DNA of 64,000 nucleotides. Source: an uncultured Acholeplasmatales bacterium (GTDB lineage: Bacteria > Bacillota_I > Bacilli_A > Acholeplasmatales > Anaeroplasmataceae). The translations under genes and the position numbers were made by a program. Every line of letters begins with the position of its first letter. Within the stretch, counting starts at the first letter, position 1. Shown piece by piece: positions 1-64,000 of this stretch. The notes beneath the pieces were generated by a model. It saw only the letters and a list, made by a program, of their open reading frames with translations. It searched no databases and was not told where the DNA came from. The DNA lies in assembly GCA_944323055.1 (NCBI GenBank), contig CALUQZ010000001.1, positions 1 through 64,000 of the forward strand. Reading direction: 5' to 3'.

Positions 1-257
1 TTTAGCCTTGAGTTTAGTTTTGATGGTTGGATATTTCCATTAACATCAACCTTAGCCTGAGTATTAGCTAAACACCATTTAATAATTGGATTATTGTTGT
101 AGTTTAAAGCATGGTTTCTTAAATCGGCTTCAAGCTGTTTCATAGGCTCACTAAGTGTATAAACGCCCTGCCTTATTTTCTCCATTTCAAAGCCCATATC
201 CTTTAAGTTGTTAAACATAGTATAACGTATATTCGTGTAAATATCAGTGATTTTTAA
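1..257 (-). pseudogene. Phage terminase large subunit, C-terminal fragment
   Basis: An open minus-strand frame runs from a TGA at 258-260 off the left edge. Its translation contains VYTLSEPMKQLEADL, NPIIKWCLAN and DVNGNIQPSK. These resemble the C-terminal nuclease part of HK97-type phage terminase large subunits, where a phrase like SxPMKELE is followed by NPVLRWMxxN and D-x-NGNIKPxK. Only about 85 codons are visible. The frame begins at a stop codon with no ribosome binding site, so the upstream ATPase half is missing and this looks like a prophage remnant. The stretch reads more GC-rich than its surroundings, consistent with foreign origin. The downstream end lies outside the window. Confidence 0.6.
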
Positions 258-301
258 TCATTTTTTAACACTAAATTACACGAACTTTCTTTAAATTTTT
301 T

Positions 302-322
302 CAATATTCGACACGAATATTG
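302..322. repeat. 9-bp perfect palindrome with related ACACGAA copies
   Basis: CAATATTCG (302-310) is followed by ACA and CGAATATTG (314-322), a perfect 9-bp inverted repeat with a 3-base centre. The core ACACGAA recurs at 278-284 and inverted at 232-238. The longer inverted pairs are 229-238/311-320 and 232-240/276-284. The cluster sits between the terminase fragment and the ABC exporter. It could be a regulator operator or an old phage recombination/arm-type site; nothing visible decides between them. Confidence 0.45.
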
Positions 323-408
323 TTATTCTTTCGTTAAAATATCTTTAAATCCATATGATTTACTAACTATAGTATAAAATCTAACAAAGCTTTATCGTTT
401 TTATAAGC

Positions 409-436
409 TAATAGCCGCTAATTAAAGCGGCTATTA
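409..436 (-). terminator. Hairpin at end of ABC exporter operon
   Basis: Perfect 11-bp stem (409-419 with 426-436) and a 6-base loop; the right arm overlaps the stop codon of the upstream exporter gene. On the minus strand it is followed by an A-rich rather than T-rich run, so it is a weak intrinsic terminator at best or an mRNA 3' end stabiliser. Confidence 0.45.
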
Positions 437-2230
437 CTTATAATTTTTAAATTGAGAATCATACATTTCTTTATAAACATCACAAGTATCATATAGATAT
501 TTATGATCTCCTTTACCTACTATTACACCATCATTTAAAACAATTATTTCATCACAATCTTTAATTGTTGATAAACGATGGGCAATGATAAAGGTTGTTC
601 TATTTTGACATACAACATCCATCGCATGTTTTATTTTATTTTCTGTTTCTGTATCAATATTAGCAGTAGCTTCATCTAATACTAATATTTTAGGATTACG
701 AAGTAAAATGCGGGCAAAACTTATTAATTGTTTTTCTCCAAGTGATAAGTTTTCTCCCCTAAAAGAAATAGGGGCGTTAATATCATTACCATTTTTATCA
801 AGTAAATCTTTAGCACCAACTTCAAGTAATACTTGTCTTATTTCATCATCGGTATAAATGTCACGTTCCATCGTTAAATTTGATTTAATAGTACCAGCAA
901 ATAAAGCCGGTGTTTGTAAAACAATTCCTAAATTTTGACGATAACTTTGTTTGTTATACATTTTAATATCTACTCCATCAACTAAAATAGAACCACTATC
1001 ATAATCGTTATAAGCCAGTAATAAATTCATTAAACTAGATTTACCAGAACCAGTGTGTCCTACTATACCAATATTTTTACCTGCCGGTACTTTTAAACTA
1101 ATGCCTTTTAAAACAGGTTTACCTTTAACATAAGAAAACCAAACATCTTTAAATTCAACATCGCCATTAATATCTTTAGGAGCCTTCGCGCCATCTAAAA
1201 CACGCGTATCATTAGCTTCATCCATAAACAAATAAACTCTATTAGCTCCGACCATACTATCTTCTAATTCATTTAAATTATTAAAAATAGCGTTAACCGG
1301 ATTAATCATTCTAGTTAAATAATCTGTAAAGGTTGTAACTAAACCAACCGTAATAACTGTACCACCAACTTCAAAATATCTAAAGCCAAAATAAACTAAA
1401 ATAGCTACTTCCGCTATTCTTTTAATTAACATTAATAGCTCCCAACCAAAATAAGCAGCTACCGTATTAGCTTTTTTATCATTATAATTATATCTATTTA
1501 CTAAGGCTTTATAATCACCTAACATACTTTCTTCTTGATTAAAATCTTGAATTACTAAAGCTCCTGTAATTAATTCATTTAACTTACCTGTAATTCTAGA
1601 ACCTGTTTCTCTTAAATCTTGGTAATAACTATGTACTCTTCTCCGGTAAATAGTTACCCATATTAATAAAACAGGAACTAAAACTAATAAAATTAAACCT
1701 AAAGATGGCATTAAATAAATAATACCTACATAAACAACTACAATATTAATTAAGGCTTGAAAGATAGAAAACATCGTTTCAAAAAATACTCTAACCCCAT
1801 TACTATCATTAGTAATTTTAGATACTATTTTACCATCTGGTTCTAATGAATAGTAATCAACAGGTAAATAATCAATTTTCCTAATCGCATCATTTCTAAG
1901 TCTACGCTCAATATTCATACCAGTTAAAGACATAAAATATTGCATAAAGTAACGAGCTACAACCATAACAATCGTTAATATGCCATATAATACAAGTAAT
2001 CTAGTAATAGCTTGATATTTTAGATCATTAGTATAACTATCATTTAAAATATAATCATCTAAGATACTTTTAGTAAGTAAAGGTGTATAAGTTTGTAAGA
2101 AAGCTATAACAAATACCAAGATAAAAGCTACTAAAAAAGTTTTCCATTCTTTCTTTATATATGGTATAGTCTTTTTTAACAGTTCTTGTTTGCCATAAAC
2201 AATCTCTTCATTTTTCTTTTTCTTACTCAT
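434..2230 (-). CDS. ABC exporter half-transporter, catalytic-site subunit (MdlB/TM288-like)
   Basis: This 598-residue half-transporter has an N-terminal six-helix membrane domain (about 25-320) and a C-terminal nucleotide-binding domain. Walker A is GHTGSGKSS (about 391), Walker B is LVLDEATANID with the catalytic Glu (about 517), and the switch His is in IIAHRLST. The signature is degenerate (LSLGEKQ, about 495) instead of LSGGQ. With its partner, this is the pattern of heterodimeric exporters such as TM287/288, BmrCD or MdlAB, where only one ATP site is fully catalytic. Start ATG has a strong AAGGAGGT, which lies inside the end of the upstream gene; the two genes overlap by 8 bases, so translation is probably coupled. 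Substrate cannot be predicted (drugs, lipids or peptides). Confidence 0.93.
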   Translation of the reverse strand: MSKKKKNEEIVYGKQELLKKTIPYIKKEWKTFLVAFILVFVIAFLQTYTPLLTKSILDDYILNDSYTNDLKYQAITRLLVLYGILTIVMVVARYFMQYFMSLTGMNIERRLRNDAIRKIDYLPVDYYSLEPDGKIVSKITNDSNGVRVFFETMFSIFQALINIVVVYVGIIYLMPSLGLILLVLVPVLLIWVTIYRRRVHSYYQDLRETGSRITGKLNELITGALVIQDFNQEESMLGDYKALVNRYNYNDKKANTVAAYFGWELLMLIKRIAEVAILVYFGFRYFEVGGTVITVGLVTTFTDYLTRMINPVNAIFNNLNELEDSMVGANRVYLFMDEANDTRVLDGAKAPKDINGDVEFKDVWFSYVKGKPVLKGISLKVPAGKNIGIVGHTGSGKSSLMNLLLAYNDYDSGSILVDGVDIKMYNKQSYRQNLGIVLQTPALFAGTIKSNLTMERDIYTDDEIRQVLLEVGAKDLLDKNGNDINAPISFRGENLSLGEKQLISFARILLRNPKILVLDEATANIDTETENKIKHAMDVVCQNRTTFIIAHRLSTIKDCDEIIVLNDGVIVGKGDHKYLYDTCDVYKEMYDSQFKNYK

Positions 2231-3977
2231 GTTCTACCTCCTTCTCATCCATTTGTTGAGATAGGTATTGATGGTAGTACCAACCCTTTAAAGCCATTAA
2301 TTCAGCATGGGTACCTTCTTCTATAATAATACCATCATCTAAAACTATAATATGATCAGCAGACATAACAGCACTTAATCTATGAGCTACAATAATATTA
2401 GTTTTATTTTTACGATACTCCTTTAAAGATTTAATAATATTAGCCTCTGTCGTTCCATCAACAGCACTCAAACTATCATCTAAAATTAAAACATCACTAT
2501 TCTTTAAGAAAGCCCTCGCAATAGCTAATCTTTGTTTTTGTCCTCCAGATAAAGTAACACCATATTCACCAACAATTGTATCAAGTCCATAAGGTAAGGC
2601 ACTTATATCTTTAGCAAAATCAGCTAATTCAATCGCATGTCTAATCTCATCATCATTAGTCTCATCAGCTTTTCCTAAAGCCACATTTTGATAAACGGAA
2701 CGACTAAACAAAACGTGTTCTTGCGGAACATAAGAAACCATGCTTCTAATACTTTCTTGATTAAAATCTTCAATAAACTTACCATTAACAAAAAGCTCAC
2801 CTTTACAAATAGGTAATTGTCTTACTAATTGTCTAACAAGAGTAGATTTTCCACTACCTGTTCTACCAACTATTCCGATTGTTTGGCCTTTTTTTATCGT
2901 TAAATTTATATTTTTTAAAACATAAAAATCATCATCTTCATATTTAAAACTAAAATTTCTAAACTCAATCTCTTCAACATGTGATATATCTTTTGCATCT
3001 TTACTATCTAAAACACTAGACTTAGCATTATAAACTTCATTAATACGATCAGCCGAAATTAAACTTTGATAAAAATTATTTAATAAGTTACCAATATTAG
3101 TAAGTGGAGAAGCAAACATACCTAAATAGATTGTAAATTGCACAAAAGCATCAACATCCATACCCCTACTTAACATGTAATAGCTACCTACACCATAAGC
3201 TATAATAGTAGCAACAGCTGTAACACTATTAAATACTGGTTGAAACACAACATTTAATTTTAAATTACGTCTTTCAATCTTATATACTTTATCTGAATAT
3301 CTTAAATTTTTTTGATAATTTTCTTCTTCTTTAGAAAAAGCTCTAATAGTTCTAACATTAGTGATACTTTCTAAAACAACATTTCCCATTTTAGAAGCTT
3401 CTTCTCTTACTTCACGCCAATTTCTTTTTACTTTCTTTTTTAAATAAAAATTAAAAAAGAAAATAATTGGTAATGGAATAACACTAAAAAGTGTTAAACT
3501 TGGTGATATTAACATCATTGCTATAAAAGTAACAACTATCGTAACAAACTCTAAAAAGATATTTAATAATCTAGTTGAACCACTAAAATTTACAGACTTA
3601 ACATCACCTAAAGCTCTCGTTAACAAATCACCTGCTTGAAAATGTTCAAAAAAACTAGCATCTTGAACTAAGATATTCTCCATATATCTAACTTGTAAGG
3701 CATAATAAAGTCTAACTTTTAAACGATTTTGTAAGACTCTTTTTGTCGTAGATACAACATATATTAATATCATAATTAAAAGATAAGCTAACAAAATATT
3801 ATAAATAATAAAATCTCTAGTTAAAGTATTGTTAGTTAAAGCCTCAGTAAAACTAGCTGTAATAGTTCCAGGTAATAAGTTAGCTAAACTTATTGAAATA
3901 CCAACAATGACAATAGCTAAATAAAAATACCAGTTCTTTTTAATGAACCACATCATACTTTTAATAAAGGCAAACAC
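2223..3977 (-). CDS. ABC exporter half-transporter, degenerate-site subunit (MdlA/TM287-like)
   Basis: A 584-residue half-transporter with a six-helix exporter domain (about 15-310) and an ATPase domain. Walker A is GRTGSGKST (about 370), the signature is canonical LSGGQKQR (about 475), and Walker B is VLILDDSLSAVD (about 498), with Asp in place of the catalytic Glu. Its Walker A/B pairs with the degenerate LSLGEKQ signature of the downstream partner, giving one inactive and one active ATP site. The start is GTG, 8 bases after GAGGAAGTG; no upstream ATG fits better. It is first in a two-gene operon with a promoter at 4019-4047. Membrane-located exporter of unknown substrate. Confidence 0.93.
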   Translation of the reverse strand: MFAFIKSMMWFIKKNWYFYLAIVIVGISISLANLLPGTITASFTEALTNNTLTRDFIIYNILLAYLLIMILIYVVSTTKRVLQNRLKVRLYYALQVRYMENILVQDASFFEHFQAGDLLTRALGDVKSVNFSGSTRLLNIFLEFVTIVVTFIAMMLISPSLTLFSVIPLPIIFFFNFYLKKKVKRNWREVREEASKMGNVVLESITNVRTIRAFSKEEENYQKNLRYSDKVYKIERRNLKLNVVFQPVFNSVTAVATIIAYGVGSYYMLSRGMDVDAFVQFTIYLGMFASPLTNIGNLLNNFYQSLISADRINEVYNAKSSVLDSKDAKDISHVEEIEFRNFSFKYEDDDFYVLKNINLTIKKGQTIGIVGRTGSGKSTLVRQLVRQLPICKGELFVNGKFIEDFNQESIRSMVSYVPQEHVLFSRSVYQNVALGKADETNDDEIRHAIELADFAKDISALPYGLDTIVGEYGVTLSGGQKQRLAIARAFLKNSDVLILDDSLSAVDGTTEANIIKSLKEYRKNKTNIIVAHRLSAVMSADHIIVLDDGIIIEEGTHAELMALKGWYYHQYLSQQMDEKEVEHE

Positions 3978-4018
3978 CCTATCACTTCCTCTTTATTGCT
4001 TAATTTTACTACATATTA

Positions 4019-4047
4019 TTTATAAATAAAAGGAAAAATTTGCACAA
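4019..4047 (-). promoter_or_regulatory. Promoter of ABC exporter operon
   Basis: Minus strand TTGTGC (4047-4042), 17-base spacer, TATAAA (4024-4019), about 40 bases ahead of the GTG start. Two of six -35 bases are off consensus, so this is moderate. Confidence 0.5.
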
Positions 4048-4068
4048 AATATACTATGTTTAGATATC

Positions 4069-4099
4069 AAAAAATAAAAGAAGACTACACGTCTTCTTT
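4069..4099 (-). terminator. Terminator of the 246-residue membrane protein gene
   Basis: 9-bp stem AAAGAAGAC/GTCTTCTTT (4091-4099 with 4077-4085), 5-base loop, then ATTTTTTG on the minus strand. The stem includes the TAG stop of the gene. Confidence 0.85.
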
Positions 4100-4825
4100 A
4101 CCCATTATTTTAGTTAAATCATCATTATACTTTAAGCTAAAAGCTTTATATATTAAATAAATATATGGCATACCTAAATTAGTTTCTAATAATGAATTAA
4201 CTATAAGTGTCATTATACTAGAACCATTTAAAGGTCTAATTCCATTAATTAATAAAGATATTTCCCAAGCAAATTGAACACTTATACCTATAGCCATAAG
4301 CCATAAAATATTTATCTTTTTATCTTTTGATAATAGATTTTTAATAATCAAACCTACATAACCAACAATTAATAAAATAGCCATTATATAATGATATTTA
4401 GTTGTTGTACGATATGTAATAATTGTATTACTAGTATCAAAACTAGCTAATGAAGGAGCAATTAACCACCACATTATTATTAATATTAACCACTCTTTTA
4501 AATACTTATCTTTTTTAAGACATAACCAGATAAACGCAAAATTAGTTATTCCATAACTAAAGCTCATCCACAATAAAACTAAAGCTGTAATAGCTTCACT
4601 TTCATTACCATTAAAAGAAATAACTCTACTATTAGAAATTAAATGGAAAAAACCATAATCAACAATAAAATATATCACACCTCCGATTAGTGACCATATA
4701 ATAGTAGCATATCTTTTCTTTACACCTAATAAAAGTAAAAAAACTATTAAGAATACTATATCTAAAACTATATAAGCTAGATTTAGTGTTCTTGTAGGAG
4801 TTATATTATCTAAACTATAAATCAT
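4085..4825 (-). CDS. Polytopic membrane protein of unknown function
   Basis: A 246-residue protein with about seven or eight hydrophobic segments (for example around 17-37, 42-62, 78-103, 112-130, 147-165 and 175-192) joined by short loops; no signature of a known family was recognised. A Trp/Ile-rich segment WLILIIMWWLIAPSLASF lies near the middle. The ATG is the natural start: it lies 7 bases beyond a consensus -10 element and has no Shine-Dalgarno sequence, so the mRNA is predicted to be leaderless. A terminator closes the gene, making it monocistronic. It could be a small integral membrane enzyme or a transporter-like protein; I cannot say which. Confidence 0.75.
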   Translation of the reverse strand: MIYSLDNITPTRTLNLAYIVLDIVFLIVFLLLLGVKKRYATIIWSLIGGVIYFIVDYGFFHLISNSRVISFNGNESEAITALVLLWMSFSYGITNFAFIWLCLKKDKYLKEWLILIIMWWLIAPSLASFDTSNTIITYRTTTKYHYIMAILLIVGYVGLIIKNLLSKDKKINILWLMAIGISVQFAWEISLLINGIRPLNGSSIMTLIVNSLLETNLGMPYIYLIYKAFSLKYNDDLTKIMGKEDV

Positions 4826-4831
4826 AATTTA

Positions 4832-4859
4832 ATTATATTAAATACTTTTAATATGTCAA
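4832..4859 (-). promoter_or_regulatory. Consensus promoter giving a leaderless mRNA
   Basis: Minus strand TTGACA (4859-4854), 16-base spacer, TATAAT (4837-4832), then six bases and the ATG at 4825. Both hexamers match consensus perfectly and +1 would fall on or within a base or two of the A of the start codon. Confidence 0.7.
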
Positions 4860-4880
4860 GTTTATTTTACAATATTAATT

Positions 4881-5105
4881 TTAATTATTTACTAAATATA
4901 CTAATCTAACATCTAATTTATCTTTGCCAGTAATAATATATGATATACCTAATTTCCTTAAATAAGCTTTATAATCATTATAACTACTTCTTATTCTAGC
5001 ATATTCTATACTGATATTTTTAGCTTCTACTGTAGCCAAAAACTTACCAGCTATCTTACCTTCTAAATTACTTAAAATATGACAAATTACATATGGTTTA
5101 TTCAT
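4881..5105 (-). pseudogene. Remnant of RibD-C/dihydrofolate reductase-like reductase
   Basis: The 74-codon frame starts MNKPYVICHILSNLEGKI, which matches the N terminus of RibD C-terminal-domain pyrimidine reductases (typically KPYVICHMxSSLDGKI). It then jumps at SYN-DYKAYL to YLRKLGISYIITGKDKLD, a segment that lies well over 100 residues further on in full-length members. The intervening NADPH-binding part and the C-terminal third are absent. This is an internally deleted relic. There is only a weak ribosome binding site, and the promoter of the next gene begins just after its stop. A functional 74-residue product is unlikely. Confidence 0.65.
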
Positions 5106-5171
5106 TTTTCATTACTTCGTTTAATAGTTTAGTCATAACTATAAATTATATCTAAATAATCTCTTAATAAA

Positions 5172-5206
5172 GCTAAAAATAAAGGCTGACTCTAAGTTCA
5201 GCCTTT
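5172..5206 (-). terminator. Terminator of the giant surface protein gene
   Basis: 9-bp stem AAAGGCTGA/TCAGCCTTT (5198-5206 with 5181-5189) followed by ATTTTTAGC on the minus strand, just after the stop at 5211. Confidence 0.85.
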
Positions 5207-5210
5207 ACTT

Positions 5211-8200
5211 TTACTTATTCTTTTTAACCCTTAAACCTATTGTTATAGGATCTTCATACCATTTTGCATATAGCATAATATTTTGATTTGGCATCGTCTT
5301 AATATTAGCTGGTTGACTGAATTTACTATCAATATACCAACCACCAAAGATATAGCCTAATCTTTCTGGTTTAGGTAAGATTACTCTTTCATCTTTCTTA
5401 TATTTAACACTCTTAACTTGAATATTACCTCTACTAATGAATGTAATCTTATATTTACGTGTCTTAACAATTATTATGATTATTGCTTGTAGTAATAATA
5501 CACCTAAAACACCTAATAAAATCCATAACCATAAGAATGAAACAACTTTATCAGATATTACAATTGCGTAATATGAGAAATGAGTAGTATAGAATTCAAT
5601 ATTACCATTTCTAATAGTTGAATCCATCAATTCATATTCTGCTAAATTATCAGCAATATGATATAAAGTATAAGTTTTATCATTTTCTAACGTTTTAGAA
5701 GGAAGAGTTAATTCAACTCTAACTTCACCATTAGGTTCAATCGGATTATTATTGCTGTCAACAAGTTGTATATCATATAGTCTAGCAACTATACCAAAGG
5801 CAGCCAGCAACTCTTCTACCGGATTTAATACATGATTTTCTTCTATTAGCGTTATAACTATTCTAGCATCAGCTTGAATACCTAAACCATCTATAGAAGA
5901 AACTACAACATTAATGATATCACCATTAATTGTAACAGTTGTTGATAACTGTCTCAACCTATACATAGCTACTAAAGTAATATCACTAGTAACAGGTGTA
6001 TTGAAATCAAATACAGTTCCATTTAAATACCAATTATCAAAGATTTGTCCTTCTTTTGTAGGGGTAAAGAAGTTCAAATATGAACCATAATTTAATGTTT
6101 CTGTTTTAATGATTTCACCATCTTGATCTACATAATTAACATTATATGAGTTGATATTCCATTTAGCATATAGTGTTATAGTAGCATTATTGGCATTTGC
6201 TAATAATTCTAGAGTTATTTCATATACTCTATCTGAAGAGAAGTCACTTGTTAAATACCAACCATCAAATGTATAACCATTTCTTGTTGGATTTTCAAGT
6301 AATATTGATTCATTTAATTCATCTACATTTATTCTTGTAGGATTATTATTAGAATTAATACCACCATTAGTTTCATATACAACATTATAATCACCAGATA
6401 ATTCTGCTTTAACAGTTATATCATGATCATATAAATAAACAGTATCTTTATTAATAGTTACTTGTCTATCATCTTCTAAATAATACCAATAATTAAATAC
6501 TAAAGTATCTAAATCTAAAACTGGTAAAATATCACCAATTCTTTGATTATAAGTTACTTCAATAGAATCAATTTCTACTAAACCATCTACATCAAAGTGA
6601 ATTTGATATTTATTAGCTACATAATTAGCTTTAACTGTAATATTTCCTATTAAACCTTCTGTTGATGTGATAGGACTATCATTATATGTCCAACCAGTAA
6701 ATCTATAACCAGTCTTTGTAGGGATTTCAAAGTTAACTATATCTTCTACTGTATATGTTGTAGGATTAGATGGATTATTTGTTCCACCATCTAATTCATA
6801 AGTTATTGTATAACTTACAATTTCCCATACTGCATATAAATTAACATTACCATCTTTATTACTTGTTAAGTTAATTACACTAGCTCCATCTGCATATGCT
6901 ACACTACCATTTTCACTTAATGACCAACCCATAAATCTATAACCTGGTCTTGTTATAGAATTTGGTGTTAATCCTTTGGCTACATCATATGTAAATGATT
7001 GTGTTGAAGTGTTACCATTATTATTAAATGTTACAGTATATGTATTAGCTACATAATTAGCTTTAACTGTAATATTTCCTGTTAAACCTTCTGTTGATGT
7101 GATAGGACTATCATTATATGTCCAACCAGTAAATGTATAACCTGTCTTTGTAGGATTTGCGAAAGTAACATTATCTTCTACATTATATGTTGAAGGGTTA
7201 GATAGATTATTTGTTCCACCATCTAATTCATAAGTAATTGTATAACTTACAATTTCCCATACTGCATATAAATTAACATTACCATCATTTTCACTTGTTA
7301 AACTAATTACACTAGCTCCATCTGCATATGCTACACTGCCATTTTCACTTAATGACCAACCCATAAATCTATAACCTGGTCTTGTTATAGAATTTGGTGT
7401 TAATCCTTGAGCTACATCATATGTGAATGTTTGAGTTGAAGTGTTACCATTATTATTAAATGTTACAGTATATGTATTAGCTACATAATTAGCTTTAACT
7501 GTAATATTTCCTGTTAAACCTTCTGTTGATGTGATAGGACTATCATTATATGTCCAACCAGTAAATGTATAACCTGTCTTTGTAGGATTTGCGAAAGTAA
7601 CATTATCTTCTACATTATATGTTGAAGGGTTAGATAGATTATTTGTTCCACCATCTAATTCATAAGTAATTGTATAACTTACAATTTCCCATACTGCATA
7701 TAAATTAACATTACCATCATTTTCGCTTGTTAAATTAATTACACTAGCTCCATCAGTATATGCTACACTACCATTTTCACTTAATGACCAACCCATAAAT
7801 CTATAACCTAGTCTTGTTATAGAATTTGGTGTTAATCCTTGAGCTACATCATATGTGAATGTTTGACTTGAAATGTTACCATTATTATTAAATGTTACAG
7901 TATATGTATTAGTTTCCCATTTAGCATATAAAGTAATATTTCCTGTACTTCCTTTTGTAATACTATCTACTTCATCTTTAAATTGAGAATCTTTATACCA
8001 ACCATCAAATGTATAACCATCTCTTGTAGGATTTACAAATGTAACATCACTAGTAGCATTATATGTTAAAGGGTTAGATGGATTATTTGTACCACCATTT
8101 AAATTGTAGGTAATTGTGTATTCTACTATATTCCAATTTGCTGTTATAGTAATATTACCTGTTATACCACTTGTTGAAGATATTGGTGTGTTATTTACAC

Positions 8201-11200
8201 CATATGTCCAACCAGCGAAGACATAGCCAGCTTTTGTAGGTATTCCAAAGGTTACTATGCTATCAACATTATATGAAATTACATTAGAACCATCATAAGA
8301 ACCACCATTTAATTCATAAGTGATTGTGTAATTAACAATTTCCCAATTTGCAGTTAAGGTAATGTTTCCATTTTCAAAAGTATTTATATTAATACTTTCA
8401 ATCTTAGTATCACCTAAATACCAACCAGTAAATGTATAACCTGTTCTAGTTGCTTGAGATAATGTGATTGTACCATCATCTACATTATATGTTGTAGGGT
8501 TATCTTTACTATTTATACCGCCATTTAAATTATAAGTGATTGTATAATTGATAATTTCCCATACTGCATATAAATTAATATTACCATTAGGATCACTTGT
8601 TAAATTAATAACATTAGCCTTATCAGCATATACTACACTACCATCTTCTTCTGTTGCCCACCCCATAAATCTATAACCGTTTCTTGTTATACCATTTGAA
8701 TTTAATGCTTCAGAAATGCCATATTCAAATTCTTGTGTTGAAGTTTGATCATTATTATTAAATGTTACAGTATACTTATTTGCAGTCCAATTAGCATATA
8801 ATGTCTTATTACCAGTTGAACCTTTTTGTATATTTTCAACTGCATTATTAAAGCTACTATCACTATACCAACCTGCAAATGTATAACCTATTCTTGTAGG
8901 ATCTTGTAATGTTATAGTGTCTGTTTCTACAGTATAAGTTGTTTTGTTATCTTCATGGTTTGTACCACCATCTAATACATAGATAATATCATAATTAATT
9001 ATTTCCCATGTAGCTATTAAAGTAATTTTACCATCAACAGCATCAGCAAATGTATCTAAACTAATATTAGTAATAACAATATCACCTAAATACCAACCTG
9101 TAAAGTCATAACCAAGTCTATCAGGTAAATATAAAGTAACTGTACCATTTTCTACATTATAACTAATAGGGTTAGCTTCATGGTTTTTACCACCATCTAA
9201 TATATATTCAATCGTATAATTAATGATTTCCCACACTGCATATAATTGAACATTACCATTAGGATCACTTGTTAAATTCTTAACGTTTTGACCATCTGTA
9301 TATACTACTGTGCCATTTACACTAGTTGCCCAACCTGTAAAATCATAACCAGGTCTAGTAATAGTATTTTGATTTAATGTACTTTCAAAATCATATGTAA
9401 ATTCTTGTGTTGAAGTTTCACCATTATTATTAAATGTTACAGTATACTTATTTGCAGTCCATTTAGCATATAAAGTCTTATTACCCGTAGAACCTTTTTC
9501 TATACTTATTACTTTATTACCACTAAAATCACTATTACTATACCAACCTGCAAATGTATAACCTTTTTTTGTAGGATAATCAAATCTAATAGAATCTTCT
9601 ATAGTATACTTTTTAGGATTATTATTACTATTAGTACCACCATTTAAATTGTATGTGATTTCATATTCAATAATACCCCATTCAGCCACTATTTCTATTG
9701 ATCCTGTAGCAAGCGCATTTTCATCTATAGCTCCACCATCTAGTGACCAACCATTAAAGCCATAACCATCCCTTATAGGATTTTTGCTTAACAATTTTTT
9801 AACTGTATCAAGAATATTATCACCATAATCAATTACATTAGTTATAGAACTTGTAGAACCATCAATATTACCACCATTTAAATTAATTGTGATTGTAAAA
9901 TCATTTAAAATAAATTCAGGTTTTAAAGTAATATTTTCGGTCCAAACATAAGTCATACCCTTAACAATAGTTTCATCATAATATTTCCAGCCGGCAAATT
10001 CATAATTATCTTTAATAGCATTAGGTAATCCTGTAATTTGATCTAAATAATCAACAGTTAAAGTATTAGAAACACTACCTGCTAAAGACTCACCATCACC
10101 TAATTCTAATGTAATAGTATATACATTTGGTGTCCAGTTAGCTATAAGAGTTATATTACCTACTAAACCTTTAGTTGAATTAATAGTATTACCATTATAT
10201 GTCCAATTACTAAATGTATAACCTGTTTTATTAGTAGGATTAACAAAGCTAACTTCTTTTTCTACAGTATATTTTGCTGGATTGTTACTATTATTAATAT
10301 CATCACCATTTAAAATATATATAATATCATAATCAATTGCTTGATAATTAGCTTTTAGCGTAATACTTGAATTATTAGCACTAGCTAATGCTGCTCTTAA
10401 ATGGTCTTTTAATGAATCAATATTATTATAAGTTTGACCATTATATTCATATGACCAATAACTAAAACTATAACCAGTTAAATTAAAGCTTGAACTTGGT
10501 AAATTAAGAGTATCTATCTCACTATAATAAACATTAAGATCTGCCATAGAGCCACTAGCATTATCATTATTCTTATCAAAATGAATAACTACACTATGTT
10601 CTTGATAAACTGAATATAATTTAACATTATTATTATCATCAAGATATGATATTAAATCATTTATACTACCATTTGCTTTAAATTGTACACTACCATTTTC
10701 ACTAGTTGACCAACCTAAGAAAGTATAACCATCTTTAGAACTGTCTTTAATTAAACTATTATCATCATATGTAACTTCTTCTTGTTCATCATTATCATAA
10801 TTAATTGTAAAACTAATAGCTTCATATTTAGCATATAAGTTTAATTGACCAGTTAAAGAACTATCATTAAATACATATAGATTTTTTAATTCTCTATCTT
10901 GATACCAACCAACAAATTCATAACCAATATAATTATTAATAAAGCTTTGAAGGTAAGTATCTGTTAAGATAAATGGTGCAGCTAAGCCAATAGTTTGAGT
11001 ATCACCATTTCTGAAATTAAGAATTATTGAAATATTAGTTTGATAGAATGCTAAATTATATGGTGGTTCATTTTCAGACGGAACATCTTCAGCAAAACTA
11101 TATGGATTTAAAGTGTATGTAACACCATCTGCATTATAATTATATGGTTTACCAAATAAGCTATTTAATATACTTCTATTACCACTACTATATGTAGCAT

Positions 11201-14200
11201 CATATGTGATAGTAATACTCTTAGTACCTTTACTAATAGTAATTTGTTCACCAGCTATTTCTTTTAAATCAGCTATAAACTCATCAATAAAGCCATCATC
11301 ACCATCATCAACATTAGATATATTAATAGTTGTTGTTATGACATTTGGATTAAATTTAGCATATAGTGTAATATCACCAGATTCTGCAGTTCCTATACTA
11401 TCAACCTTATTTTTATCAGCTAAACCACTATCTTTATACCAACCATTAAATGTATAACCCGGTTTTGTTATAGTTAGTAATTCATCTTTACCTATACCAT
11501 ATTTATAAGTAACACTACCAACTAAACTAGTACCATCATAATACTTAATAGTGTATTCTTCTGCTTCCCAAATAGCATATAACGGTTGTGCTAAAGATGT
11601 ATAAACTTCACCAGGTTGATAAGTAGGATCACCACCTTGTGTTGTTGACCAACCAACAAATCTATAATGTTCTCTAGTAAAACCATTACTTGGTAAAATA
11701 ACACTTATATTATTGTTACTATCAATAATACCACTAATACTAGAAACATTACCTGTACCACCATTACCATTAAATGTAATAGTAAATTCAAAGACAGCTG
11801 TAAAAGTAATCGTAGTACCATCTACGCTCGTTAAATTCAAAACTTTAGTTCCTGCTTGATAGTTATTTATACCATCTGTCCAATATAAGAAATTATAATT
11901 ATTAGTTTTAGCATTTACATTAGGTAATTCATATACTTCATCATAACTTAAAGTAATCGTATTATTAGTTATACTAGAATCAGCTAAACTACCATATTCG
12001 CTATTAACTTCAAATTCAATAGTATACTCGATAGCTTCATATCTAGCATAAATAGTAATATTAGTATTTTCATTATCTTTAATAATATCATCGATAGAAT
12101 CTACTTCTTCTCCAGCAACATTATACCAACCAGCAAATGGATAACCTATTTTAGTTAATGTAGGTAAATTTAATTCGCTATCAATATAGATAGTTATAGG
12201 AGTTGTGATAGAACCTTCTCCACCATTTGCTTCGTAATTTAAAGTATATTCTATTTTAGTTGTATTAGCTGCTAAAGTTAATTTTTTATCCGTTGATAAA
12301 TCATGAAGCTGTTCAAATGTTAAAGTAGTATATGTCGTTTCATCAGTTTCTCCATTTGAAATAGACCAACTATTAAATGTATAACCTAAAATATGAGGTG
12401 TTAATAATTGATAATTATCATTAATAAAATTATTGATAGTGACTGTTACTTCTTCTGTCTTATTATCACCATAATTATAAGTAATAGTATATTTATCTAT
12501 TGTATATTTTGCTGTAAAAACAGTTGTGCTAATAATAGATTTTGTAGCATCACTATCTTCATACCAACCATTAAATGTATAACCTTGTCTATTTGGTGTT
12601 GTATAACCTTCTAAGGCTTCTAATATAGCTAAAGCATCTTTATAGGTCGTATCATAATCTACTTCTATAGAATAATAATTACCTATTAAATCATTATAAA
12701 TAACATTAATAGAAATAGCTTCAAATTGAGGTTCTAAAGTAATAGATGTCTTTTCTTTAGAAAGTAAACTTTCAATATCAGTAAATCTAATAAAGTTATT
12801 AAATAATAGATCTAAATTATCATTATCAGCAATCTTGAATCCTACAAATTCTTGTCCAGGATTTGTTATTACATATTGATTTAAATTAGAGATATCTATA
12901 ATAGTATCATTTACTGTAAATGATACACTATATTCTCCATAATTAACCTTATATTCTGTAGCTTCATAGATAATTCTTACCTCTTGTGTAGTATTTAAAG
13001 TAGGGTCTACAAATAGACTAATTAAATCATCAAATGTATAAGAAGCCTTAATCTCTACTTTCTTAACATCTGTAACACCAATACCTCCAATATTATAGTG
13101 TTGTGGAACTTCACATTCACTTAAATCAATTGTAATTGATATATCACCATATTTAAACTTTACATCATCTAAATTGCCATTAATAAAATGTAATGTGAAT
13201 TCTTTAGCTTCCTTAGTTAATTCAATAGTTATTGTGTAAGTGCTGTTATCAAATGTAATACCATATTCATTATTACCGCCATTAAAATATAAATCTAAAT
13301 TAGTCATTAAATCATTATTATTATGAAGTAAATTATAACCATTTGAATAATTTAGATTATAGTAGTTAGCATTATTACCTAGACCTAAATCATTAATACT
13401 AGGATATCTAACAGCTTGGCCATAACCTAATAATTGATCAAAAGCACTCAAATCTACACCACTATATGTAAATTTAACTTGATAATTAACATTTTCAAAA
13501 TAAGGCACTACTACAACATTATTTTTTATTTCATCGTTTTTAACATCTGTATTACCATTTAAATATGTCCAATATAAAAATTTATAGCCAGGTCTGTTAT
13601 TAACAACATTTTCTAAAACATGACCAATAGTATCACCATAATATACCGTAATAGTGTTTGTTGTTAAAGTACCATTATTATAATATTCATATGTTAATCC
13701 ATAGTCTATTTTGTTAGCAGTACCATATAAAGTTATATTATCAGTAAAGCCGTTCTCTAATTCATAAACATCATTATTATGATACCAAATATTATCAAAC
13801 GTATAACCTTTTATATTTATAGAAATATTTGTATCTAATAAATAACATCTACCATCTTCATCTTTATAATAAGCATAATATGATGTTTCATATATTACCT
13901 TACTATTACCATCTTTAACTTCAAACGTTACTGTAATATATTTTTTAGTTTTTTTAAGTGTAGCACTAACTGTGATTTCTTCAGCAGGCATACTACTAAA
14001 TTGATATAACGAACCATTTTTTGTATAACTAACAATTTGTTCATTACTTGTTATGTTATTTAAACTAGATAAATCTGTACCATAATCAATCCTAAATGTA
14101 TTATCATCTGGCCATGATGTTAAATCATAAGTTACTATATCTTTTAATACATTAAGTATTGAAGTTTTTAGTTCATTATCACTTACAGATATTTTTAAAT

Positions 14201-17200
14201 TATAAATACCTTCATATTGAGCTACTAATACAACATCACCAGTAACTGTATATGTACCTGTTATTAAAGGTCCATTAGTACCTTGTACAACAAAACCTTT
14301 AAAATCATAGCCTTCTTTAGTATAAGTTGGTAATGTAATTACTTCATTATATTCTGCTTCTATACTTGTACTAACATTATCATTAATATAAATTACGGTA
14401 TAAGTATCAGCTGAATAGTTAGCATTAAACGTTTGATCTTCTTCTAAAGTATCTTGAATTAAGACACCGTTATTACTACTATAATTAGAATATGTATAAC
14501 CAGGTCTTTGTGGATTAGAAGGTAAATATCTATTAGCAGTACTATAATAATCAACTACTACGACATAATATTTAAATTTTTCACCTGTATCATCAGTAAT
14601 AGGTCTACCATCAGGTGTCTTAAGATAATAAGCAGCATTTCCTCTAGCTAAATCAGCTTCAATAAAGTCATAATAACCATCTTCACCAGCATAGAAAGTA
14701 ATACTTATTTGTTTTATTTCTAAAGTTACATCTATTGTTATATCTCTTAATTCACCTAGGCTTTTAACAAATGAATTATTTATAGCTCTACAAATTTCAC
14801 CCTTATATGTAGCTCCATATGTATCTTCTTCTTCATTAAAGTTATAACCTTCAAAACTAAAGAAATCACTATCTAATGTTATTTCTTTTCCATCATAAGT
14901 AAAGGTAATAGATTCTTTAGTTAATGCACCATTCCAGTATCTATTAGCTTTAATATTAAATGAAATATTATAAGTAGCTTTTCTATATTCTGCTGTTAAA
15001 GTAATGGAGTTTCCATCTAAATCACTAGTAGTAGGAATAAAGATATCATTATCAATTAATAAATTGCCATTATATGTCCAACCAACAAAATCATAACCAG
15101 GTTTTGTTGTTTTTGGTAATGAGTCTAAATCAATTTGTTGGTTATAGCTTAAACTATAAGTTCCTGCTATTTCACTACCATAATTTGTATTAAATGTAAT
15201 ATCATATTCTTTTGGTGTTAAAACAAGTCTTATAATTGTATAACCTGTAATATCAATTGTAGTTTCTGTGCTACTTGTAGAATCATAAACAATACTGTTA
15301 TCTTTTAATATTAAGAAGTTTTGTGAATTATCATAACCAGTAACACTATGACCATTCCATAAACCATTTATATTATTCTTTAATGATTCTATATCTATAC
15401 TATTACCACTAATCCAGGAAATAGATTCATCATTTGTTGTATTAAATTGATTAATAAAATTACCAAGTGAATCAAATATAGCTACTGTATAAGAATCTAA
15501 CTGCCATAAGAATGTAATAGTAGGGTTATTATTTTCAGCTAATCTAACATTAGTATAGTTGAAAGTATCTTCTCCATTTTTAGCATCATAACCACCAAAA
15601 TGATATTTATTAGAATTTACCATACCTCTAATTGCATCTAATACTTCGGTAGCATCTTCACCATAACTAATTGTTATCTCTAATTTGTTATCTTCTACTT
15701 TTATTTTATATTTACCAGCTAAAGCAGTAGCTATAGCATTAATATTATATGTAATATTGTTAGCATCGCCAATAATAACTTCAATATCATAAGTTGTTTC
15801 AGTATAAATAACAAATAGTTGTATACCACCAGCAGGCATTGTTTCAGGAATTTCTTCTGTTTCTCCATCTAAACTATAACTAATAGAACTAAATGTTCTA
15901 CCAGCAGGGGCAGTAATATGATTTTCATTTATTTGATTAATAAAGCCTAGACTTGCTCCAAATTTTAAGGTAGTAGTCCATAGACCTTGACTATTTCTAG
16001 TAAATGTATAATTAGTTCCAGCAATAGGAATTGTAACTTGACCACTTGATGCACTAGTAAATGTTCCACCATTTAGATTTAAACTTAATTCTAAATCTTG
16101 CGGCTCGTACATGGCAAATAATTCAATATCTTTTAAGCCATCTACACCGTTTTCTATTAATTTTTCGACGACATTTGAGATAGTATTATCAGTTAATAAA
16201 GTATTATCTAAAGACCAATTGATAAAATTATAACCAGGAATATTTGGCGTAACTAAACCAGAATTAGAATTAATATTAAAGCTGTCTGGGTTATTATTAT
16301 TACTATACTCTATTTTAGTATCATTATAATCATCATAATATGAATATGTAATATTATAATTAATAGGATTACATATTAAAGTGAAATCTAATTGTGATAA
16401 GGTAGTTATTGAAGTTTGGGTAGTTTGTTCGTTTAAATAGAAAGTAAGTAAATAACTATTATTAGCTTGTCTTTGAATACTAAATGAAGTAGCACTATAA
16501 GTATTTTCATTTAAAGTTATTTCCCAATGACTAAAACTATAAGCTTTATTTTCGACAATAGTAGGTAAATCAAACCTTGTACCATCGCCAAAAGTATCTT
16601 CAATAGTATATGTTAATAAGGTATCATCAGTTAATTCAACACCGGCATTAGAATATTGTTGAAGACCGATTAAGTTAATATTATAAGCTCTTGGTTCCCA
16701 TTTAGCATAAATTGTTTCATCTGTTGATGAAATAGTACCCTCAAATTCTTCACTAAAACTACTATCACGATACCATCCTGCAAAATAATAACTTTCATAA
16801 GTCAATAAATCTTCTATTGTCGTTAAAGAGATAGATGGGTTTGTTAAATAATTAATTTTATTAGATACTAATTTAGTACCATCTTCACTTAAAGTAAAGG
16901 TAATATCATTTATATCTATTTTAGAATCATTAAATGTACCATTTTGTAAATCTAAAGTTAATTGTACTGTATAATCTGGGCCAATAGGAGTATCTGTACT
17001 TGTTGTAAGTCTTACTGCATCTTCAGAAAGTTTTTGTACTGTTTTAGTGTTACCTGTACTATCTTTTAATTTTATACTACTAGCACTTGAGCTAGTTGAA
17101 AAACTTACAAGTTGTGGGTAATACTTATAATTATCTGAATAAGATTTCCAAACCCAACCAGAATCAAAGAAGGTTGAATCAAGACCTACTGGTTTATTAT

Positions 17201-20200
17201 CATTAGGTTGACATACTAGATGTGATGAAGCTAGTTTTAAAGCACTTGAACTATTTAAAGGATAACCTATAAATGATGCATCATTATTTTCATTAGCTAT
17301 ATCATCACCAATAGCTTGTATAATTGAATCTGTATATCCGCTATATTTAATATCACCATCAAATACTGCAGTTGCGGCAATAGATGCTGATACACCTAAA
17401 CCAACTAAAGCACCCATAAAATTATAATGTTTACCATTATATGTAAAGCCACCTTTTTTGCCATTAGTTTGACCAGTAGCGGTAATAATACCCGTATTTA
17501 AGGCATAACTTAATTCTGAATAAGCTAAAATACCAGCTATACCACCTACATGTGTCCAAGCGCTGACTTTACCAGTATTAATTACATTGCTAACTGTCTT
17601 ATTACCACCAACAAGACTACCACCTGATACAGCAATAGAGGTAACACCTAAAATACCACCAACACCACGAGCACCTAAAGTAGGATTTTCGGTAGTATAT
17701 TCATATTTATCATTATTTAAAGCACCTTTCCAGGTAGCACTAACTTCCCCAATATTCATAGAATTAGTTAAAGTTGAAGCACCATACATTCTACCAGCAA
17801 TACCACCAGCATAAGCATTAACTTGTTGAATAACATTATCTTCATCATTATTGTAAGTATAATTAGCTAAAAGGCCTGAGGTAGCTTCAATTTTACCACT
17901 ATTAAAAGCTGTACGAATAACACTATCATCACGCGTACTTTCATTTTCAGAAATCATAGTACCAACTATACCACCAACACCAAAACGTGCACGAATATTT
18001 CCACTATTATAAGCTTCTCTTAAAGTTAAATGCCATGATTGACCAACAATACCACCAGCTCTTGAACCTTGATAAGCATATAATATTTGATTTTCAGCCC
18101 ACGTATCACCTATAGCTAAATCAGTAGCACTAGGATCATTATTAATTGGAGAATATGTAACATTACCACGATTTACAACATTAGTAATAGAACCTTCTGT
18201 ATATCTATCATCTTCAATATAGTATGTACCAAATATACCACCGGCATTGATACCATTAAACGCAACATAAGCATCACTTTCAATATTACGATAAGTACCA
18301 CCATAAGCTAAACCAACTAAAGAACCAACCGAAATTCTACCACTAACACTACCTGCGATCTTGATATTTGTTATAGTAGCATCTTTAGTATAGGCAAATA
18401 AACCAACAAAGTCTTTATTATTACTATCATTAATATTGATATTGATTGTTTTACTTCCACCATCTAAAGTACCACTAAATGGCTTACTATCTGCTAATAC
18501 ACTAGGGTCTTGTATAGGTTTTTGAGCATCTTCTGATGTAAAGTAATTATCTCCTAAATCAACAATATTACCTATTACTTTACTAACATCATTTATATTA
18601 GCTGTTATTTTAAAGTAATAATTATCATAACTAAAAGCTTCAAATGAACCTGTACCATCACTACCTATACTAGTATAGTATTCATATTCATCAGCCGTTT
18701 TATACGTTTTATTGTTGCCATTAACCGTATCTGCTAAAGCTTCTAAGCCTGCTTTAGTACTTATTTCAAAAGCTGCATCACTAGATGTACCAACATGAGC
18801 TAAATTGACATCACCAAATATACTTCCCCAAACTGCTTCTAAAACAAAAGTATTAGACTTAGTTTGTTCAAGAATAGTATTTAATATTTCTTCTGTAATT
18901 CCAGCATTATTAGCTAAAATTAAAACGCCATTTTCATCTATTACATAATCATCAGAATCTATTCTGACTTTCCAACCTTTAAAGTAAAAACCAGTAGCAA
19001 AATATAAATTATGGTTTATTGTTGGTGTACCATCTTTAAATTCACTATGAAGAATAGTTTGGTTTTCCATCGTTTGACTAGCTGTAGATAAACCACCATT
19101 ATTAAATTCTAGATTATATTGTTCTGGTAACCACTCTACACCTAAATAAATATAAGAAGTATCATTAATAAAGTTTTGAACAGAAATAAAACCATCCATA
19201 CCATAGAATTTATCAAATGTTTTTTTATCTAATTTAGTTTTAACAAAACCATTTAAATAATAACCTGAGCTAGTAGCTAAATTATATAAATCCTTTAAAT
19301 TTAATTGGTCATTACCTGAAGATATATAGAAAATAAGACTAGAACTACCTGTTCTATATTCTATATCATCTACATCAAGTCTGCTTATTAATTCTTCAAT
19401 TTCTTTAATAGAATCAAATTTTTCATCAGATATAACTATATCAGAATTATCATCTTTTTTATAGATACCACTATTATTTTCCCAAACATCTTCAAAACTA
19501 ATTTCTATTGCTAAAACCATATTTAAAATAAGTTTATTACCATTATCTTCATTTTGTATTATACTATCTAATTCATTCCTTGGTTCTAATAAATTAAACT
19601 TACTTGAATAATCATTACTATCTTCTACTTCTACTACTACATTATTACGAATATAATTGTTACCATTTAATTTTATATTAATTTTAGGTATAGTATTACT
19701 TATATTATTTGCTTTAATACTACCTAAACCTTGTTTAATAATTGTACCTATTTGACCACTAAAATTAGTTAAATTAAGGGTACCATTTTCAATAAAGATA
19801 TCAGCATCCGTAATGTTTTCTAGACCATTCGTATTACCTGTATAGGTATTACCTGTAATAATAGCACCTTCATATATATTAACTACTGCTTCAGAATTAC
19901 TTAAATAAATAGCACCATAATCACCGATATTATTAGTTATAGAACCAGAAATATTAGTAGTTGTTTTTCCTCTACCTATTTCAATAGCACTAGCATAACC
20001 ATCTATACCTAAATTATTATTAATAGTAGCATCACCAGTTAAAGTAAATGTTCCGTTATTTTCTACTATTAAATAACCTGCAGATTGAGTTGAATTTCCT
20101 TCAATAATAATATTATCTAAAGTTAAACTAGCACCACTTGAAACAGTAAATAATGTAGTATTAGTAACTCCTGTGATATTAGAAGGAATATTTAAGGTGT

Positions 20201-23192
20201 ACGGAGGAACACTATCACTAGACGTACTACTCCTAGATGTTATCGTTATATTATAACCTGTTGGGATTGTTATAAAATCTGTCGCCTGTAAGTTAACATT
20301 ATTAATTATCTCGATAGTAGCATCAATAATATCACTAGTTGAACTATCAGCATCTGTATATGATTCATCCATAATATAATTTATAGCCTCTGTTAAATTA
20401 CTAAAACCTTTTTCATAACCTTGAACATAAGCAATTATATTATCTGTATTTTCAACAATTAAAACTTGTTTACCACTTGTTTCAATACGGTAATTTGTAT
20501 TATCAATAATAAACTTATCAGCTTGTGCATTACCTGTAGTATAGTTTGCTAAAATAGAATTTGTAATATATTGATTACTATCAGCATAAGAAATTAAACC
20601 TACAATACCAGTAGCTGTTAATTGACTTGAAACGCTAATAGGTGTTTGACCATTATTAATCCTAATATCTGTTATACACACATGATTATTATTACTATTA
20701 GAAGTAAATGTATATGTATTATTAGCTTCTAAATTAATATATTGTCTATCACTACCAAAACTATAATTAGATATATCAATATCTTTATGTGTACCTTGTG
20801 TAGTATTTGTGATTCGTAGTGTAGCTTTTTCTTCCAATCCATTCTTTTTAGCCATTAGCGCACTAAATGTAATATCTACAGTTGGAGTTATTTGAAAATT
20901 ATATGTTGAATCGTTACCATTAGTACCTGCTGGTTCTAAAACGATATGATCTCTATTATAATTTGTACTTCCACTCTCACAATTAACATTATTTATAACT
21001 AATGTTCCCCAATTATATTTGTAAGTATTATCATTTTCCCAATATTGCCAATTATAATCATCAACTGCTATTGTTGTTTCATTTGTTAGTCCAGCAAAAA
21101 CAATATTATTAGATGTACTAACTTGAATATCACCAGACATTACAACAAGTGGCTCTGTTCCTGAATTGGTACTATTTATAGCATAAATACCATCACCCTG
21201 AATAGAACTACTAGGATTAGAACTACTAACTTTATTGTCACTAATAGTACCACCATTTAAATATAATTTATTATTGTTTGAATTACCTGTTGAATAATTA
21301 GAAATACCACCACCATAAACGGCAGTATTATTATGAATTAAACCATCATTTACATATAAATTTTGGTTATATATATAATTATCAGCACCATTATTTCCTA
21401 ACGCTACACCACCACCAAAACCAGAACTAGCATTATCTGGATGTGTAAACGCAGTATTGTAGGCGACCTCTAAATTTGAACTTTCTCCTTCTTCACCTAA
21501 TGTTACATTCGCTGTTCCTGATGTTGATATACCGCCACCATAAGTAGACCTATTACCATAAACAAGGCCATTATTGATAGTAACCTTTGAAGTATAGATA
21601 CAAATACCACCACCAAAACCGTAAGTAAAGTTATAAGATACTTCACCACCATTAATAGTAAGATCAGACCCTACTCTAACCATAATACCGCCACCATCAG
21701 CATCACTATCGCGATTTCCATGGTTATAACTTACTTTACTTCCTTCTTCCATAGTTAAATTAGAATTATTAACTAAAGAAATACCAGCTCCATCAGAAGA
21801 ATTTGCAGATGAGTTATATAGGGTATTATAACTTACATCGCCATATATAAAATTAATATCACCGTTTTGTGCCCCTATACCAGCACCACCAGCACTATTT
21901 TGAATATTTGTTAAGGCATTATATCTAATACTTGCCCCATTAATATTTAAATTTACTCTACTAGAACCATATAAAGAGATAGCACCACCAACATTCTCAC
22001 GAGTATTAGCAGTTTGAGTATTTATTCTATTTTGTAATGTTACTCCTCTATAAAGATTAAGTGTAGTTCCACTACCAGTTACCCTAATAGTAGGTGTTGT
22101 AGAAGTACGACCACTTGCACTATACCTACTTCTACCATAGTTTTCAACACTACTATCTTTTAAATCCATTCCTGCTTCATAAGCACTTGTAACAAAATAA
22201 TAATTACCACTAGGATTAGCTGCCCAAGTAGCACCACCATCGATAATTATTTGATTAGTACCAGCTGAATAAAAAGAATTATCGCTACTTATACCACCAA
22301 TATTAAGACTATAACCTTTATTAACAGTTATATTATTACTAGCCCCTACATTAATCTTAGTATCACAAATAGAAAATAAGTTTAAATCACCAGTAAGTGT
22401 TAATGAATCTAAATCATATGTATTATTTGTTAAGATATATGTACCACTAGAAACGTTTAAAGTAGGACTTGAAAATTTTGTTGCACTTTTGATTGAATGT
22501 GTTAAACCACTAGGGGCAGCTTCACCTGTAGTGACAAATAAACCATCACCAGTAAATTTAACTGTTTCGTCATAAGTACCACTAGTTTGAATAATACCAG
22601 CTTCTTTATTAACATTTAAAGTACCATCACCAGTAATTTCGCCACCAACTAAGTTAATTGAACCTGATAAGTCTAATTCTTTAAACATAGATGTATTTAA
22701 AGAGGCATTAGAATTAATAGTTAAACTATCTAAAATAGCTAATTCAGCATTAAAGTCTTTATTAGTAGCATTATTATCATCGCTAGCCATAATAGTACCA
22801 TTACTACCTAATGTTGTATTAGTTTCAAGTGATAAACTAGCTTGTCTGTCAATAGATATAGTATTATTGACTGTAAGAGTATGTCCTAAATCAGTTTGAC
22901 CGATTTCAACTCCATTAACTTGATTAACAATTTTAATGTTTTGTCCGTTTTTTATGTTAATTTCTGATGTTAAAGTAACGTCACTAGTTAAGACAATTTC
23001 TGTAACTGTTTCATAATCAGCTTTAGCTTCTTCAATAGCATTAACAAATTCACTATCATCAGAAACAGATATTGACATGTTACTATCACTATCTTTTTTT
23101 GGGGTATCATTTACAAAGAACGATTCTTTAATACCCAAACCAATTAAAAATAAAATTACTAGAGTCCCTAAAGAATAAAATATTTTTTTCAT
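5211..23192 (-). CDS. Giant InlB/Flg_new-repeat surface protein (5,993 residues)
   Basis: Predicted cell-surface protein. An N-terminal hydrophobic segment (about 4-22) serves as signal peptide or anchor. Residues about 400-700 carry repeated GGGI and ADGGGI turns typical of right-handed beta-helix/polymorphic passenger proteins. Residues about 1600-1960 hold GLUG-like repeats (AGGIVGQS, VGGIAGIL). From about 1400, and densely from 2130 to 5780, roughly forty Listeria-Bacteroides (Flg_new, InlB B-type) repeats appear, each with a GYxFxGW core and ending in LYAxW. A beta-rich stalk-like domain precedes a transmembrane helix (about 5886-5909), followed by an 84-residue basic tail that is itself one more repeat. 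There is no LPXTG signal. The ATG has a perfect AAGGAGG. The gene is monocistronic. Related repeat proteins serve in adhesion or surface coats; the role here is inferred only. Confidence 0.9.
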   Translation of the reverse strand: MKKIFYSLGTLVILFLIGLGIKESFFVNDTPKKDSDSNMSISVSDDSEFVNAIEEAKADYETVTEIVLTSDVTLTSEINIKNGQNIKIVNQVNGVEIGQTDLGHTLTVNNTISIDRQASLSLETNTTLGSNGTIMASDDNNATNKDFNAELAILDSLTINSNASLNTSMFKELDLSGSINLVGGEITGDGTLNVNKEAGIIQTSGTYDETVKFTGDGLFVTTGEAAPSGLTHSIKSATKFSSPTLNVSSGTYILTNNTYDLDSLTLTGDLNLFSICDTKINVGASNNITVNKGYSLNIGGISSDNSFYSAGTNQIIIDGGATWAANPSGNYYFVTSAYEAGMDLKDSSVENYGRSRYSASGRTSTTPTIRVTGSGTTLNLYRGVTLQNRINTQTANTRENVGGAISLYGSSRVNLNINGASIRYNALTNIQNSAGGAGIGAQNGDINFIYGDVSYNTLYNSSANSSDGAGISLVNNSNLTMEEGSKVSYNHGNRDSDADGGGIMVRVGSDLTINGGEVSYNFTYGFGGGICIYTSKVTINNGLVYGNRSTYGGGISTSGTANVTLGEEGESSNLEVAYNTAFTHPDNASSGFGGGVALGNNGADNYIYNQNLYVNDGLIHNNTAVYGGGISNYSTGNSNNNKLYLNGGTISDNKVSSSNPSSSIQGDGIYAINSTNSGTEPLVVMSGDIQVSTSNNIVFAGLTNETTIAVDDYNWQYWENDNTYKYNWGTLVINNVNCESGSTNYNRDHIVLEPAGTNGNDSTYNFQITPTVDITFSALMAKKNGLEEKATLRITNTTQGTHKDIDISNYSFGSDRQYINLEANNTYTFTSNSNNNHVCITDIRINNGQTPISVSSQLTATGIVGLISYADSNQYITNSILANYTTGNAQADKFIIDNTNYRIETSGKQVLIVENTDNIIAYVQGYEKGFSNLTEAINYIMDESYTDADSSTSDIIDATIEIINNVNLQATDFITIPTGYNITITSRSSTSSDSVPPYTLNIPSNITGVTNTTLFTVSSGASLTLDNIIIEGNSTQSAGYLIVENNGTFTLTGDATINNNLGIDGYASAIEIGRGKTTTNISGSITNNIGDYGAIYLSNSEAVVNIYEGAIITGNTYTGNTNGLENITDADIFIENGTLNLTNFSGQIGTIIKQGLGSIKANNISNTIPKINIKLNGNNYIRNNVVVEVEDSNDYSSKFNLLEPRNELDSIIQNEDNGNKLILNMVLAIEISFEDVWENNSGIYKKDDNSDIVISDEKFDSIKEIEELISRLDVDDIEYRTGSSSLIFYISSGNDQLNLKDLYNLATSSGYYLNGFVKTKLDKKTFDKFYGMDGFISVQNFINDTSYIYLGVEWLPEQYNLEFNNGGLSTASQTMENQTILHSEFKDGTPTINHNLYFATGFYFKGWKVRIDSDDYVIDENGVLILANNAGITEEILNTILEQTKSNTFVLEAVWGSIFGDVNLAHVGTSSDAAFEISTKAGLEALADTVNGNNKTYKTADEYEYYTSIGSDGTGSFEAFSYDNYYFKITANINDVSKVIGNIVDLGDNYFTSEDAQKPIQDPSVLADSKPFSGTLDGGSKTINININDSNNKDFVGLFAYTKDATITNIKIAGSVSGRISVGSLVGLAYGGTYRNIESDAYVAFNGINAGGIFGTYYIEDDRYTEGSITNVVNRGNVTYSPINNDPSATDLAIGDTWAENQILYAYQGSRAGGIVGQSWHLTLREAYNSGNIRARFGVGGIVGTMISENESTRDDSVIRTAFNSGKIEATSGLLANYTYNNDEDNVIQQVNAYAGGIAGRMYGASTLTNSMNIGEVSATWKGALNNDKYEYTTENPTLGARGVGGILGVTSIAVSGGSLVGGNKTVSNVINTGKVSAWTHVGGIAGILAYSELSYALNTGIITATGQTNGKKGGFTYNGKHYNFMGALVGLGVSASIAATAVFDGDIKYSGYTDSIIQAIGDDIANENNDASFIGYPLNSSSALKLASSHLVCQPNDNKPVGLDSTFFDSGWVWKSYSDNYKYYPQLVSFSTSSSASSIKLKDSTGNTKTVQKLSEDAVRLTTSTDTPIGPDYTVQLTLDLQNGTFNDSKIDINDITFTLSEDGTKLVSNKINYLTNPSISLTTIEDLLTYESYYFAGWYRDSSFSEEFEGTISSTDETIYAKWEPRAYNINLIGLQQYSNAGVELTDDTLLTYTIEDTFGDGTRFDLPTIVENKAYSFSHWEITLNENTYSATSFSIQRQANNSYLLTFYLNEQTTQTSITTLSQLDFTLICNPINYNITYSYYDDYNDTKIEYSNNNNPDSFNINSNSGLVTPNIPGYNFINWSLDNTLLTDNTISNVVEKLIENGVDGLKDIELFAMYEPQDLELSLNLNGGTFTSASSGQVTIPIAGTNYTFTRNSQGLWTTTLKFGASLGFINQINENHITAPAGRTFSSISYSLDGETEEIPETMPAGGIQLFVIYTETTYDIEVIIGDANNITYNINAIATALAGKYKIKVEDNKLEITISYGEDATEVLDAIRGMVNSNKYHFGGYDAKNGEDTFNYTNVRLAENNNPTITFLWQLDSYTVAIFDSLGNFINQFNTTNDESISWISGNSIDIESLKNNINGLWNGHSVTGYDNSQNFLILKDNSIVYDSTSSTETTIDITGYTIIRLVLTPKEYDITFNTNYGSEIAGTYSLSYNQQIDLDSLPKTTKPGYDFVGWTYNGNLLIDNDIFIPTTSDLDGNSITLTAEYRKATYNISFNIKANRYWNGALTKESITFTYDGKEITLDSDFFSFEGYNFNEEEDTYGATYKGEICRAINNSFVKSLGELRDITIDVTLEIKQISITFYAGEDGYYDFIEADLARGNAAYYLKTPDGRPITDDTGEKFKYYVVVVDYYSTANRYLPSNPQRPGYTYSNYSSNNGVLIQDTLEEDQTFNANYSADTYTVIYINDNVSTSIEAEYNEVITLPTYTKEGYDFKGFVVQGTNGPLITGTYTVTGDVVLVAQYEGIYNLKISVSDNELKTSILNVLKDIVTYDLTSWPDDNTFRIDYGTDLSSLNNITSNEQIVSYTKNGSLYQFSSMPAEEITVSATLKKTKKYITVTFEVKDGNSKVIYETSYYAYYKDEDGRCYLLDTNISINIKGYTFDNIWYHNNDVYELENGFTDNITLYGTANKIDYGLTYEYYNNGTLTTNTITVYYGDTIGHVLENVVNNRPGYKFLYWTYLNGNTDVKNDEIKNNVVVVPYFENVNYQVKFTYSGVDLSAFDQLLGYGQAVRYPSINDLGLGNNANYYNLNYSNGYNLLHNNNDLMTNLDLYFNGGNNEYGITFDNSTYTITIELTKEAKEFTLHFINGNLDDVKFKYGDISITIDLSECEVPQHYNIGGIGVTDVKKVEIKASYTFDDLISLFVDPTLNTTQEVRIIYEATEYKVNYGEYSVSFTVNDTIIDISNLNQYVITNPGQEFVGFKIADNDNLDLLFNNFIRFTDIESLLSKEKTSITLEPQFEAISINVIYNDLIGNYYSIEVDYDTTYKDALAILEALEGYTTPNRQGYTFNGWYEDSDATKSIISTTVFTAKYTIDKYTITYNYGDNKTEEVTVTINNFINDNYQLLTPHILGYTFNSWSISNGETDETTYTTLTFEQLHDLSTDKKLTLAANTTKIEYTLNYEANGGEGSITTPITIYIDSELNLPTLTKIGYPFAGWYNVAGEEVDSIDDIIKDNENTNITIYARYEAIEYTIEFEVNSEYGSLADSSITNNTITLSYDEVYELPNVNAKTNNYNFLYWTDGINNYQAGTKVLNLTSVDGTTITFTAVFEFTITFNGNGGTGNVSSISGIIDSNNNISVILPSNGFTREHYRFVGWSTTQGGDPTYQPGEVYTSLAQPLYAIWEAEEYTIKYYDGTSLVGSVTYKYGIGKDELLTITKPGYTFNGWYKDSGLADKNKVDSIGTAESGDITLYAKFNPNVITTTINISNVDDGDDGFIDEFIADLKEIAGEQITISKGTKSITITYDATYSSGNRSILNSLFGKPYNYNADGVTYTLNPYSFAEDVPSENEPPYNLAFYQTNISIILNFRNGDTQTIGLAAPFILTDTYLQSFINNYIGYEFVGWYQDRELKNLYVFNDSSLTGQLNLYAKYEAISFTINYDNDEQEEVTYDDNSLIKDSSKDGYTFLGWSTSENGSVQFKANGSINDLISYLDDNNNVKLYSVYQEHSVVIHFDKNNDNASGSMADLNVYYSEIDTLNLPSSSFNLTGYSFSYWSYEYNGQTYNNIDSLKDHLRAALASANNSSITLKANYQAIDYDIIYILNGDDINNSNNPAKYTVEKEVSFVNPTNKTGYTFSNWTYNGNTINSTKGLVGNITLIANWTPNVYTITLELGDGESLAGSVSNTLTVDYLDQITGLPNAIKDNYEFAGWKYYDETIVKGMTYVWTENITLKPEFILNDFTITINLNGGNIDGSTSSITNVIDYGDNILDTVKKLLSKNPIRDGYGFNGWSLDGGAIDENALATGSIEIVAEWGIIEYEITYNLNGGTNSNNNPKKYTIEDSIRFDYPTKKGYTFAGWYSNSDFSGNKVISIEKGSTGNKTLYAKWTANKYTVTFNNNGETSTQEFTYDFESTLNQNTITRPGYDFTGWATSVNGTVVYTDGQNVKNLTSDPNGNVQLYAVWEIINYTIEYILDGGKNHEANPISYNVENGTVTLYLPDRLGYDFTGWYLGDIVITNISLDTFADAVDGKITLIATWEIINYDIIYVLDGGTNHEDNKTTYTVETDTITLQDPTRIGYTFAGWYSDSSFNNAVENIQKGSTGNKTLYANWTANKYTVTFNNNDQTSTQEFEYGISEALNSNGITRNGYRFMGWATEEDGSVVYADKANVINLTSDPNGNINLYAVWEIINYTITYNLNGGINSKDNPTTYNVDDGTITLSQATRTGYTFTGWYLGDTKIESININTFENGNITLTANWEIVNYTITYELNGGSYDGSNVISYNVDSIVTFGIPTKAGYVFAGWTYGVNNTPISSTSGITGNITITANWNIVEYTITYNLNGGTNNPSNPLTYNATSDVTFVNPTRDGYTFDGWYKDSQFKDEVDSITKGSTGNITLYAKWETNTYTVTFNNNGNISSQTFTYDVAQGLTPNSITRLGYRFMGWSLSENGSVAYTDGASVINLTSENDGNVNLYAVWEIVSYTITYELDGGTNNLSNPSTYNVEDNVTFANPTKTGYTFTGWTYNDSPITSTEGLTGNITVKANYVANTYTVTFNNNGNTSTQTFTYDVAQGLTPNSITRPGYRFMGWSLSENGSVAYADGASVISLTSENDGNVNLYAVWEIVSYTITYELDGGTNNLSNPSTYNVEDNVTFANPTKTGYTFTGWTYNDSPITSTEGLTGNITVKANYVANTYTVTFNNNGNTSTQSFTYDVAKGLTPNSITRPGYRFMGWSLSENGSVAYADGASVINLTSNKDGNVNLYAVWEIVSYTITYELDGGTNNPSNPTTYTVEDIVNFEIPTKTGYRFTGWTYNDSPITSTEGLIGNITVKANYVANKYQIHFDVDGLVEIDSIEVTYNQRIGDILPVLDLDTLVFNYWYYLEDDRQVTINKDTVYLYDHDITVKAELSGDYNVVYETNGGINSNNNPTRINVDELNESILLENPTRNGYTFDGWYLTSDFSSDRVYEITLELLANANNATITLYAKWNINSYNVNYVDQDGEIIKTETLNYGSYLNFFTPTKEGQIFDNWYLNGTVFDFNTPVTSDITLVAMYRLRQLSTTVTINGDIINVVVSSIDGLGIQADARIVITLIEENHVLNPVEELLAAFGIVARLYDIQLVDSNNNPIEPNGEVRVELTLPSKTLENDKTYTLYHIADNLAEYELMDSTIRNGNIEFYTTHFSYYAIVISDKVVSFLWLWILLGVLGVLLLQAIIIIIVKTRKYKITFISRGNIQVKSVKYKKDERVILPKPERLGYIFGGWYIDSKFSQPANIKTMPNQNIMLYAKWYEDPITIGLRVKKNK
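6616..7911 (-). repeat. Near-identical 432-bp tandem repeats inside the giant gene
   Basis: The string GCTACATAATTAGC recurs at 6616, 7048 and 7480, an exact 432-base (144-codon) period. Units 7048-7479 and 7480-7911 are almost identical over their whole length; the unit from 6616 is slightly more diverged. Each unit encodes two different repeats, one with GYTFTGWTY and one with GYRFMGWSL. Such identity implies recent duplication or gene conversion. Confidence 0.9.
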
Positions 23193-23555
23193 ACTAAAAT
23201 CCTCCTTGCAAACTACTTCTTTTAATTTATATATAAATTAACTTAAATATACTTTTTTAGATAGACACAATAATCCACTATTTATTATGACAAATTTTTA
23301 CTAATTTGTAAACGGTTTTAGTATAATTTTATTTATTTTTTTACTAAGTGACTGCTTTTTTTATTTTTTTTATTTTACATATTTTGTAATTATGAATATG
23401 TCATATTAGATATTTTATGTTGTAGGTAAGCTATAATGTTGTTTTATATTAAAAATAATAAATTAAACTATATTTTTACATTTATCAAGTATAAATGTAA
23501 TTTTAATTTAAAAATATTTTATTTTTTTATATATTTATTTAGAAAAAACATATAT
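23193..23555. other. Very AT-rich intergenic region upstream of the giant gene
   Basis: This region is nearly all A and T, with no credible gene on either strand. It should contain the promoter of the giant gene, but no -35/-10 pair with good spacing stands out; a TATATT at about 23247-23252 is the best -10 candidate. Only the AAGGAGG at about 23200-23206 is secure. Confidence 0.5.
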
Positions 23556-23617
23556 GAAAAAGGCTTAAAATAAGCCGTTTTTTATAAAAAAATAAAATGC
23601 CATAAAAATGGCATTTT
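23556..23617 (-). terminator. Tandem terminators after rpoC
   Basis: First hairpin: 10-bp perfect stem AAAATGCCAT/ATGGCATTTT (23594-23603 with 23608-23617), then a T run. Second hairpin: GGCTTA/TAAGCC (23562-23576) with T-rich flanks on both strands. Two terminators in series after the highly transcribed rpoBC unit. Confidence 0.85.
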
Positions 23618-23631
23618 ACTATAATTATATA

Positions 23632-26600
23632 TTATTCTTCGTCTTCAAAAGCTAAATCATCGTCATCTAACGAATCTTCATCAGCAACAAATTCATCACC
23701 TAAAGCTTTATCTTCTAGTTCTTCTTCATCATATTTTTCTTGTTGATTTTCTTCTTCAGAATCATCTTCATCATCTTCTAAATCTTCAACTGGAATATGT
23801 TTACAACTAAATGATGTATCTTGTAATAAACCTGTACCTGCAGGTATTAGACCACCGATAATTACATTTTCTTTTAGACCTTTTAATTCATCTGTCTTAC
23901 TTGCGATGGCAGCTGAAGTTAAAATTCTAGTTGTTTCTTGGAATGAACATGCTGATAAGAATGAATTTGAAGCTAAGGCTGCTTTAGTAATACCTAATAA
24001 GATTTGTTTACCTTTAGGTAAATCACCATTAATGCCTAAACACATTTCAATTGCATTCTTAAATTCATCAATAGAAGCATCACGACCAGGTAATAAAGTA
24101 GATGAACCCTCATGAATAACTCTAATCTTTCTTAACATTTGTCTAACAATAATTTCAATATGTTTATCAGAAATTTCAACACCTTGAGAGCGATATACTT
24201 TTTGAACTTCTTCTACTAAATATTTTTGAACAGCTTCTGTTCCTTTAATACGTAATAATTCTTTTGGATGAATAGGACCTTTAATTAATCTATCACCACG
24301 TAATACATGGTCGCCAACCTTAACGCATAATTCAGATGTTACTTCTACTACTTCTACTTCTTCATCTTCTATTTCTAAGTTATCTGGTTTTATAACGATT
24401 TCAAGACCTGATTTAGTTCTTTCAATATTAATGATTGTTCCATCATTTTCAGCTAAAGTAGCTTTACCTTTAGGTTTACGAGCTTCAAATAGTTCTTGAA
24501 CTCTTGGTAAACCTTGAGTAATATCGGCTGTAGAGGCAACACCACCGGTATGGAATGTACGCATTGTAAGTTGGGTACCAGGTTCACCGATTGATTGAGC
24601 AGCAACGATACCAACTGCTTCACCTACTTCTACTAATTTGTTAGTAGCTAGGTTACGTCCGTAACATTTCATACATACACCATTTGTACAATTACATGTT
24701 AAGTTTGTACGCATATATACTTCTTTGATGTTAGCTTCTTTAATTTTTTGAGCCATTTCTTCATCAACCATTTCATTACGAGGACAAATTATTTCGCCTG
24801 TTTCTGGGTTAATGATATCAGCAGCCGCAAAACGACCGATAGCTCTTTCATATACTGGGTAAATTACTTTACCATCATCACCTAAAACATCAGTTAAGTA
24901 GAAACCTTTTTCTGTTCCACAGTCTTCACAAACAATGATTACATCTTGTGAAACATCGACAAGTCTTCTTGTTAAATAACCTGATTCAGCTGTTTTAAGG
25001 GCTGTATCAGTTGAACCTTTACGAGAACCATGGGTAGAAATAAAGAATTCAGATACTGACAAACCTTCACGGAAGTTAGCTTTAACCGGAACTTCAATAG
25101 ATTCACCAGCTGTGTTAGCCATCAAACCACGCATACCAGCTAATTGGGCAAAGTTAGATGATGAACCACGGCTTCCTGAATCAGCCATCATGAAAATAGC
25201 GTTATCTTCATGTTTTTGTAATTCAGCCCAAACACCACTTTCGATGTCTGATCTAGCTTTATTCCATTCGCTCTTAACTTGGTTCTTTCTTTCTTGTTCT
25301 GTTAATAAACCTAATTCAAAAGCTTGTTCAATTCTATCAATCTTTTCATCAGCTTGTTTAATTCTTTCATCTTTACCTTTATATAAGATGACATCAGACA
25401 TAGAAATAGTTATACCAGATTTAGTTGAATAATGGAAACCTAAATCTTTTAATCTATCAACCATGGCTGAAGTTTCTGTTGTTTGATGACGTTTAAATAC
25501 TTCAGCAATTATTGATGCTAAGAATTTCTTTTTGAATGGTTTTACTTCATCATATGCAATAAATTCTTTAATATTATTATTCTTTGGTGAGAATAAATAT
25601 TTTTCTGGAATTCTTTGCGTTAAGTTATAGTCAGTAGCTTCATTAATATATGGGAAATCAGATGGTATAATTGTATTAAATATCATCTTACCTACTGTTG
25701 TAAATAAGTATTTTCCATTTATATCAACACCGGCAAAACGACTTGCTGGTAAATAATGAGGATCTACAAATATTCTAGTATGAAGCGTAATTTGATTATT
25801 CTTATATGCTAAATAAGCTTCATCATAATCACGATAGAAATGACCTTCATTAACTTCGTCAATTCTTTCAATTGTTAAATAATAGTTACCTAAAACCATA
25901 TCTTGAGATGGTGTAACAACTGGTTTTCCATCTTTAGGGTTTAAGATATTATTAGAAGCTAACATTAAAAGTCTAGCTTCAGCTTGAGCTTCAAGAGATA
26001 ACGGAACATGGACAGCCATTTGATCCCCATCGAAGTCGGCATTAAATGCTGTACATACAAGTGGGTGAAGTCTAATAGCTTTACCTTCAATTAAAACTGG
26101 CTCAAACGCTTGAATACCTAGTCTGTGTAAAGTAGGTGCTCTATTTAACAATACTGGATGTTCTACTACTACTTTTTCTACTAATGGCCATACAACATCT
26201 TCTTGTTTTTCACATTTCTTTTTAGCTGATGGAATTGATAAAGATGGATCTTGAGCCATTAATTCTCTAATTACATATGGCTTAAATAAAGTTAAAGCCA
26301 TTTCTCTTGGGATACCACATTGATACATTTTTAGACTAGGACCAACAACGATAACGGAACGACCTGAATAATCAACTCTTTTACCTAGTAAGTTTTGTCT
26401 AAAACGACCTTGTTTACCACGTAACATATCAGATAAACTCTTTAAATGATGAGCTTTATCATTATTATTCTTACGTTTAGAATTGTCAATTAAAGCATCA
26501 ACTGCTTCTTGTAACATTCTCTTTTCATTTTTAGTAATAAGGTGAGGTGCCCCTTGTTCAATTTGTTTTTTAAGACGGTTATTACGGTTTAAAATACGAC

Positions 26601-27372
26601 GATATAAATCGTTTAAATCAGTAGTAGCAAATCTACCACCATCTAATTGAACCATTGGCCTTAAATCAGGTGGAATAACCGGAAGGATAGTAAGTACCAT
26701 CCATTCAGGTTTATTCTTTTTATTATGTAAGAAAGATTCAACAATCTCTAAACGTTTAATAACACTATCTCTTTTTTGTTTAGAACGTGTTTTTAATAGT
26801 TTACGAAGATTTTGTTCTTCTTTTTGTAAATCTAAATCTTGTAATAGTTTTCTAACAGCTTCAGCACCCGTTAAAGCTACAAAAGAGTTACCATATTTTT
26901 CATACATTTCAGAATACTTAGCTTCATCTAAGATTTCTCTTTTAGCTAATGGCGTTTTACCTGGGTCTATTACAATATAAGAAGCAAAATATACTATGCT
27001 TTCTAAATCTTTATTTTTTATATCTAAAAGAATAGCTAAAGGAGATGGTGAATTTTTTAAATACCAAGTATGAACAACAGGACTAGCTAATACAATATGA
27101 CCTAATCTTTCTCTTCTTACTTTTGATTGAGTTAATTCAACTCCACATTTTTCACAAACTTTACCTTTATCAGCACTTCTTTTTGATTTACCACAATAAC
27201 ATTGGTAATCCTTAGTAGGCCCAAATATCTTTTCACAGAAAAGGCCATCTGGTTCTGGTTTTAATGTACGATAGTTAATAGTTTCATGTTTCTTAACTTC
27301 ACCATGAGACCAGCTAAGAATTTCTTCGGGAGAAGCCAAACCAATTTTTATATATTTATAATGTTTTGCCAT
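23632..27372 (-). CDS. rpoC: DNA-directed RNA polymerase subunit beta'
   Basis: Catalytic beta' subunit of RNA polymerase, 1,246 residues. The active-site motif [12 protein letters not shown] lies near residues 440-450. An N-terminal zinc ribbon is seen as CYCGK...CEKCGVE (about 60-80). The second zinc site is CEDCG...[11 protein letters not shown] (about 820-900), and the bridge/trigger region includes [18 protein letters not shown]. The ATG follows AGGGGGT. The gene sits 13 bases after rpoB, in one operon. The C-terminal 50 or so residues are almost entirely Asp/Glu, an acidic tail not found in the usual Bacillus protein. No large lineage insertion is evident. Essential transcription enzyme. 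Confidence 0.98.
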
Positions 27373-27385
27373 ATTGACCCCCTAA

Positions 27386-30300
27386 TTACATTTTATATTT
27401 AGAAATAACATCTTCTACATCTAAATCAACGATAGATTGATTTGCTTCATCAACCCCGTCTTCATTTATTAATTCTACGTGAATAGCAAGTGATTGTAAT
27501 TCTCTAATTAATACTCTAAATGATTCAGGGATAGAAGATTCAGGAATCGGTTTACCATCAGTAATAGCACTAAATACTTTATTACGTCCAACAATATCAT
27601 CAGACTTAACAGTTAACATTTCTTGTAGAGTATGAGAAGCACCATAAGCTTCAAGAGCCCAAACTTCCATTTCCCCAAAACGTTGACCACCATTTTGCGC
27701 TTTACCACCCATTGGTTGTTGCGTTACTAAAGTATAAGGACCAACTGAACGAGCATGTAATTTGTCATCAACCATGTGACTTAATTTAACGAAGTACATA
27801 ATACCTACGTTAACTTTATTTTCAAAAGGTTCACCAGTTCTACCATCATATAATGTTTGTTTACCATCAATAGGTAGACCAGCTTCTTTCATAATAGCTT
27901 CAATATCTTCAATAGAAGCCCCGTCAAATACCGGAGTAGCTACTTTACATCCTAGCATTTTAGCAGCAATACCTAAATGTAGTTCTAGAACTTGACCGAT
28001 GTTCATACGTGAAGGAACACCTTGAGGATTTAACATAATATCAATCGGTCTACCATCAGCTGAATATGGCATATCTTCAAGTGGTAAAATGTTAGAAATA
28101 ACACCTTTGTTACCGTGACGACCAGCCATCTTATCGCCGACTTTAATTTTTCTCTTTTGAACGATATAAACTCTTACAACTTCATTTACACCTGGATTTA
28201 GTTCATCACCATTAGATTTTTTATAATGCATAATAGATTGAACAATACCGCCACCACCATGAGGAACTCTTAGAGAACTATCTCTAACTTCTCTTGATTT
28301 TTCGCCAAATATTGCATATAACAATTTTTCTTCTGGCGTTGGGTCTGTTTGACCTTTTGGTGTAATTTTACCAACTAAAATGTCGCCTTCTTTAACCTCA
28401 GTACCTGGAATAACGATACCATTAGCATCTAAATGACTAATCATTTCAGCTGAAACATTAGGAATTTCAGTTGTAAATTCTTCTTTACCTAATTTAGTAT
28501 CACGAGCTTCAATTTGATATTCATCAATATGTAATGATGTATAAACATCATCATAAACCATCTTTTCAGACATGATAACAGCATCTTCATAGTTATAACC
28601 ATCCCATGTCATGAAAGCAACTCTAACATTACGACCTAAAGCTAATTCACCATTTTTCATAGATTGACCATCAGCAATAATGTCGCCTCTATCAACCTCT
28701 TCACCAACGCTGACAATCGGACGTTGCATTACAACAGTCGCTGCATTAGAACGTAAGAATTGGTATAATTTATATTCATGTAAATAACCATTATCTTCTC
28801 TGACTTTAATAACTTTAGCATCTACATATTCAACAAAACCATGTAATTCACAAATTAAAGCACTACCACTATCTTTAGCTGCTCTATATTCCATACCAGT
28901 ACCAACAATCGGAGATTCCGGATTAATAATAGGTACAGCTTGTCTTTGCATGTTAGCACCCATCAAGGCTCTTGTTGCATCGTCGTGTTCAAGGAAAGGT
29001 ACACACGCAGCCGCTACAGAAACAATTTGTTTAGGTGAAATGTCCATATAGTCTACTTCATCTTTTAAACACATTTCTGTTTCGCCATCACGTCTAGCAA
29101 TAACTTTATCTTCTATAATATGACCAGCATCATCTAATAATGTTGAAGCAGAAGCTATAACAACTCCATTTTCTTCATCAGCTGATAAATATTTAATTTC
29201 ATCAGATACATATTTTTGACCATCATTACCTATTTTTACGACAAAATAAGGTGATTCGATAAAACCAAAATCATTTACTTTAGCATAAGTAGCTAATGAT
29301 GTAATAAGACCGATAGAAGGACCTTCTGGTGTTTCAATCGGACACATTCTACCATAATGTGAATTGTGAACATCACGTACTTCAACACCAGCTCTATCAC
29401 GAGCAATACCACCAGTACCTAATGCTGATATACGTCTCTTTTGCGTAATTTCAGCAAGTGGATTAATTTGGTCCATAAATTGTGATAATTGGCTTGAACC
29501 AAAGAATTCTTTTAATGATGAAGTTAAAGGTTTGATATTAATTAATGACTCAGGAGTAGCTTCAGCTACATCAACAATAGACATTCTATCTTGAATATTT
29601 TTCTCTAATTTAGCAAAACCAATTCTAAATTGATTCTTTAACAATTCACCAATTAATCTTAAACGTCTATTACCTAAATGGTCAATATCATCTAAAGTAC
29701 CAATACCTTTATATAAATTAAAGTAATATGATAAAGAAGCAATAATATCAGACATTGTAATATGTAAGACATCTTCAGTATGTAAATTACCGATAACTTT
29801 AACTACTTCTTCAGTCTTAGGTGAATAAACATATAAAACTTCACAAATAGGGTCATCACATAAAGTATTACCTAAATCAATTACTTCTCTAAAAGCATCT
29901 CTATTAGCTTCAAGTCTTTCTAATACTTCGCCTTCAATTACACTACCTTTAGCCGCAATTATCTCATTAACTTCTGTTAATTCACCAGTTGCCTCGTCTT
30001 CTATTTGTTTATTTAAAATGACATCTTTAGCTAAGACTAAGCCTTTAACTCTTTGGAAAACATCAAGTTTAATATTATATTTAAAACGACCTACTTTTTG
30101 TAAATCATATCTTTTTGCATCAAAGAAACGTTCTTTTAGTAAATGTCTTGCGCCTTCAGTAGGTACATTTTCTTCTCCTACTCTTAATTTAGAATATACT
30201 AATCTAACCGCATCTTCACTATTAGTTGAATCATCTTTTTCAAATGTGGCAGTGAAATGTTCATCTTCACCGAACAAATTGATAATCTTTTCATTCGTAT

Positions 30301-30907
30301 CTAACCCAAAAGCTCTTAAAATAGTCGTTAACGGTATTTTCTTAGAACGGTCTAATTCACCATACCAAACATCACGGCTGCCCATTTCATAATTAATCCA
30401 AGCACCACGGGTTGGAATTATTTGGCCTGCATATTTTACAGCCCCTGTTTTCTTATCTACTTCTTTAGAATAATAGGCACCTGAAGAACGAACAATTTGT
30501 GAAATAATAACTCTTTCAGCCCCATTTATGACAAAAGTACCTACTGGTGTCATATAAGGAATATCTCCCATAAACAATTCTTTTTCTGTTTGTTCACCAG
30601 TTTGTGTTTTTTCAAGACGTACTTTAACCTTAAGTGGACGTGCATAATTAACATCACGTAGTTTAGATTGAACTATATCATATTTTGGATCTTCAAAATG
30701 ATAATCGCCAAAATAAATTTTTAAATCACCATTAAAAGATTCAATAGGTGAAATATCATCTAATAATTCTCTTAAACCAACATTAACAAATTGATCAAAT
30801 GATTTAGTTTGAATCTCTACTAAATCAGGAATTTCAACGTCAGTTCTAATTTTTGAATAGTTTCTACGTTCTGATTTTTTACCGTATTTAACGATTTTAT
30901 AATTCAT
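27386..30907 (-). CDS. rpoB: DNA-directed RNA polymerase subunit beta
   Basis: Catalytic beta subunit, 1,173 residues. Family motifs include [13 protein letters not shown], the [16 protein letters not shown] block and [15 protein letters not shown]. Within the rifampicin pocket, the position equivalent to E. coli His526 is Gln489 (AEITQKRR instead of ITHKRR), and the usual ALGPGG is ALGTGG. Substitutions at this His are known resistance changes, so natural rifampicin resistance is a reasonable prediction. Start ATG follows GAAGGGG. Transcription comes from a consensus promoter at 30977-31005 through a short structured leader, and continues into rpoC. Confidence 0.98.
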
Positions 30908-30930
30908 AGATACACCCCTTCAAATAATTA

Positions 30931-30964
30931 AAATGGTAGTTTAGGCGCACTTATCCCACCATTT
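30931..30964 (-). promoter_or_regulatory. Hairpin in the rpoB 5' leader
   Basis: AAATGGT (minus strand, from 30964) pairs with ACCATTT (ending 30931) around a 20-base loop holding GGGATAAGTGCGCC. It lies between the predicted +1 near 30970 and the rpoB ribosome binding site. No T run follows, so a translational or RNA-stability element is more likely than a terminator. Function unknown. Confidence 0.4.
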
Positions 30965-30976
30965 ATGCATTTTAAT

Positions 30977-31005
30977 ATTATACAATAGACATGTAAATTA
31001 GTCAA
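30977..31005 (-). promoter_or_regulatory. rpoBC promoter
   Basis: Minus strand TTGACT (31005-31000), 17-base spacer, TATAAT (30982-30977); predicted +1 near 30970. Close to consensus and correctly oriented. Confidence 0.8.
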
Positions 31006-31121
31006 TCTATATCACTCATTTTTTTGTGACATTTTTTAGTCATAAATAAAGAAATTGAATAAAAAAACATAACTATAGAGAGTAAAATTAACTTAAAGAT
31101 AAGTAGGATATAATTCTATAA

Positions 31122-31182
31122 AAAAAGGCGTGTTAAATTACCTATAGTGTTATTTTAAAACCAAGGTTTTTACAGCCTTTTT
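31122..31182 (-). terminator. Branched inverted repeat after the toxin-antitoxin genes
   Basis: Outer arms AAAAAGGC/GCCTTTTT (31175-31182 with 31122-31129) enclose an inner palindrome AAAACCTTGGTTTT (31157-31170). The outer stem ends in a T run on the minus strand. It probably terminates the toxin-antitoxin transcript, but the arrangement could also be the end of a small mobile element. Confidence 0.5.
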
Positions 31183-31198
31183 CCTTTTTAAATAATAT

Positions 31199-31525
31199 TT
31201 AGTTTTCATCTTGCGGTACTCCAAATAGAATTTGCATGAAATTCCGCCTACCATATAGCACACGAACAATATACACAGTAGTATCTTCTACACGGTAAAA
31301 TGTCGTGTAATTTCCGCAAACTAAAAAACGGTAGTCGGTTTCAAAACCTATAATAGAAGAAAGAGATGCACCGCTTTCAGGAAAATCAATAAGCATTCGT
31401 ATTCTCTTCATAATCTTTGCAATCGTGTTAATCGCCGCCTGTTCATTGTAGAGTTCTTCTATTATACATACTTTTACTTCCTGCAAATCACTGATTTCCT
31501 GCGGCGAAAATTGTATTTCAGTCAT
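31199..31525 (-). CDS. RelE/ParE-family toxin
   Basis: A 108-residue protein when started at the ATG (MTEIQFSP) that overlaps the antitoxin stop in ATGACTGA; a longer frame starts four codons upstream. It has the RelE/ParE layout: two N-terminal helices with EQAAINTIAKI, then a beta sheet with DYRFLVCGNYTTFYRVED and a C-terminal VYIVRVLYGRRNFMQIL. Toxins of this fold cleave ribosome-bound mRNA or inhibit gyrase; sequence alone does not decide which. It is paired with the upstream Phd/YefM-type antitoxin. The module is clearly richer in G and C than the ribosomal genes around it and interrupts the conserved rplL-rsmC-rpoB order, so it was probably acquired by transfer. Confidence 0.85.
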   Translation of the reverse strand: MTEIQFSPQEISDLQEVKVCIIEELYNEQAAINTIAKIMKRIRMLIDFPESGASLSSIIGFETDYRFLVCGNYTTFYRVEDTTVYIVRVLYGRRNFMQILFGVPQDEN

Positions 31526-31772
31526 TATTAGCACCAAGTAACTTCTCTACTTTATCAATATCAGACCATCCGTTTTCCTGAGCGGATTTTTCACCTTTAA
31601 AAATTTCACCAATCAGTTTTAGAATTGTTTTTGTCCTTTCGTATTCCTCTATATCAACAATAGCATATCTTCCTCTGCCATTTTTTGTCAGGAACACAGG
31701 CTCCCCAACAGTAATATTTTTTAACACTTCCGTATAATTTCTTAAATCGGATACGGGTTTTATATTTGGCAT
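31518..31772 (-). CDS. Phd/YefM-family antitoxin
   Basis: An 84-residue antitoxin starting at ATG 31772 (MPNIKPVSDLRNYTEVL) behind AAAGGTAGGTG; the frame is open 22 codons further upstream but those residues do not fit the family. The N-terminal DNA-binding fold is typical: PVSDLRNY, then VFLTKNGRGRYAIVDIEEYE. The C-terminal tail (about 55-84) is acidic and would wrap the toxin. Family members neutralise the toxin and repress their own promoter. The stop overlaps the toxin start by 8 bases, giving coupled translation. Confidence 0.88.
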   Translation of the reverse strand: MPNIKPVSDLRNYTEVLKNITVGEPVFLTKNGRGRYAIVDIEEYERTKTILKLIGEIFKGEKSAQENGWSDIDKVEKLLGANND

Positions 31773-31977
31773 AACATAAACACCTACCTTTCTGCTGTAT
31801 ACATTATATGCTAATTTTCGTAAAATACAACGTAACATTTATAAACCTCCAAAAATGTCACCATAATTTCTCGGATAATCTGGTCAAACATTCACACTAT
31901 ACCAACCAAAACGAGCATATTGGAAAAATAGCTAATCAATTAACATTATTTGTAAAAAAATATTGTAATAATGTTAA
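31773..31977. other. Intergenic region upstream of the antitoxin
   Basis: No convincing gene was found on either strand. The antitoxin promoter should lie here, but no well-spaced hexamer pair could be assigned with confidence. The sequence changes from moderate GC near 31800 to AT-rich by 31960, probably the boundary of the inserted module. Confidence 0.4.
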
Positions 31978-32088
31978 TTTATTTCTTTAGTTTTAGAATA
32001 TGGTAGAGAAAAAACAGCTTGGGGTTCACTACACTTAGCTGTAAATACTGGTGGTAAAACTTTACCTACTAGATTAATGCATGCCTAG
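31978..32088 (+). pseudogene. Short orphan coding remnant
   Basis: A plus-strand frame of 36 codons after a TAA, without start codon or ribosome binding site, reads EYGREKTAWGSLHLAVNTGG and KTLPTRLMHA before TAG. The composition looks protein-like, but I do not recognise the family. It is probably the C-terminal scrap of a gene disrupted by the insertion next to it. Confidence 0.3.
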
Positions 32089-32097
32089 CACACTATG

Positions 32098-32138
32098 AAA
32101 AAAGGTTATTTTATAGCCTTAATAATAAAATAACCTTT
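32098..32138 (-). terminator. Terminator of rsmC-like gene
   Basis: 14-bp perfect stem (32101-32114 with 32125-32138), 10-base loop, then TTTTTTC on the minus strand. The stem covers the end of the gene. Confidence 0.88.
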
Positions 32139-32699
32139 ATCTTTATTAATAACTTCTACTTTAGAATAAATAGTTTCTAAATATTTAAAAGTACTATCTT
32201 TTCCTTGTTTCTTTTGAATAACTATATCTAACTCGCCACCTTTATTTAATCTATCATAACTATCTTTATAAAGATTAAATATAACTTCTTTGCCAGCTCT
32301 AATAGGTGGATTTAAAAGAATTTGACTAAATTTAATATCAAGTGGTATTGCTTCTAATTTATCACCAGTATAAAAATCAATATTAACATTATTTAGTAAA
32401 GCATTATCTTTAGCTAAATTAACTGCCCTTATATTAATATCAGTTGCATATATTTTTTTATTAGTAATAGTAGCTAATACTATACCTACAACCCCATAAC
32501 CACAACATAGATCTAAAATAGGACCTTCTATATCGTTTATTTCAATTGATTTTAATAATAGATTTGTTCCAAAATCTACATATTCTTTAGAAAATACACC
32601 ATTATCCGTTTTAAAGTTAAATTCTTTAGTTAAATATTTATATTTAATGAACTTAGGATTAGATTTTAAATTCTTATCATTTATATAATAGTGTGACAT
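32106..32699 (-). CDS. Class I SAM-dependent methyltransferase, YbxB/RsmC-like
   Basis: A 197-residue protein starting MSHYYINDK. The family N terminus (MSxHYY...NGVFSK) shows this ATG is right and that an in-frame TTG at 32723, inside the rplL terminator, is not. The SAM-binding motif is LDLCCGYGVVGI (about 75-86), and the catalytic-type motif is LLNPPIRAGKEVI (about 145). RsmC methylates G1207 of 16S rRNA in E. coli, and the Bacillus orthologue YbxB occupies this same place between rplL and rpoB. The RNA target here is inferred from that synteny. No clear Shine-Dalgarno precedes the ATG, so expression may depend on readthrough of the rplL terminator. Confidence 0.85.
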   Translation of the reverse strand: MSHYYINDKNLKSNPKFIKYKYLTKEFNFKTDNGVFSKEYVDFGTNLLLKSIEINDIEGPILDLCCGYGVVGIVLATITNKKIYATDINIRAVNLAKDNALLNNVNIDFYTGDKLEAIPLDIKFSQILLNPPIRAGKEVIFNLYKDSYDRLNKGGELDIVIQKKQGKDSTFKYLETIYSKVEVINKDKGYFIIKAIK

Positions 32700-32704
32700 T
32701 TTAT

Positions 32705-32734
32705 TAAAAGAAAAGCCTAGCAAGCTAGGCTTTT
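32705..32734 (-). terminator. Terminator of the L11-L7/L12 operon
   Basis: 10-bp stem AAAAGCCTAG/CTAGGCTTTT (32725-32734 with 32711-32720), 4-base loop, CTTTTAATA after it, directly before the rsmC-like start. Confidence 0.8.
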
Positions 32735-32743
32735 AAATTATAA

Positions 32744-33118
32744 TTACTTAACTTCTACTTCAGCACCAGCTGCAACTAATTTTTCTTTAATTTCATCAGC
32801 TTCAGCTTTAGATACTTTTTCTTTTACTGGTTTTGGTGCATTATCAACTAATTCTTTAGATTCTTTTAAACCTAAACCAGTAATTTCTTTAACAACTTTA
32901 ATTACACCTAGTTTAGCTGCACCAGGAGCTTTTAAAATTACATCAAATTCAGTTTGTTCAGCGGCAGCAGCAGCACCAGCGCCAGCAGCAGGAGCAGCAG
33001 CAACTGCACTTGGATCAATACCGAATTCTTCTTTCATTGCATCTACTAATTCTTTTACTTCAAGAATAGTCATTTCTTTTAAAGCTTCAATAAATGTTTC
33101 TTTTGTTAACTTAGCCAT
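32744..33118 (-). CDS. rplL: 50S ribosomal protein L7/L12
   Basis: A 124-residue stalk protein of the usual length. It has the N-terminal dimerisation helix ([13 protein letters not shown]), the Ala/Gly-rich hinge (about 38-53) and the conserved factor-binding domain: [19 protein letters not shown], then [20 protein letters not shown]. It recruits translation factors to the ribosome. It lies 26 bases after rplJ, with which it shares the L10 leader, and ends at an intrinsic terminator. TATAGGAGG precedes the ATG. Confidence 0.98.
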
Positions 33119-33143
33119 TGTTATATCCTCCTATATTTAAATA

Positions 33144-33644
33144 TTAATTTGCGGCTTCTTCATGTTCTTCAACATACAAATTCAATGCTACAGCTAAATT
33201 TCTTACTGTACCTAACATACCTGCAGCTAATTGAGTTAATAAAGTTTCGTATGATGGAAGTTGTGATAATTCTTCTAATTGTGCGACACTATAAACATCG
33301 CCGTCTACAACACCAGTTACTACTTCTACACATTTGTTTTCTTTAGCAAATGAGTATACTTCTTTAGCTGGTGCTACCATATCTTCAGTTGCAAAAGCTA
33401 AAGCTACTGGACCTGAAATGCTATCTGCAAATTCAGTATAGCCTAATTCATTAGCTGCACGACGTGAAATGTTGTTTTTAACGATAGCAACGTCACAGCC
33501 ATTAGCGCGCATAGCTCTTCTTAATTGTTGAAATTTGTCAACTGTTAAGCCTTGATATTTGAAAGCTACAACAGATTTAGAACTTTTAATTTTTTCAACT
33601 AATTCAGCAACTAAAGTCTTCTTTTGTTCTATTGCACTAGACAT
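33144..33644 (-). CDS. rplJ: 50S ribosomal protein L10
   Basis: A 166-residue L10, the rRNA-binding base of the stalk. Conserved phrases are VAFKYQGLTVDKFQQLRR, VKNNISRRA and SGPVALAF; the C-terminal helix binding L7/L12 is QLAAGMLGTVRNLAVAL. GGAGGTG precedes the ATG. An L10-type RNA leader lies upstream at 33665-33760, so translation of L10 and L7/L12 is probably repressed by the L10-L12 complex. Confidence 0.98.
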   Translation of the reverse strand: MSSAIEQKKTLVAELVEKIKSSKSVVAFKYQGLTVDKFQQLRRAMRANGCDVAIVKNNISRRAANELGYTEFADSISGPVALAFATEDMVAPAKEVYSFAKENKCVEVVTGVVDGDVYSVAQLEELSQLPSYETLLTQLAAGMLGTVRNLAVALNLYVEEHEEAAN

Positions 33645-33664
33645 ATTGCACCTCCATAAAATTT

Positions 33665-33760
33665 AAAAATCTTCTCTACCGGCATAGTAAAGAAGATTTC
33701 TTTTCTTATACTACCTCGGTAGAAATTAAGTGCTAAAGCACACCTACTGTCTTTGGTAAA
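33665..33760 (-). promoter_or_regulatory. Ribosomal protein L10 leader
   Basis: Minus strand ACCAAAGACAGTAGGTG, then TTAAT and CTACCGAGGTAG, the conserved elements of the bacterial L10 leader bound by L10(L12)4. Downstream in the same leader, AATCTTCT pairs with AGAAGATT (33691-33698 with 33669-33676) ahead of TTTTTAAATTTT, which could act as an attenuator. Confidence 0.85.
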
Positions 33761-33763
33761 TTA

Positions 33764-34465
33764 TTATTTTGCAGCTGCAACAATTGAATCTGGGTTAACT
33801 TTAACACCAGGACCCATTGTAGAAGCAACAGAAATATTTTTAATGTATGTACCCTTTACAGTTGAAGGGCGAACTCTCATTAATGTATCATATACAGCTC
33901 TTAAGTTTTGAGCTAGCTTTTCAGCACCAAATGATACTTTACCAATTGTCATTTGAATATTACCTACTTTATCAGGGCGATATTCAACTTTACCGTTTTT
34001 AATTTCTTGAATAGCCTTTGTAACATCCATTGTTACAGTACCAGTTTTAGGGTTTGGCATTAAACCTTTAGGACCTAAAATACGACCTAAACGACCTAAT
34101 TCACCCATCATATCTGGTGTAGCTACAATAATATCGAAGTCAAACCAGCCTTGTTGAATCTTTTGAATATATTCACTATCGCCAACATAATCAGCACCAG
34201 CTGCTTGAGCTTCTTGTTGTTTTGCACCACGGCATAAAACTAAAACACGACGAGTTTTACCAGTACCATTAGGTAATACGATAGCACCTCTAATGTTTTG
34301 TTCTGCTTTACGTGGATCAAGATTTAAACGGAACGCTACATCAACAGAAGCATCAAATTTAACTGTTGAAGTCTTGCAAGCTAATTCTAAAGCTTCTAAA
34401 GCTTGATATACCTTGCTAGAATCAACTAATTTAGCTGCTTCTTGGTATTTCTTTCCTCTCTTCAT
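33764..34465 (-). CDS. rplA: 50S ribosomal protein L1
   Basis: A 233-residue L1 of normal length. Family phrases include [42 protein letters not shown] and [11 protein letters not shown]1 binds 23S rRNA at the mobile L1 stalk and is a classic autoregulator of the L11-L1 mRNA. AGGAGGAAAAT precedes the ATG. The 70-base gap to rplK holds a second copy of the leader motif found ahead of rplK. Confidence 0.98.
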
Positions 34466-34480
34466 ATTTTCCTCCTAAAA

Positions 34481-34508
34481 TGTGGTTAAGCGGGAATTTC
34501 CTCCCACA
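34481..34508 (-). promoter_or_regulatory. GTGGGAGG...TTAACCACA RNA motif ahead of rplA
   Basis: Minus strand TGTGGGAGG, AAATTCCCGC, TTAACCACA forms a stem closed by TGTGG/CCACA. It matches the motif ahead of rplK (34986-35012) and resembles the Bacillus leader thought to bind L1 or L11. Likely a translational control site. Confidence 0.6.
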
Positions 34509-34535
34509 AATTTAGGCTGTATAAACAACCTTTAA

Positions 34536-34961
34536 TTAATCTTCAACTGTAATGCCCATATTACGAGCAGTACCAGCGATGATTTTAGTTGCCGCTTCAA
34601 CGTCATTAGCATTTAAGTCAGGCATTTTCATTTTAGCAATTTCTTCAGCTTGAGCTTTAGAGATTTTTGCTACAATGTTTTTCTTAGCATTACTAGAACC
34701 TTTTTCAATGCCAGCTGCTTTCTTTAATAAATCAGAAGCTGGTGGAGTCTTTACAACAAATGTGAAAGAACGGTCCTCATATACAGAAATTACTACTGGT
34801 AGAACATATCCCATTTTATCTTTAGTTTGATCATTGAATTGTGAACAAAAGCCTGGGATATTAACGCCTGCCTGTCCTAATGCTGGACCGACTGGAGGCG
34901 CTGGATTAGCTTTACCGGCTTGAATCTGTAATTTAACTACTTTAACTACTTTCTTAGCCAT
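34536..34961 (-). CDS. rplK: 50S ribosomal protein L11
   Basis: A 141-residue L11 starting [12 protein letters not shown] behind GAAGGAGGAAATAAA; a seven-codon longer frame begins inside the Shine-Dalgarno and is spurious. Conserved features: the N-terminal Pro-rich block [17 protein letters not shown], and the C-terminal rRNA-binding helix region KMPDLNA...[12 protein letters not shown]11 binds the GTPase centre of 23S rRNA. It is the first gene of the L11-L1-L10-L12 cluster with a strong promoter at 35038-35066. Confidence 0.98.
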
Positions 34962-34985
34962 TTTATTTCCTCCTTCTTTCAATGA

Positions 34986-35012
34986 TGTGGTTAAACGGTT
35001 TTAACCTCCCAC
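34986..35012 (-). promoter_or_regulatory. GTGGGAGG...TTAACCACA RNA motif ahead of rplK
   Basis: Minus strand GTGGGAGG, TTAAAACCG, TTTAACCACA, preceded by a hairpin ACGTAT-TTT-ATACGT (35014-35028). This is the conserved Firmicute leader architecture upstream of rplK. Function (autogenous control by L1 or L11) is inferred from that similarity. Confidence 0.65.
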
Positions 35013-35037
35013 TGACGTATAAAATACGTGCTTTCAT

Positions 35038-35066
35038 ATTATAACAAATATTTAAATAAATAGCAA
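35038..35066 (-). promoter_or_regulatory. rplK operon promoter
   Basis: Minus strand TTGCTA (35066-35061), 17-base spacer ending TTTGT, TATAAT (35043-35038); the TGT makes an extended -10. Predicted +1 near 35031. Confidence 0.75.
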
Positions 35067-35089
35067 GAATTATTTTTAAGTTTGTGTTT

Positions 35090-35300
35090 CTAATTTTTAA
35101 CCCACTTAGCATATAATTTTGTTTCTACATAAGTATGAGTACTTATATATTCATTATAAAAGTTCTTATATTCTTCTGTAGAATCTTCATTAGGTACCTC
35201 ATAATACGTGTAACTAGCACTTGTCTTATCACTATTAAAATCCCACTGATTTATACATTCTTTTTCTTTATACCAACCATCAAATATGTATGCCTATGTA
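35090..35300 (-). pseudogene. Decayed Flg_new/InlB-repeat protein, C-terminal end
   Basis: The minus strand encodes AYIFDGWYKEKECINQWDF and, after about 40 codons, TKLYAKWVKN before TAG (35090-35092). This is the GYxFDGWY...LYAKW core of a Listeria-Bacteroides repeat. A stop lies directly ahead of AYIFDGW, and the normal preceding segment (LPSYIG) is found in another frame, so a frameshift is present. The last frame also overlaps the spacer just upstream of the rplK promoter. It is the dead tail of a protein like the giant one at 5211-23192. Confidence 0.65.
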
Positions 35301-35539
35301 ACTTGGCAACATCATATAAATTTTATCCACTAATGATAAATAGACTTAATCTTCTAAAAACAAAATGTTTTATATATTTATTATTCACAAAAGCTAATGA
35401 GTGATTTTGTTTCGTCAAATACTAAATTAGCAAAACCGCCATAGCTTAAATACTTATTATGTTAATTATTATAAATCAAATCATTAAACGTCATTTGATA
35501 TGGCATAATGTCTACTTCTATCATTTAAACCTATTATAC

Positions 35540-35743
35540 CATTAATTTAACGACTTATCTATTCTATAGGGGTTATTAAAATAATTGACTTTATGAGTTA
35601 CTTCCGTTATTTTCTTGCTTAAGTCTTTAACTTCTTGTTACTATCAGCAACCAACGCCACCAGGTTTATACGCATAGCTCCATTACCAAAACTATTATAA
35701 GGTTTTAGATTTGAAGAAATTAGCCATCTAGAGAAAGAACCAT
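35540..35743 (-). pseudogene. Decayed ADP-ribosylglycohydrolase fragment
   Basis: The minus strand encodes SRWLISSNLKPYNSFGNG followed by AMRI, and after stops and frameshifts EVTHKVNYFNNPYRID. ADP-ribosylglycohydrolases of the DraG/ARH type carry RWL-x-SDD-x-KPYNSFGNGSAMRVSP followed by EVTHNHPEG, so both anchor points are recognisable. The Ser-Ala of GSAMR is reduced, and the metal-binding N and C termini are missing. At least one frameshift separates the two pieces. Sequence from 35301 to 35539 has further scraps (SYGGFANLVFDETKSL) but no readable gene. Confidence 0.6.
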
Positions 35744-35774
35744 AAAAAAAATGGTATCTTATAAAATGATACCA
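35744..35774 (-). terminator. Terminator after the nusG transcript
   Basis: Stem TGGTATC/GATACCA (35768-35774 with 35752-35758), followed by eight T on the minus strand; just past the stop at 35777. Confidence 0.85.
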
Positions 35775-35776
35775 CG

Positions 35777-36016
35777 TTAATTTTCATTTTTAGTTTTAAA
35801 AAAATTGAAACTAAAGAATAATATTAAGACTATTAAAGTATAGATTAATGATAAATGTAAGACAACATGATTATTTACAATAGAATAAACTATATCAAAT
35901 CTTTCAAAATTAAAGAATCCGTCTACAACATATCTTTTAACCAGATCACATATATCACTAACTAATAAAGCTAAAAAGACAAGTAAAATAATCTTTTTTA
36001 TTATACGATTAAACAA
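35777..36016 (-). CDS. Small two-helix membrane protein
   Basis: A 79-residue protein with two hydrophobic stretches (about 6-22 and 48-72) around a charged Arg/Asp/Phe-rich loop, ending in a basic tail. No family was recognised. The frame starts with TTG overlapping the end of nusG by 8 bases behind AGGTAAG; no ATG gives a sensible length, so the start is tentative. It is followed by a strong terminator, making it the last gene of the rpmG-secE-nusG unit. Its position suggests coexpression with the secretion and elongation genes, but no function is implied. Confidence 0.55.
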   Translation of the reverse strand: MFNRIIKKIILLVFLALLVSDICDLVKRYVVDGFFNFERFDIVYSIVNNHVVLHLSLIYTLIVLILFFSFNFFKTKNEN

Positions 36017-36548
36017 TTTTTCTTACCTGAGTAAAATGTAATTCATTTGGTGTAGCTCTACCAAATATTTCAATCATAACAACTACTTGTTCTTTTTCTA
36101 AATTGACAGATGCTACTACGCCTGTTTGACCAACAAAAGGTCCTGAGATAACTTCTACTTGGTCTCCTTCTTTATAAGTAGCTTTTTCAATTAAACCAAT
36201 CTTTTCTAAGATACGATTCATTTCATCTTGCGGAATCGGCACTGGTTTAGTACCATGACCTGAAGAACCTAAGAAACCTGTAACATTTGGTGTATTACGA
36301 ATAATATACCATGTTGTATCGTCAATTTCTTTTTCTACTTCCATTTCTAAGAAAATATAACCAGGATAAATTTTAGAAGCTTTTATTTTCTTATTACCTT
36401 TTTTATCAATAACTTCCTCTGTTTGTTCAGGAGCTAATATTTGATAAATTTTATTAGATAATCCCATTGAATCTTTTCTTGATTCTAAATCATCAAGAAC
36501 AGAGTTTTCATGGCCTGAATAGGTTTGTACTACATACCATCTTCTCAT
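36009..36548 (-). CDS. nusG: Transcription termination/antitermination factor NusG
   Basis: A 179-residue NusG. The NGN domain shows WYVVQTYSGHE at the start, SKIYPGYIFLEME and WYIIRNTPNVTGFLGS. The C-terminal KOW domain (about 125-179) contains GDQVEVISGPFVGQTGVV. It binds RNA polymerase to control pausing and couples it with ribosomes. GGGGGTAAAAG precedes the ATG, and the gene follows secE by 3 bases in the standard secE-nusG pair. Confidence 0.98.
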   Translation of the reverse strand: MRRWYVVQTYSGHENSVLDDLESRKDSMGLSNKIYQILAPEQTEEVIDKKGNKKIKASKIYPGYIFLEMEVEKEIDDTTWYIIRNTPNVTGFLGSSGHGTKPVPIPQDEMNRILEKIGLIEKATYKEGDQVEVISGPFVGQTGVVASVNLEKEQVVVMIEIFGRATPNELHFTQVRKIV

Positions 36549-36551
36549 CTT

Positions 36552-36962
36552 TTACCCCCAAATAATAGCTAATATTTCTGTAATAAAGGCTTGGAATAAT
36601 AGTAATAATAATGCTAGTACAATAATAAAGATAAATACTCTTATGACATTAGCAAAGTATTTTTTTCCTTTAAGCCATGTAATTCTTTTAATTTCTGGAA
36701 AAGCCGGTTTAAAGAATGGATAAACTGCATATATTAAGGCTAAACCGCCAAATGCTACCATTAGCCATGCAAATATATCAGCTATCGGTCCAATTAAAAA
36801 GGCATCTTCATTAATAACTAAAGTATTATTTAAAATTAAAACACCTAATAATAAAACTACTAACGCAATAGTGAAAAATAGATAATTTTCCCAACGGTAA
36901 TCTTTACGTAGTATTTCCATCAATTTAGATTTTTGTTCAACTTTTTTCTCTTTAATAGCCAT
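36552..36962 (-). CDS. secE: Preprotein translocase subunit SecE, three-helix form
   Basis: A 136-residue protein about twice the length of normal Firmicute SecE. The conserved SecE core is C-terminal: an amphipathic helix FPEIKRITWLKGKKYFANV (about 88-106), then one transmembrane helix (about 110-130). Two additional hydrophobic helices precede it (about 28-46 and 62-84), giving the three-helix topology seen in E. coli SecE. SecE clamps SecY in the translocon. Placement between rpmG and nusG is canonical and supports the identification. Start ATG follows AAAGGGTGA. Confidence 0.93.
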   Translation of the reverse strand: MAIKEKKVEQKSKLMEILRKDYRWENYLFFTIALVVLLLGVLILNNTLVINEDAFLIGPIADIFAWLMVAFGGLALIYAVYPFFKPAFPEIKRITWLKGKKYFANVIRVFIFIIVLALLLLLFQAFITEILAIIWG

Positions 36963-36973
36963 ATAATCACCCT

Positions 36974-37123
36974 TTACTTTGTTTCTTTATGAATTGTATA
37001 TTTATTGCATCTAGGGCAAAATTTTTTCATCTCTAAACGCACGTTTTCTTGTTTAGGACTTTTAGTAGTAGTGTAATTTCTACTTAAACATTCCTCACAA
37101 ATTAAAATTACTTTTTTTCGCAT
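36974..37123 (-). CDS. rpmG: 50S ribosomal protein L33
   Basis: A 49-residue gene on the minus strand starting [17 protein letters not shown] behind AAGGTGG. It carries the zinc-binding form with two CxxC pairs, CEEC and CPRC, typical of C+ L33 paralogues. Conserved end: [20 protein letters not shown]. It stands between the sigma factor and secE, as rpmGB does in Bacillus. Ribosome component; the Cys-containing version depends on zinc supply. Confidence 0.95.
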
Positions 37124-37173
37124 ATTAAAAAAACCACCTTAAATGTGTCTATACAATTTTACATTTTTTTACC

Positions 37174-37689
37174 CTATAAGTCAAACTCTAATCTCAACAT
37201 TTCTTTAATTTTTTTAATATCCCGATAAATTCTATGAATAGGAACTCTTAATTTAAGAGCTAATTCATTTACCTTAGTATTATAATAATATATCTCTTTA
37301 TATATATAAGCTAAATATGAATCTTTAAAAATTGAACTATACTCTAATACTTTTTCTTTAAAAGTATTATCATCTTCTACATCTAATGTTATTTCAAGAT
37401 AGCTATTAGAATTATCTTCTCTTTTTAGACGCCATAAGCGCCGTTTTAAAATTAAATTATAATAAGACCAAAATGATTTATTAAAATTATCATTAAATAT
37501 TTTAATAGCTTTAGTTAACAAAATTAAACCTTCTTGAATACAATCATCAACTGACATTCCTCTAAAGCCTACTTCATAAGCTTTAAGTCTAATAAAATTA
37601 GTATATTTGTGATACATAAGGTTTAAGGCTCGATCATTACCTTCTCTAATCAAATAGATTAGTTCGTAATCATTCCACCCTAAATACAT
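37174..37689 (-). CDS. Sigma-70 family factor in the sigH position
   Basis: A 171-residue sigma factor with region 2 (about 10-85: NDYELIYLIREGNDRALN, then DDCIQEGLILLTKAI and the -10-recognising helix FWSYYNLILKRRLWRLKR). A C-terminal helix-turn-helix (VNELALKLRVPIHRIYRDIK, about 140-160) stands for region 4. It is shorter than Bacillus SigH (about 218), and both regions have diverged, but it occupies the exact sigH slot between rlmB and rpmG. It may drive a stress, competence or surface-protein regulon. AGGAG precedes the ATG; the gene follows rlmB by 10 bases. Confidence 0.8.
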   Translation of the reverse strand: MYLGWNDYELIYLIREGNDRALNLMYHKYTNFIRLKAYEVGFRGMSVDDCIQEGLILLTKAIKIFNDNFNKSFWSYYNLILKRRLWRLKREDNSNSYLEITLDVEDDNTFKEKVLEYSSIFKDSYLAYIYKEIYYYNTKVNELALKLRVPIHRIYRDIKKIKEMLRLEFDL

Positions 37690-37699
37690 ACTTCTCCTG

Positions 37700-38386
37700 T
37701 TACATTAATTTTTCCATTAAAATACCAGCAGAGACAGAGGCATTTAAACTATTGACATGTCCTTTCATATTAATACTAACAACATAATCGGATTCTTTTA
37801 AAATAGTTTTACTTATGCCAAACCCTTCACTGCCAATAACTAACACAATATCACGGTCTAAATCAATGTCAGCTATCTTAGTTTTCCCAAATGCTTCCGC
37901 ACTTATAACCCAATAGCCATGTTCCTTTAAATTTCTTAGTGCCGCTAGTAAACTATTAGTATAACAAATAGGTACATATTCAATAGCTCCTGTCGAAACA
38001 TGAGCTACCACAGAAGTAATAGGTACACTTCTATTATTACCTAATATAATACCTTTAAATCCAAAAGCATCGACTGACCTAATAATAGCCCCAAAATTTT
38101 GAGGATCATTAATGCCATCTAGCAATAAAACACGTTTATTCTTTTCATTTGTATAAAAATAATCTAAAGAATAAGTTTTATAATCAGCTCTAAAAGCTCC
38201 AATACCTTGATGTCCTTTACCAAACATATTATCTAATTCTTGTTTAGATACTACTTTATAAGCTAATTTTTTATCGTTTAACAAAGCCATTAATTTAGTT
38301 TCATTAGCACTAATATAAATATCTTTTAAATCAGCGTTATTTAATATTGCTTCCCTAACTAAATTTTTACCATATATTTTAATCAT
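37700..38386 (-). CDS. rlmB: 23S rRNA (guanosine 2'-O-)methyltransferase, SpoU family
   Basis: A 228-residue SPOUT methyltransferase. The N-terminal substrate-binding domain (about 1-75) begins IYGKNLVREA. The catalytic knot shows LLDGINDPQNFGAIIRSVDAF (motif 1, with the key Asn and Arg), VIGSEGFGISKTIL (motif 2) and SLNASVSAGILM (motif 3). RlmB methylates G2251 of 23S rRNA. The start has GAGG and a promoter with an extended -10 at 38414. In Bacillus yacP (NYN nuclease) lies between rlmB and sigH; it is absent here. Confidence 0.93.
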   Translation of the reverse strand: MIKIYGKNLVREAILNNADLKDIYISANETKLMALLNDKKLAYKVVSKQELDNMFGKGHQGIGAFRADYKTYSLDYFYTNEKNKRVLLLDGINDPQNFGAIIRSVDAFGFKGIILGNNRSVPITSVVAHVSTGAIEYVPICYTNSLLAALRNLKEHGYWVISAEAFGKTKIADIDLDRDIVLVIGSEGFGISKTILKESDYVVSINMKGHVNSLNASVSAGILMEKLM

Positions 38387-38413
38387 ATTATGCCTCGCTT
38401 TTTTCCCATTTGC

Positions 38414-38442
38414 ATTATAACAAATACCATCTAAAAAAGCTA
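38414..38442 (-). promoter_or_regulatory. rlmB-sigma promoter (extended -10)
   Basis: Minus strand TGTTATAAT (-10 at 38419-38414) with 17 bases to TAGCTT (38442-38437), a poor -35 that lies in the preceding terminator. The TGT extension likely compensates. Confidence 0.5.
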
Positions 38443-38460
38443 GATGAATGACCTAGCTTT
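38433..38460 (-). terminator. Terminator of the P-type ATPase gene
   Basis: 8-bp stem AAAGCTAG/CTAGCTTT (38453-38460 with 38436-38443), 9-base loop, then TTTTTT on the minus strand. Confidence 0.82.
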
Positions 38461-41400
38461 TAAAATTTAGATAAGATATTTTGAACATTCTTAATTGTTT
38501 GTTTTAACCAAGGTACACATCCTGCTAAAATCTTAATAAATGGACTTGATGCTAAACATAATGTCAATAATATTAAGATAGCTGGAATAGATAATCTTTG
38601 AACAACACCGCCAACTTGAACGCTATAATCAGCTTTATAGTCAGTCTTAAAATCGTTAATAGTTAAATAACCATCTTCTGTAACATTAAAGCTTGTTGAA
38701 GAATCGCCACCAATTGTTAAAACTTCATAATCAGTATATTCACCATTTATTATATATCTACCGGCTACAGATGTCGTAATATTAGGAACTATAATATAAA
38801 CATTAGATGTAACATATTGACTAGTTGTGCTATTAACATCTTTTACTTGATAATAATTACCATTAGCTCTAATATATTCATCATCATATGTTTCAGCCGT
38901 TGATTCATGTTCTAACAATTCTGTTAAACTAGTAACCCCAATCGAAGATAAACTAATATTAGCACCATCAACATACTGCATTGCTTGAGCATCAATTACA
39001 ATATAGCCACTAGAATTAGTTGAAATTGCTGGGTAAGGAACTGTTAAATTAAGTTGTTGACCATCTTCACTAGTATAAGTGTACAATTTGCCATTGATTA
39101 AAACATTTAAGTTTTCATCTAAACTGATAGATTCAATAGAACTACCATCCCATTTATAAATACCGGCTGAGTTATTGCCATTAACTATTAAATAACCACC
39201 TGAACTATTATAAGTAATAGTTGGTAAAATTGAATAATCTGGTTGATTAGCTACTGGTCTAGCTATGCCACTATCATCAATACTAAGTATCGTAATATAA
39301 CCATCACTAGCAATCTCTAATTTAATTTTAGTAGGGTCTTCTGTAAACATAACGGCAGTTGTCGTATATCCACCAGCATATAAATTTCCACTAAAATCAA
39401 CTGATAAACTTGGATCTGCTATTTTGTAATATTCACCATCTTTAGTAATTATATCTGAATTTTGACCGGAATTTAAAGTTAAATAACCGTTTCTTGAACT
39501 AGCACTAATCGTCGTGTAATTAGGAGTAGCCTTTGTATCATATACTACACCATCTAAAACATAATTGTAATCTTCTGATACTTTAACAGAAGGAATAGTA
39601 TCTAATTGAGTAATTTCAACTGTATCAGAAGTATATTCCATAAATTTAAACAATGGTCTTATTTCAAATAAACTAGGTAAGAAAATTATACATAAAACAA
39701 ATAGTGTATAAGATGTACCACAAATTACTTTTCGCAATTTATTAAATGGTCGACAAACTTTAAATAAAACCATTAAACAAACATTTGTTGCTACTATAAT
39801 AATGATAGTTGAAGATGTCAAAAAGTCATAATTTAAATAATCGACTAATTGGAAAGTTAACATCGAACAGACAAGTATCGTTATAGCGCCCGGTAAGGCT
39901 CCTTTTAAAATATTAGGTAAAAACTTACTATCGACCGGATTATTATTAGGCTCTAAGACTAAGAAGAAAGCCGGAATACCTACAACGAAGAAATCAATGA
40001 TAGACAATTGAACTGTACTAATCGGATAAATACCACCACTATTTAAAGCTTGTAAAGCTAGCAAGAAACTAAAAATCGTTTTTGTTAAGAATAAACAAGC
40101 CACTCTAGCTACATTATTAATAACTCTTCTACCTTCTGCAACAACCTTAGGCATCGAATTAAAATTAGAATCAATTAAAACTAAGTGACTAGCATTTCTA
40201 GCTGCCTCACTACCAGAGGCCATCGCAATCGAACAATCTGCCTCTCTTAAAGCTAAGATATCGTTAACCCCATCACCTGTCATCGCAACTGTTTTGCCTT
40301 CACTTTTTAAAGCTTTAACTAAAATTCTTTTTTGATCAGGAGAAACTCTACCAAATACTGTATATCTAGTTGCTGCCCTAACAACATCTTCATCTGACAT
40401 ACCATCTAAAGAAATACAATCTTTAGCATTTAAAATGCCAGCTCTTTCACTAATTTTAGATACTGTTAAAGGATTATCACCAGATATTACTTTAACCTCA
40501 ACACCACTTTCTTTAAAGTAATTAATTGTTTCAATGGCATCTGGTCTTATATTATCTTCTATTAGTATTAAAGCTACTAAAGTTAACTCACCAATCGGTA
40601 AATTACCATCTTCAATATATCCTTCTTTATGAGCTAAAGCTAAAACACGATAGCCTTGTTTTGAATAATTATTAACATCTTTTTTATATTCTTCAAATTC
40701 TTCTTTTAATACAAATTCCGGAGCTCCCATTATAAAAGTTCCATATCTTTCAAAACTAACAGCATTGTATTTTCTTTGACTTGAAAAATTGATTAAAGAA
40801 TGATATTTAATTTTTTTATTAGCACCAAATTTTTCTTCTAACGCTTTAGCTGTTAAATTGCTTTCTTTCAAGGCATTTAACATTCCATTAATAGCTATTT
40901 TAGTCGTAATACCTGCTACATTATTATATTCAATAACATCTTTAACAGACATCGTACCATCTGTAATTGTACCTGTTTTATCTAAACATAAAACATTAAC
41001 TCTAGCTAACATTTCAATACAGTATAATTCTTGTACCATAACCTTGTTTTGAGCAAGCCTAATGACACCTACTGCTAAAGCAACTGATGATAATAACATA
41101 AGTCCTGATGGAATCATACCAACCATTGCTCCAGCTGATTTTCTTATAGATGTTACATAATCTACTCCATTAGCAAAATATTGTACATAGAATAAAATTA
41201 TACCTATAGGTATAATAACTAAAGCCATAAAATAAACAATTAAACGTAATGAGCGTAATAAATCAGATTTTGGCTTTTTATATAATTTAGCTTCTCCAGA
41301 TAAGCGAGATATATAATTATCTTTACCAACTTTATCTACTTTAGCTTTACAAGTACCACTAACTATAAATGAACCACTATATAAAATATCACCAGGTTTT

Positions 41401-42263
41401 TTTAAGATAGCATCACTTTCACCAGTTAACAAACTTTCATTAACTTCTACACTACCATCAAGTAAAATAGAATCAGCTGGTATCTGTTTACCTTGTGATA
41501 AAACAACTATATCATCTAAAACAACATCATTAATAGCAATTTCACTTTGAACACCATTTCGCATAACAAAAGCTGTAGGTGCTTGCATAATTGATAACTT
41601 ATCAATAATGTTTTTAGCTTTAATCTCTTGAATAATACCAATAATAACATTAGCTGTAACAATTACAACAAAAAATAAATCAGTAAAAGCCCTAACAGAT
41701 ATTAAAATACCCGCAATAGCATAAGTTAAAATATTAAAGAAAGTAACTAAATTAGAAAAGATAATCTTTTTTATCGATTTAGTCGAACCTATTTTAGTCG
41801 CATTAACTAAACCATCTGCCTTCCTTTTTGCTACATAATCATCAGATAAACCATAATTAGGATCTGGATTATAACGTTTTAGTTCTAAAGCATCTTCTTT
41901 TTTAATTCTTTTTCTTTCTTCTATTTTAGATTGTTTTTGCTTTTTATAAATGAACTTTTCAATTTTATTAGGAATCTTTTCTTTTTCCTCTGTTACTTTA
42001 ACTTCTTCTGGTTTAGGTAAAATTACCACTTGAGGTTCTTCAATAACTTCTTCAACAACCTCAGGTGTTTCTTCAACTACTAATTCCTCTTTACTTTCTT
42101 CTTCAACAACAGGCGTTTCTGTTTTCTTTTTTCGTTTTGGTTTAGTTTCTTCTTCTGTTTCAACGACTACAACTTCTTGATTTTCTTTTTCCGGTGTTGA
42201 TGAAGGTTTTTTTCTAGTTCTTTTTTTAGGGGTTTCTTCGACAATAAACTCATCTTTAGGCAT
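38460..42263 (-). CDS. P-type cation-transporting ATPase with extracytoplasmic repeat domain
   Basis: A 1,267-residue fusion-like protein. Residues about 1-105 are a low-complexity Glu/Lys/Pro/Val tail (repeated VEETPE). The P-type ATPase core follows: actuator motif LLTGES (about 282), phosphorylated Asp428 in CLDKTGT, hinge MTGDGVNDI (about 660), and membrane helices before and after. It resembles the CtpE/YfgQ-like branch of HAD-type cation pumps; the ion is unknown, calcium being a family guess. Between two late membrane helices, residues about 875-1215 form an insert of about five units of 60-75 residues, each with a GY(L/I)xhN/D core (GYLTLNS, GYITIL, GYLIVNG, GYIVID, GYLTIN). The final helix closes the protein. 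The start overlaps the mrnC stop in TAATG, behind AAAGGAG. The insert is unlike any P-type ATPase I know. Confidence 0.9.
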   Translation of the reverse strand: MPKDEFIVEETPKKRTRKKPSSTPEKENQEVVVVETEEETKPKRKKKTETPVVEEESKEELVVEETPEVVEEVIEEPQVVILPKPEEVKVTEEKEKIPNKIEKFIYKKQKQSKIEERKRIKKEDALELKRYNPDPNYGLSDDYVAKRKADGLVNATKIGSTKSIKKIIFSNLVTFFNILTYAIAGILISVRAFTDLFFVVIVTANVIIGIIQEIKAKNIIDKLSIMQAPTAFVMRNGVQSEIAINDVVLDDIVVLSQGKQIPADSILLDGSVEVNESLLTGESDAILKKPGDILYSGSFIVSGTCKAKVDKVGKDNYISRLSGEAKLYKKPKSDLLRSLRLIVYFMALVIIPIGIILFYVQYFANGVDYVTSIRKSAGAMVGMIPSGLMLLSSVALAVGVIRLAQNKVMVQELYCIEMLARVNVLCLDKTGTITDGTMSVKDVIEYNNVAGITTKIAINGMLNALKESNLTAKALEEKFGANKKIKYHSLINFSSQRKYNAVSFERYGTFIMGAPEFVLKEEFEEYKKDVNNYSKQGYRVLALAHKEGYIEDGNLPIGELTLVALILIEDNIRPDAIETINYFKESGVEVKVISGDNPLTVSKISERAGILNAKDCISLDGMSDEDVVRAATRYTVFGRVSPDQKRILVKALKSEGKTVAMTGDGVNDILALREADCSIAMASGSEAARNASHLVLIDSNFNSMPKVVAEGRRVINNVARVACLFLTKTIFSFLLALQALNSGGIYPISTVQLSIIDFFVVGIPAFFLVLEPNNNPVDSKFLPNILKGALPGAITILVCSMLTFQLVDYLNYDFLTSSTIIIIVATNVCLMVLFKVCRPFNKLRKVICGTSYTLFVLCIIFLPSLFEIRPLFKFMEYTSDTVEITQLDTIPSVKVSEDYNYVLDGVVYDTKATPNYTTISASSRNGYLTLNSGQNSDIITKDGEYYKIADPSLSVDFSGNLYAGGYTTTAVMFTEDPTKIKLEIASDGYITILSIDDSGIARPVANQPDYSILPTITYNSSGGYLIVNGNNSAGIYKWDGSSIESISLDENLNVLINGKLYTYTSEDGQQLNLTVPYPAISTNSSGYIVIDAQAMQYVDGANISLSSIGVTSLTELLEHESTAETYDDEYIRANGNYYQVKDVNSTTSQYVTSNVYIIVPNITTSVAGRYIINGEYTDYEVLTIGGDSSTSFNVTEDGYLTINDFKTDYKADYSVQVGGVVQRLSIPAILILLTLCLASSPFIKILAGCVPWLKQTIKNVQNILSKF

Positions 42264-42634
42264 TATATTAACTCCTTTACTAAACTGATAATCTCTGCTA
42301 ACCTAGTATCTTGTTTTTCTAAATATAAATAGCCAACTAAGGCTTCAAATCCAGTAGCTTCATGATAAGTTTTTAAATCTTTATGAACTGTATGGATTTT
42401 AGCATTACGACCTTTTAGAAAAATCTTAACTTCTTTTTCATTTAATAAATTATTATTTAACAAGTAATTAATGTATGATGCTTCTGCTTTATTGCTGACT
42501 TTAGTAGTAACAAAACTATGCAAATTTTTAGCTTTAACTAAGCCTTTTTCTAAGGCATATCTACGCATATAAACCTCAAATATAGCATCGCCGATATAAG
42601 CTAAAGTAAGACCATTATATAAATCAGAGCGCAT
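42263..42634 (-). CDS. mrnC: Mini-ribonuclease 3
   Basis: A 123-residue RNase III-like catalytic domain without a dsRNA-binding domain. The signature LAYIGDAIFEVYMRRYAL holds the metal-binding Asp. A second motif is TGFEALVGYLYL, with the Glu-Ala typical of RNase III active sites. Mini-III trims 23S rRNA precursors in Bacillus. It lies directly after cysS with a 1-base TAATG overlap, as in the cysS-mrnC-rlmB order of Bacillus. The ATPase gene was then inserted after it. Confidence 0.95.
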   Translation of the reverse strand: MRSDLYNGLTLAYIGDAIFEVYMRRYALEKGLVKAKNLHSFVTTKVSNKAEASYINYLLNNNLLNEKEVKIFLKGRNAKIHTVHKDLKTYHEATGFEALVGYLYLEKQDTRLAEIISLVKELI

Positions 42635-43962
42635 TATAAAATTCCTTTTTCTACTAGTGTAGCTCTATAAATATCAGCTTCAGCAAAGTTTTTATTATTT
42701 CTAGCTGTTTGCCAATTTAAATAAATTTGTTTTAAATCATCATCTAAATTAACCAAATAAAATCTTAGACCTAAAACTTCTTTAATTGTTTTAAAAGTAT
42801 TAAGTTTAACAGCTAATGTTTCATAATCTTTTTGTCTATATAATTGATTTATTTGTTTAATTAAATCATCTAATAGACTTAAAACATTTTGAACATTAAA
42901 ATCATCATCCATATATGTTTTAAAATCAGTAATTATATTATTATCTACTTCATTAGATAATAAATCATTACAAGCTAAGAAATAATAGCTTTGTTTAAAA
43001 GCTCTTAACCACTTATCATATAAAGACAAATATTGATTATATAGTTCTTCTTGATAATTAATATTAGCTCTATAAGGTGAAAATAATAAAATCATACGTA
43101 AAACCATCATTTTAACAGGAGTATCAAAATCTTTAACAAAAATAAAATTACCTAAAGATTTAGACATCTTTACTCCTTTTAAATCGACACGTCCAACATG
43201 TAAAAAATACTTAGCTAAATGCGTATTATACATAGCTTCACATTGGCAGATTTCATTTTCATGATGTGGAAATTTTAAGTCCATTCCACCACCATGAATA
43301 TCGATTAATGGGCCAAACAACTTATGATTCATAACCACACATTCAGTGTGCCACCCTGGTCTACCTTCACCAAAAGGACTAGGCCACTTAATACCTACTT
43401 CTGTTTTCTTCCATAAAGTAAAATCTAATGGATTCTCTTTATTTTGAGCTACCTCAATTCTAGCTCCTTCATTTAAAGCTTCTTTATCTTGATTTGACAA
43501 AAGACCATAATCAGCAATTTTAGTTATTCTAAAATAGACATTGCCATCTACTTCGTAAGCATAACCTTTATCGATTAAATCTTTAATAAAATCAATCATA
43601 TCATTGATATAGCTAGTAGCATGAGGAATATAATCAGGACGTAAAGAATTCAAATTATCAGTATCTTTAAAATAAGCTTCTTCATAAAAAGTAGCTATTT
43701 CTTTTTCTGATTTATTTAATTCTTTCGCCTTGTTTATTATTTTATCATCTATATCTGTAATATTAGAAGCAAATTTCACATTATATCCACAAAAAAGTAA
43801 ATAACGTCTAACTAAATCATAAAAAACTACCGGTCTAGCATTACCAATATGAATATAATTGTAAACAGTAGGGCCACAAACATAAATCGTTACATTATTT
43901 TTATCTTGTGGTTTAAACTCTTCTATCTTATTAGAAAGCGAATTATAAAAGCGTAACATCAT
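42634..43962 (-). CDS. cysS: Cysteinyl-tRNA synthetase
   Basis: Class I synthetase charging tRNA-Cys, 442 residues with the ATG at 43962, which stands 6 bases after AAAGG; a GTG-initiated frame at 43968 overlaps the Shine-Dalgarno and is unlikely, and ATG 43959 is an alternative. HIGH motif: CGPTVYNYIHIGNARP. KMSKS motif: GVKMSKSLGN. Zinc ligands: the Cys of CGPTV, CVVMNH, and HHENEICQCEA. The length is slightly below the 460-470 norm, with a short C-terminal anticodon region. First gene of the cysS-mrnC pair. Confidence 0.97.
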   Translation of the reverse strand: MMLRFYNSLSNKIEEFKPQDKNNVTIYVCGPTVYNYIHIGNARPVVFYDLVRRYLLFCGYNVKFASNITDIDDKIINKAKELNKSEKEIATFYEEAYFKDTDNLNSLRPDYIPHATSYINDMIDFIKDLIDKGYAYEVDGNVYFRITKIADYGLLSNQDKEALNEGARIEVAQNKENPLDFTLWKKTEVGIKWPSPFGEGRPGWHTECVVMNHKLFGPLIDIHGGGMDLKFPHHENEICQCEAMYNTHLAKYFLHVGRVDLKGVKMSKSLGNFIFVKDFDTPVKMMVLRMILLFSPYRANINYQEELYNQYLSLYDKWLRAFKQSYYFLACNDLLSNEVDNNIITDFKTYMDDDFNVQNVLSLLDDLIKQINQLYRQKDYETLAVKLNTFKTIKEVLGLRFYLVNLDDDLKQIYLNWQTARNNKNFAEADIYRATLVEKGIL

Positions 43963-43981
43963 TTTCACCTTTCTTTATATT

Positions 43982-44003
43982 AAAAAGGAGCTAAGCTCCT
44001 TTT
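43982..44003 (-). terminator. Terminator of GLUG lipoprotein gene
   Basis: 8-bp stem AAAGGAGC/GCTCCTTT (43995-44002 with 43984-43991), 3-base loop, TTTTTAATA on the minus strand; just ahead of the cysS ribosome binding site. Confidence 0.82.
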
Positions 44004-44005
44004 AA

Positions 44006-45634
44006 TTAGTTATTAAATTGATTTTTAATAAAATCACTAAATTTAGTTAAATCAGAACTTAAATTATTAGGAGCTACTGTAAGATATCCAGATGTTACAG
44101 TAGGTGTTACTTCTTTATATGAAATAATATTGTTGGTAGTTAAAATATTAGAATCTGTAACAGAAGCAATTAAAATACCATAATACATATTATAAGTAGG
44201 CCCTTCTGCTGTATCTTCCTCTGCAGCAGTTGAATCTGCTACTTCTTCAGGACCTTTAATATTTAGAGCATCTAAACTAACTACCGCATTATTAACTAAA
44301 AAGTTATTACCTAATACACCAATTAAACCAGCTATATGAGTTTCATAAACCGGGCTTGCATCAACTGTAATACTACCAGCAAAACCAACATCTTCAAGTC
44401 TTCTAGCTACATTATTATAAGTATTGCCAATAAAACCAGCTACTGTTAAATTGTAATGAGTTAAACCATTTTCATAAGTAGCAGCATCAGCTTTTTTAGT
44501 ATTAACTGTAATTGTACCATTTACAAAACAGTTTGTTGAAGCAGCAGCTGAGAATCCGGCAAAACCACCTACATTGATATCAACCGCATCGGCAATTGAA
44601 CCTCTTATTTCTTGGTTAACTGTCATTGTCACATTAACTAAGTTGTTTTCAATTGTTTGCGTATTTCTAACAGATTGGGCTAAAACAACTTCACCAACTA
44701 AACCACCAACATTAGATTGATGTCTTACATTAGCATTAATTGTTACATTATTTAAAGTTGAATTAGTAATAGCTGTATCATTTGATGTTCCACATAACCC
44801 AACTAAACCACCAACATTTTGATCATATGTTACAGTGTAAGCTGTTGAGCTTGAATTGATAGTACAATCATTTAAAGTCACATTATCAATAACACCTGTA
44901 TTATAACCTACAAGTAAGCCTGTATTCATTTCGCTACTTCTTTCCGTTGTGATAGTAGCATTAGAGATAACTAAGTTACAAATTGTACCATTATTAACCG
45001 CAAATAAACCGTTATATTGATTGTTTGAAGTTATAGTGAAATTAGAAATTGTATGATTATCTCCATCTAATCCACCTTCAAAACGTCTTGTTGATGAAGT
45101 AAAGAATGGATCTATAGCTTCATCTTTAAAATCAAGGTCAGCAGTTAAAATATAATATGCTTCTCTATCATCAGCAATAGCTAAGAATTCATCAGTTGTA
45201 CTAACTTCAATTGGGTTACTTTCTGTTCCTAAATCAGAAGTTTGATGAACTTTATCATATAATGTATAACTTCTACCATCAATTGTAACTGTAATTCTTA
45301 TTGTATAACTTGTATTTTCACTTAAATCATCAAAAACTAATTCATCAGTAACAAAATTACTACCACTAGATAAATCTTCATCTAAAGTAAATGATAAACT
45401 TTCAATTTGATCAGCTACATTATTACCATCCATATTATAAATATAAGCATATGGTGTGTAATCTGTAAATATTCTTTGACTTTCATCTGTAAAATTTGCT
45501 ACTAAAGTCAATTTATTATTACGACTTGCCACATTTAAGCTAGTTTCAATCCCACCTGTACTTGAACATGCTGTTATAACAACAGCTAATAAAAGTGCTA
45601 TAAATAAACCAGCAATTTTTTTTAATCCTTTCAT
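44006..45634 (-). CDS. GLUG-repeat lipoprotein
   Basis: A 542-residue surface lipoprotein. The ATG at 45634 follows GGAGG by 7 bases; an upstream in-frame ATG overlaps this Shine-Dalgarno and is rejected. Signal peptide with lipobox VVITACSS, lipidated Cys near residue 23. A fibronectin-like beta domain follows (about 30-130). Repeats then occur about every 30-40 residues with NGLFAVNNG, TGLLVGYNTG, VGGLVGLCG, VGGLVGEVV and VGGFAGFSA, the GLUG/right-handed helix pattern (about 165-460). The same repeat class lies in the giant surface protein. No enzyme motif is seen; a surface-binding role is inferred. Own promoter and terminator, hence monocistronic. Confidence 0.87.
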   Translation of the reverse strand: MKGLKKIAGLFIALLLAVVITACSSTGGIETSLNVASRNNKLTLVANFTDESQRIFTDYTPYAYIYNMDGNNVADQIESLSFTLDEDLSSGSNFVTDELVFDDLSENTSYTIRITVTIDGRSYTLYDKVHQTSDLGTESNPIEVSTTDEFLAIADDREAYYILTADLDFKDEAIDPFFTSSTRRFEGGLDGDNHTISNFTITSNNQYNGLFAVNNGTICNLVISNATITTERSSEMNTGLLVGYNTGVIDNVTLNDCTINSSSTAYTVTYDQNVGGLVGLCGTSNDTAITNSTLNNVTINANVRHQSNVGGLVGEVVLAQSVRNTQTIENNLVNVTMTVNQEIRGSIADAVDINVGGFAGFSAAASTNCFVNGTITVNTKKADAATYENGLTHYNLTVAGFIGNTYNNVARRLEDVGFAGSITVDASPVYETHIAGLIGVLGNNFLVNNAVVSLDALNIKGPEEVADSTAAEEDTAEGPTYNMYYGILIASVTDSNILTTNNIISYKEVTPTVTSGYLTVAPNNLSSDLTKFSDFIKNQFNN

Positions 45635-45689
45635 TTGAACCTCCATCTATTTCAACAAGAAAAGCTTGTTTTTTTCTTCGCTAGCAAAT

Positions 45690-45718
45690 ATTATACATTA
45701 AACTCCTTTTATAAACAA
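45690..45718 (-). promoter_or_regulatory. GLUG lipoprotein promoter
   Basis: Minus strand TTGTTT (45718-45713), 17-base spacer, TATAAT (45695-45690), about 55 bases ahead of the start. Confidence 0.65.
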
Positions 45719-45863
45719 CATTTTTATTCATTTAAAGGCTAATAAAATGTAAAATTAGGATTTAAATTTAGGATAAAAAGTTTAATTTATAATAAGAAAA
45801 AAATATTTAATTATGCTAACTAAAATTAATATTTTTGATAACGCTTTTTTGAGTACTCTAAAA

Positions 45864-45892
45864 TTGACATCTTTTTTATTGTATATTATAAT
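45864..45892 (+). promoter_or_regulatory. Promoter of acyl-CoA dehydratase activase operon
   Basis: TTGACA (45864-45869), 17-base spacer, TATAAT (45887-45892): a full consensus promoter, 28 bases ahead of the TTG start. Confidence 0.85.
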
Positions 45893-45920
45893 TATTTCGT
45901 TTTATGTGAGGTGGTAAAAA

Positions 45921-48842
45921 TTGAAAAAAATTGGTTTAGACATTGGTTCAACAACAATAAAATGTGTAGTTTTAGATAATGATGAAATTATCTATAAAGA
46001 CTATAAAAGACATTATTCACATATAAAAGATAATTTAATTGAAAAACTTAATTTTCTTATAGATAATCACATAGCAGATAATAACTCTATGTTAGCTATT
46101 TCAGGTTCGGCTGGTATGGGTTTAGCTGATGGAATTGGTGTTGAATTCGTACAAGAAGTTTATGCCACTAGAATAGCTGCTAATAAATTGATACCGGGAA
46201 CTGATTGTATCATTGAACTTGGTGGTGAAGATGCTAAAATCTTATTTTTAACTAATGGTATGGAAGTTAGAATGAATGGTTCTTGTGCCGGTGGTACAGG
46301 GGCATTTATTGACCAAATGGCAACATTACTAAATATTGATATTACAGAAATAAATGGTATTGCTAAAGGACATCAAAAAATTTATTCTATCGCCTCACGT
46401 TGCGGAGTTTTCGCCAAAACTGATATTCAACCTCTACTAAATCAAGGTGCTTCTAAATCTGATATTGCTGCTTCAATTTTTCAAGCTGTTGTAAATCAAA
46501 CTATCGGTGGTTTAGCTCAAGGTAGAGAAATATATGGTAAAGTAGCTTATTTAGGCGGACCTTTAACTTTTTTAACTGAACTACAAACTGCCTTTGACAA
46601 CGCTTTAAATGTCAAAGGAATTTGCCCAGAAAATTCTTTATACTATGTAGCAATAGGAGCCGCTTTAAAAGCTTCTGAAAGTTATGATTTAAAAAGTTTA
46701 GTATCAAAAATAACAAGCTATGATAATAAAGCAACTTATGCCTTTAATGAGCCATTATTTGCCAATGAAAAGGAACTTGAAGATTTTAGATTACGCCATC
46801 GTAAAGCCTTTGTTCCAACATTGCCATTAAATGAATATGATGGTCCACTTTATTTAGGAATTGACAGTGGTTCTACTACTTTAAAATTTTTATTGATGGA
46901 TGAAGATTTAAATATTCGTTATTCTAAATATTTGCCAAATAAAGGTAATCCGATTGAAGTATTAAAAGGATTATTTTTAGATTTATACGAAACATATCCA
47001 AATATAAATATTAAAGGAGCTGCCTCAACTGGCTATGGTGAGGATTTAGCTAAAACAGCCTTTCGTTTAGATGGAGGCCTCGTTGAAACTATGGCTCATT
47101 TTTATGCTGCTAGAAAATTTATGCCTGATGTCGATTTTATAATCGATATTGGTGGTCAAGATATTAAATGTTTTAAAATTGAACATCAAACTATCTCTAA
47201 TATCTTTTTAAATGAAGCTTGTTCTTCTGGTTGTGGTTCATTTTTACAAACTTTTGCTAATGCCTTAGGTTATTCAATTGAAGATTTTGCTAAACTAGGT
47301 CTTATGGCTAAAAAACCGGTAGATCTAGGTTCTAGATGTACTGTATTTATGAATTCAAGTGTAAAACAAGCTCAAAAAGATGGTGCTACAATTGATAATA
47401 TTTCAGCCGGTTTATCAATATCTGTTGTAAAAAATGCCTTATATAAAGTTATTAGAGCTACTTCTGCTAAGGCTTTAGGAAAACATATAGTTGTTCAAGG
47501 TGGAACTTTTTACAATGAAGCTGTATTAAGAGCTTTTGAAAAAGAGTTAGGTTTTGATGTTGTTTGTCCTAATATTTCTGGCGTTATGGGAGCTTATGGT
47601 GCTGCCCTTTATGCTAAAAGTTTAAATAAAGAAAAATCAAGTGTTTTAAACTTAGAAGAAATTAAAGCTTTTAAACATGAAACTAAAAACTTTAATTGTG
47701 GTCTTTGTCAAAATCATTGTTTATTAACAGTAAATATATTTAATAACTCGCGTTTAATTAGCGGCAATAAATGTGAAAAGCCACTAACTAAAAAGACAAC
47801 TAACACTAAAATGAATCTTTATGAAATAACAAGAGAAAAATTAGCAAGCTATAAAGCTATTCCTGGTAAACGTGGTAAAATAGGTATACCTTTAGTCTTA
47901 AATATGTACGAATTATGGCCTTTTTGGTACACTTTCTTTACAAGTTTAGGCTTTGAAGTTTCAAATAGTGGTTTTTCTGACCATAAAACTTATACTTTAG
48001 GTCAACATACCATTCCTTCTGATACCGTTTGTTACCCTGCTAAATTGGTACATGGTCATATTGAAAGATTAATAAATGAAGGCTATGACACTATCTTTTA
48101 TCCTTGTATGTCATACAATATTGATGAGGGTAAAGGAGATAACCATTTTAATTGTCCGATTGTAGCTTATTACCCAGAAACTATCTTAAACAATGTTAAA
48201 GCTATCAATAATATTAACTTTATTTGTGATTTTATTGGTATTCATAATGAAGAATTATTTTTAAAGAAAATACCTATTATTTTAAATAAATATTTTAAAG
48301 GAATTACTAAAAAAGAAATCAAAGAAGCTAGTAAAAAAGCTTATGCAAAATATAGGGAACACCTAGCTTATTTAAGAAAAATGGGCGAAGAAATTATTAC
48401 TACTGCTAGATTAAATCACAAACGTATTATTGTCTTAGCTGGTAGACCTTATCATCTAGACCCTGAGATTAATCATGGTATTGATAAATTAATTGCTACT
48501 TTTGATGTTGGAATTGTAACTGAAGAAAGTATCAGTCAACTAACTCCTAAATCTAAAGTTAATGTCTTAAATCAATGGACTTATCATGCTAGACTATATG
48601 ATGCTGCTAAATATGTAGCTAAATCAAAGGATTTAGAACTAGTTCAATTAGTTTCTTTTGGTTGTGGTCTTGATGCTATTACAACTGATGAAGTAAAATC
48701 TATTTTAGAAGAAAAAGATAAAATATACACTCAACTAAAAATAGATGAAATAACTAATTTAGGAGCTATAAAAATTAGATTGCGTTCTTTATTTAGTGCT
48801 CTTGATGAACAGGAAGGAGAAAATAAGAATGGATTATCCTAA
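45921..48842 (+). CDS. 2-hydroxyacyl-CoA dehydratase activase, dual BadF/BcrA domains plus DUF2229
   Basis: A 973-residue protein. Two ASKHA-type ATPase domains are in tandem: domain 1 (about 1-255) starts IGLDIGSTTIKCVV and holds GGEDAKI and MNGSCAGGTGAF; domain 2 (about 310-580) holds LGIDSGSTTLKFLL, DIGGQDIKCF and EACSSGCGSFLQ. In HgdC-type activators such Cys hold a 4Fe-4S cluster at the dimer interface, and ATP-driven electron transfer activates a dehydratase. The remaining part (about 590-970) starts with CGLCQNHC, then DUF2229-like sequence. TTG start behind GAGGTGG. It overlaps the next gene by 14 bases. Related proteins are often a single chain of about 1,400 residues; here the unit is split. 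Target enzyme unknown; no HgdAB-like pair is nearby. Confidence 0.88.
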   Translation: MKKIGLDIGSTTIKCVVLDNDEIIYKDYKRHYSHIKDNLIEKLNFLIDNHIADNNSMLAISGSAGMGLADGIGVEFVQEVYATRIAANKLIPGTDCIIELGGEDAKILFLTNGMEVRMNGSCAGGTGAFIDQMATLLNIDITEINGIAKGHQKIYSIASRCGVFAKTDIQPLLNQGASKSDIAASIFQAVVNQTIGGLAQGREIYGKVAYLGGPLTFLTELQTAFDNALNVKGICPENSLYYVAIGAALKASESYDLKSLVSKITSYDNKATYAFNEPLFANEKELEDFRLRHRKAFVPTLPLNEYDGPLYLGIDSGSTTLKFLLMDEDLNIRYSKYLPNKGNPIEVLKGLFLDLYETYPNINIKGAASTGYGEDLAKTAFRLDGGLVETMAHFYAARKFMPDVDFIIDIGGQDIKCFKIEHQTISNIFLNEACSSGCGSFLQTFANALGYSIEDFAKLGLMAKKPVDLGSRCTVFMNSSVKQAQKDGATIDNISAGLSISVVKNALYKVIRATSAKALGKHIVVQGGTFYNEAVLRAFEKELGFDVVCPNISGVMGAYGAALYAKSLNKEKSSVLNLEEIKAFKHETKNFNCGLCQNHCLLTVNIFNNSRLISGNKCEKPLTKKTTNTKMNLYEITREKLASYKAIPGKRGKIGIPLVLNMYELWPFWYTFFTSLGFEVSNSGFSDHKTYTLGQHTIPSDTVCYPAKLVHGHIERLINEGYDTIFYPCMSYNIDEGKGDNHFNCPIVAYYPETILNNVKAINNINFICDFIGIHNEELFLKKIPIILNKYFKGITKKEIKEASKKAYAKYREHLAYLRKMGEEIITTARLNHKRIIVLAGRPYHLDPEINHGIDKLIATFDVGIVTEESISQLTPKSKVNVLNQWTYHARLYDAAKYVAKSKDLELVQLVSFGCGLDAITTDEVKSILEEKDKIYTQLKIDEITNLGAIKIRLRSLFSALDEQEGENKNGLS

Positions 48843-50088
48843 ATTTACTAAAGATATGGTTAAAACCCATACTATATTAATTCCTTCTATGTTAGACATT
48901 CATATGTCTCTATTTGAAAATGCTTTAAAAGGTTCTGGATATAAAGTTGAAGTTTTACATAACGAAGGACCAGAAGTCGTAGAAGAAGGTCTTAAATATG
49001 TTCATAACGACACTTGTTACCCTGCTTTATTAGTAATTGGCCAGTTTATTGATGCCTTAAATCATCGTGATGACACCCATAATGTTGTTTTATTAATTAC
49101 CCAAACGGGTGGAGGTTGTAGAGCTAGTAATTACATTCATCTTTTAAGAAAAGCTTTAGTCAAAGCCGGCTATCCTTATGTTCCGGTTGTCAGTTTAAAT
49201 GCCTCTAATTTAGAAAAAGATAGCGGGTTTACTATTACTTATACTTTAATTAAAAAAATTGCTGCCGCTATGACATATGGTGATTTTTTAATGTATTTGC
49301 GCAATAAAGCTCGTTCATATGAAATAAATAAGGGTGATACTTATAATTTATGTGACAGATGGGTTAGTGAATTATCTAAACAATTTGATAATAATAAAGG
49401 TACTTCTTTTAGACAAATTAAAAAGAACCTCTATCAAATAGCTCATGATTTTGATAACTTACAACTAGATCTATCACATAAAAAACCACAAGTCGGTGTA
49501 GTTGGTGAAATCTACATTAAATATGCTGGTTTAGGTAATAATAACTTAGAGGATTTCTTAGTTAGTCAAAATGCGGAAGCTATGGTACCAGGTTTATACG
49601 GTTTTATTTATTACTGTTTATATAACCAAATCTATGATTATAAAATCTATGGTAGTGGTATCTTAAAAAAATATATTGCTAAAATATTAATAAAATATTT
49701 AGAAAAAAGAGAAGATTTAATGATTAAAGCTATTAAAACTACTAAATTTACTCCTATGAAATATTTTAAAGAAACTAAAGAACTATCACATGGTGTCTTA
49801 TCACATGGTACTAAAATGGGAGAAGGTTGGTTACTAACAGCTGAAATGATTGAACTTGTAGAAATTGGTTATGGCAATATAATTTGTGCTCAACCATTTG
49901 GCTGCTTACCTAATCATATTTGTGGTAAAGGCGTTATGAAGAAAATTAAAGAACTTCACCCAGAAGCTAATATTGTAGCTATTGATTATGATCCATCAGC
50001 TACGCGTGTTAATCAAGAAAATAGAATTAAGCTTATGTTATCTATTGCTAGAGAAAATATATTACCGCAAGATAAAGCTAAAATTTAA
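48829..50088 (+). CDS. Activase-associated HgdB/DUF2229-type protein
   Basis: A 419-residue protein starting MDYPKFTKDM (ATG 48829, behind AAGGAG); an upstream ATG 11 codons earlier lies within the preceding gene and has no ribosome binding site. Cys-containing phrases fit iron-sulfur or dehydratase-like folds: HNDTCYPALLVIGQ, TQTGGGCRASNY, CAQPFGCLPNHICGKG. It corresponds to the C-terminal part of the long single-chain CoA-dehydratase activase proteins. The 14-base overlap with the preceding gene suggests coupled translation and a 1:1 complex. Cytosolic redox protein; its reaction is unproven. Confidence 0.8.
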   Translation: MDYPKFTKDMVKTHTILIPSMLDIHMSLFENALKGSGYKVEVLHNEGPEVVEEGLKYVHNDTCYPALLVIGQFIDALNHRDDTHNVVLLITQTGGGCRASNYIHLLRKALVKAGYPYVPVVSLNASNLEKDSGFTITYTLIKKIAAAMTYGDFLMYLRNKARSYEINKGDTYNLCDRWVSELSKQFDNNKGTSFRQIKKNLYQIAHDFDNLQLDLSHKKPQVGVVGEIYIKYAGLGNNNLEDFLVSQNAEAMVPGLYGFIYYCLYNQIYDYKIYGSGILKKYIAKILIKYLEKREDLMIKAIKTTKFTPMKYFKETKELSHGVLSHGTKMGEGWLLTAEMIELVEIGYGNIICAQPFGCLPNHICGKGVMKKIKELHPEANIVAIDYDPSATRVNQENRIKLMLSIARENILPQDKAKI

Positions 50089-50094
50089 GAAAAT

Positions 50095-50120
50095 AAAAAG
50101 TCCTAGTTAGGACTTTTTTT
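50095..50120. terminator. Bidirectional terminator between convergent genes
   Basis: AAAAAGTCCTA/TAGGACTTTTT with a 2-base loop gives A-runs and T-runs on both sides, serving the activase operon (+) and the PAP2 gene (-), whose stop it includes. Confidence 0.9.
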
Positions 50121-50772
50121 ATTCTATTAAAGTAATTCTAATTTTAGCCTTATATAAAATAATAAAGGTAGATAAAATAATAGTTCCTAAAGCAAAACCA
50201 CCTATAACATCTGTGAAATAATGAACACCTAAAACCATTCTAGATAAACCAATTAAGACAAGTAAAATACTAATTATAGAAATTAATATAATTTTAGCTT
50301 TTTTCTTAAAAAACAAACTATCATATATGTAATACATTATAATACCATAAAAGACGATAGATACCATTGAATGACCAGACGGATAAGATGAAGAATACTC
50401 TGTCATCCATTGCAAATCTTTAATAGGTCTATCTCTTAAAAAGATAATCTTAACTAGCTCATTAGCTATATATGTGAAAACAGTTATTCCACATAAATAC
50501 CAAAATCGTCTATCAAACCTAACACTAATAGCTACAACTAAAGCAACTACACCAACAAAATAGAAAAAACCAAATTCAGTAACAAGTCTAAAAAAGATAA
50601 ACCAGAAACCATATTTACCCCCTCTAAATTGATACATTGCATCTCTAATTCTTAAATCAACTAAATTAATATTAGGCTCTTTATAGATATAAACACTAGT
50701 TAAAATAAAAATTAAACTACAAAATATTATTAATAGTATTTCATAATAATATTTAGCTTGAAATACTTTCAC
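50119..50772 (-). CDS. PAP2-family membrane phosphatase
   Basis: A 217-residue membrane protein with about six helices and the three PAP2 active-site motifs: KIIFLRDRP (about 109-117), PSGHSM (about 131-136) and SRMVLGVHYFTDVIGG (about 175-190). Family members dephosphorylate undecaprenyl pyrophosphate, phosphatidic acid or phosphatidylglycerophosphate. Here lipid-phosphate recycling at the membrane is the most that can be said. GTG start overlapping the preceding stop in TAGTG, so translation is coupled to the Nudix gene. Confidence 0.9.
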   Translation of the reverse strand: MKVFQAKYYYEILLIIFCSLIFILTSVYIYKEPNINLVDLRIRDAMYQFRGGKYGFWFIFFRLVTEFGFFYFVGVVALVVAISVRFDRRFWYLCGITVFTYIANELVKIIFLRDRPIKDLQWMTEYSSSYPSGHSMVSIVFYGIIMYYIYDSLFFKKKAKIILISIISILLVLIGLSRMVLGVHYFTDVIGGFALGTIILSTFIILYKAKIRITLIE

Positions 50773-51296
50773 TATAAAACCTTCTCGCTATATATTTTTT
50801 CTATCTCCCCTTTAATTTCATAAATTCTACTCCCAATATAAGAAATAAAATAATCGCTCTTAATAAAATGAAAAAATTCATTTAAACTTAAAAACTTATA
50901 ATCAATAACTTCATCATTAGCTAAACTAAGTTTTACTTCTTCTTTTAAGAAAACTATATATTGATAACAATAAAAATTATCATTAACTAAACTAGATAAG
51001 CTAATCAAATCACTTTCATTAATTAAAATTCCCGTTTCTTCTCTTAATTCTCTAACAGCGGCCGTCTTTGGTTTTTCATAAGCTAAAATTCCACCACCAG
51101 TAACTTCCCACATCAATCCTGGGGCTTTATTTGGGTGTCTTTTAGTAACTAATACCTCGCCTTTATTATTAACTACTATAATAGTTACTACTCCCATATA
51201 TTCACCTGGCAACAACATAAGACCACGATCTTTAATTTTACCTGTTTTATGACCTTGATTATCTAAAACTTCAAATTGTTCAACATGATTTAACAT
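50772..51296 (-). CDS. Nudix hydrolase
   Basis: A 174-residue Nudix protein. The Nudix box is GGILAYEKPKTAAVRELR followed by EETGI, with the metal-binding REx2EE intact (about 68-88). Substrate is some nucleoside diphosphate derivative; the N-terminal EQFEVLDNQGHKTGKI resembles the IPP isomerase-like subgroup often annotated with isopentenyl or prenol phosphates, but this is weak. It overlaps the ClC gene by 17 bases and the PAP2 gene by 1 base, in one tight operon. Confidence 0.9.
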   Translation of the reverse strand: MLNHVEQFEVLDNQGHKTGKIKDRGLMLLPGEYMGVVTIIVVNNKGEVLVTKRHPNKAPGLMWEVTGGGILAYEKPKTAAVRELREETGILINESDLISLSSLVNDNFYCYQYIVFLKEEVKLSLANDEVIDYKFLSLNEFFHFIKSDYFISYIGSRIYEIKGEIEKIYSEKVL

Positions 51297-52512
51297 TTAA
51301 AATCCTTCTTTCTAATAATTTATAAATGTTTTGTTGTTTTAAAAGATATAACAAACTTGTACTAATAATAATACCAATTAAAACAGGTAAAAATACATTT
51401 ATAAATGACCCCATTTTAAAACTTAAAGCTAAAGCTGTAAGTGGAGTTTTACAAACACTATTGTATAACACTAACATACCTACAACAACTAAAATATCAT
51501 TATATTTAGTAATATTAGGAATTATATCTTTAAACATTAATGTAACAAGTAATCCACATAAAGCTCCTAAACTTAACATCGGTAATACTAAACCGCCTGA
51601 TACAGCTAAACTATTAGAAAAAGCGGTACCTAATAAACGATAAAATAAATAAAATACACATAACATAATACTTGTTGTAAATAAAGGATTAGCTAAAATA
51701 TTTTGTCCTGACCCGATAAAATATAAATCTTTAGTCATATAAAACAAAAATAATAAGCTAAATAGAGGAGTTAAATATAAAAAATTCTTAAATATTTTAC
51801 TCATATCTTTAACTTTAATAATAGCTAATACATATAATCTACCAACTATAAAAGCTATTATACTTACTATAACAATTAAATAATAATATTTATAATCTAA
51901 AGCTGTTTCAACAAATATCGGTAACAAATTATGCGGATAAACTAAATAAGCTACTAAACTAGCGATTATAATTAAAATAAATCCTTTAAATAAAAATGAA
52001 ATCTTAACATAATGTCTATTTTCTTCTATTAAGTGAAAGAAACCGGCTAATGGGGCTAAAAAAGCAACACAAAATCCAGTGCTACCACTAGCCGCAATTA
52101 ATTCTTTATCTTTTGTTATCATTTTAGCTAAACTTGCCGATAAAGTAATTGAAGGTCCTTCACCACCTAAAGGAAAACCACAAAAATAGGCATATAACGA
52201 ATCAAATAAGACTAAGAAAAACATTTTAAAAGGACTAAAATCTAAATTGCCATCATAAAATGCTTCATATTGAGGAATTCCACTTCCTAAATAGCCTTTA
52301 TATTTGTTATTAATAAAAATAATGATAAAAGATAAAATTATAGCTATAACTAACATTATAAAAATTAATAAAGAATTATTACTTTGAAATATATCATTAC
52401 TAATAGCTATTATTTCATGCATAATAAATTGATAAAATGATATAAATAAGCCAATTAATACACCTAGAAGTAAAATTTTTAATCCTAAATTTAAAATGCC
52501 TTTAGCTGTCAT
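51280..52512 (-). CDS. ClC-family chloride channel or H+/Cl- exchanger
   Basis: A 410-residue ClC protein with the three ion-pathway motifs in order: GSGIPQYEA (about 77-85), GGEGPSITLSASLAK (about 116-130, with the gating Glu) and GGLVLPMLSLGALCG (about 305-319). The gating Glu leaves exchange activity possible; the second proton Glu cannot be assigned. About ten or more membrane segments. The motif is GGEGP instead of the usual GREGP/GKEGP. First gene of a three-gene operon. Helps control chloride, pH or fluoride balance. Confidence 0.9.
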   Translation of the reverse strand: MTAKGILNLGLKILLLGVLIGLFISFYQFIMHEIIAISNDIFQSNNSLLIFIMLVIAIILSFIIIFINNKYKGYLGSGIPQYEAFYDGNLDFSPFKMFFLVLFDSLYAYFCGFPLGGEGPSITLSASLAKMITKDKELIAASGSTGFCVAFLAPLAGFFHLIEENRHYVKISFLFKGFILIIIASLVAYLVYPHNLLPIFVETALDYKYYYLIVIVSIIAFIVGRLYVLAIIKVKDMSKIFKNFLYLTPLFSLLFLFYMTKDLYFIGSGQNILANPLFTTSIMLCVFYLFYRLLGTAFSNSLAVSGGLVLPMLSLGALCGLLVTLMFKDIIPNITKYNDILVVVGMLVLYNSVCKTPLTALALSFKMGSFINVFLPVLIGIIISTSLLYLLKQQNIYKLLERRILNVKSC

Positions 52513-52531
52513 AATTTCACCTTCGATGCTA

Positions 52532-52560
52532 ATTATAACAAATTATAAATATATAAAAAA
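52532..52560 (-). promoter_or_regulatory. Promoter of ClC-Nudix-PAP2 operon
   Basis: Minus strand TGTTATAAT (-10 at 52537-52532) with extended -10 sequence; the -35 region (about 52555-52560) is only a T run. Confidence 0.45.
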
Positions 52561-52582
52561 GTAAAAATTGTGTAAGCATAAT

Positions 52583-52606
52583 AAAAAGAGCTTGTTAGCT
52601 CTTTTT
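52583..52606 (-). terminator. Terminator of nrdD-nrdG-dut operon
   Basis: 9-bp stem AAAAAGAGC/GCTCTTTTT (52598-52606 with 52583-52591), 6-base loop, T-rich continuation; overlaps the dut stop. Confidence 0.88.
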
Positions 52607-53087
52607 ATAGTTTATTAGTAGAACCAAAGCCTCCGATTCTTTCGTCAACAACATCATCATCTACAGTTAGACCATAAGCCAAGAAAATACCTTGAGCGAA
52701 AGCTTCACCTTGTTTAACTTCTAATACTTTATCTTTAGAATTATTAGTCATTTTAATGAAAATATGACCTTCATTTAACGCATTATAATAATCAGCATCA
52801 ATGACACCTACTGTATTATCTAAAGCTAAACGATATTTAAAACCTAAACTAGAACGTGGTAAGATTAATAAAACATAATCTTCATCCATCTTACATCTAA
52901 TACCTGTAGGTATTTTAATTGTTTCGCCAGGATTTAACACAAAACTATAAGGGGCATAAAAATCATAACCTGCACTAGCTTTAGTAGCTCTTTTAGGTTT
53001 TTTTAAAGCCTTATAAATATTTTTATCTTCTACTGACTTTAAAAATTCTTGTTCACTAACAAATTCAAATTTAGCAATTCTTGCCAT
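52605..53087 (-). CDS. dut: dUTP diphosphatase
   Basis: A 160-residue trimeric-type dUTPase, hydrolysing dUTP to dUMP. The five motifs are visible: ASAGYDFYAP (1), LPRSSLGFK (2), ALDNTVGVIDADYY (3, with the catalytic Asp), FAQGIFLAYG (4) and ERIGGFGSTN (5, the C-terminal lid). GGAGCGATAACTA precedes the ATG. The gene overlaps nrdG by 17 bases and is last in the anaerobic ribonucleotide reductase operon, coupling dNTP making to dUTP removal. Confidence 0.96.
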   Translation of the reverse strand: MARIAKFEFVSEQEFLKSVEDKNIYKALKKPKRATKASAGYDFYAPYSFVLNPGETIKIPTGIRCKMDEDYVLLILPRSSLGFKYRLALDNTVGVIDADYYNALNEGHIFIKMTNNSKDKVLEVKQGEAFAQGIFLAYGLTVDDDVVDERIGGFGSTNKL

Positions 53088-53589
53088 TAGTTATCGCTCC
53101 ATCATTAAATAATATTATTCTACCTGCATCAATGGTCTTTTTAACATCAATTACTCTTTGATTTTTACTACCAACCCAATGAAGTTGGGGGTCAAAATTA
53201 TCAATTTCAAAACGACCATCACAAATTACATCAAGCATCGGAATAAAAGGTAAAGAATTAATATCTTCATATAAATAACCTGTATATAACCATTTAGTTT
53301 TATTAGGATATTTAGCATTAATCTCCGCTACTAATTCACCTATATCATTAACATTTAAAGGATGTAAAGGGTCTCCGCCACTAAAGGTTATACCATCAAC
53401 ATAATCTTTATCTAATTCTTTAAATATTTCTTCTTTAGCTGCTTCATCAAATAAAATACCGCCGTTAATATCATGAGTAATAGGATTATGACAACCAGGA
53501 CAGTGGTGTGTACAACCGGCTACCCATAAGACTACTCTTAAACCATAGCCATTCAACATATCATCTTTTGTTATATTATGATAACGCAT
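53071..53589 (-). CDS. nrdG: Anaerobic ribonucleotide reductase activating enzyme
   Basis: A 172-residue radical SAM protein. The cluster motif is CTHHCPGC (CxxxCxxC, about 26-33), preceded by YGLRVVLWVAG. It continues with the SAM-binding phrase TFSGGDPLHP. It generates the glycyl radical on NrdD. The start overlaps the nrdD stop in TAATG, as usual for nrdDG pairs. No anomaly. Confidence 0.96.
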   Translation of the reverse strand: MRYHNITKDDMLNGYGLRVVLWVAGCTHHCPGCHNPITHDINGGILFDEAAKEEIFKELDKDYVDGITFSGGDPLHPLNVNDIGELVAEINAKYPNKTKWLYTGYLYEDINSLPFIPMLDVICDGRFEIDNFDPQLHWVGSKNQRVIDVKKTIDAGRIILFNDGAITNGKNC

Positions 53590-55724
53590 TACATACTCTT
53601 CCTCTCTTTAATTTCCGCCATTTTAGCTTCATTTAAACGAGTGTCACCAGCTACCCTTGAATATGATAAATAGCCATTCATTCTTTCTATTTTCGTTAAG
53701 TTGCGTGAACCACAAATCGGACAAACATCCATATTTAATTCTTGATGACCACAATCTTCACAATAAGCTAAAGATAAGTTGACACCTTCATAAAAGCCCA
53801 TTTTCATAGCACGATGAATTAAAGATTTAATAGCTCCGATATTATAATCAATAGGATATTTTACATATTGAATCTTACCACCATTTGATAAATCCCAAAA
53901 TCTCTTTTCTAGATTTTGTTTTTGAATAGGTGTTATATCTTCTGTTACATGACAATGGAAAGAATTAGATACATAAGGACGATCAGATACACCTTCAATA
54001 ATGCCATACTTCTTTCTAAATTGTTTAATTTGTAAACCACATAATGACTCAGCTGGTGTACCATAAATAGCATATAAAATGCCATCTGCTTTCTTATATT
54101 CATTAATCTTTTCATTAATATGTTCAAGAGTTTGTACAGCAAATTCACCATCTTCAACTAAACTTTTGCCATTATATAATTCTTGTAATTCATTTAAAGC
54201 AGTATAACCAAAAGAAGCTGTCATCGGTTTTAATAATGGTTTAATTTTATCATTAGGATTTAAATGACCACCATAAAAACCACCTTGACAATAACCTAAA
54301 GGATTAGTAGAAGCTTTCATTTCTCCTAAATAATTATAAGTTCTAATATGAAGTCCTCTAATTAACTCTAAATAATAATCTAATACCTCATAAAATGGTT
54401 TACTTTCTTGTCTAGCTTTAGCTAAAATCATCGGTAAGTGAAGACTTATAGCTCCGATATTAAAACGACCAACAAAAATCGGTTTATCTTCACTATCAGC
54501 CGGATACATACCGCCTCTTTCATACCATGGTGATAAGAAAGCACGACAACCCATCGGACTTACTACTCTTTTATATTTTTTATACATTTCTGCTACATAA
54601 CCTTCACCAGTTAAACTTAACCAATCTGGGTACATTGTCTTTGATGAACATAAAATACCTTCTTCAAAAACATCTTCATTAAATTTATTAGGTCCATGTA
54701 ATTCTTCATCATATAAAAAGACTATTTTTGGGAATAAAACAGGTCTCTTACGACCTTTTTTGCCTTGACCACCTCTTCTAACTTTAAAGCATTCAATAGA
54801 AGCCATCTTAGCAAATCTTTCTGTTCCTAATCCTAAAGTTATTGTTATAAACGGATAATCTCCTCTACTTGAACCAATTGTATTAAACTTATATTCAAGC
54901 CCTTGCCAACCTTGTCTAAAATCATTTCTAACATCTTCTAATGCTTGAGCATCAGCTTTAACTTTAGATAAACCTAAACCGATATATTTAGTATAATATT
55001 TAGTATAAGACTTTTCCGCATAAGGAGCTAAAATTTTATCTATTTCTGGCACTGTAAATCCACCATATTGTTGAGCAGCCGTTGATAAAACTAAATCTCC
55101 CACTACGTCAAAAGCTACATCTAATGTCTTAGGTTCGTTATACCAAATATTACCCATTTCAAACCCGCCTTTTAAGACATTTTCAACATCAAATAGACAA
55201 CAATTCATCGTATCACGTCTAGCAGACATATCATGAATATAAATATAACCATCATTAATGGCTTGTAACTCTTCAACATTTAAGAAAAACTTTTTATATA
55301 ATTCTTTATTTAATTGATTATAAATTAAACTTCTTTTAGTAGATACTAAAGCACTATCGGTATTACTATTTTCTTTATCACCAATATACATAATAGACTG
55401 ACTTTTAGAATAAACTTCATCTAACATATGAACAAAGTCTTGTTTATAATTACGATAATCGCGATAACTTTTAGCAACTACCGGGAAAGTTTCTTCAAGT
55501 GCACCTTCAACTATATTATGCATTTTAGCAATATTAATTTCATTTAATTCATTTGTCTCTATTGAATGTAAAACTGTATTAATGATCTTTTCTAAATCAT
55601 CTTCTGTAAAATTAACTAAAACTCTACTAGCAGATTTCTTAACAGCTATTTTTATTTTGTCTGGATCAAACTTTTGTTTAGTACCATCTTTTTTAATTAT
55701 TGTAATTTTGCTAGTATCAAACAT
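53589..55724 (-). CDS. nrdD: Anaerobic (class III) ribonucleoside-triphosphate reductase
   Basis: A 711-residue enzyme reducing NTPs to dNTPs without oxygen. An N-terminal ATP-cone (IIKKDGTKQKFDPDKI) gives allosteric control. The catalytic barrel includes CCLFDVENVL and NPLGYCQGGFYGG. The C-terminal zinc site has CEDCG...CPICGS (about 655-672). The glycyl radical loop is MNGYLSYSRVAG, radical Gly at about 684. Start follows GGAGAGGTGAGATT. Promoter at 55762-55790. No NrdR box was recognised. Confidence 0.97.
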   Translation of the reverse strand: MFDTSKITIIKKDGTKQKFDPDKIKIAVKKSASRVLVNFTEDDLEKIINTVLHSIETNELNEINIAKMHNIVEGALEETFPVVAKSYRDYRNYKQDFVHMLDEVYSKSQSIMYIGDKENSNTDSALVSTKRSLIYNQLNKELYKKFFLNVEELQAINDGYIYIHDMSARRDTMNCCLFDVENVLKGGFEMGNIWYNEPKTLDVAFDVVGDLVLSTAAQQYGGFTVPEIDKILAPYAEKSYTKYYTKYIGLGLSKVKADAQALEDVRNDFRQGWQGLEYKFNTIGSSRGDYPFITITLGLGTERFAKMASIECFKVRRGGQGKKGRKRPVLFPKIVFLYDEELHGPNKFNEDVFEEGILCSSKTMYPDWLSLTGEGYVAEMYKKYKRVVSPMGCRAFLSPWYERGGMYPADSEDKPIFVGRFNIGAISLHLPMILAKARQESKPFYEVLDYYLELIRGLHIRTYNYLGEMKASTNPLGYCQGGFYGGHLNPNDKIKPLLKPMTASFGYTALNELQELYNGKSLVEDGEFAVQTLEHINEKINEYKKADGILYAIYGTPAESLCGLQIKQFRKKYGIIEGVSDRPYVSNSFHCHVTEDITPIQKQNLEKRFWDLSNGGKIQYVKYPIDYNIGAIKSLIHRAMKMGFYEGVNLSLAYCEDCGHQELNMDVCPICGSRNLTKIERMNGYLSYSRVAGDTRLNEAKMAEIKERKSM

Positions 55725-55761
55725 AATCTCACCTCTCCTAATCTTGATTTAAAGTAAAGTT

Positions 55762-55790
55762 ATAATACCATTAAATACAACTAGGTGCAA
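55762..55790 (-). promoter_or_regulatory. nrdD operon promoter
   Basis: Minus strand TTGCAC (55790-55785), 17-base spacer, TATTAT (55767-55762), about 35 bases ahead of the ATG. Confidence 0.6.
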
Positions 55791-55970
55791 TCAAAAAAAA
55801 TCTTATTAATATTTTTTAATTGAAAACCCCATTTCCATAAAAAAAATTTATAGTTGTTGAGAAAAAATAATGTTTTGTAAACTAATAATTAAAATAATCA
55901 TTGTCATAATATAGTCAAAAAAGATATATTTTTCAATTAATTATAAGTTTTTTTTATAGTTGTAAAATGG

Positions 55971-56007
55971 AAAAAATGAGTCTATTCTTATAGAATTTGA
56001 CTCATTT
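55971..56007 (-). terminator. Second hairpin downstream of pgi
   Basis: 9-bp stem AAATGAGTC/GACTCATTT (55999-56007 with 55974-55982), then TTTTTT on the minus strand. Probably a terminator that protects nrdD from pgi readthrough. Confidence 0.7.
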
Positions 56008-56097
56008 AACCGCTCACTTTGTTAAATTATCGCTAATATACATTTTATAAAAATTATTATACACACCAGCATAATTTTTAGTATGTCTTATATATGC

Positions 56098-56127
56098 AAT
56101 AAGTAGCTATTTTTATAGCTACTTATT
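56098..56127 (-). terminator. Hairpin at the pgi 3' end
   Basis: 12-bp perfect stem (56098-56109 with 56116-56127), 6-base loop; no T run follows on the minus strand, so it may be a 3'-end stabiliser with the true terminator at 55971-56007. Confidence 0.6.
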
Positions 56128-56135
56128 AACAAAAT

Positions 56136-57467
56136 TTATTTTAATTTCTTTTCAAGTTCAGCTTTTAAATCTTCATAACCTGGTTTACCAAGTAAAGCAA
56201 ACATATTCTTTTTATATGCTTCAACACCTGGTTGATTAAATGGATTTACTCCTAATGTATAAGCTGAAACAGCACAAGCATATTCAAAGAAGTATACTAA
56301 ATAACCATAGGCTTTAGGAGATATTTCACTTAATTTAACTAAGATATTAGGAACACCACCATCATAATGAGCTATTCTAGTTCCCATTGTAGCTACATGA
56401 TTAACTTCATTCATCGTTTTACCAGCTAAGAAATTTAAACCATCTAAATTATTATCATTAGCCTTAATTGTTACATCTTTAGCAATGTGTGAAACTTCAA
56501 TAACTGTTTCAAACATTGTTCTTTCCCCATCTTGAATCATTTGACCAAGTGAATGAAGATCAGTTGTAAAATTAGCTGAAGCAGGCCAAATACCTTTATG
56601 GTCTTTACCTTCTGATTCACCAAATAATTGTTTCCACCATTCAGCAAAATAGCTTAAACGTGGTTCATAATTTACTAATATTTCAAATTTACGGCCTTGA
56701 CGATATAATAAATTTCTTACTAAAGCATATTCTAAAGCTATATTATTTTCAACTTCTTTATTGTTTGAAAAATCTAAATAAGCTTCTTTAGCTCCTTCTA
56801 AAATTAAATCAATATCAACACCACTAGCCGCGATAGGTAAAAGACCTACTGGGGTTAGAACACTAAATCTACCACCTACATCGTCAGGTACTACAAATGT
56901 TTCATACCCTTCCGCATCAGCTAAAGTCTTTAAAGCTCCTTTAGCTTTATCTGTAGTAGCAAAAATTCTTTTTTTAGCTTCTTCTTTACCATATTTATTA
57001 ATTAAAGCTTCTTCTAAAATTCTAAAAGCAATAGCTGGTTCAGTTGTTGTTCCAGATTTAGATATTACATTAATTGAATAATCTTTATCTTTAATATAAT
57101 CTAATAATTCATTCATATATGAACCACTTATTTGATTACCAACAAAGATAACTTCACAACCATTATTACCAAAATAAGGTTTAAATAATTCAACACATGA
57201 TCTAGCTCCTAAATAAGAACCACCAATACCTACAGCAAGTAAAACATCTGAATGTTCACAAATACGACCGGCTGCTTGTTTAATTCTTGAAACTTCTCTA
57301 CTATCAAAAGTAATTGGTAAATCAAGCCATCCTAAAAAGTCATTGCCTAATCCTTTTCTACTTTCTAATACTTCTCTAGCTTTAATCACTTCTTTAGCTA
57401 GTTCTTTGTAATCTTTTTCACTAAAAAAAGATTTAGTTAGACTTGTATCTAATTCTAAATAACGCAT
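56136..57467 (-). CDS. pgi: Glucose-6-phosphate isomerase
   Basis: A 443-residue isomerase interconverting glucose-6-P and fructose-6-P in glycolysis; normal for the short Firmicute form. Motifs: [12 protein letters not shown] (phosphate binding), [13 protein letters not shown], the catalytic [17 protein letters not shown] region and [15 protein letters not shown]. The ATG follows AGGAGG. Its own promoter lies at 57495-57523. Monocistronic. Confidence 0.97.
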
Positions 57468-57494
57468 ATATATCCTCCTAGTTTTCTTTACTTA

Positions 57495-57523
57495 ATTATA
57501 GCCCTTTTACTTTTAAAAAACAA
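57495..57523 (-). promoter_or_regulatory. pgi promoter
   Basis: Minus strand TTGTTT (57523-57518), 17-base spacer, TATAAT (57500-57495). The -35 forms part of the preceding hairpin. Confidence 0.75.
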
Positions 57524-57545
57524 TATCAAAAAGCGCTATATTGTT
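57515..57545 (-). terminator. Terminator of the upstream hypothetical gene
   Basis: 8-bp stem AACAATAT/ATATTGTT (57538-57545 with 57519-57526), 11-base loop, then TTTTTT on the minus strand. Confidence 0.65.
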
Positions 57546-57566
57546 AGTACCTACATAAAGTTAAAC

Positions 57567-58161
57567 TCAATAAAAACTTTTAAATTCAAAAGAAATACCC
57601 CAAGACTCATAACCAATATCATCTAAAAAATAATGATTATTAAAAGTTGATTTATTATCATATAAAATATCAATATGGGCATCAACACTTATTTCTTCCC
57701 CATCATAATTTGTAGCATTACTAGGACGATTTAAAAAATATATTGAACCCCTATCAAATATATATGAATAACCTATATTATCCCGATCTTCAAACTTGTA
57801 TTTAAAATCAATTTGAGTTAATGGAGTATCACTGGTTCCTAAAAAGACTTGTAAATGATAAAATTTATCAGTTACAAAATCTTTAAAAACGTTAATTCCA
57901 TTAGCTTTATTATGTTCATCTTCGCTAATTTCTGTAACTATAACTTTTAATTTAAATTTAATCTTAGAAATAACTGTTTCAATATCCTCTCGTACATTTG
58001 GTTTATCTAAAGGATACATATAAAATTGATTATCTTTTAAAGCTATAATATTAGGAAAACTATATAGTAAATGTTCCTGCCCTAACTTCTAGATATTAAG
58101 AAAATAATACTCCACATAAGTTAGAACAAATTAGTAATATAAACATCATACTAATTAACAT
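57567..58161 (-). pseudogene. Decayed lipoprotein-like hypothetical gene
   Basis: The longest readable piece is a 150-codon frame from 58019 (soluble, beta-rich; ends SWGISFEFKSFY), open upstream to a TAG at about 58090. Extra in-frame upstream residues (QEHLLYSFPNIIALKDNQFY) fit the body better than the internal ATG does. Further up, in another frame, ATG at 58159-58161 encodes MLISMMFILLICSNLCGV, a signal peptide or lipoprotein leader, stopping at 58096-58098. Together they look like one secreted lipoprotein gene broken by a frameshift and stops near 58090. No family recognised. No ribosome binding site precedes the internal ATG at 58019, so the 150-residue product is doubtful. Confidence 0.45.
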
Positions 58162-58179
58162 TATTTTTTAAACATAAAT

Positions 58180-58697
58180 AATCATCACCACATCTTTTGT
58201 TAAATCTAAACTATATTTACAATAATAACATAAAACATATCTTTTACTTGTTTCACTAGACAATATAGCATGTCTACCTGTAATTTCTTTACCACTCCAT
58301 AGACCCATATTAAATTCTAAAGCTCTGATTTTATTCTCAACTTCAAATTCTAAATAAGCTCTTTAACACCGCTACGATTAGCAGATAAAACTAAATATTT
58401 ATCTTCAATATAACTGCATCTAAGTCTATTAGTATTAAAAATATAATTACTATTAGTGCTAACTAATTCTGTTTTAGGATCATAAAAATATTGCACTTGA
58501 TTAGTATCATGATTAATAAATCCCTCTTTAAAGTCACTAGCCATCGCGGTATATGTATTATACTTAATTTCATAATAGATAATACCGCTTTGTAATTCAC
58601 CTAGTATATCTGCATCACAATATACAAAATCTTCTGAACCATTAGTATGGCAAAACAAGCCTCCAATAATAACGCTTTCATAATTTAATCTTATCAT
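58180..58697 (-). pseudogene. Frameshifted hypothetical gene
   Basis: A 115-codon frame starts MIRLNYESVIIGGLFCH at 58697 and ends SGVKELI at 58350. Directly at that point another frame continues AYLEFEVENKIRALEFNMG, then LWSGKEITGRHAILSSE, to a stop near 58180. Reading GTT AAA (A)GA GCT TAT, with one A restored, joins the two into one protein of about 170 residues. A single-base loss in the A run (or a sequencing error) is the likely cause. The protein looks soluble with Cys pairs (CYYCKYSL) near its end. Function unknown. Confidence 0.5.
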
Positions 58698-58757
58698 ACG
58701 AATAGAATCATGTCAAATTAACACCTATTTTATTGTTTCTACTAAGATACTTTAATA

Positions 58758-58786
58758 TTGCATAAAACAACCTAAGTTGTTATAAT
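58758..58786 (+). promoter_or_regulatory. tRNA-Thr promoter
   Basis: TTGCAT (58758-58763), 17-base spacer ending TTGT, TATAAT (58781-58786); extended -10. The tRNA 5' end is 8 bases past it. Confidence 0.75.
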
Positions 58787-58794
58787 TTAGACAC

Positions 58795-58868
58795 GCCCTT
58801 TTAGTTTAATGGTAAAACGAAGCAATGGTAATGCTTAAATCCAAGTTCGATTCTTGGTTGGGGCACCA
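58795..58868 (+). tRNA. tRNA-Thr (GGT)
   Basis: A 74-base cloverleaf with encoded CCA. D-arm GTTT-AATGGTA-AAAC, anticodon arm AAGCA-ATGGTAA-TGCTT with anticodon GGT, and T-arm CCAAG-TTCGATT-CTTGG all pair. The acceptor stem pairs G1-C72, C2-G71, C3-G70, C4-G69 and U5-G68, but positions 6-67 and 7-66 are U-U mismatches. Thr identity elements G1-C72, C2-G71, G35 and U36 are present and the discriminator is A. Its own strong promoter and terminator suggest it is expressed. Confidence 0.85.
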
Positions 58869-58882
58869 AATTAACAAATTAT

Positions 58883-58906
58883 GTCTACTAATAGGTAGGC
58901 TTTTTT
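58883..58906 (+). terminator. Terminator of tRNA-Thr
   Basis: 6-bp stem GTCTAC/GTAGGC with one G-U pair, then TTTTTT, 15 bases after the tRNA. Confidence 0.75.
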
Positions 58907-58924
58907 AATAATATCAATTTATTC

Positions 58925-60631
<1,707 letters not shown>

Positions 60632-60634
60632 GTT

Positions 60635-60664
60635 ACCTGTAAAATAGATTTACAGGTTTTCTTT
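60635..60664 (+). terminator. pyrG terminator
   Basis: 9-bp stem ACCTGTAAA/TTTACAGGT (60635-60643 with 60649-60657) and TTTCTTTT. Confidence 0.88.
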
Positions 60665-60682
60665 TAATAAATGTCTTTAAAG

Positions 60683-60711
60683 TTGAAAACGCCTAATTTT
60701 TAGACTATAAT
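60683..60711 (+). promoter_or_regulatory. fba promoter
   Basis: TTGAAA (60683-60688), 17-base spacer, TATAAT (60706-60711). Confidence 0.8.
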
Positions 60712-60749
60712 ATTAGCGAAAATAATTCAAATACATGGAGGGAATTAAA

Positions 60750-61619
60750 ATGCCATTAGTAAATGCAAAAGAAATGGTTGAAAAAGCAAGAGAAGGACAT
60801 TATGCAGTAGGTGCCTTCAATATTAACAATTTAGAATGGACTAAAGCTATTTTATTAGCTGCTGAAGAAGCTAAATCACCTGTAATGCTAGGTGTTTCTG
60901 AAGGTGCTAATAAATATATGACTGGTTATAAAGTTGTAGCTAGTATGGTTAAAGCTATGGTTGAAACTTTAAATATAACTGTACCAGTAGCTCTACATTT
61001 AGACCATGGTACATATGAAGGAGCTAAAGCCGCTTTAGCTGCTGGTTATACTTCTGTTATGTTTGATGGTTCACATTATCCATTTGCTGAAAATGTTGAA
61101 AAAACAGTTGAAATTGTTGAATTAGCTAAAAAATACAACGCATCTGTTGAAGCTGAAGTTGGTTCAATCGGTGGTGAAGAAGATGGTGTTGTAGGTATGG
61201 GTGAATTTGCTGATCCTAATGAATGCGCTAAAATAGCTGGTTTAGGTATTGATATGTTAGCTGCTGGTATCGGTAATATTCATGGTGTATATCCAGCTAA
61301 TTGGCCAGGCTTAAATTTTGAAGTTTTAGAACAAATTAAAGAAAAATGTCCTGGTATGCCACTTGTTCTTCATGGTGGTACTGGTATTCCTGAAGATATG
61401 ATTAAAGAAGCTATCAGCTTAGGTGTATGTAAAATTAATGTTAACACAGAATGTCAATTAGCCTTTGCTGCTGCTACTAGAAAATATATCGAAGAAGGTA
61501 AAGACCAAGTTAAAAAAGGATTTGATCCACGTAAATTATTAGCCCCAGGTACTGAAGCTATTAAAGAATTAGTAAAAGAAAAAATGGCTATCTTCGGTTC
61601 TGTTGGCAAAGCTTTATAA
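60750..61619 (+). CDS. fba: Class II fructose-bisphosphate aldolase
   Basis: A 289-residue zinc aldolase cleaving fructose-1,6-bisphosphate in glycolysis. Motifs: NINNLEWTKAI, zinc site HLDHGT, FDGSHYPF, EAEVGSIGGEEDG and LHGGTGIPEDMI, KINVNTEC. The ATG at 60750 follows GGAGGG; an in-frame ATG 15 bases upstream is inside the Shine-Dalgarno region and is not used. First gene of a three-gene operon with the RpiB-like isomerase and the glycosyltransferase. Confidence 0.97.
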   Translation: MPLVNAKEMVEKAREGHYAVGAFNINNLEWTKAILLAAEEAKSPVMLGVSEGANKYMTGYKVVASMVKAMVETLNITVPVALHLDHGTYEGAKAALAAGYTSVMFDGSHYPFAENVEKTVEIVELAKKYNASVEAEVGSIGGEEDGVVGMGEFADPNECAKIAGLGIDMLAAGIGNIHGVYPANWPGLNFEVLEQIKEKCPGMPLVLHGGTGIPEDMIKEAISLGVCKINVNTECQLAFAAATRKYIEEGKDQVKKGFDPRKLLAPGTEAIKELVKEKMAIFGSVGKAL

Positions 61620-61632
61620 TCGAGGTGTTTTA

Positions 61633-62271
61633 ATGCGTATTGTTTTAATAAATGAAAATTCTCAAGCTAGTAAAAATTCATTAATATTTACTACTTTACA
61701 AAATGTTGCTGAAAAATACGGCCACACAGTTAAAAATTATGGTATGTTTGGCGCTGATGATAAGTCTTTAACATATGTACAAAACGGCTTACTTGCAGCA
61801 ATTTTGTTAAATGCTGAAGCTTGTGATTTCGTTGTAACTGGCTGTGGCACAGGTGAAGGTGCTATGTTAGCTTTAAACTCTTTCCCTAAAGTATTATGTG
61901 GTCATATTGTTGACCCATCTGATGCTTATATGTTCAATCAAATCAATGATGGTAATGCGGTAGCTTTCCCATTTGCTAAAGGGTTTGGTTGGGGTGCCGA
62001 ATTAAATTTAGAATATTGTTTTGAAAAATTATTCAATGGCCCTAAAGGTCAAGGTTACCCAAGAGAAAGAGCTATTCCTGAACAAACTAATAAAAAGATT
62101 TTAGATCAAGTTAAAGAAGTTACTCATACTGATATGTTAACTATTCTAAAAAATATTGATCAAGCTTTCTTAAAAGATACAATTGATCGTGATTCATTCA
62201 AAAACAACTTCTTTAATGATGCTAAAGACGGTCCAATTAAAGACTATTGTAAAAAAGTATTAGGCTTATAA
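61633..62271 (+). CDS. RpiB/LacA/LacB-family sugar-phosphate isomerase
   Basis: A 212-residue protein starting MRIVLINENSQASKN behind CGAGGTG, 13 bases after fba; an upstream frame overlapping fba is not supported. Core motif VVTGCGTGEGAMLALN holds the catalytic-type Cys of ribose-5-phosphate isomerase B/LacAB proteins, followed by the nucleotide-like YMFNQINDGNAVAF segment. It is about 60 residues longer than RpiB, with an extra C-terminal helical part (about 150-212). Sugar specificity is unknown; the operon with fba suggests carbohydrate catabolism. Confidence 0.88.
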   Translation: MRIVLINENSQASKNSLIFTTLQNVAEKYGHTVKNYGMFGADDKSLTYVQNGLLAAILLNAEACDFVVTGCGTGEGAMLALNSFPKVLCGHIVDPSDAYMFNQINDGNAVAFPFAKGFGWGAELNLEYCFEKLFNGPKGQGYPRERAIPEQTNKKILDQVKEVTHTDMLTILKNIDQAFLKDTIDRDSFKNNFFNDAKDGPIKDYCKKVLGL

Positions 62272-62272
62272 A

Positions 62273-63310
62273 ATGAAAAAAATAACCATTAATATGTTAT
62301 CTAAAGCCGATAGCGTTGATGGTCAAGGGGTAGGAAGTGCCTATATTGAACAAGTTCGTTTAGTTAAAGAAACTTTAAGTGATTATTTTGATGTTTCAAT
62401 TAATTCTCATAAAAAAGCGGATATAGTTCATGTTCATAGTGTTAATCCCGGGTTTTATTTAAGATTTAAAAAGAAAAATGGCATTAGAGTAATCTACTGC
62501 CATTTTCTACCAGAAACCCTAGATGGTTCTATCAAACTACCTAAGCCTATTTTCGCTATCTTCAAAAAATATGTCGTAAAGTTCTATAAGAAAGCCGATT
62601 ATGTCGTTGTAGTTAACCCTATTTTTATAGAACCTTTAACTAAACTTGGTATTAAAAAAGAAAATATTGTCTATATTCCAAACTATGTATCAAAAGAAGA
62701 ATTCCATCCTCTTGATAAAGATACGATAGTTAAAATAAAAGATGAATATCAAATACCACAAGATAAATTTGTTGTTATGGGATGTGGTCAGGTTCAAACT
62801 CGTAAAGGTGTCTTAGACTTTGTCGAAGTAGCTAAACAAAATCCTGACAAATATTTCATTTGGTGCGGTGGTTTTAGTTTTAGTGTTATTACTGATGGCA
62901 TTAAAGAACTTAAAAAAATAGTTGAAAACCCACCTGTACCTAACTTAAAATTTTTAGGTATCATTCCTCGTACTAAGATGAACCAAATGTTCAACATCTG
63001 TGACACTTTATTTATGCCAAGCTTTAATGAACTCTTCCCTATGAGTATTTTAGAAGCTGTTCAATCGCAAAAACCAGTTGTTTTACGTGATCTTGAACTA
63101 TATAAAAATATTTTATGGGACACTTATCTAGCTGGTAATAATGTTAATGAATTCAGTGAATTAATTAATAAATTAGCTAATGATCCTGATTTTTATAAAC
63201 ATTATGCCTTAAAATCTCAAGAAGTTGCCGATTATTATTCAAAAGAAAATGTCAGCAAGTTATGGTTAAATTTTTATACTGATATTTATAATAAAAATAA
63301 AAATATTTAA
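62273..63310 (+). CDS. GT4 glycosyltransferase, diacylglycerol glucosyltransferase-like
   Basis: A 345-residue GT-B enzyme. N-terminal domain: MLSKADSVDGQGVGSAYIEQ, VHVHSVNPGFYLR, VVNPIFIEPLTKLGI, IPNYVSKEEFHP. C-terminal GT4 domain: GCGQVQTRKGVLDFVEVA and FMPSFNELFPMSILEAVQ (the E-x7-E nucleotide-sugar site). The start sequence with KGQGVGSAY-type motif is common in Firmicute 1,2-diacylglycerol glycosyltransferases making glycolipid anchors. The ATG is one base after the previous stop, translation probably coupled. Membrane-peripheral glycolipid synthesis is the best inference. Confidence 0.88.
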   Translation: MKKITINMLSKADSVDGQGVGSAYIEQVRLVKETLSDYFDVSINSHKKADIVHVHSVNPGFYLRFKKKNGIRVIYCHFLPETLDGSIKLPKPIFAIFKKYVVKFYKKADYVVVVNPIFIEPLTKLGIKKENIVYIPNYVSKEEFHPLDKDTIVKIKDEYQIPQDKFVVMGCGQVQTRKGVLDFVEVAKQNPDKYFIWCGGFSFSVITDGIKELKKIVENPPVPNLKFLGIIPRTKMNQMFNICDTLFMPSFNELFPMSILEAVQSQKPVVLRDLELYKNILWDTYLAGNNVNEFSELINKLANDPDFYKHYALKSQEVADYYSKENVSKLWLNFYTDIYNKNKNI

Positions 63311-63316
63311 ATACTT

Positions 63317-63346
63317 CCACAAAGAATAATTCTTTGTGGATTTTTT
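63317..63346 (+). terminator. Terminator of fba operon
   Basis: 9-bp stem CCACAAAGA/TCTTTGTGG (63317-63325 with 63331-63339), 5-base loop, TTTTTT. Confidence 0.9.
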
Positions 63347-63470
63347 ATTAATAATTAAAAAGCCAAATTAAATTGTATAGACAATAAACTTGGCTTAACT
63401 ATTACTTCTTTTATATATTAAATGATAAGAATATATAATATTAAACAAACTAATAACAATGAAATAAATA

Positions 63471-63499
63471 GAAAAATGAATGTACAAATGCACATTCAT
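63471..63499 (-). terminator. Terminator of GNAT gene
   Basis: 8-bp stem ATGAATGT/ACATTCAT (63492-63499 with 63476-63483), then TTTTTC on the minus strand. Confidence 0.7.
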
Positions 63500-63510
63500 A
63501 ATTTTATAAA

Positions 63511-64000
63511 TTAATTTAATATTTCATAAGCTAGACGTTCTGGTTCTATTTGTTCACCAATTATTTTAATAATACCACAATAACTAAAATTAGCTTTTTT
63601 TATTAAATTAATCATTGGTATATTTTTTAAATGAGTATCTATTCTTAAACTAACATTATCTTTAAATGCTAATATTTTAGCATATTCTAACATTTTACTA
63701 CCTAGCCCTAAATGTCTAGCTTCTGCTTTAACAGCCAAACGATGAACAGTATAATATTTATTGTCATTAAGCCATTTACCATCTATTATTTCATAATCAG
63801 GATTAATGCTTTTAACTAATGACATAACTGCTAAAACTTGACCATCTTCATAAACATAAAGTTCTTTATTAACAATATCTGTTGTAAATGTTTTAGCATT
63901 AGGATAATTGCTTTCTTTAGTCCATTGTTTAAAGTTTAGATTACTTATTTGTTTTCTAGCGTCTTCAACAATTTCTAAAATAGCTTCTAAATCATTAATG
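63511..64000 (-). CDS. GNAT-family N-acetyltransferase (5' end outside window)
   Basis: The frame is open from the right edge to its stop at 63511, so the gene continues beyond the window; internal ATGs near 63825 are not the start. Visible: FKQWTKESNYPNAKTFTTDI, KELYVYEDGQVLAVMSL, then the acetyl-CoA binding core VHRLAVKAEARHLGLGSKML (R/Q-x-x-G-x-G/A analogue) and a C-terminal PMINLIKKANFSYCGI. It resembles small cytosolic acetyltransferases of unknown substrate. At least 162 residues visible. Confidence 0.9.
   Translation of the reverse strand, partial: INDLEAILEIVEDARKQISNLNFKQWTKESNYPNAKTFTTDIVNKELYVYEDGQVLAVMSLVKSINPDYEIIDGKWLNDNKYYTVHRLAVKAEARHLGLGSKMLEYAKILAFKDNVSLRIDTHLKNIPMINLIKKANFSYCGIIKIIGEQIEPERLAYEILN

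Follow-up and report, generated by a model that had tools for sequence, protein, structure and literature searches.

A CtpE-related P-type ATPase from an uncultured Acholeplasmatales bacterium with a predicted extracellular hairpin-repeat domain between membrane helices M9 and M10

The window, a 64,000-nucleotide stretch of DNA from an uncultured Acholeplasmatales bacterium, contains a single uninterrupted, ATG-initiated frame of 1267 residues on its minus strand (Table 1). The ATG overlaps the stop codon of mrnC (taATG), and stops occur throughout the plus strand of this interval. Analysis of the translation detected the motifs TGES at residue 280, DKTGT at residue 428 and TGDGVND at residue 662, with the A, P and N domains of a P-type ATPase, and matches to the Pfam families E1-E2_ATPase (PF00122) and HAD hydrolase (PF00702). 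The nearest solved relatives by sequence and fold search included the Ca2+ pumps LMCA1, SPCA1 and SERCA, and the fold search with the pump core also matched a PMCA-neuroplastin complex. These results agreed with a preliminary description of this DNA, in which the three motifs had been read as those of a cation pump. The charged N-terminal tail noted in that description was also detected, with 39 Lys/Arg and 39 Asp/Glu in the N-terminal 174 residues; as a feature particular to this form of the pump it did not stand, being variable in length and present also in orthologues without the insert described below.

An AlphaFold2 model of residues 135 to 1267 (pLDDT 80, pTM 0.58) had ten membrane helices, the same number as P2, P3 and P6 pumps, located at residues 175-189 (M1), 193-226 (M2), 334-364 (M3), 369-405 (M4), 703-741 (M5), 750-769 (M6), 781-810 (M7) and 814-837 (M8), with M9 and M10 as listed in Table 1. 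The insert lay between M9 and M10, at residues ∼869-1217, close to the limits of 875-1215 between two late helices that had been proposed from the sequence. In all P-type ATPases, the domains between M2 and M5 that handle ATP lie in the cytosol and, since the M9-M10 loop comes after the ninth helix from a cytosolic N terminus, this loop is predicted to lie outside the cell, as had been suggested. The strongly negative charge of the loop (46 Asp/Glu versus 18 Lys/Arg) pointed to the same location, and the M8-M9 region and the C-terminal end were basic. Because the remaining external loops of the model were only 3 to 8 residues each, the insert would constitute nearly all of the outer mass of the pump.

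Table 1. Location of the pump gene, its neighbors and the predicted features of the pump in the window
Feature	Position	Strand	Basis or remark
rlmB-type rRNA methyltransferase gene, downstream of pump	37700..38386	-	Name from preliminary description and sequence; conserved neighbor
P-type ATPase related to CtpE/P6, 1267 aa, M9-M10 ectodomain	38460..42263	-	ORF; PF00122 and PF00702; orthologues; fold match to Ca2+ pumps
Membrane helix M10 and C-terminal end, residues 1226-1266	38466..38588	-	AlphaFold2 model
Ectodomain, residues 869-1217 (about), ∼ten beta-hairpin units	38613..39659	-	Alignment; AlphaFold2 model; repeat test
Tenth hairpin unit, residues 1192-1216, DGYLTINDFKTDYKA, conserved base	38616..38690	-	
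Ninth hairpin unit, residues 1162-1180, GRYIINGEYTDYE, conserved base	38724..38780	-	
First hairpin unit, residues 893-911, conserved base	39531..39587	-	
Membrane helix M9, residues 842-861	39681..39740	-	AlphaFold2 model
M6 ion-site residues Asp757 (SERCA Asn796 position) to Val761 (SERCA Asp800 position)	39981..39995	-	
M4-M5 cytosolic loop, phosphorylation and nucleotide domains, residues 406-702 (DKTGT 428, TGDGVND 662)	40158..41048	-	AlphaFold2 model
M4 ion-site motif IPSGL, residues 384-388 (PEGL in CtpE-like pumps)	41100..41114	-	
M2-M3 cytosolic loop, actuator domain, residues 227-333 (TGES 280)	41265..41585	-	AlphaFold2 model
Charged N-terminal tail, residues 1-134	41862..42263	-	Length variable; also in insert-free orthologues
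mrnC, overlaps pump start	42263..42634	-	Name from preliminary description and sequence; conserved neighbor

The ectodomain was also modelled alone by AlphaFold2 with a 29-sequence alignment, which gave a pLDDT of 88 and a pTM of 0.77. Each of about ten units began with a short strand and continued through a loop to a second strand, which a two-residue turn (frequently DG or NG) joined to a third; the units lay at roughly 893-911, 920-938, 953-971, 980-1003, 1015-1037, 1046-1064, 1070-1090, 1131-1156, 1162-1180 and 1192-1216. The beta-type repeats expected from the sequence were therefore recovered as an array of hairpins, in approximately ten units rather than the five first counted. A hairpin profile trained only on pumps of a second lineage (family f19, see below) scored 16.4 bits in the window insert versus ≤6.1 bits in 1000 shuffles, indicating that the repeats are above chance. 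Insertions gathered in the middle units, while the first units and the last two were best conserved and almost gap-free; ectodomain lengths in family f1, to which all the insert-bearing genomes of the order belong, ranged from 289 to 468 residues. No known domain family in Pfam or the PDB accounted for the insert. A Foldseek search of solved structures in the PDB yielded no global match to the ectodomain (best E value of 5e-3, TM scores of ≤0.14 among the matches listed) and a viral model library yielded no match (TM scores of ≤0.14 among the matches listed, with one target-normalised value of 0.15). Pfam gave no convincing match to the window insert, and DUF4988 (PF16378) was unmatched in 19 f1 ectodomains at E values of up to 1.

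The preliminary description had proposed a search for orthologues with the same insert, and these were found in 49 of 160 genomes of the order, all from family f1 (record titles of Acholeplasmatales, Anaeroplasmataceae or looser names) and from six of its seven genera. As the same insert recurs within long open pump frames in six of the seven genera, a frame error or chance gene fusion, which had been named as a potential refutation, was ruled out. A complete pump without the insert was present in one f1 genome (G013), and one basal f1 genus had a pump orthologue without it. The f1 genomes without a match also include G020, in which the frame ends at a contig end just within the insert, G011, with a contig-end fragment, and G006, G010 and G150, which yielded no orthologue or are themselves incomplete. 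Orthologues read from other families of the order had 814 to 949 residues and no insert, and clostridial relatives (718 to 967 residues where complete) likewise had no insert. The orthologues of other Acholeplasmatales families (L021-L030 and L136-L138) shared the operon position, the ion-site pattern and 52 to 62% core identity with the window pump but had a short M9-M10 loop and no ectodomain. A separately encoded copy of the ectodomain was not seen among the 160 genomes, and in a phylum sample without the insert-bearing f19 genomes no further P6-related pump had a long insert (≤974 aa outside f1). Matches to related pumps at G270:C2:17883-20195, G494:C14:1653-3977 and G103:C38:18801-21125 had three in-frame stops apiece and are possibly pseudogenes, sequence errors or matches running beyond the gene end.

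The gene order cysS-mrnC-pump-rlmB was kept across the order, where visible, with or without the insert. The pump gene had been described as inserted into a conserved mrnC-rlmB interval; this claim fell, as insert-free orthologues occupy the same interval across the order, and a recent insertion of the gene was ruled out. Since the same interval holds orthologues with and without the insert, the pump gene is ancestral in the order. Upstream of cysS, the window also encodes a predicted lipoprotein of 546 aa (44006-45646), and lipoproteins of 559 to 586 aa occupy this position in several genera of family f1.

Pumps with an array in the same M9-M10 loop were also detected in f19, another family of the class, in 6 of the 43 genomes of their order. 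These pumps had 1149 to 1184 residues, and their arrays consisted of plain repeats such as GYWYINGKDTNIKA with the motif GYWxINGxxTxIKA. A marginal match of the f19 repeats to DUF4988 (28.7 bits) just missed the gathering cut-off of 30. Comparison of the f1 and f19 arrays by hhalign gave a value of 95.6%, and this result and the profile score of the window insert indicated that the insert carries a related hairpin motif, GYxxINGxxTxxKA. The window array thus resembles the DUF4988 or GYWxINGxxT surface hairpins in motif, and differs from them in sitting inside a pump, whereas those hairpins are located in exported proteins, and in having no Pfam match, to which the f19 arrays alone come close. 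A tree of 68 pump cores constructed with the insert excluded required two changes of the trait, one basal to the f1 pumps that bear the insert and one within f19. The simplest reading of this quick tree of core sequences would be two independent gains at the same loop. The apparent receipt of the same type of surface hairpin on two occasions suggests that L9/10 is a permissive, and perhaps advantageous, site.

Hairpins of this type were found in several other proteins of the same class, described here as read from their sequences. They were present in predicted lipoproteins with InlB-like repeats (L154 and L160, the latter also with collagen-like linkers), in further proteins that have a signal or a membrane anchor (L153 and L156-L158) and in amidase-like proteins (L155 and L159). 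A giant leucine-rich surface protein encoded in an f1 genome (L161, G018:C4:70943-71581), with an open frame of 12,480 aa, also carried them. The occurrence of the hairpins in such proteins supports both an external location of the insert and a role as a surface module.

The relationship of the pump to CtpE was examined at the ion site. Positions in M6 were assigned through an ungapped comparison with a P2A paralogue of the same genome (L135) and are given in SERCA numbering (Asn796 and Asp800). In the window pump, Ser386 of the M4 motif is encoded at 41106-41108 and Asp757 of M6 at 39993-39995. Among the 68 cores, 63 had P[SA]G[LM] in place of PEGL in M4 and exactly those carried Asp or Glu at the Asn796 position; four PEGL pumps had Asn or Ser at this position, and the single further row (L132) had PRGL in M4 and Asp in M6. 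The M4 and M6 states therefore co-segregated in 67 of 68 cores. The Asp800 position was occupied by Ile, Val, Leu or Thr in 67 of 68 cores. Across the whole branch, the ion site has its acidic residue in M6 (Asp or Glu at the Asn796 position) instead of M4 (PEGL), a relocation that bears on the question of what P6 pumps transport and in which direction.

Members of the P6 or CtpE family have PEGL in M4 (PMC5615198, PMC10654040) and a hydrophobic residue rather than Asp at the SERCA Asp800 position of M6, which is Ile in CtpE (PMC10654040). The window pump resembles them in its ten helices, its P-type catalytic motifs and the hydrophobic residue at this position (Val761). It differs in having PSGL in M4, with the acid in M6 instead, and in its ectodomain, as CtpE (791 aa) has no such domain. 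In the 68-core tree, which contained no authentic CtpE, the window pump grouped beside CtpE-like PEGL pumps, which match CtpE in size and come from related genomes, with 41 to 46% identity. Because one P6 feature was shared and another was absent, and because no authentic CtpE was in the comparison, we prefer to label the pump as CtpE-related rather than as a proven member of P6. The CtpE protein of M. smegmatis is a Ca2+ uptake pump (PMC5615198) and all of the 33 ectodomains counted were net acidic, as would be expected if the ectodomain were an acidic antenna by which an uptake pump concentrates or buffers cations, such as Ca2+, at its outer mouth. We consider such a function unlikely: several members were just mildly acidic, the invariant residues of the alignment were mostly Pro, Gly, Tyr and Thr with no conserved cation-binding motif, and the M4/M6 site of this branch differs from that of CtpE.

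Comparison of substitution rates detected dN/dS values of 0.10 to 0.58 for the ectodomain versus 0.015 to 0.095 for the core in the six computable pairs of eight, with synonymous sites near saturation in several of these pairs. Identity to the nearest relative was 60% in the ectodomain versus 87% in the core. As the values were <0.6 in every computable pair, the ectodomain is maintained by purifying selection under a looser constraint than the core; diversifying selection was rejected on values of <1 in all of these pairs. Faster evolution than the core, a variable length and the existence of relatives that do without the domain could also result from a near-neutral expansion, of no specific function, that was tolerated in a permissive loop. 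This explanation seems quite improbable in view of the retention of the insert in 49 f1 genomes, the conservation of the first and last units and the low dN/dS values.

Overall, these analyses strongly predicted a cation pump core with ten helices, the location of the insert, its hairpin array and purifying selection. With roughly even confidence, we infer that the ectodomain is an outward-facing binding or display module for which the pump serves as the membrane anchor. In such a scheme, the outward M9-M10 loop of a pump core that was ancestral to the order and encoded beside housekeeping genes would have expanded to a 350-residue array of about ten hairpin units with ends fixed to M9 and M10, an ectodomain most likely gained once in f1 and a second time, independently, in the f19 pump. 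The first and last hairpins would form a membrane-proximal base and the variable middle would face the environment, where candidate partners are polymers of the host or gut, the envelope of the cell itself or neighboring surface proteins. In favor of this proposal, we counted the ten-helix model, the confidence of the ectodomain model, the P-type fold match, the retention in 49 genomes, the conserved base and indel-rich middle, the gain in f19, the hairpins of surface proteins, and purifying selection on an ectodomain that evolves faster than the core. Against it, we counted the lack of a structural homologue of known function among the PDB and viral matches and the derivation of the two-gain reading from a quick tree.

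The conserved base would fit a regulatory domain equally well, and a coupling of ion transport to sensing or adhesion through the ectodomain, as first proposed, is possible. The Na,K-ATPase beta subunit, CDC50 and neuroplastin bound to PMCA are separate subunits with other folds. In these systems, as in the window pump, an extracellular domain accompanies a P-type pump; the window domain differs in being within the pump chain, in L9/10, and in consisting of hairpin repeats. The ectodomain may be a cis-encoded counterpart of such eukaryotic accessory ectodomains, one that would sit against the outer face of the pump and adjust its folding, affinity or gating, perhaps in response to an external ligand. 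We hold this view only tentatively. In its favor, core helices anchor the domain at both ends, conservation is highest in the first and last units, which lie close to the membrane, the domain is under purifying selection, two gains occurred at the same loop on the simplest reading, and PMCA-neuroplastin was among the fold matches of the core; however, the short outer loops of the model would provide little docking surface, the ectodomain is highly divergent and length-variable, and close relatives manage without it. It is likewise doubtful, if conceivable, that a hairpin ectodomain acquired twice, independently, in the M9-M10 loop detects or binds a ligand outside the cell and adjusts pumping as a bacterial single-chain counterpart of accessory subunits. 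To our knowledge, outer loops are very short in P-type pumps of this kind, and the large ectodomains known from pumps belong to separate subunits. No earlier description of a bacterial pump whose own chain includes a large repeat domain was found in the open-licence literature. These pumps provide a natural setting in which to ask whether a pump can serve as a surface anchor or as a sensor.

Neither the PBP transpeptidase domain (PF00905) nor MraY was found in the window genome (G000) or its genus relatives (G001-G003), and hence these organisms are probably wall-less. Mixed wall genes have been described for the Anaeroplasmataceae (PMC10868615). A role of the insert in compensating for an absent cell wall was unsupported, as other insert-bearing genomes keep PF00905 and/or MraY: at least one of the two was present in the insert-bearing genera g3 and g6, in some members of g5 and in the majority of the f19 genomes with the insert, and both were present in some other genera of family f1.
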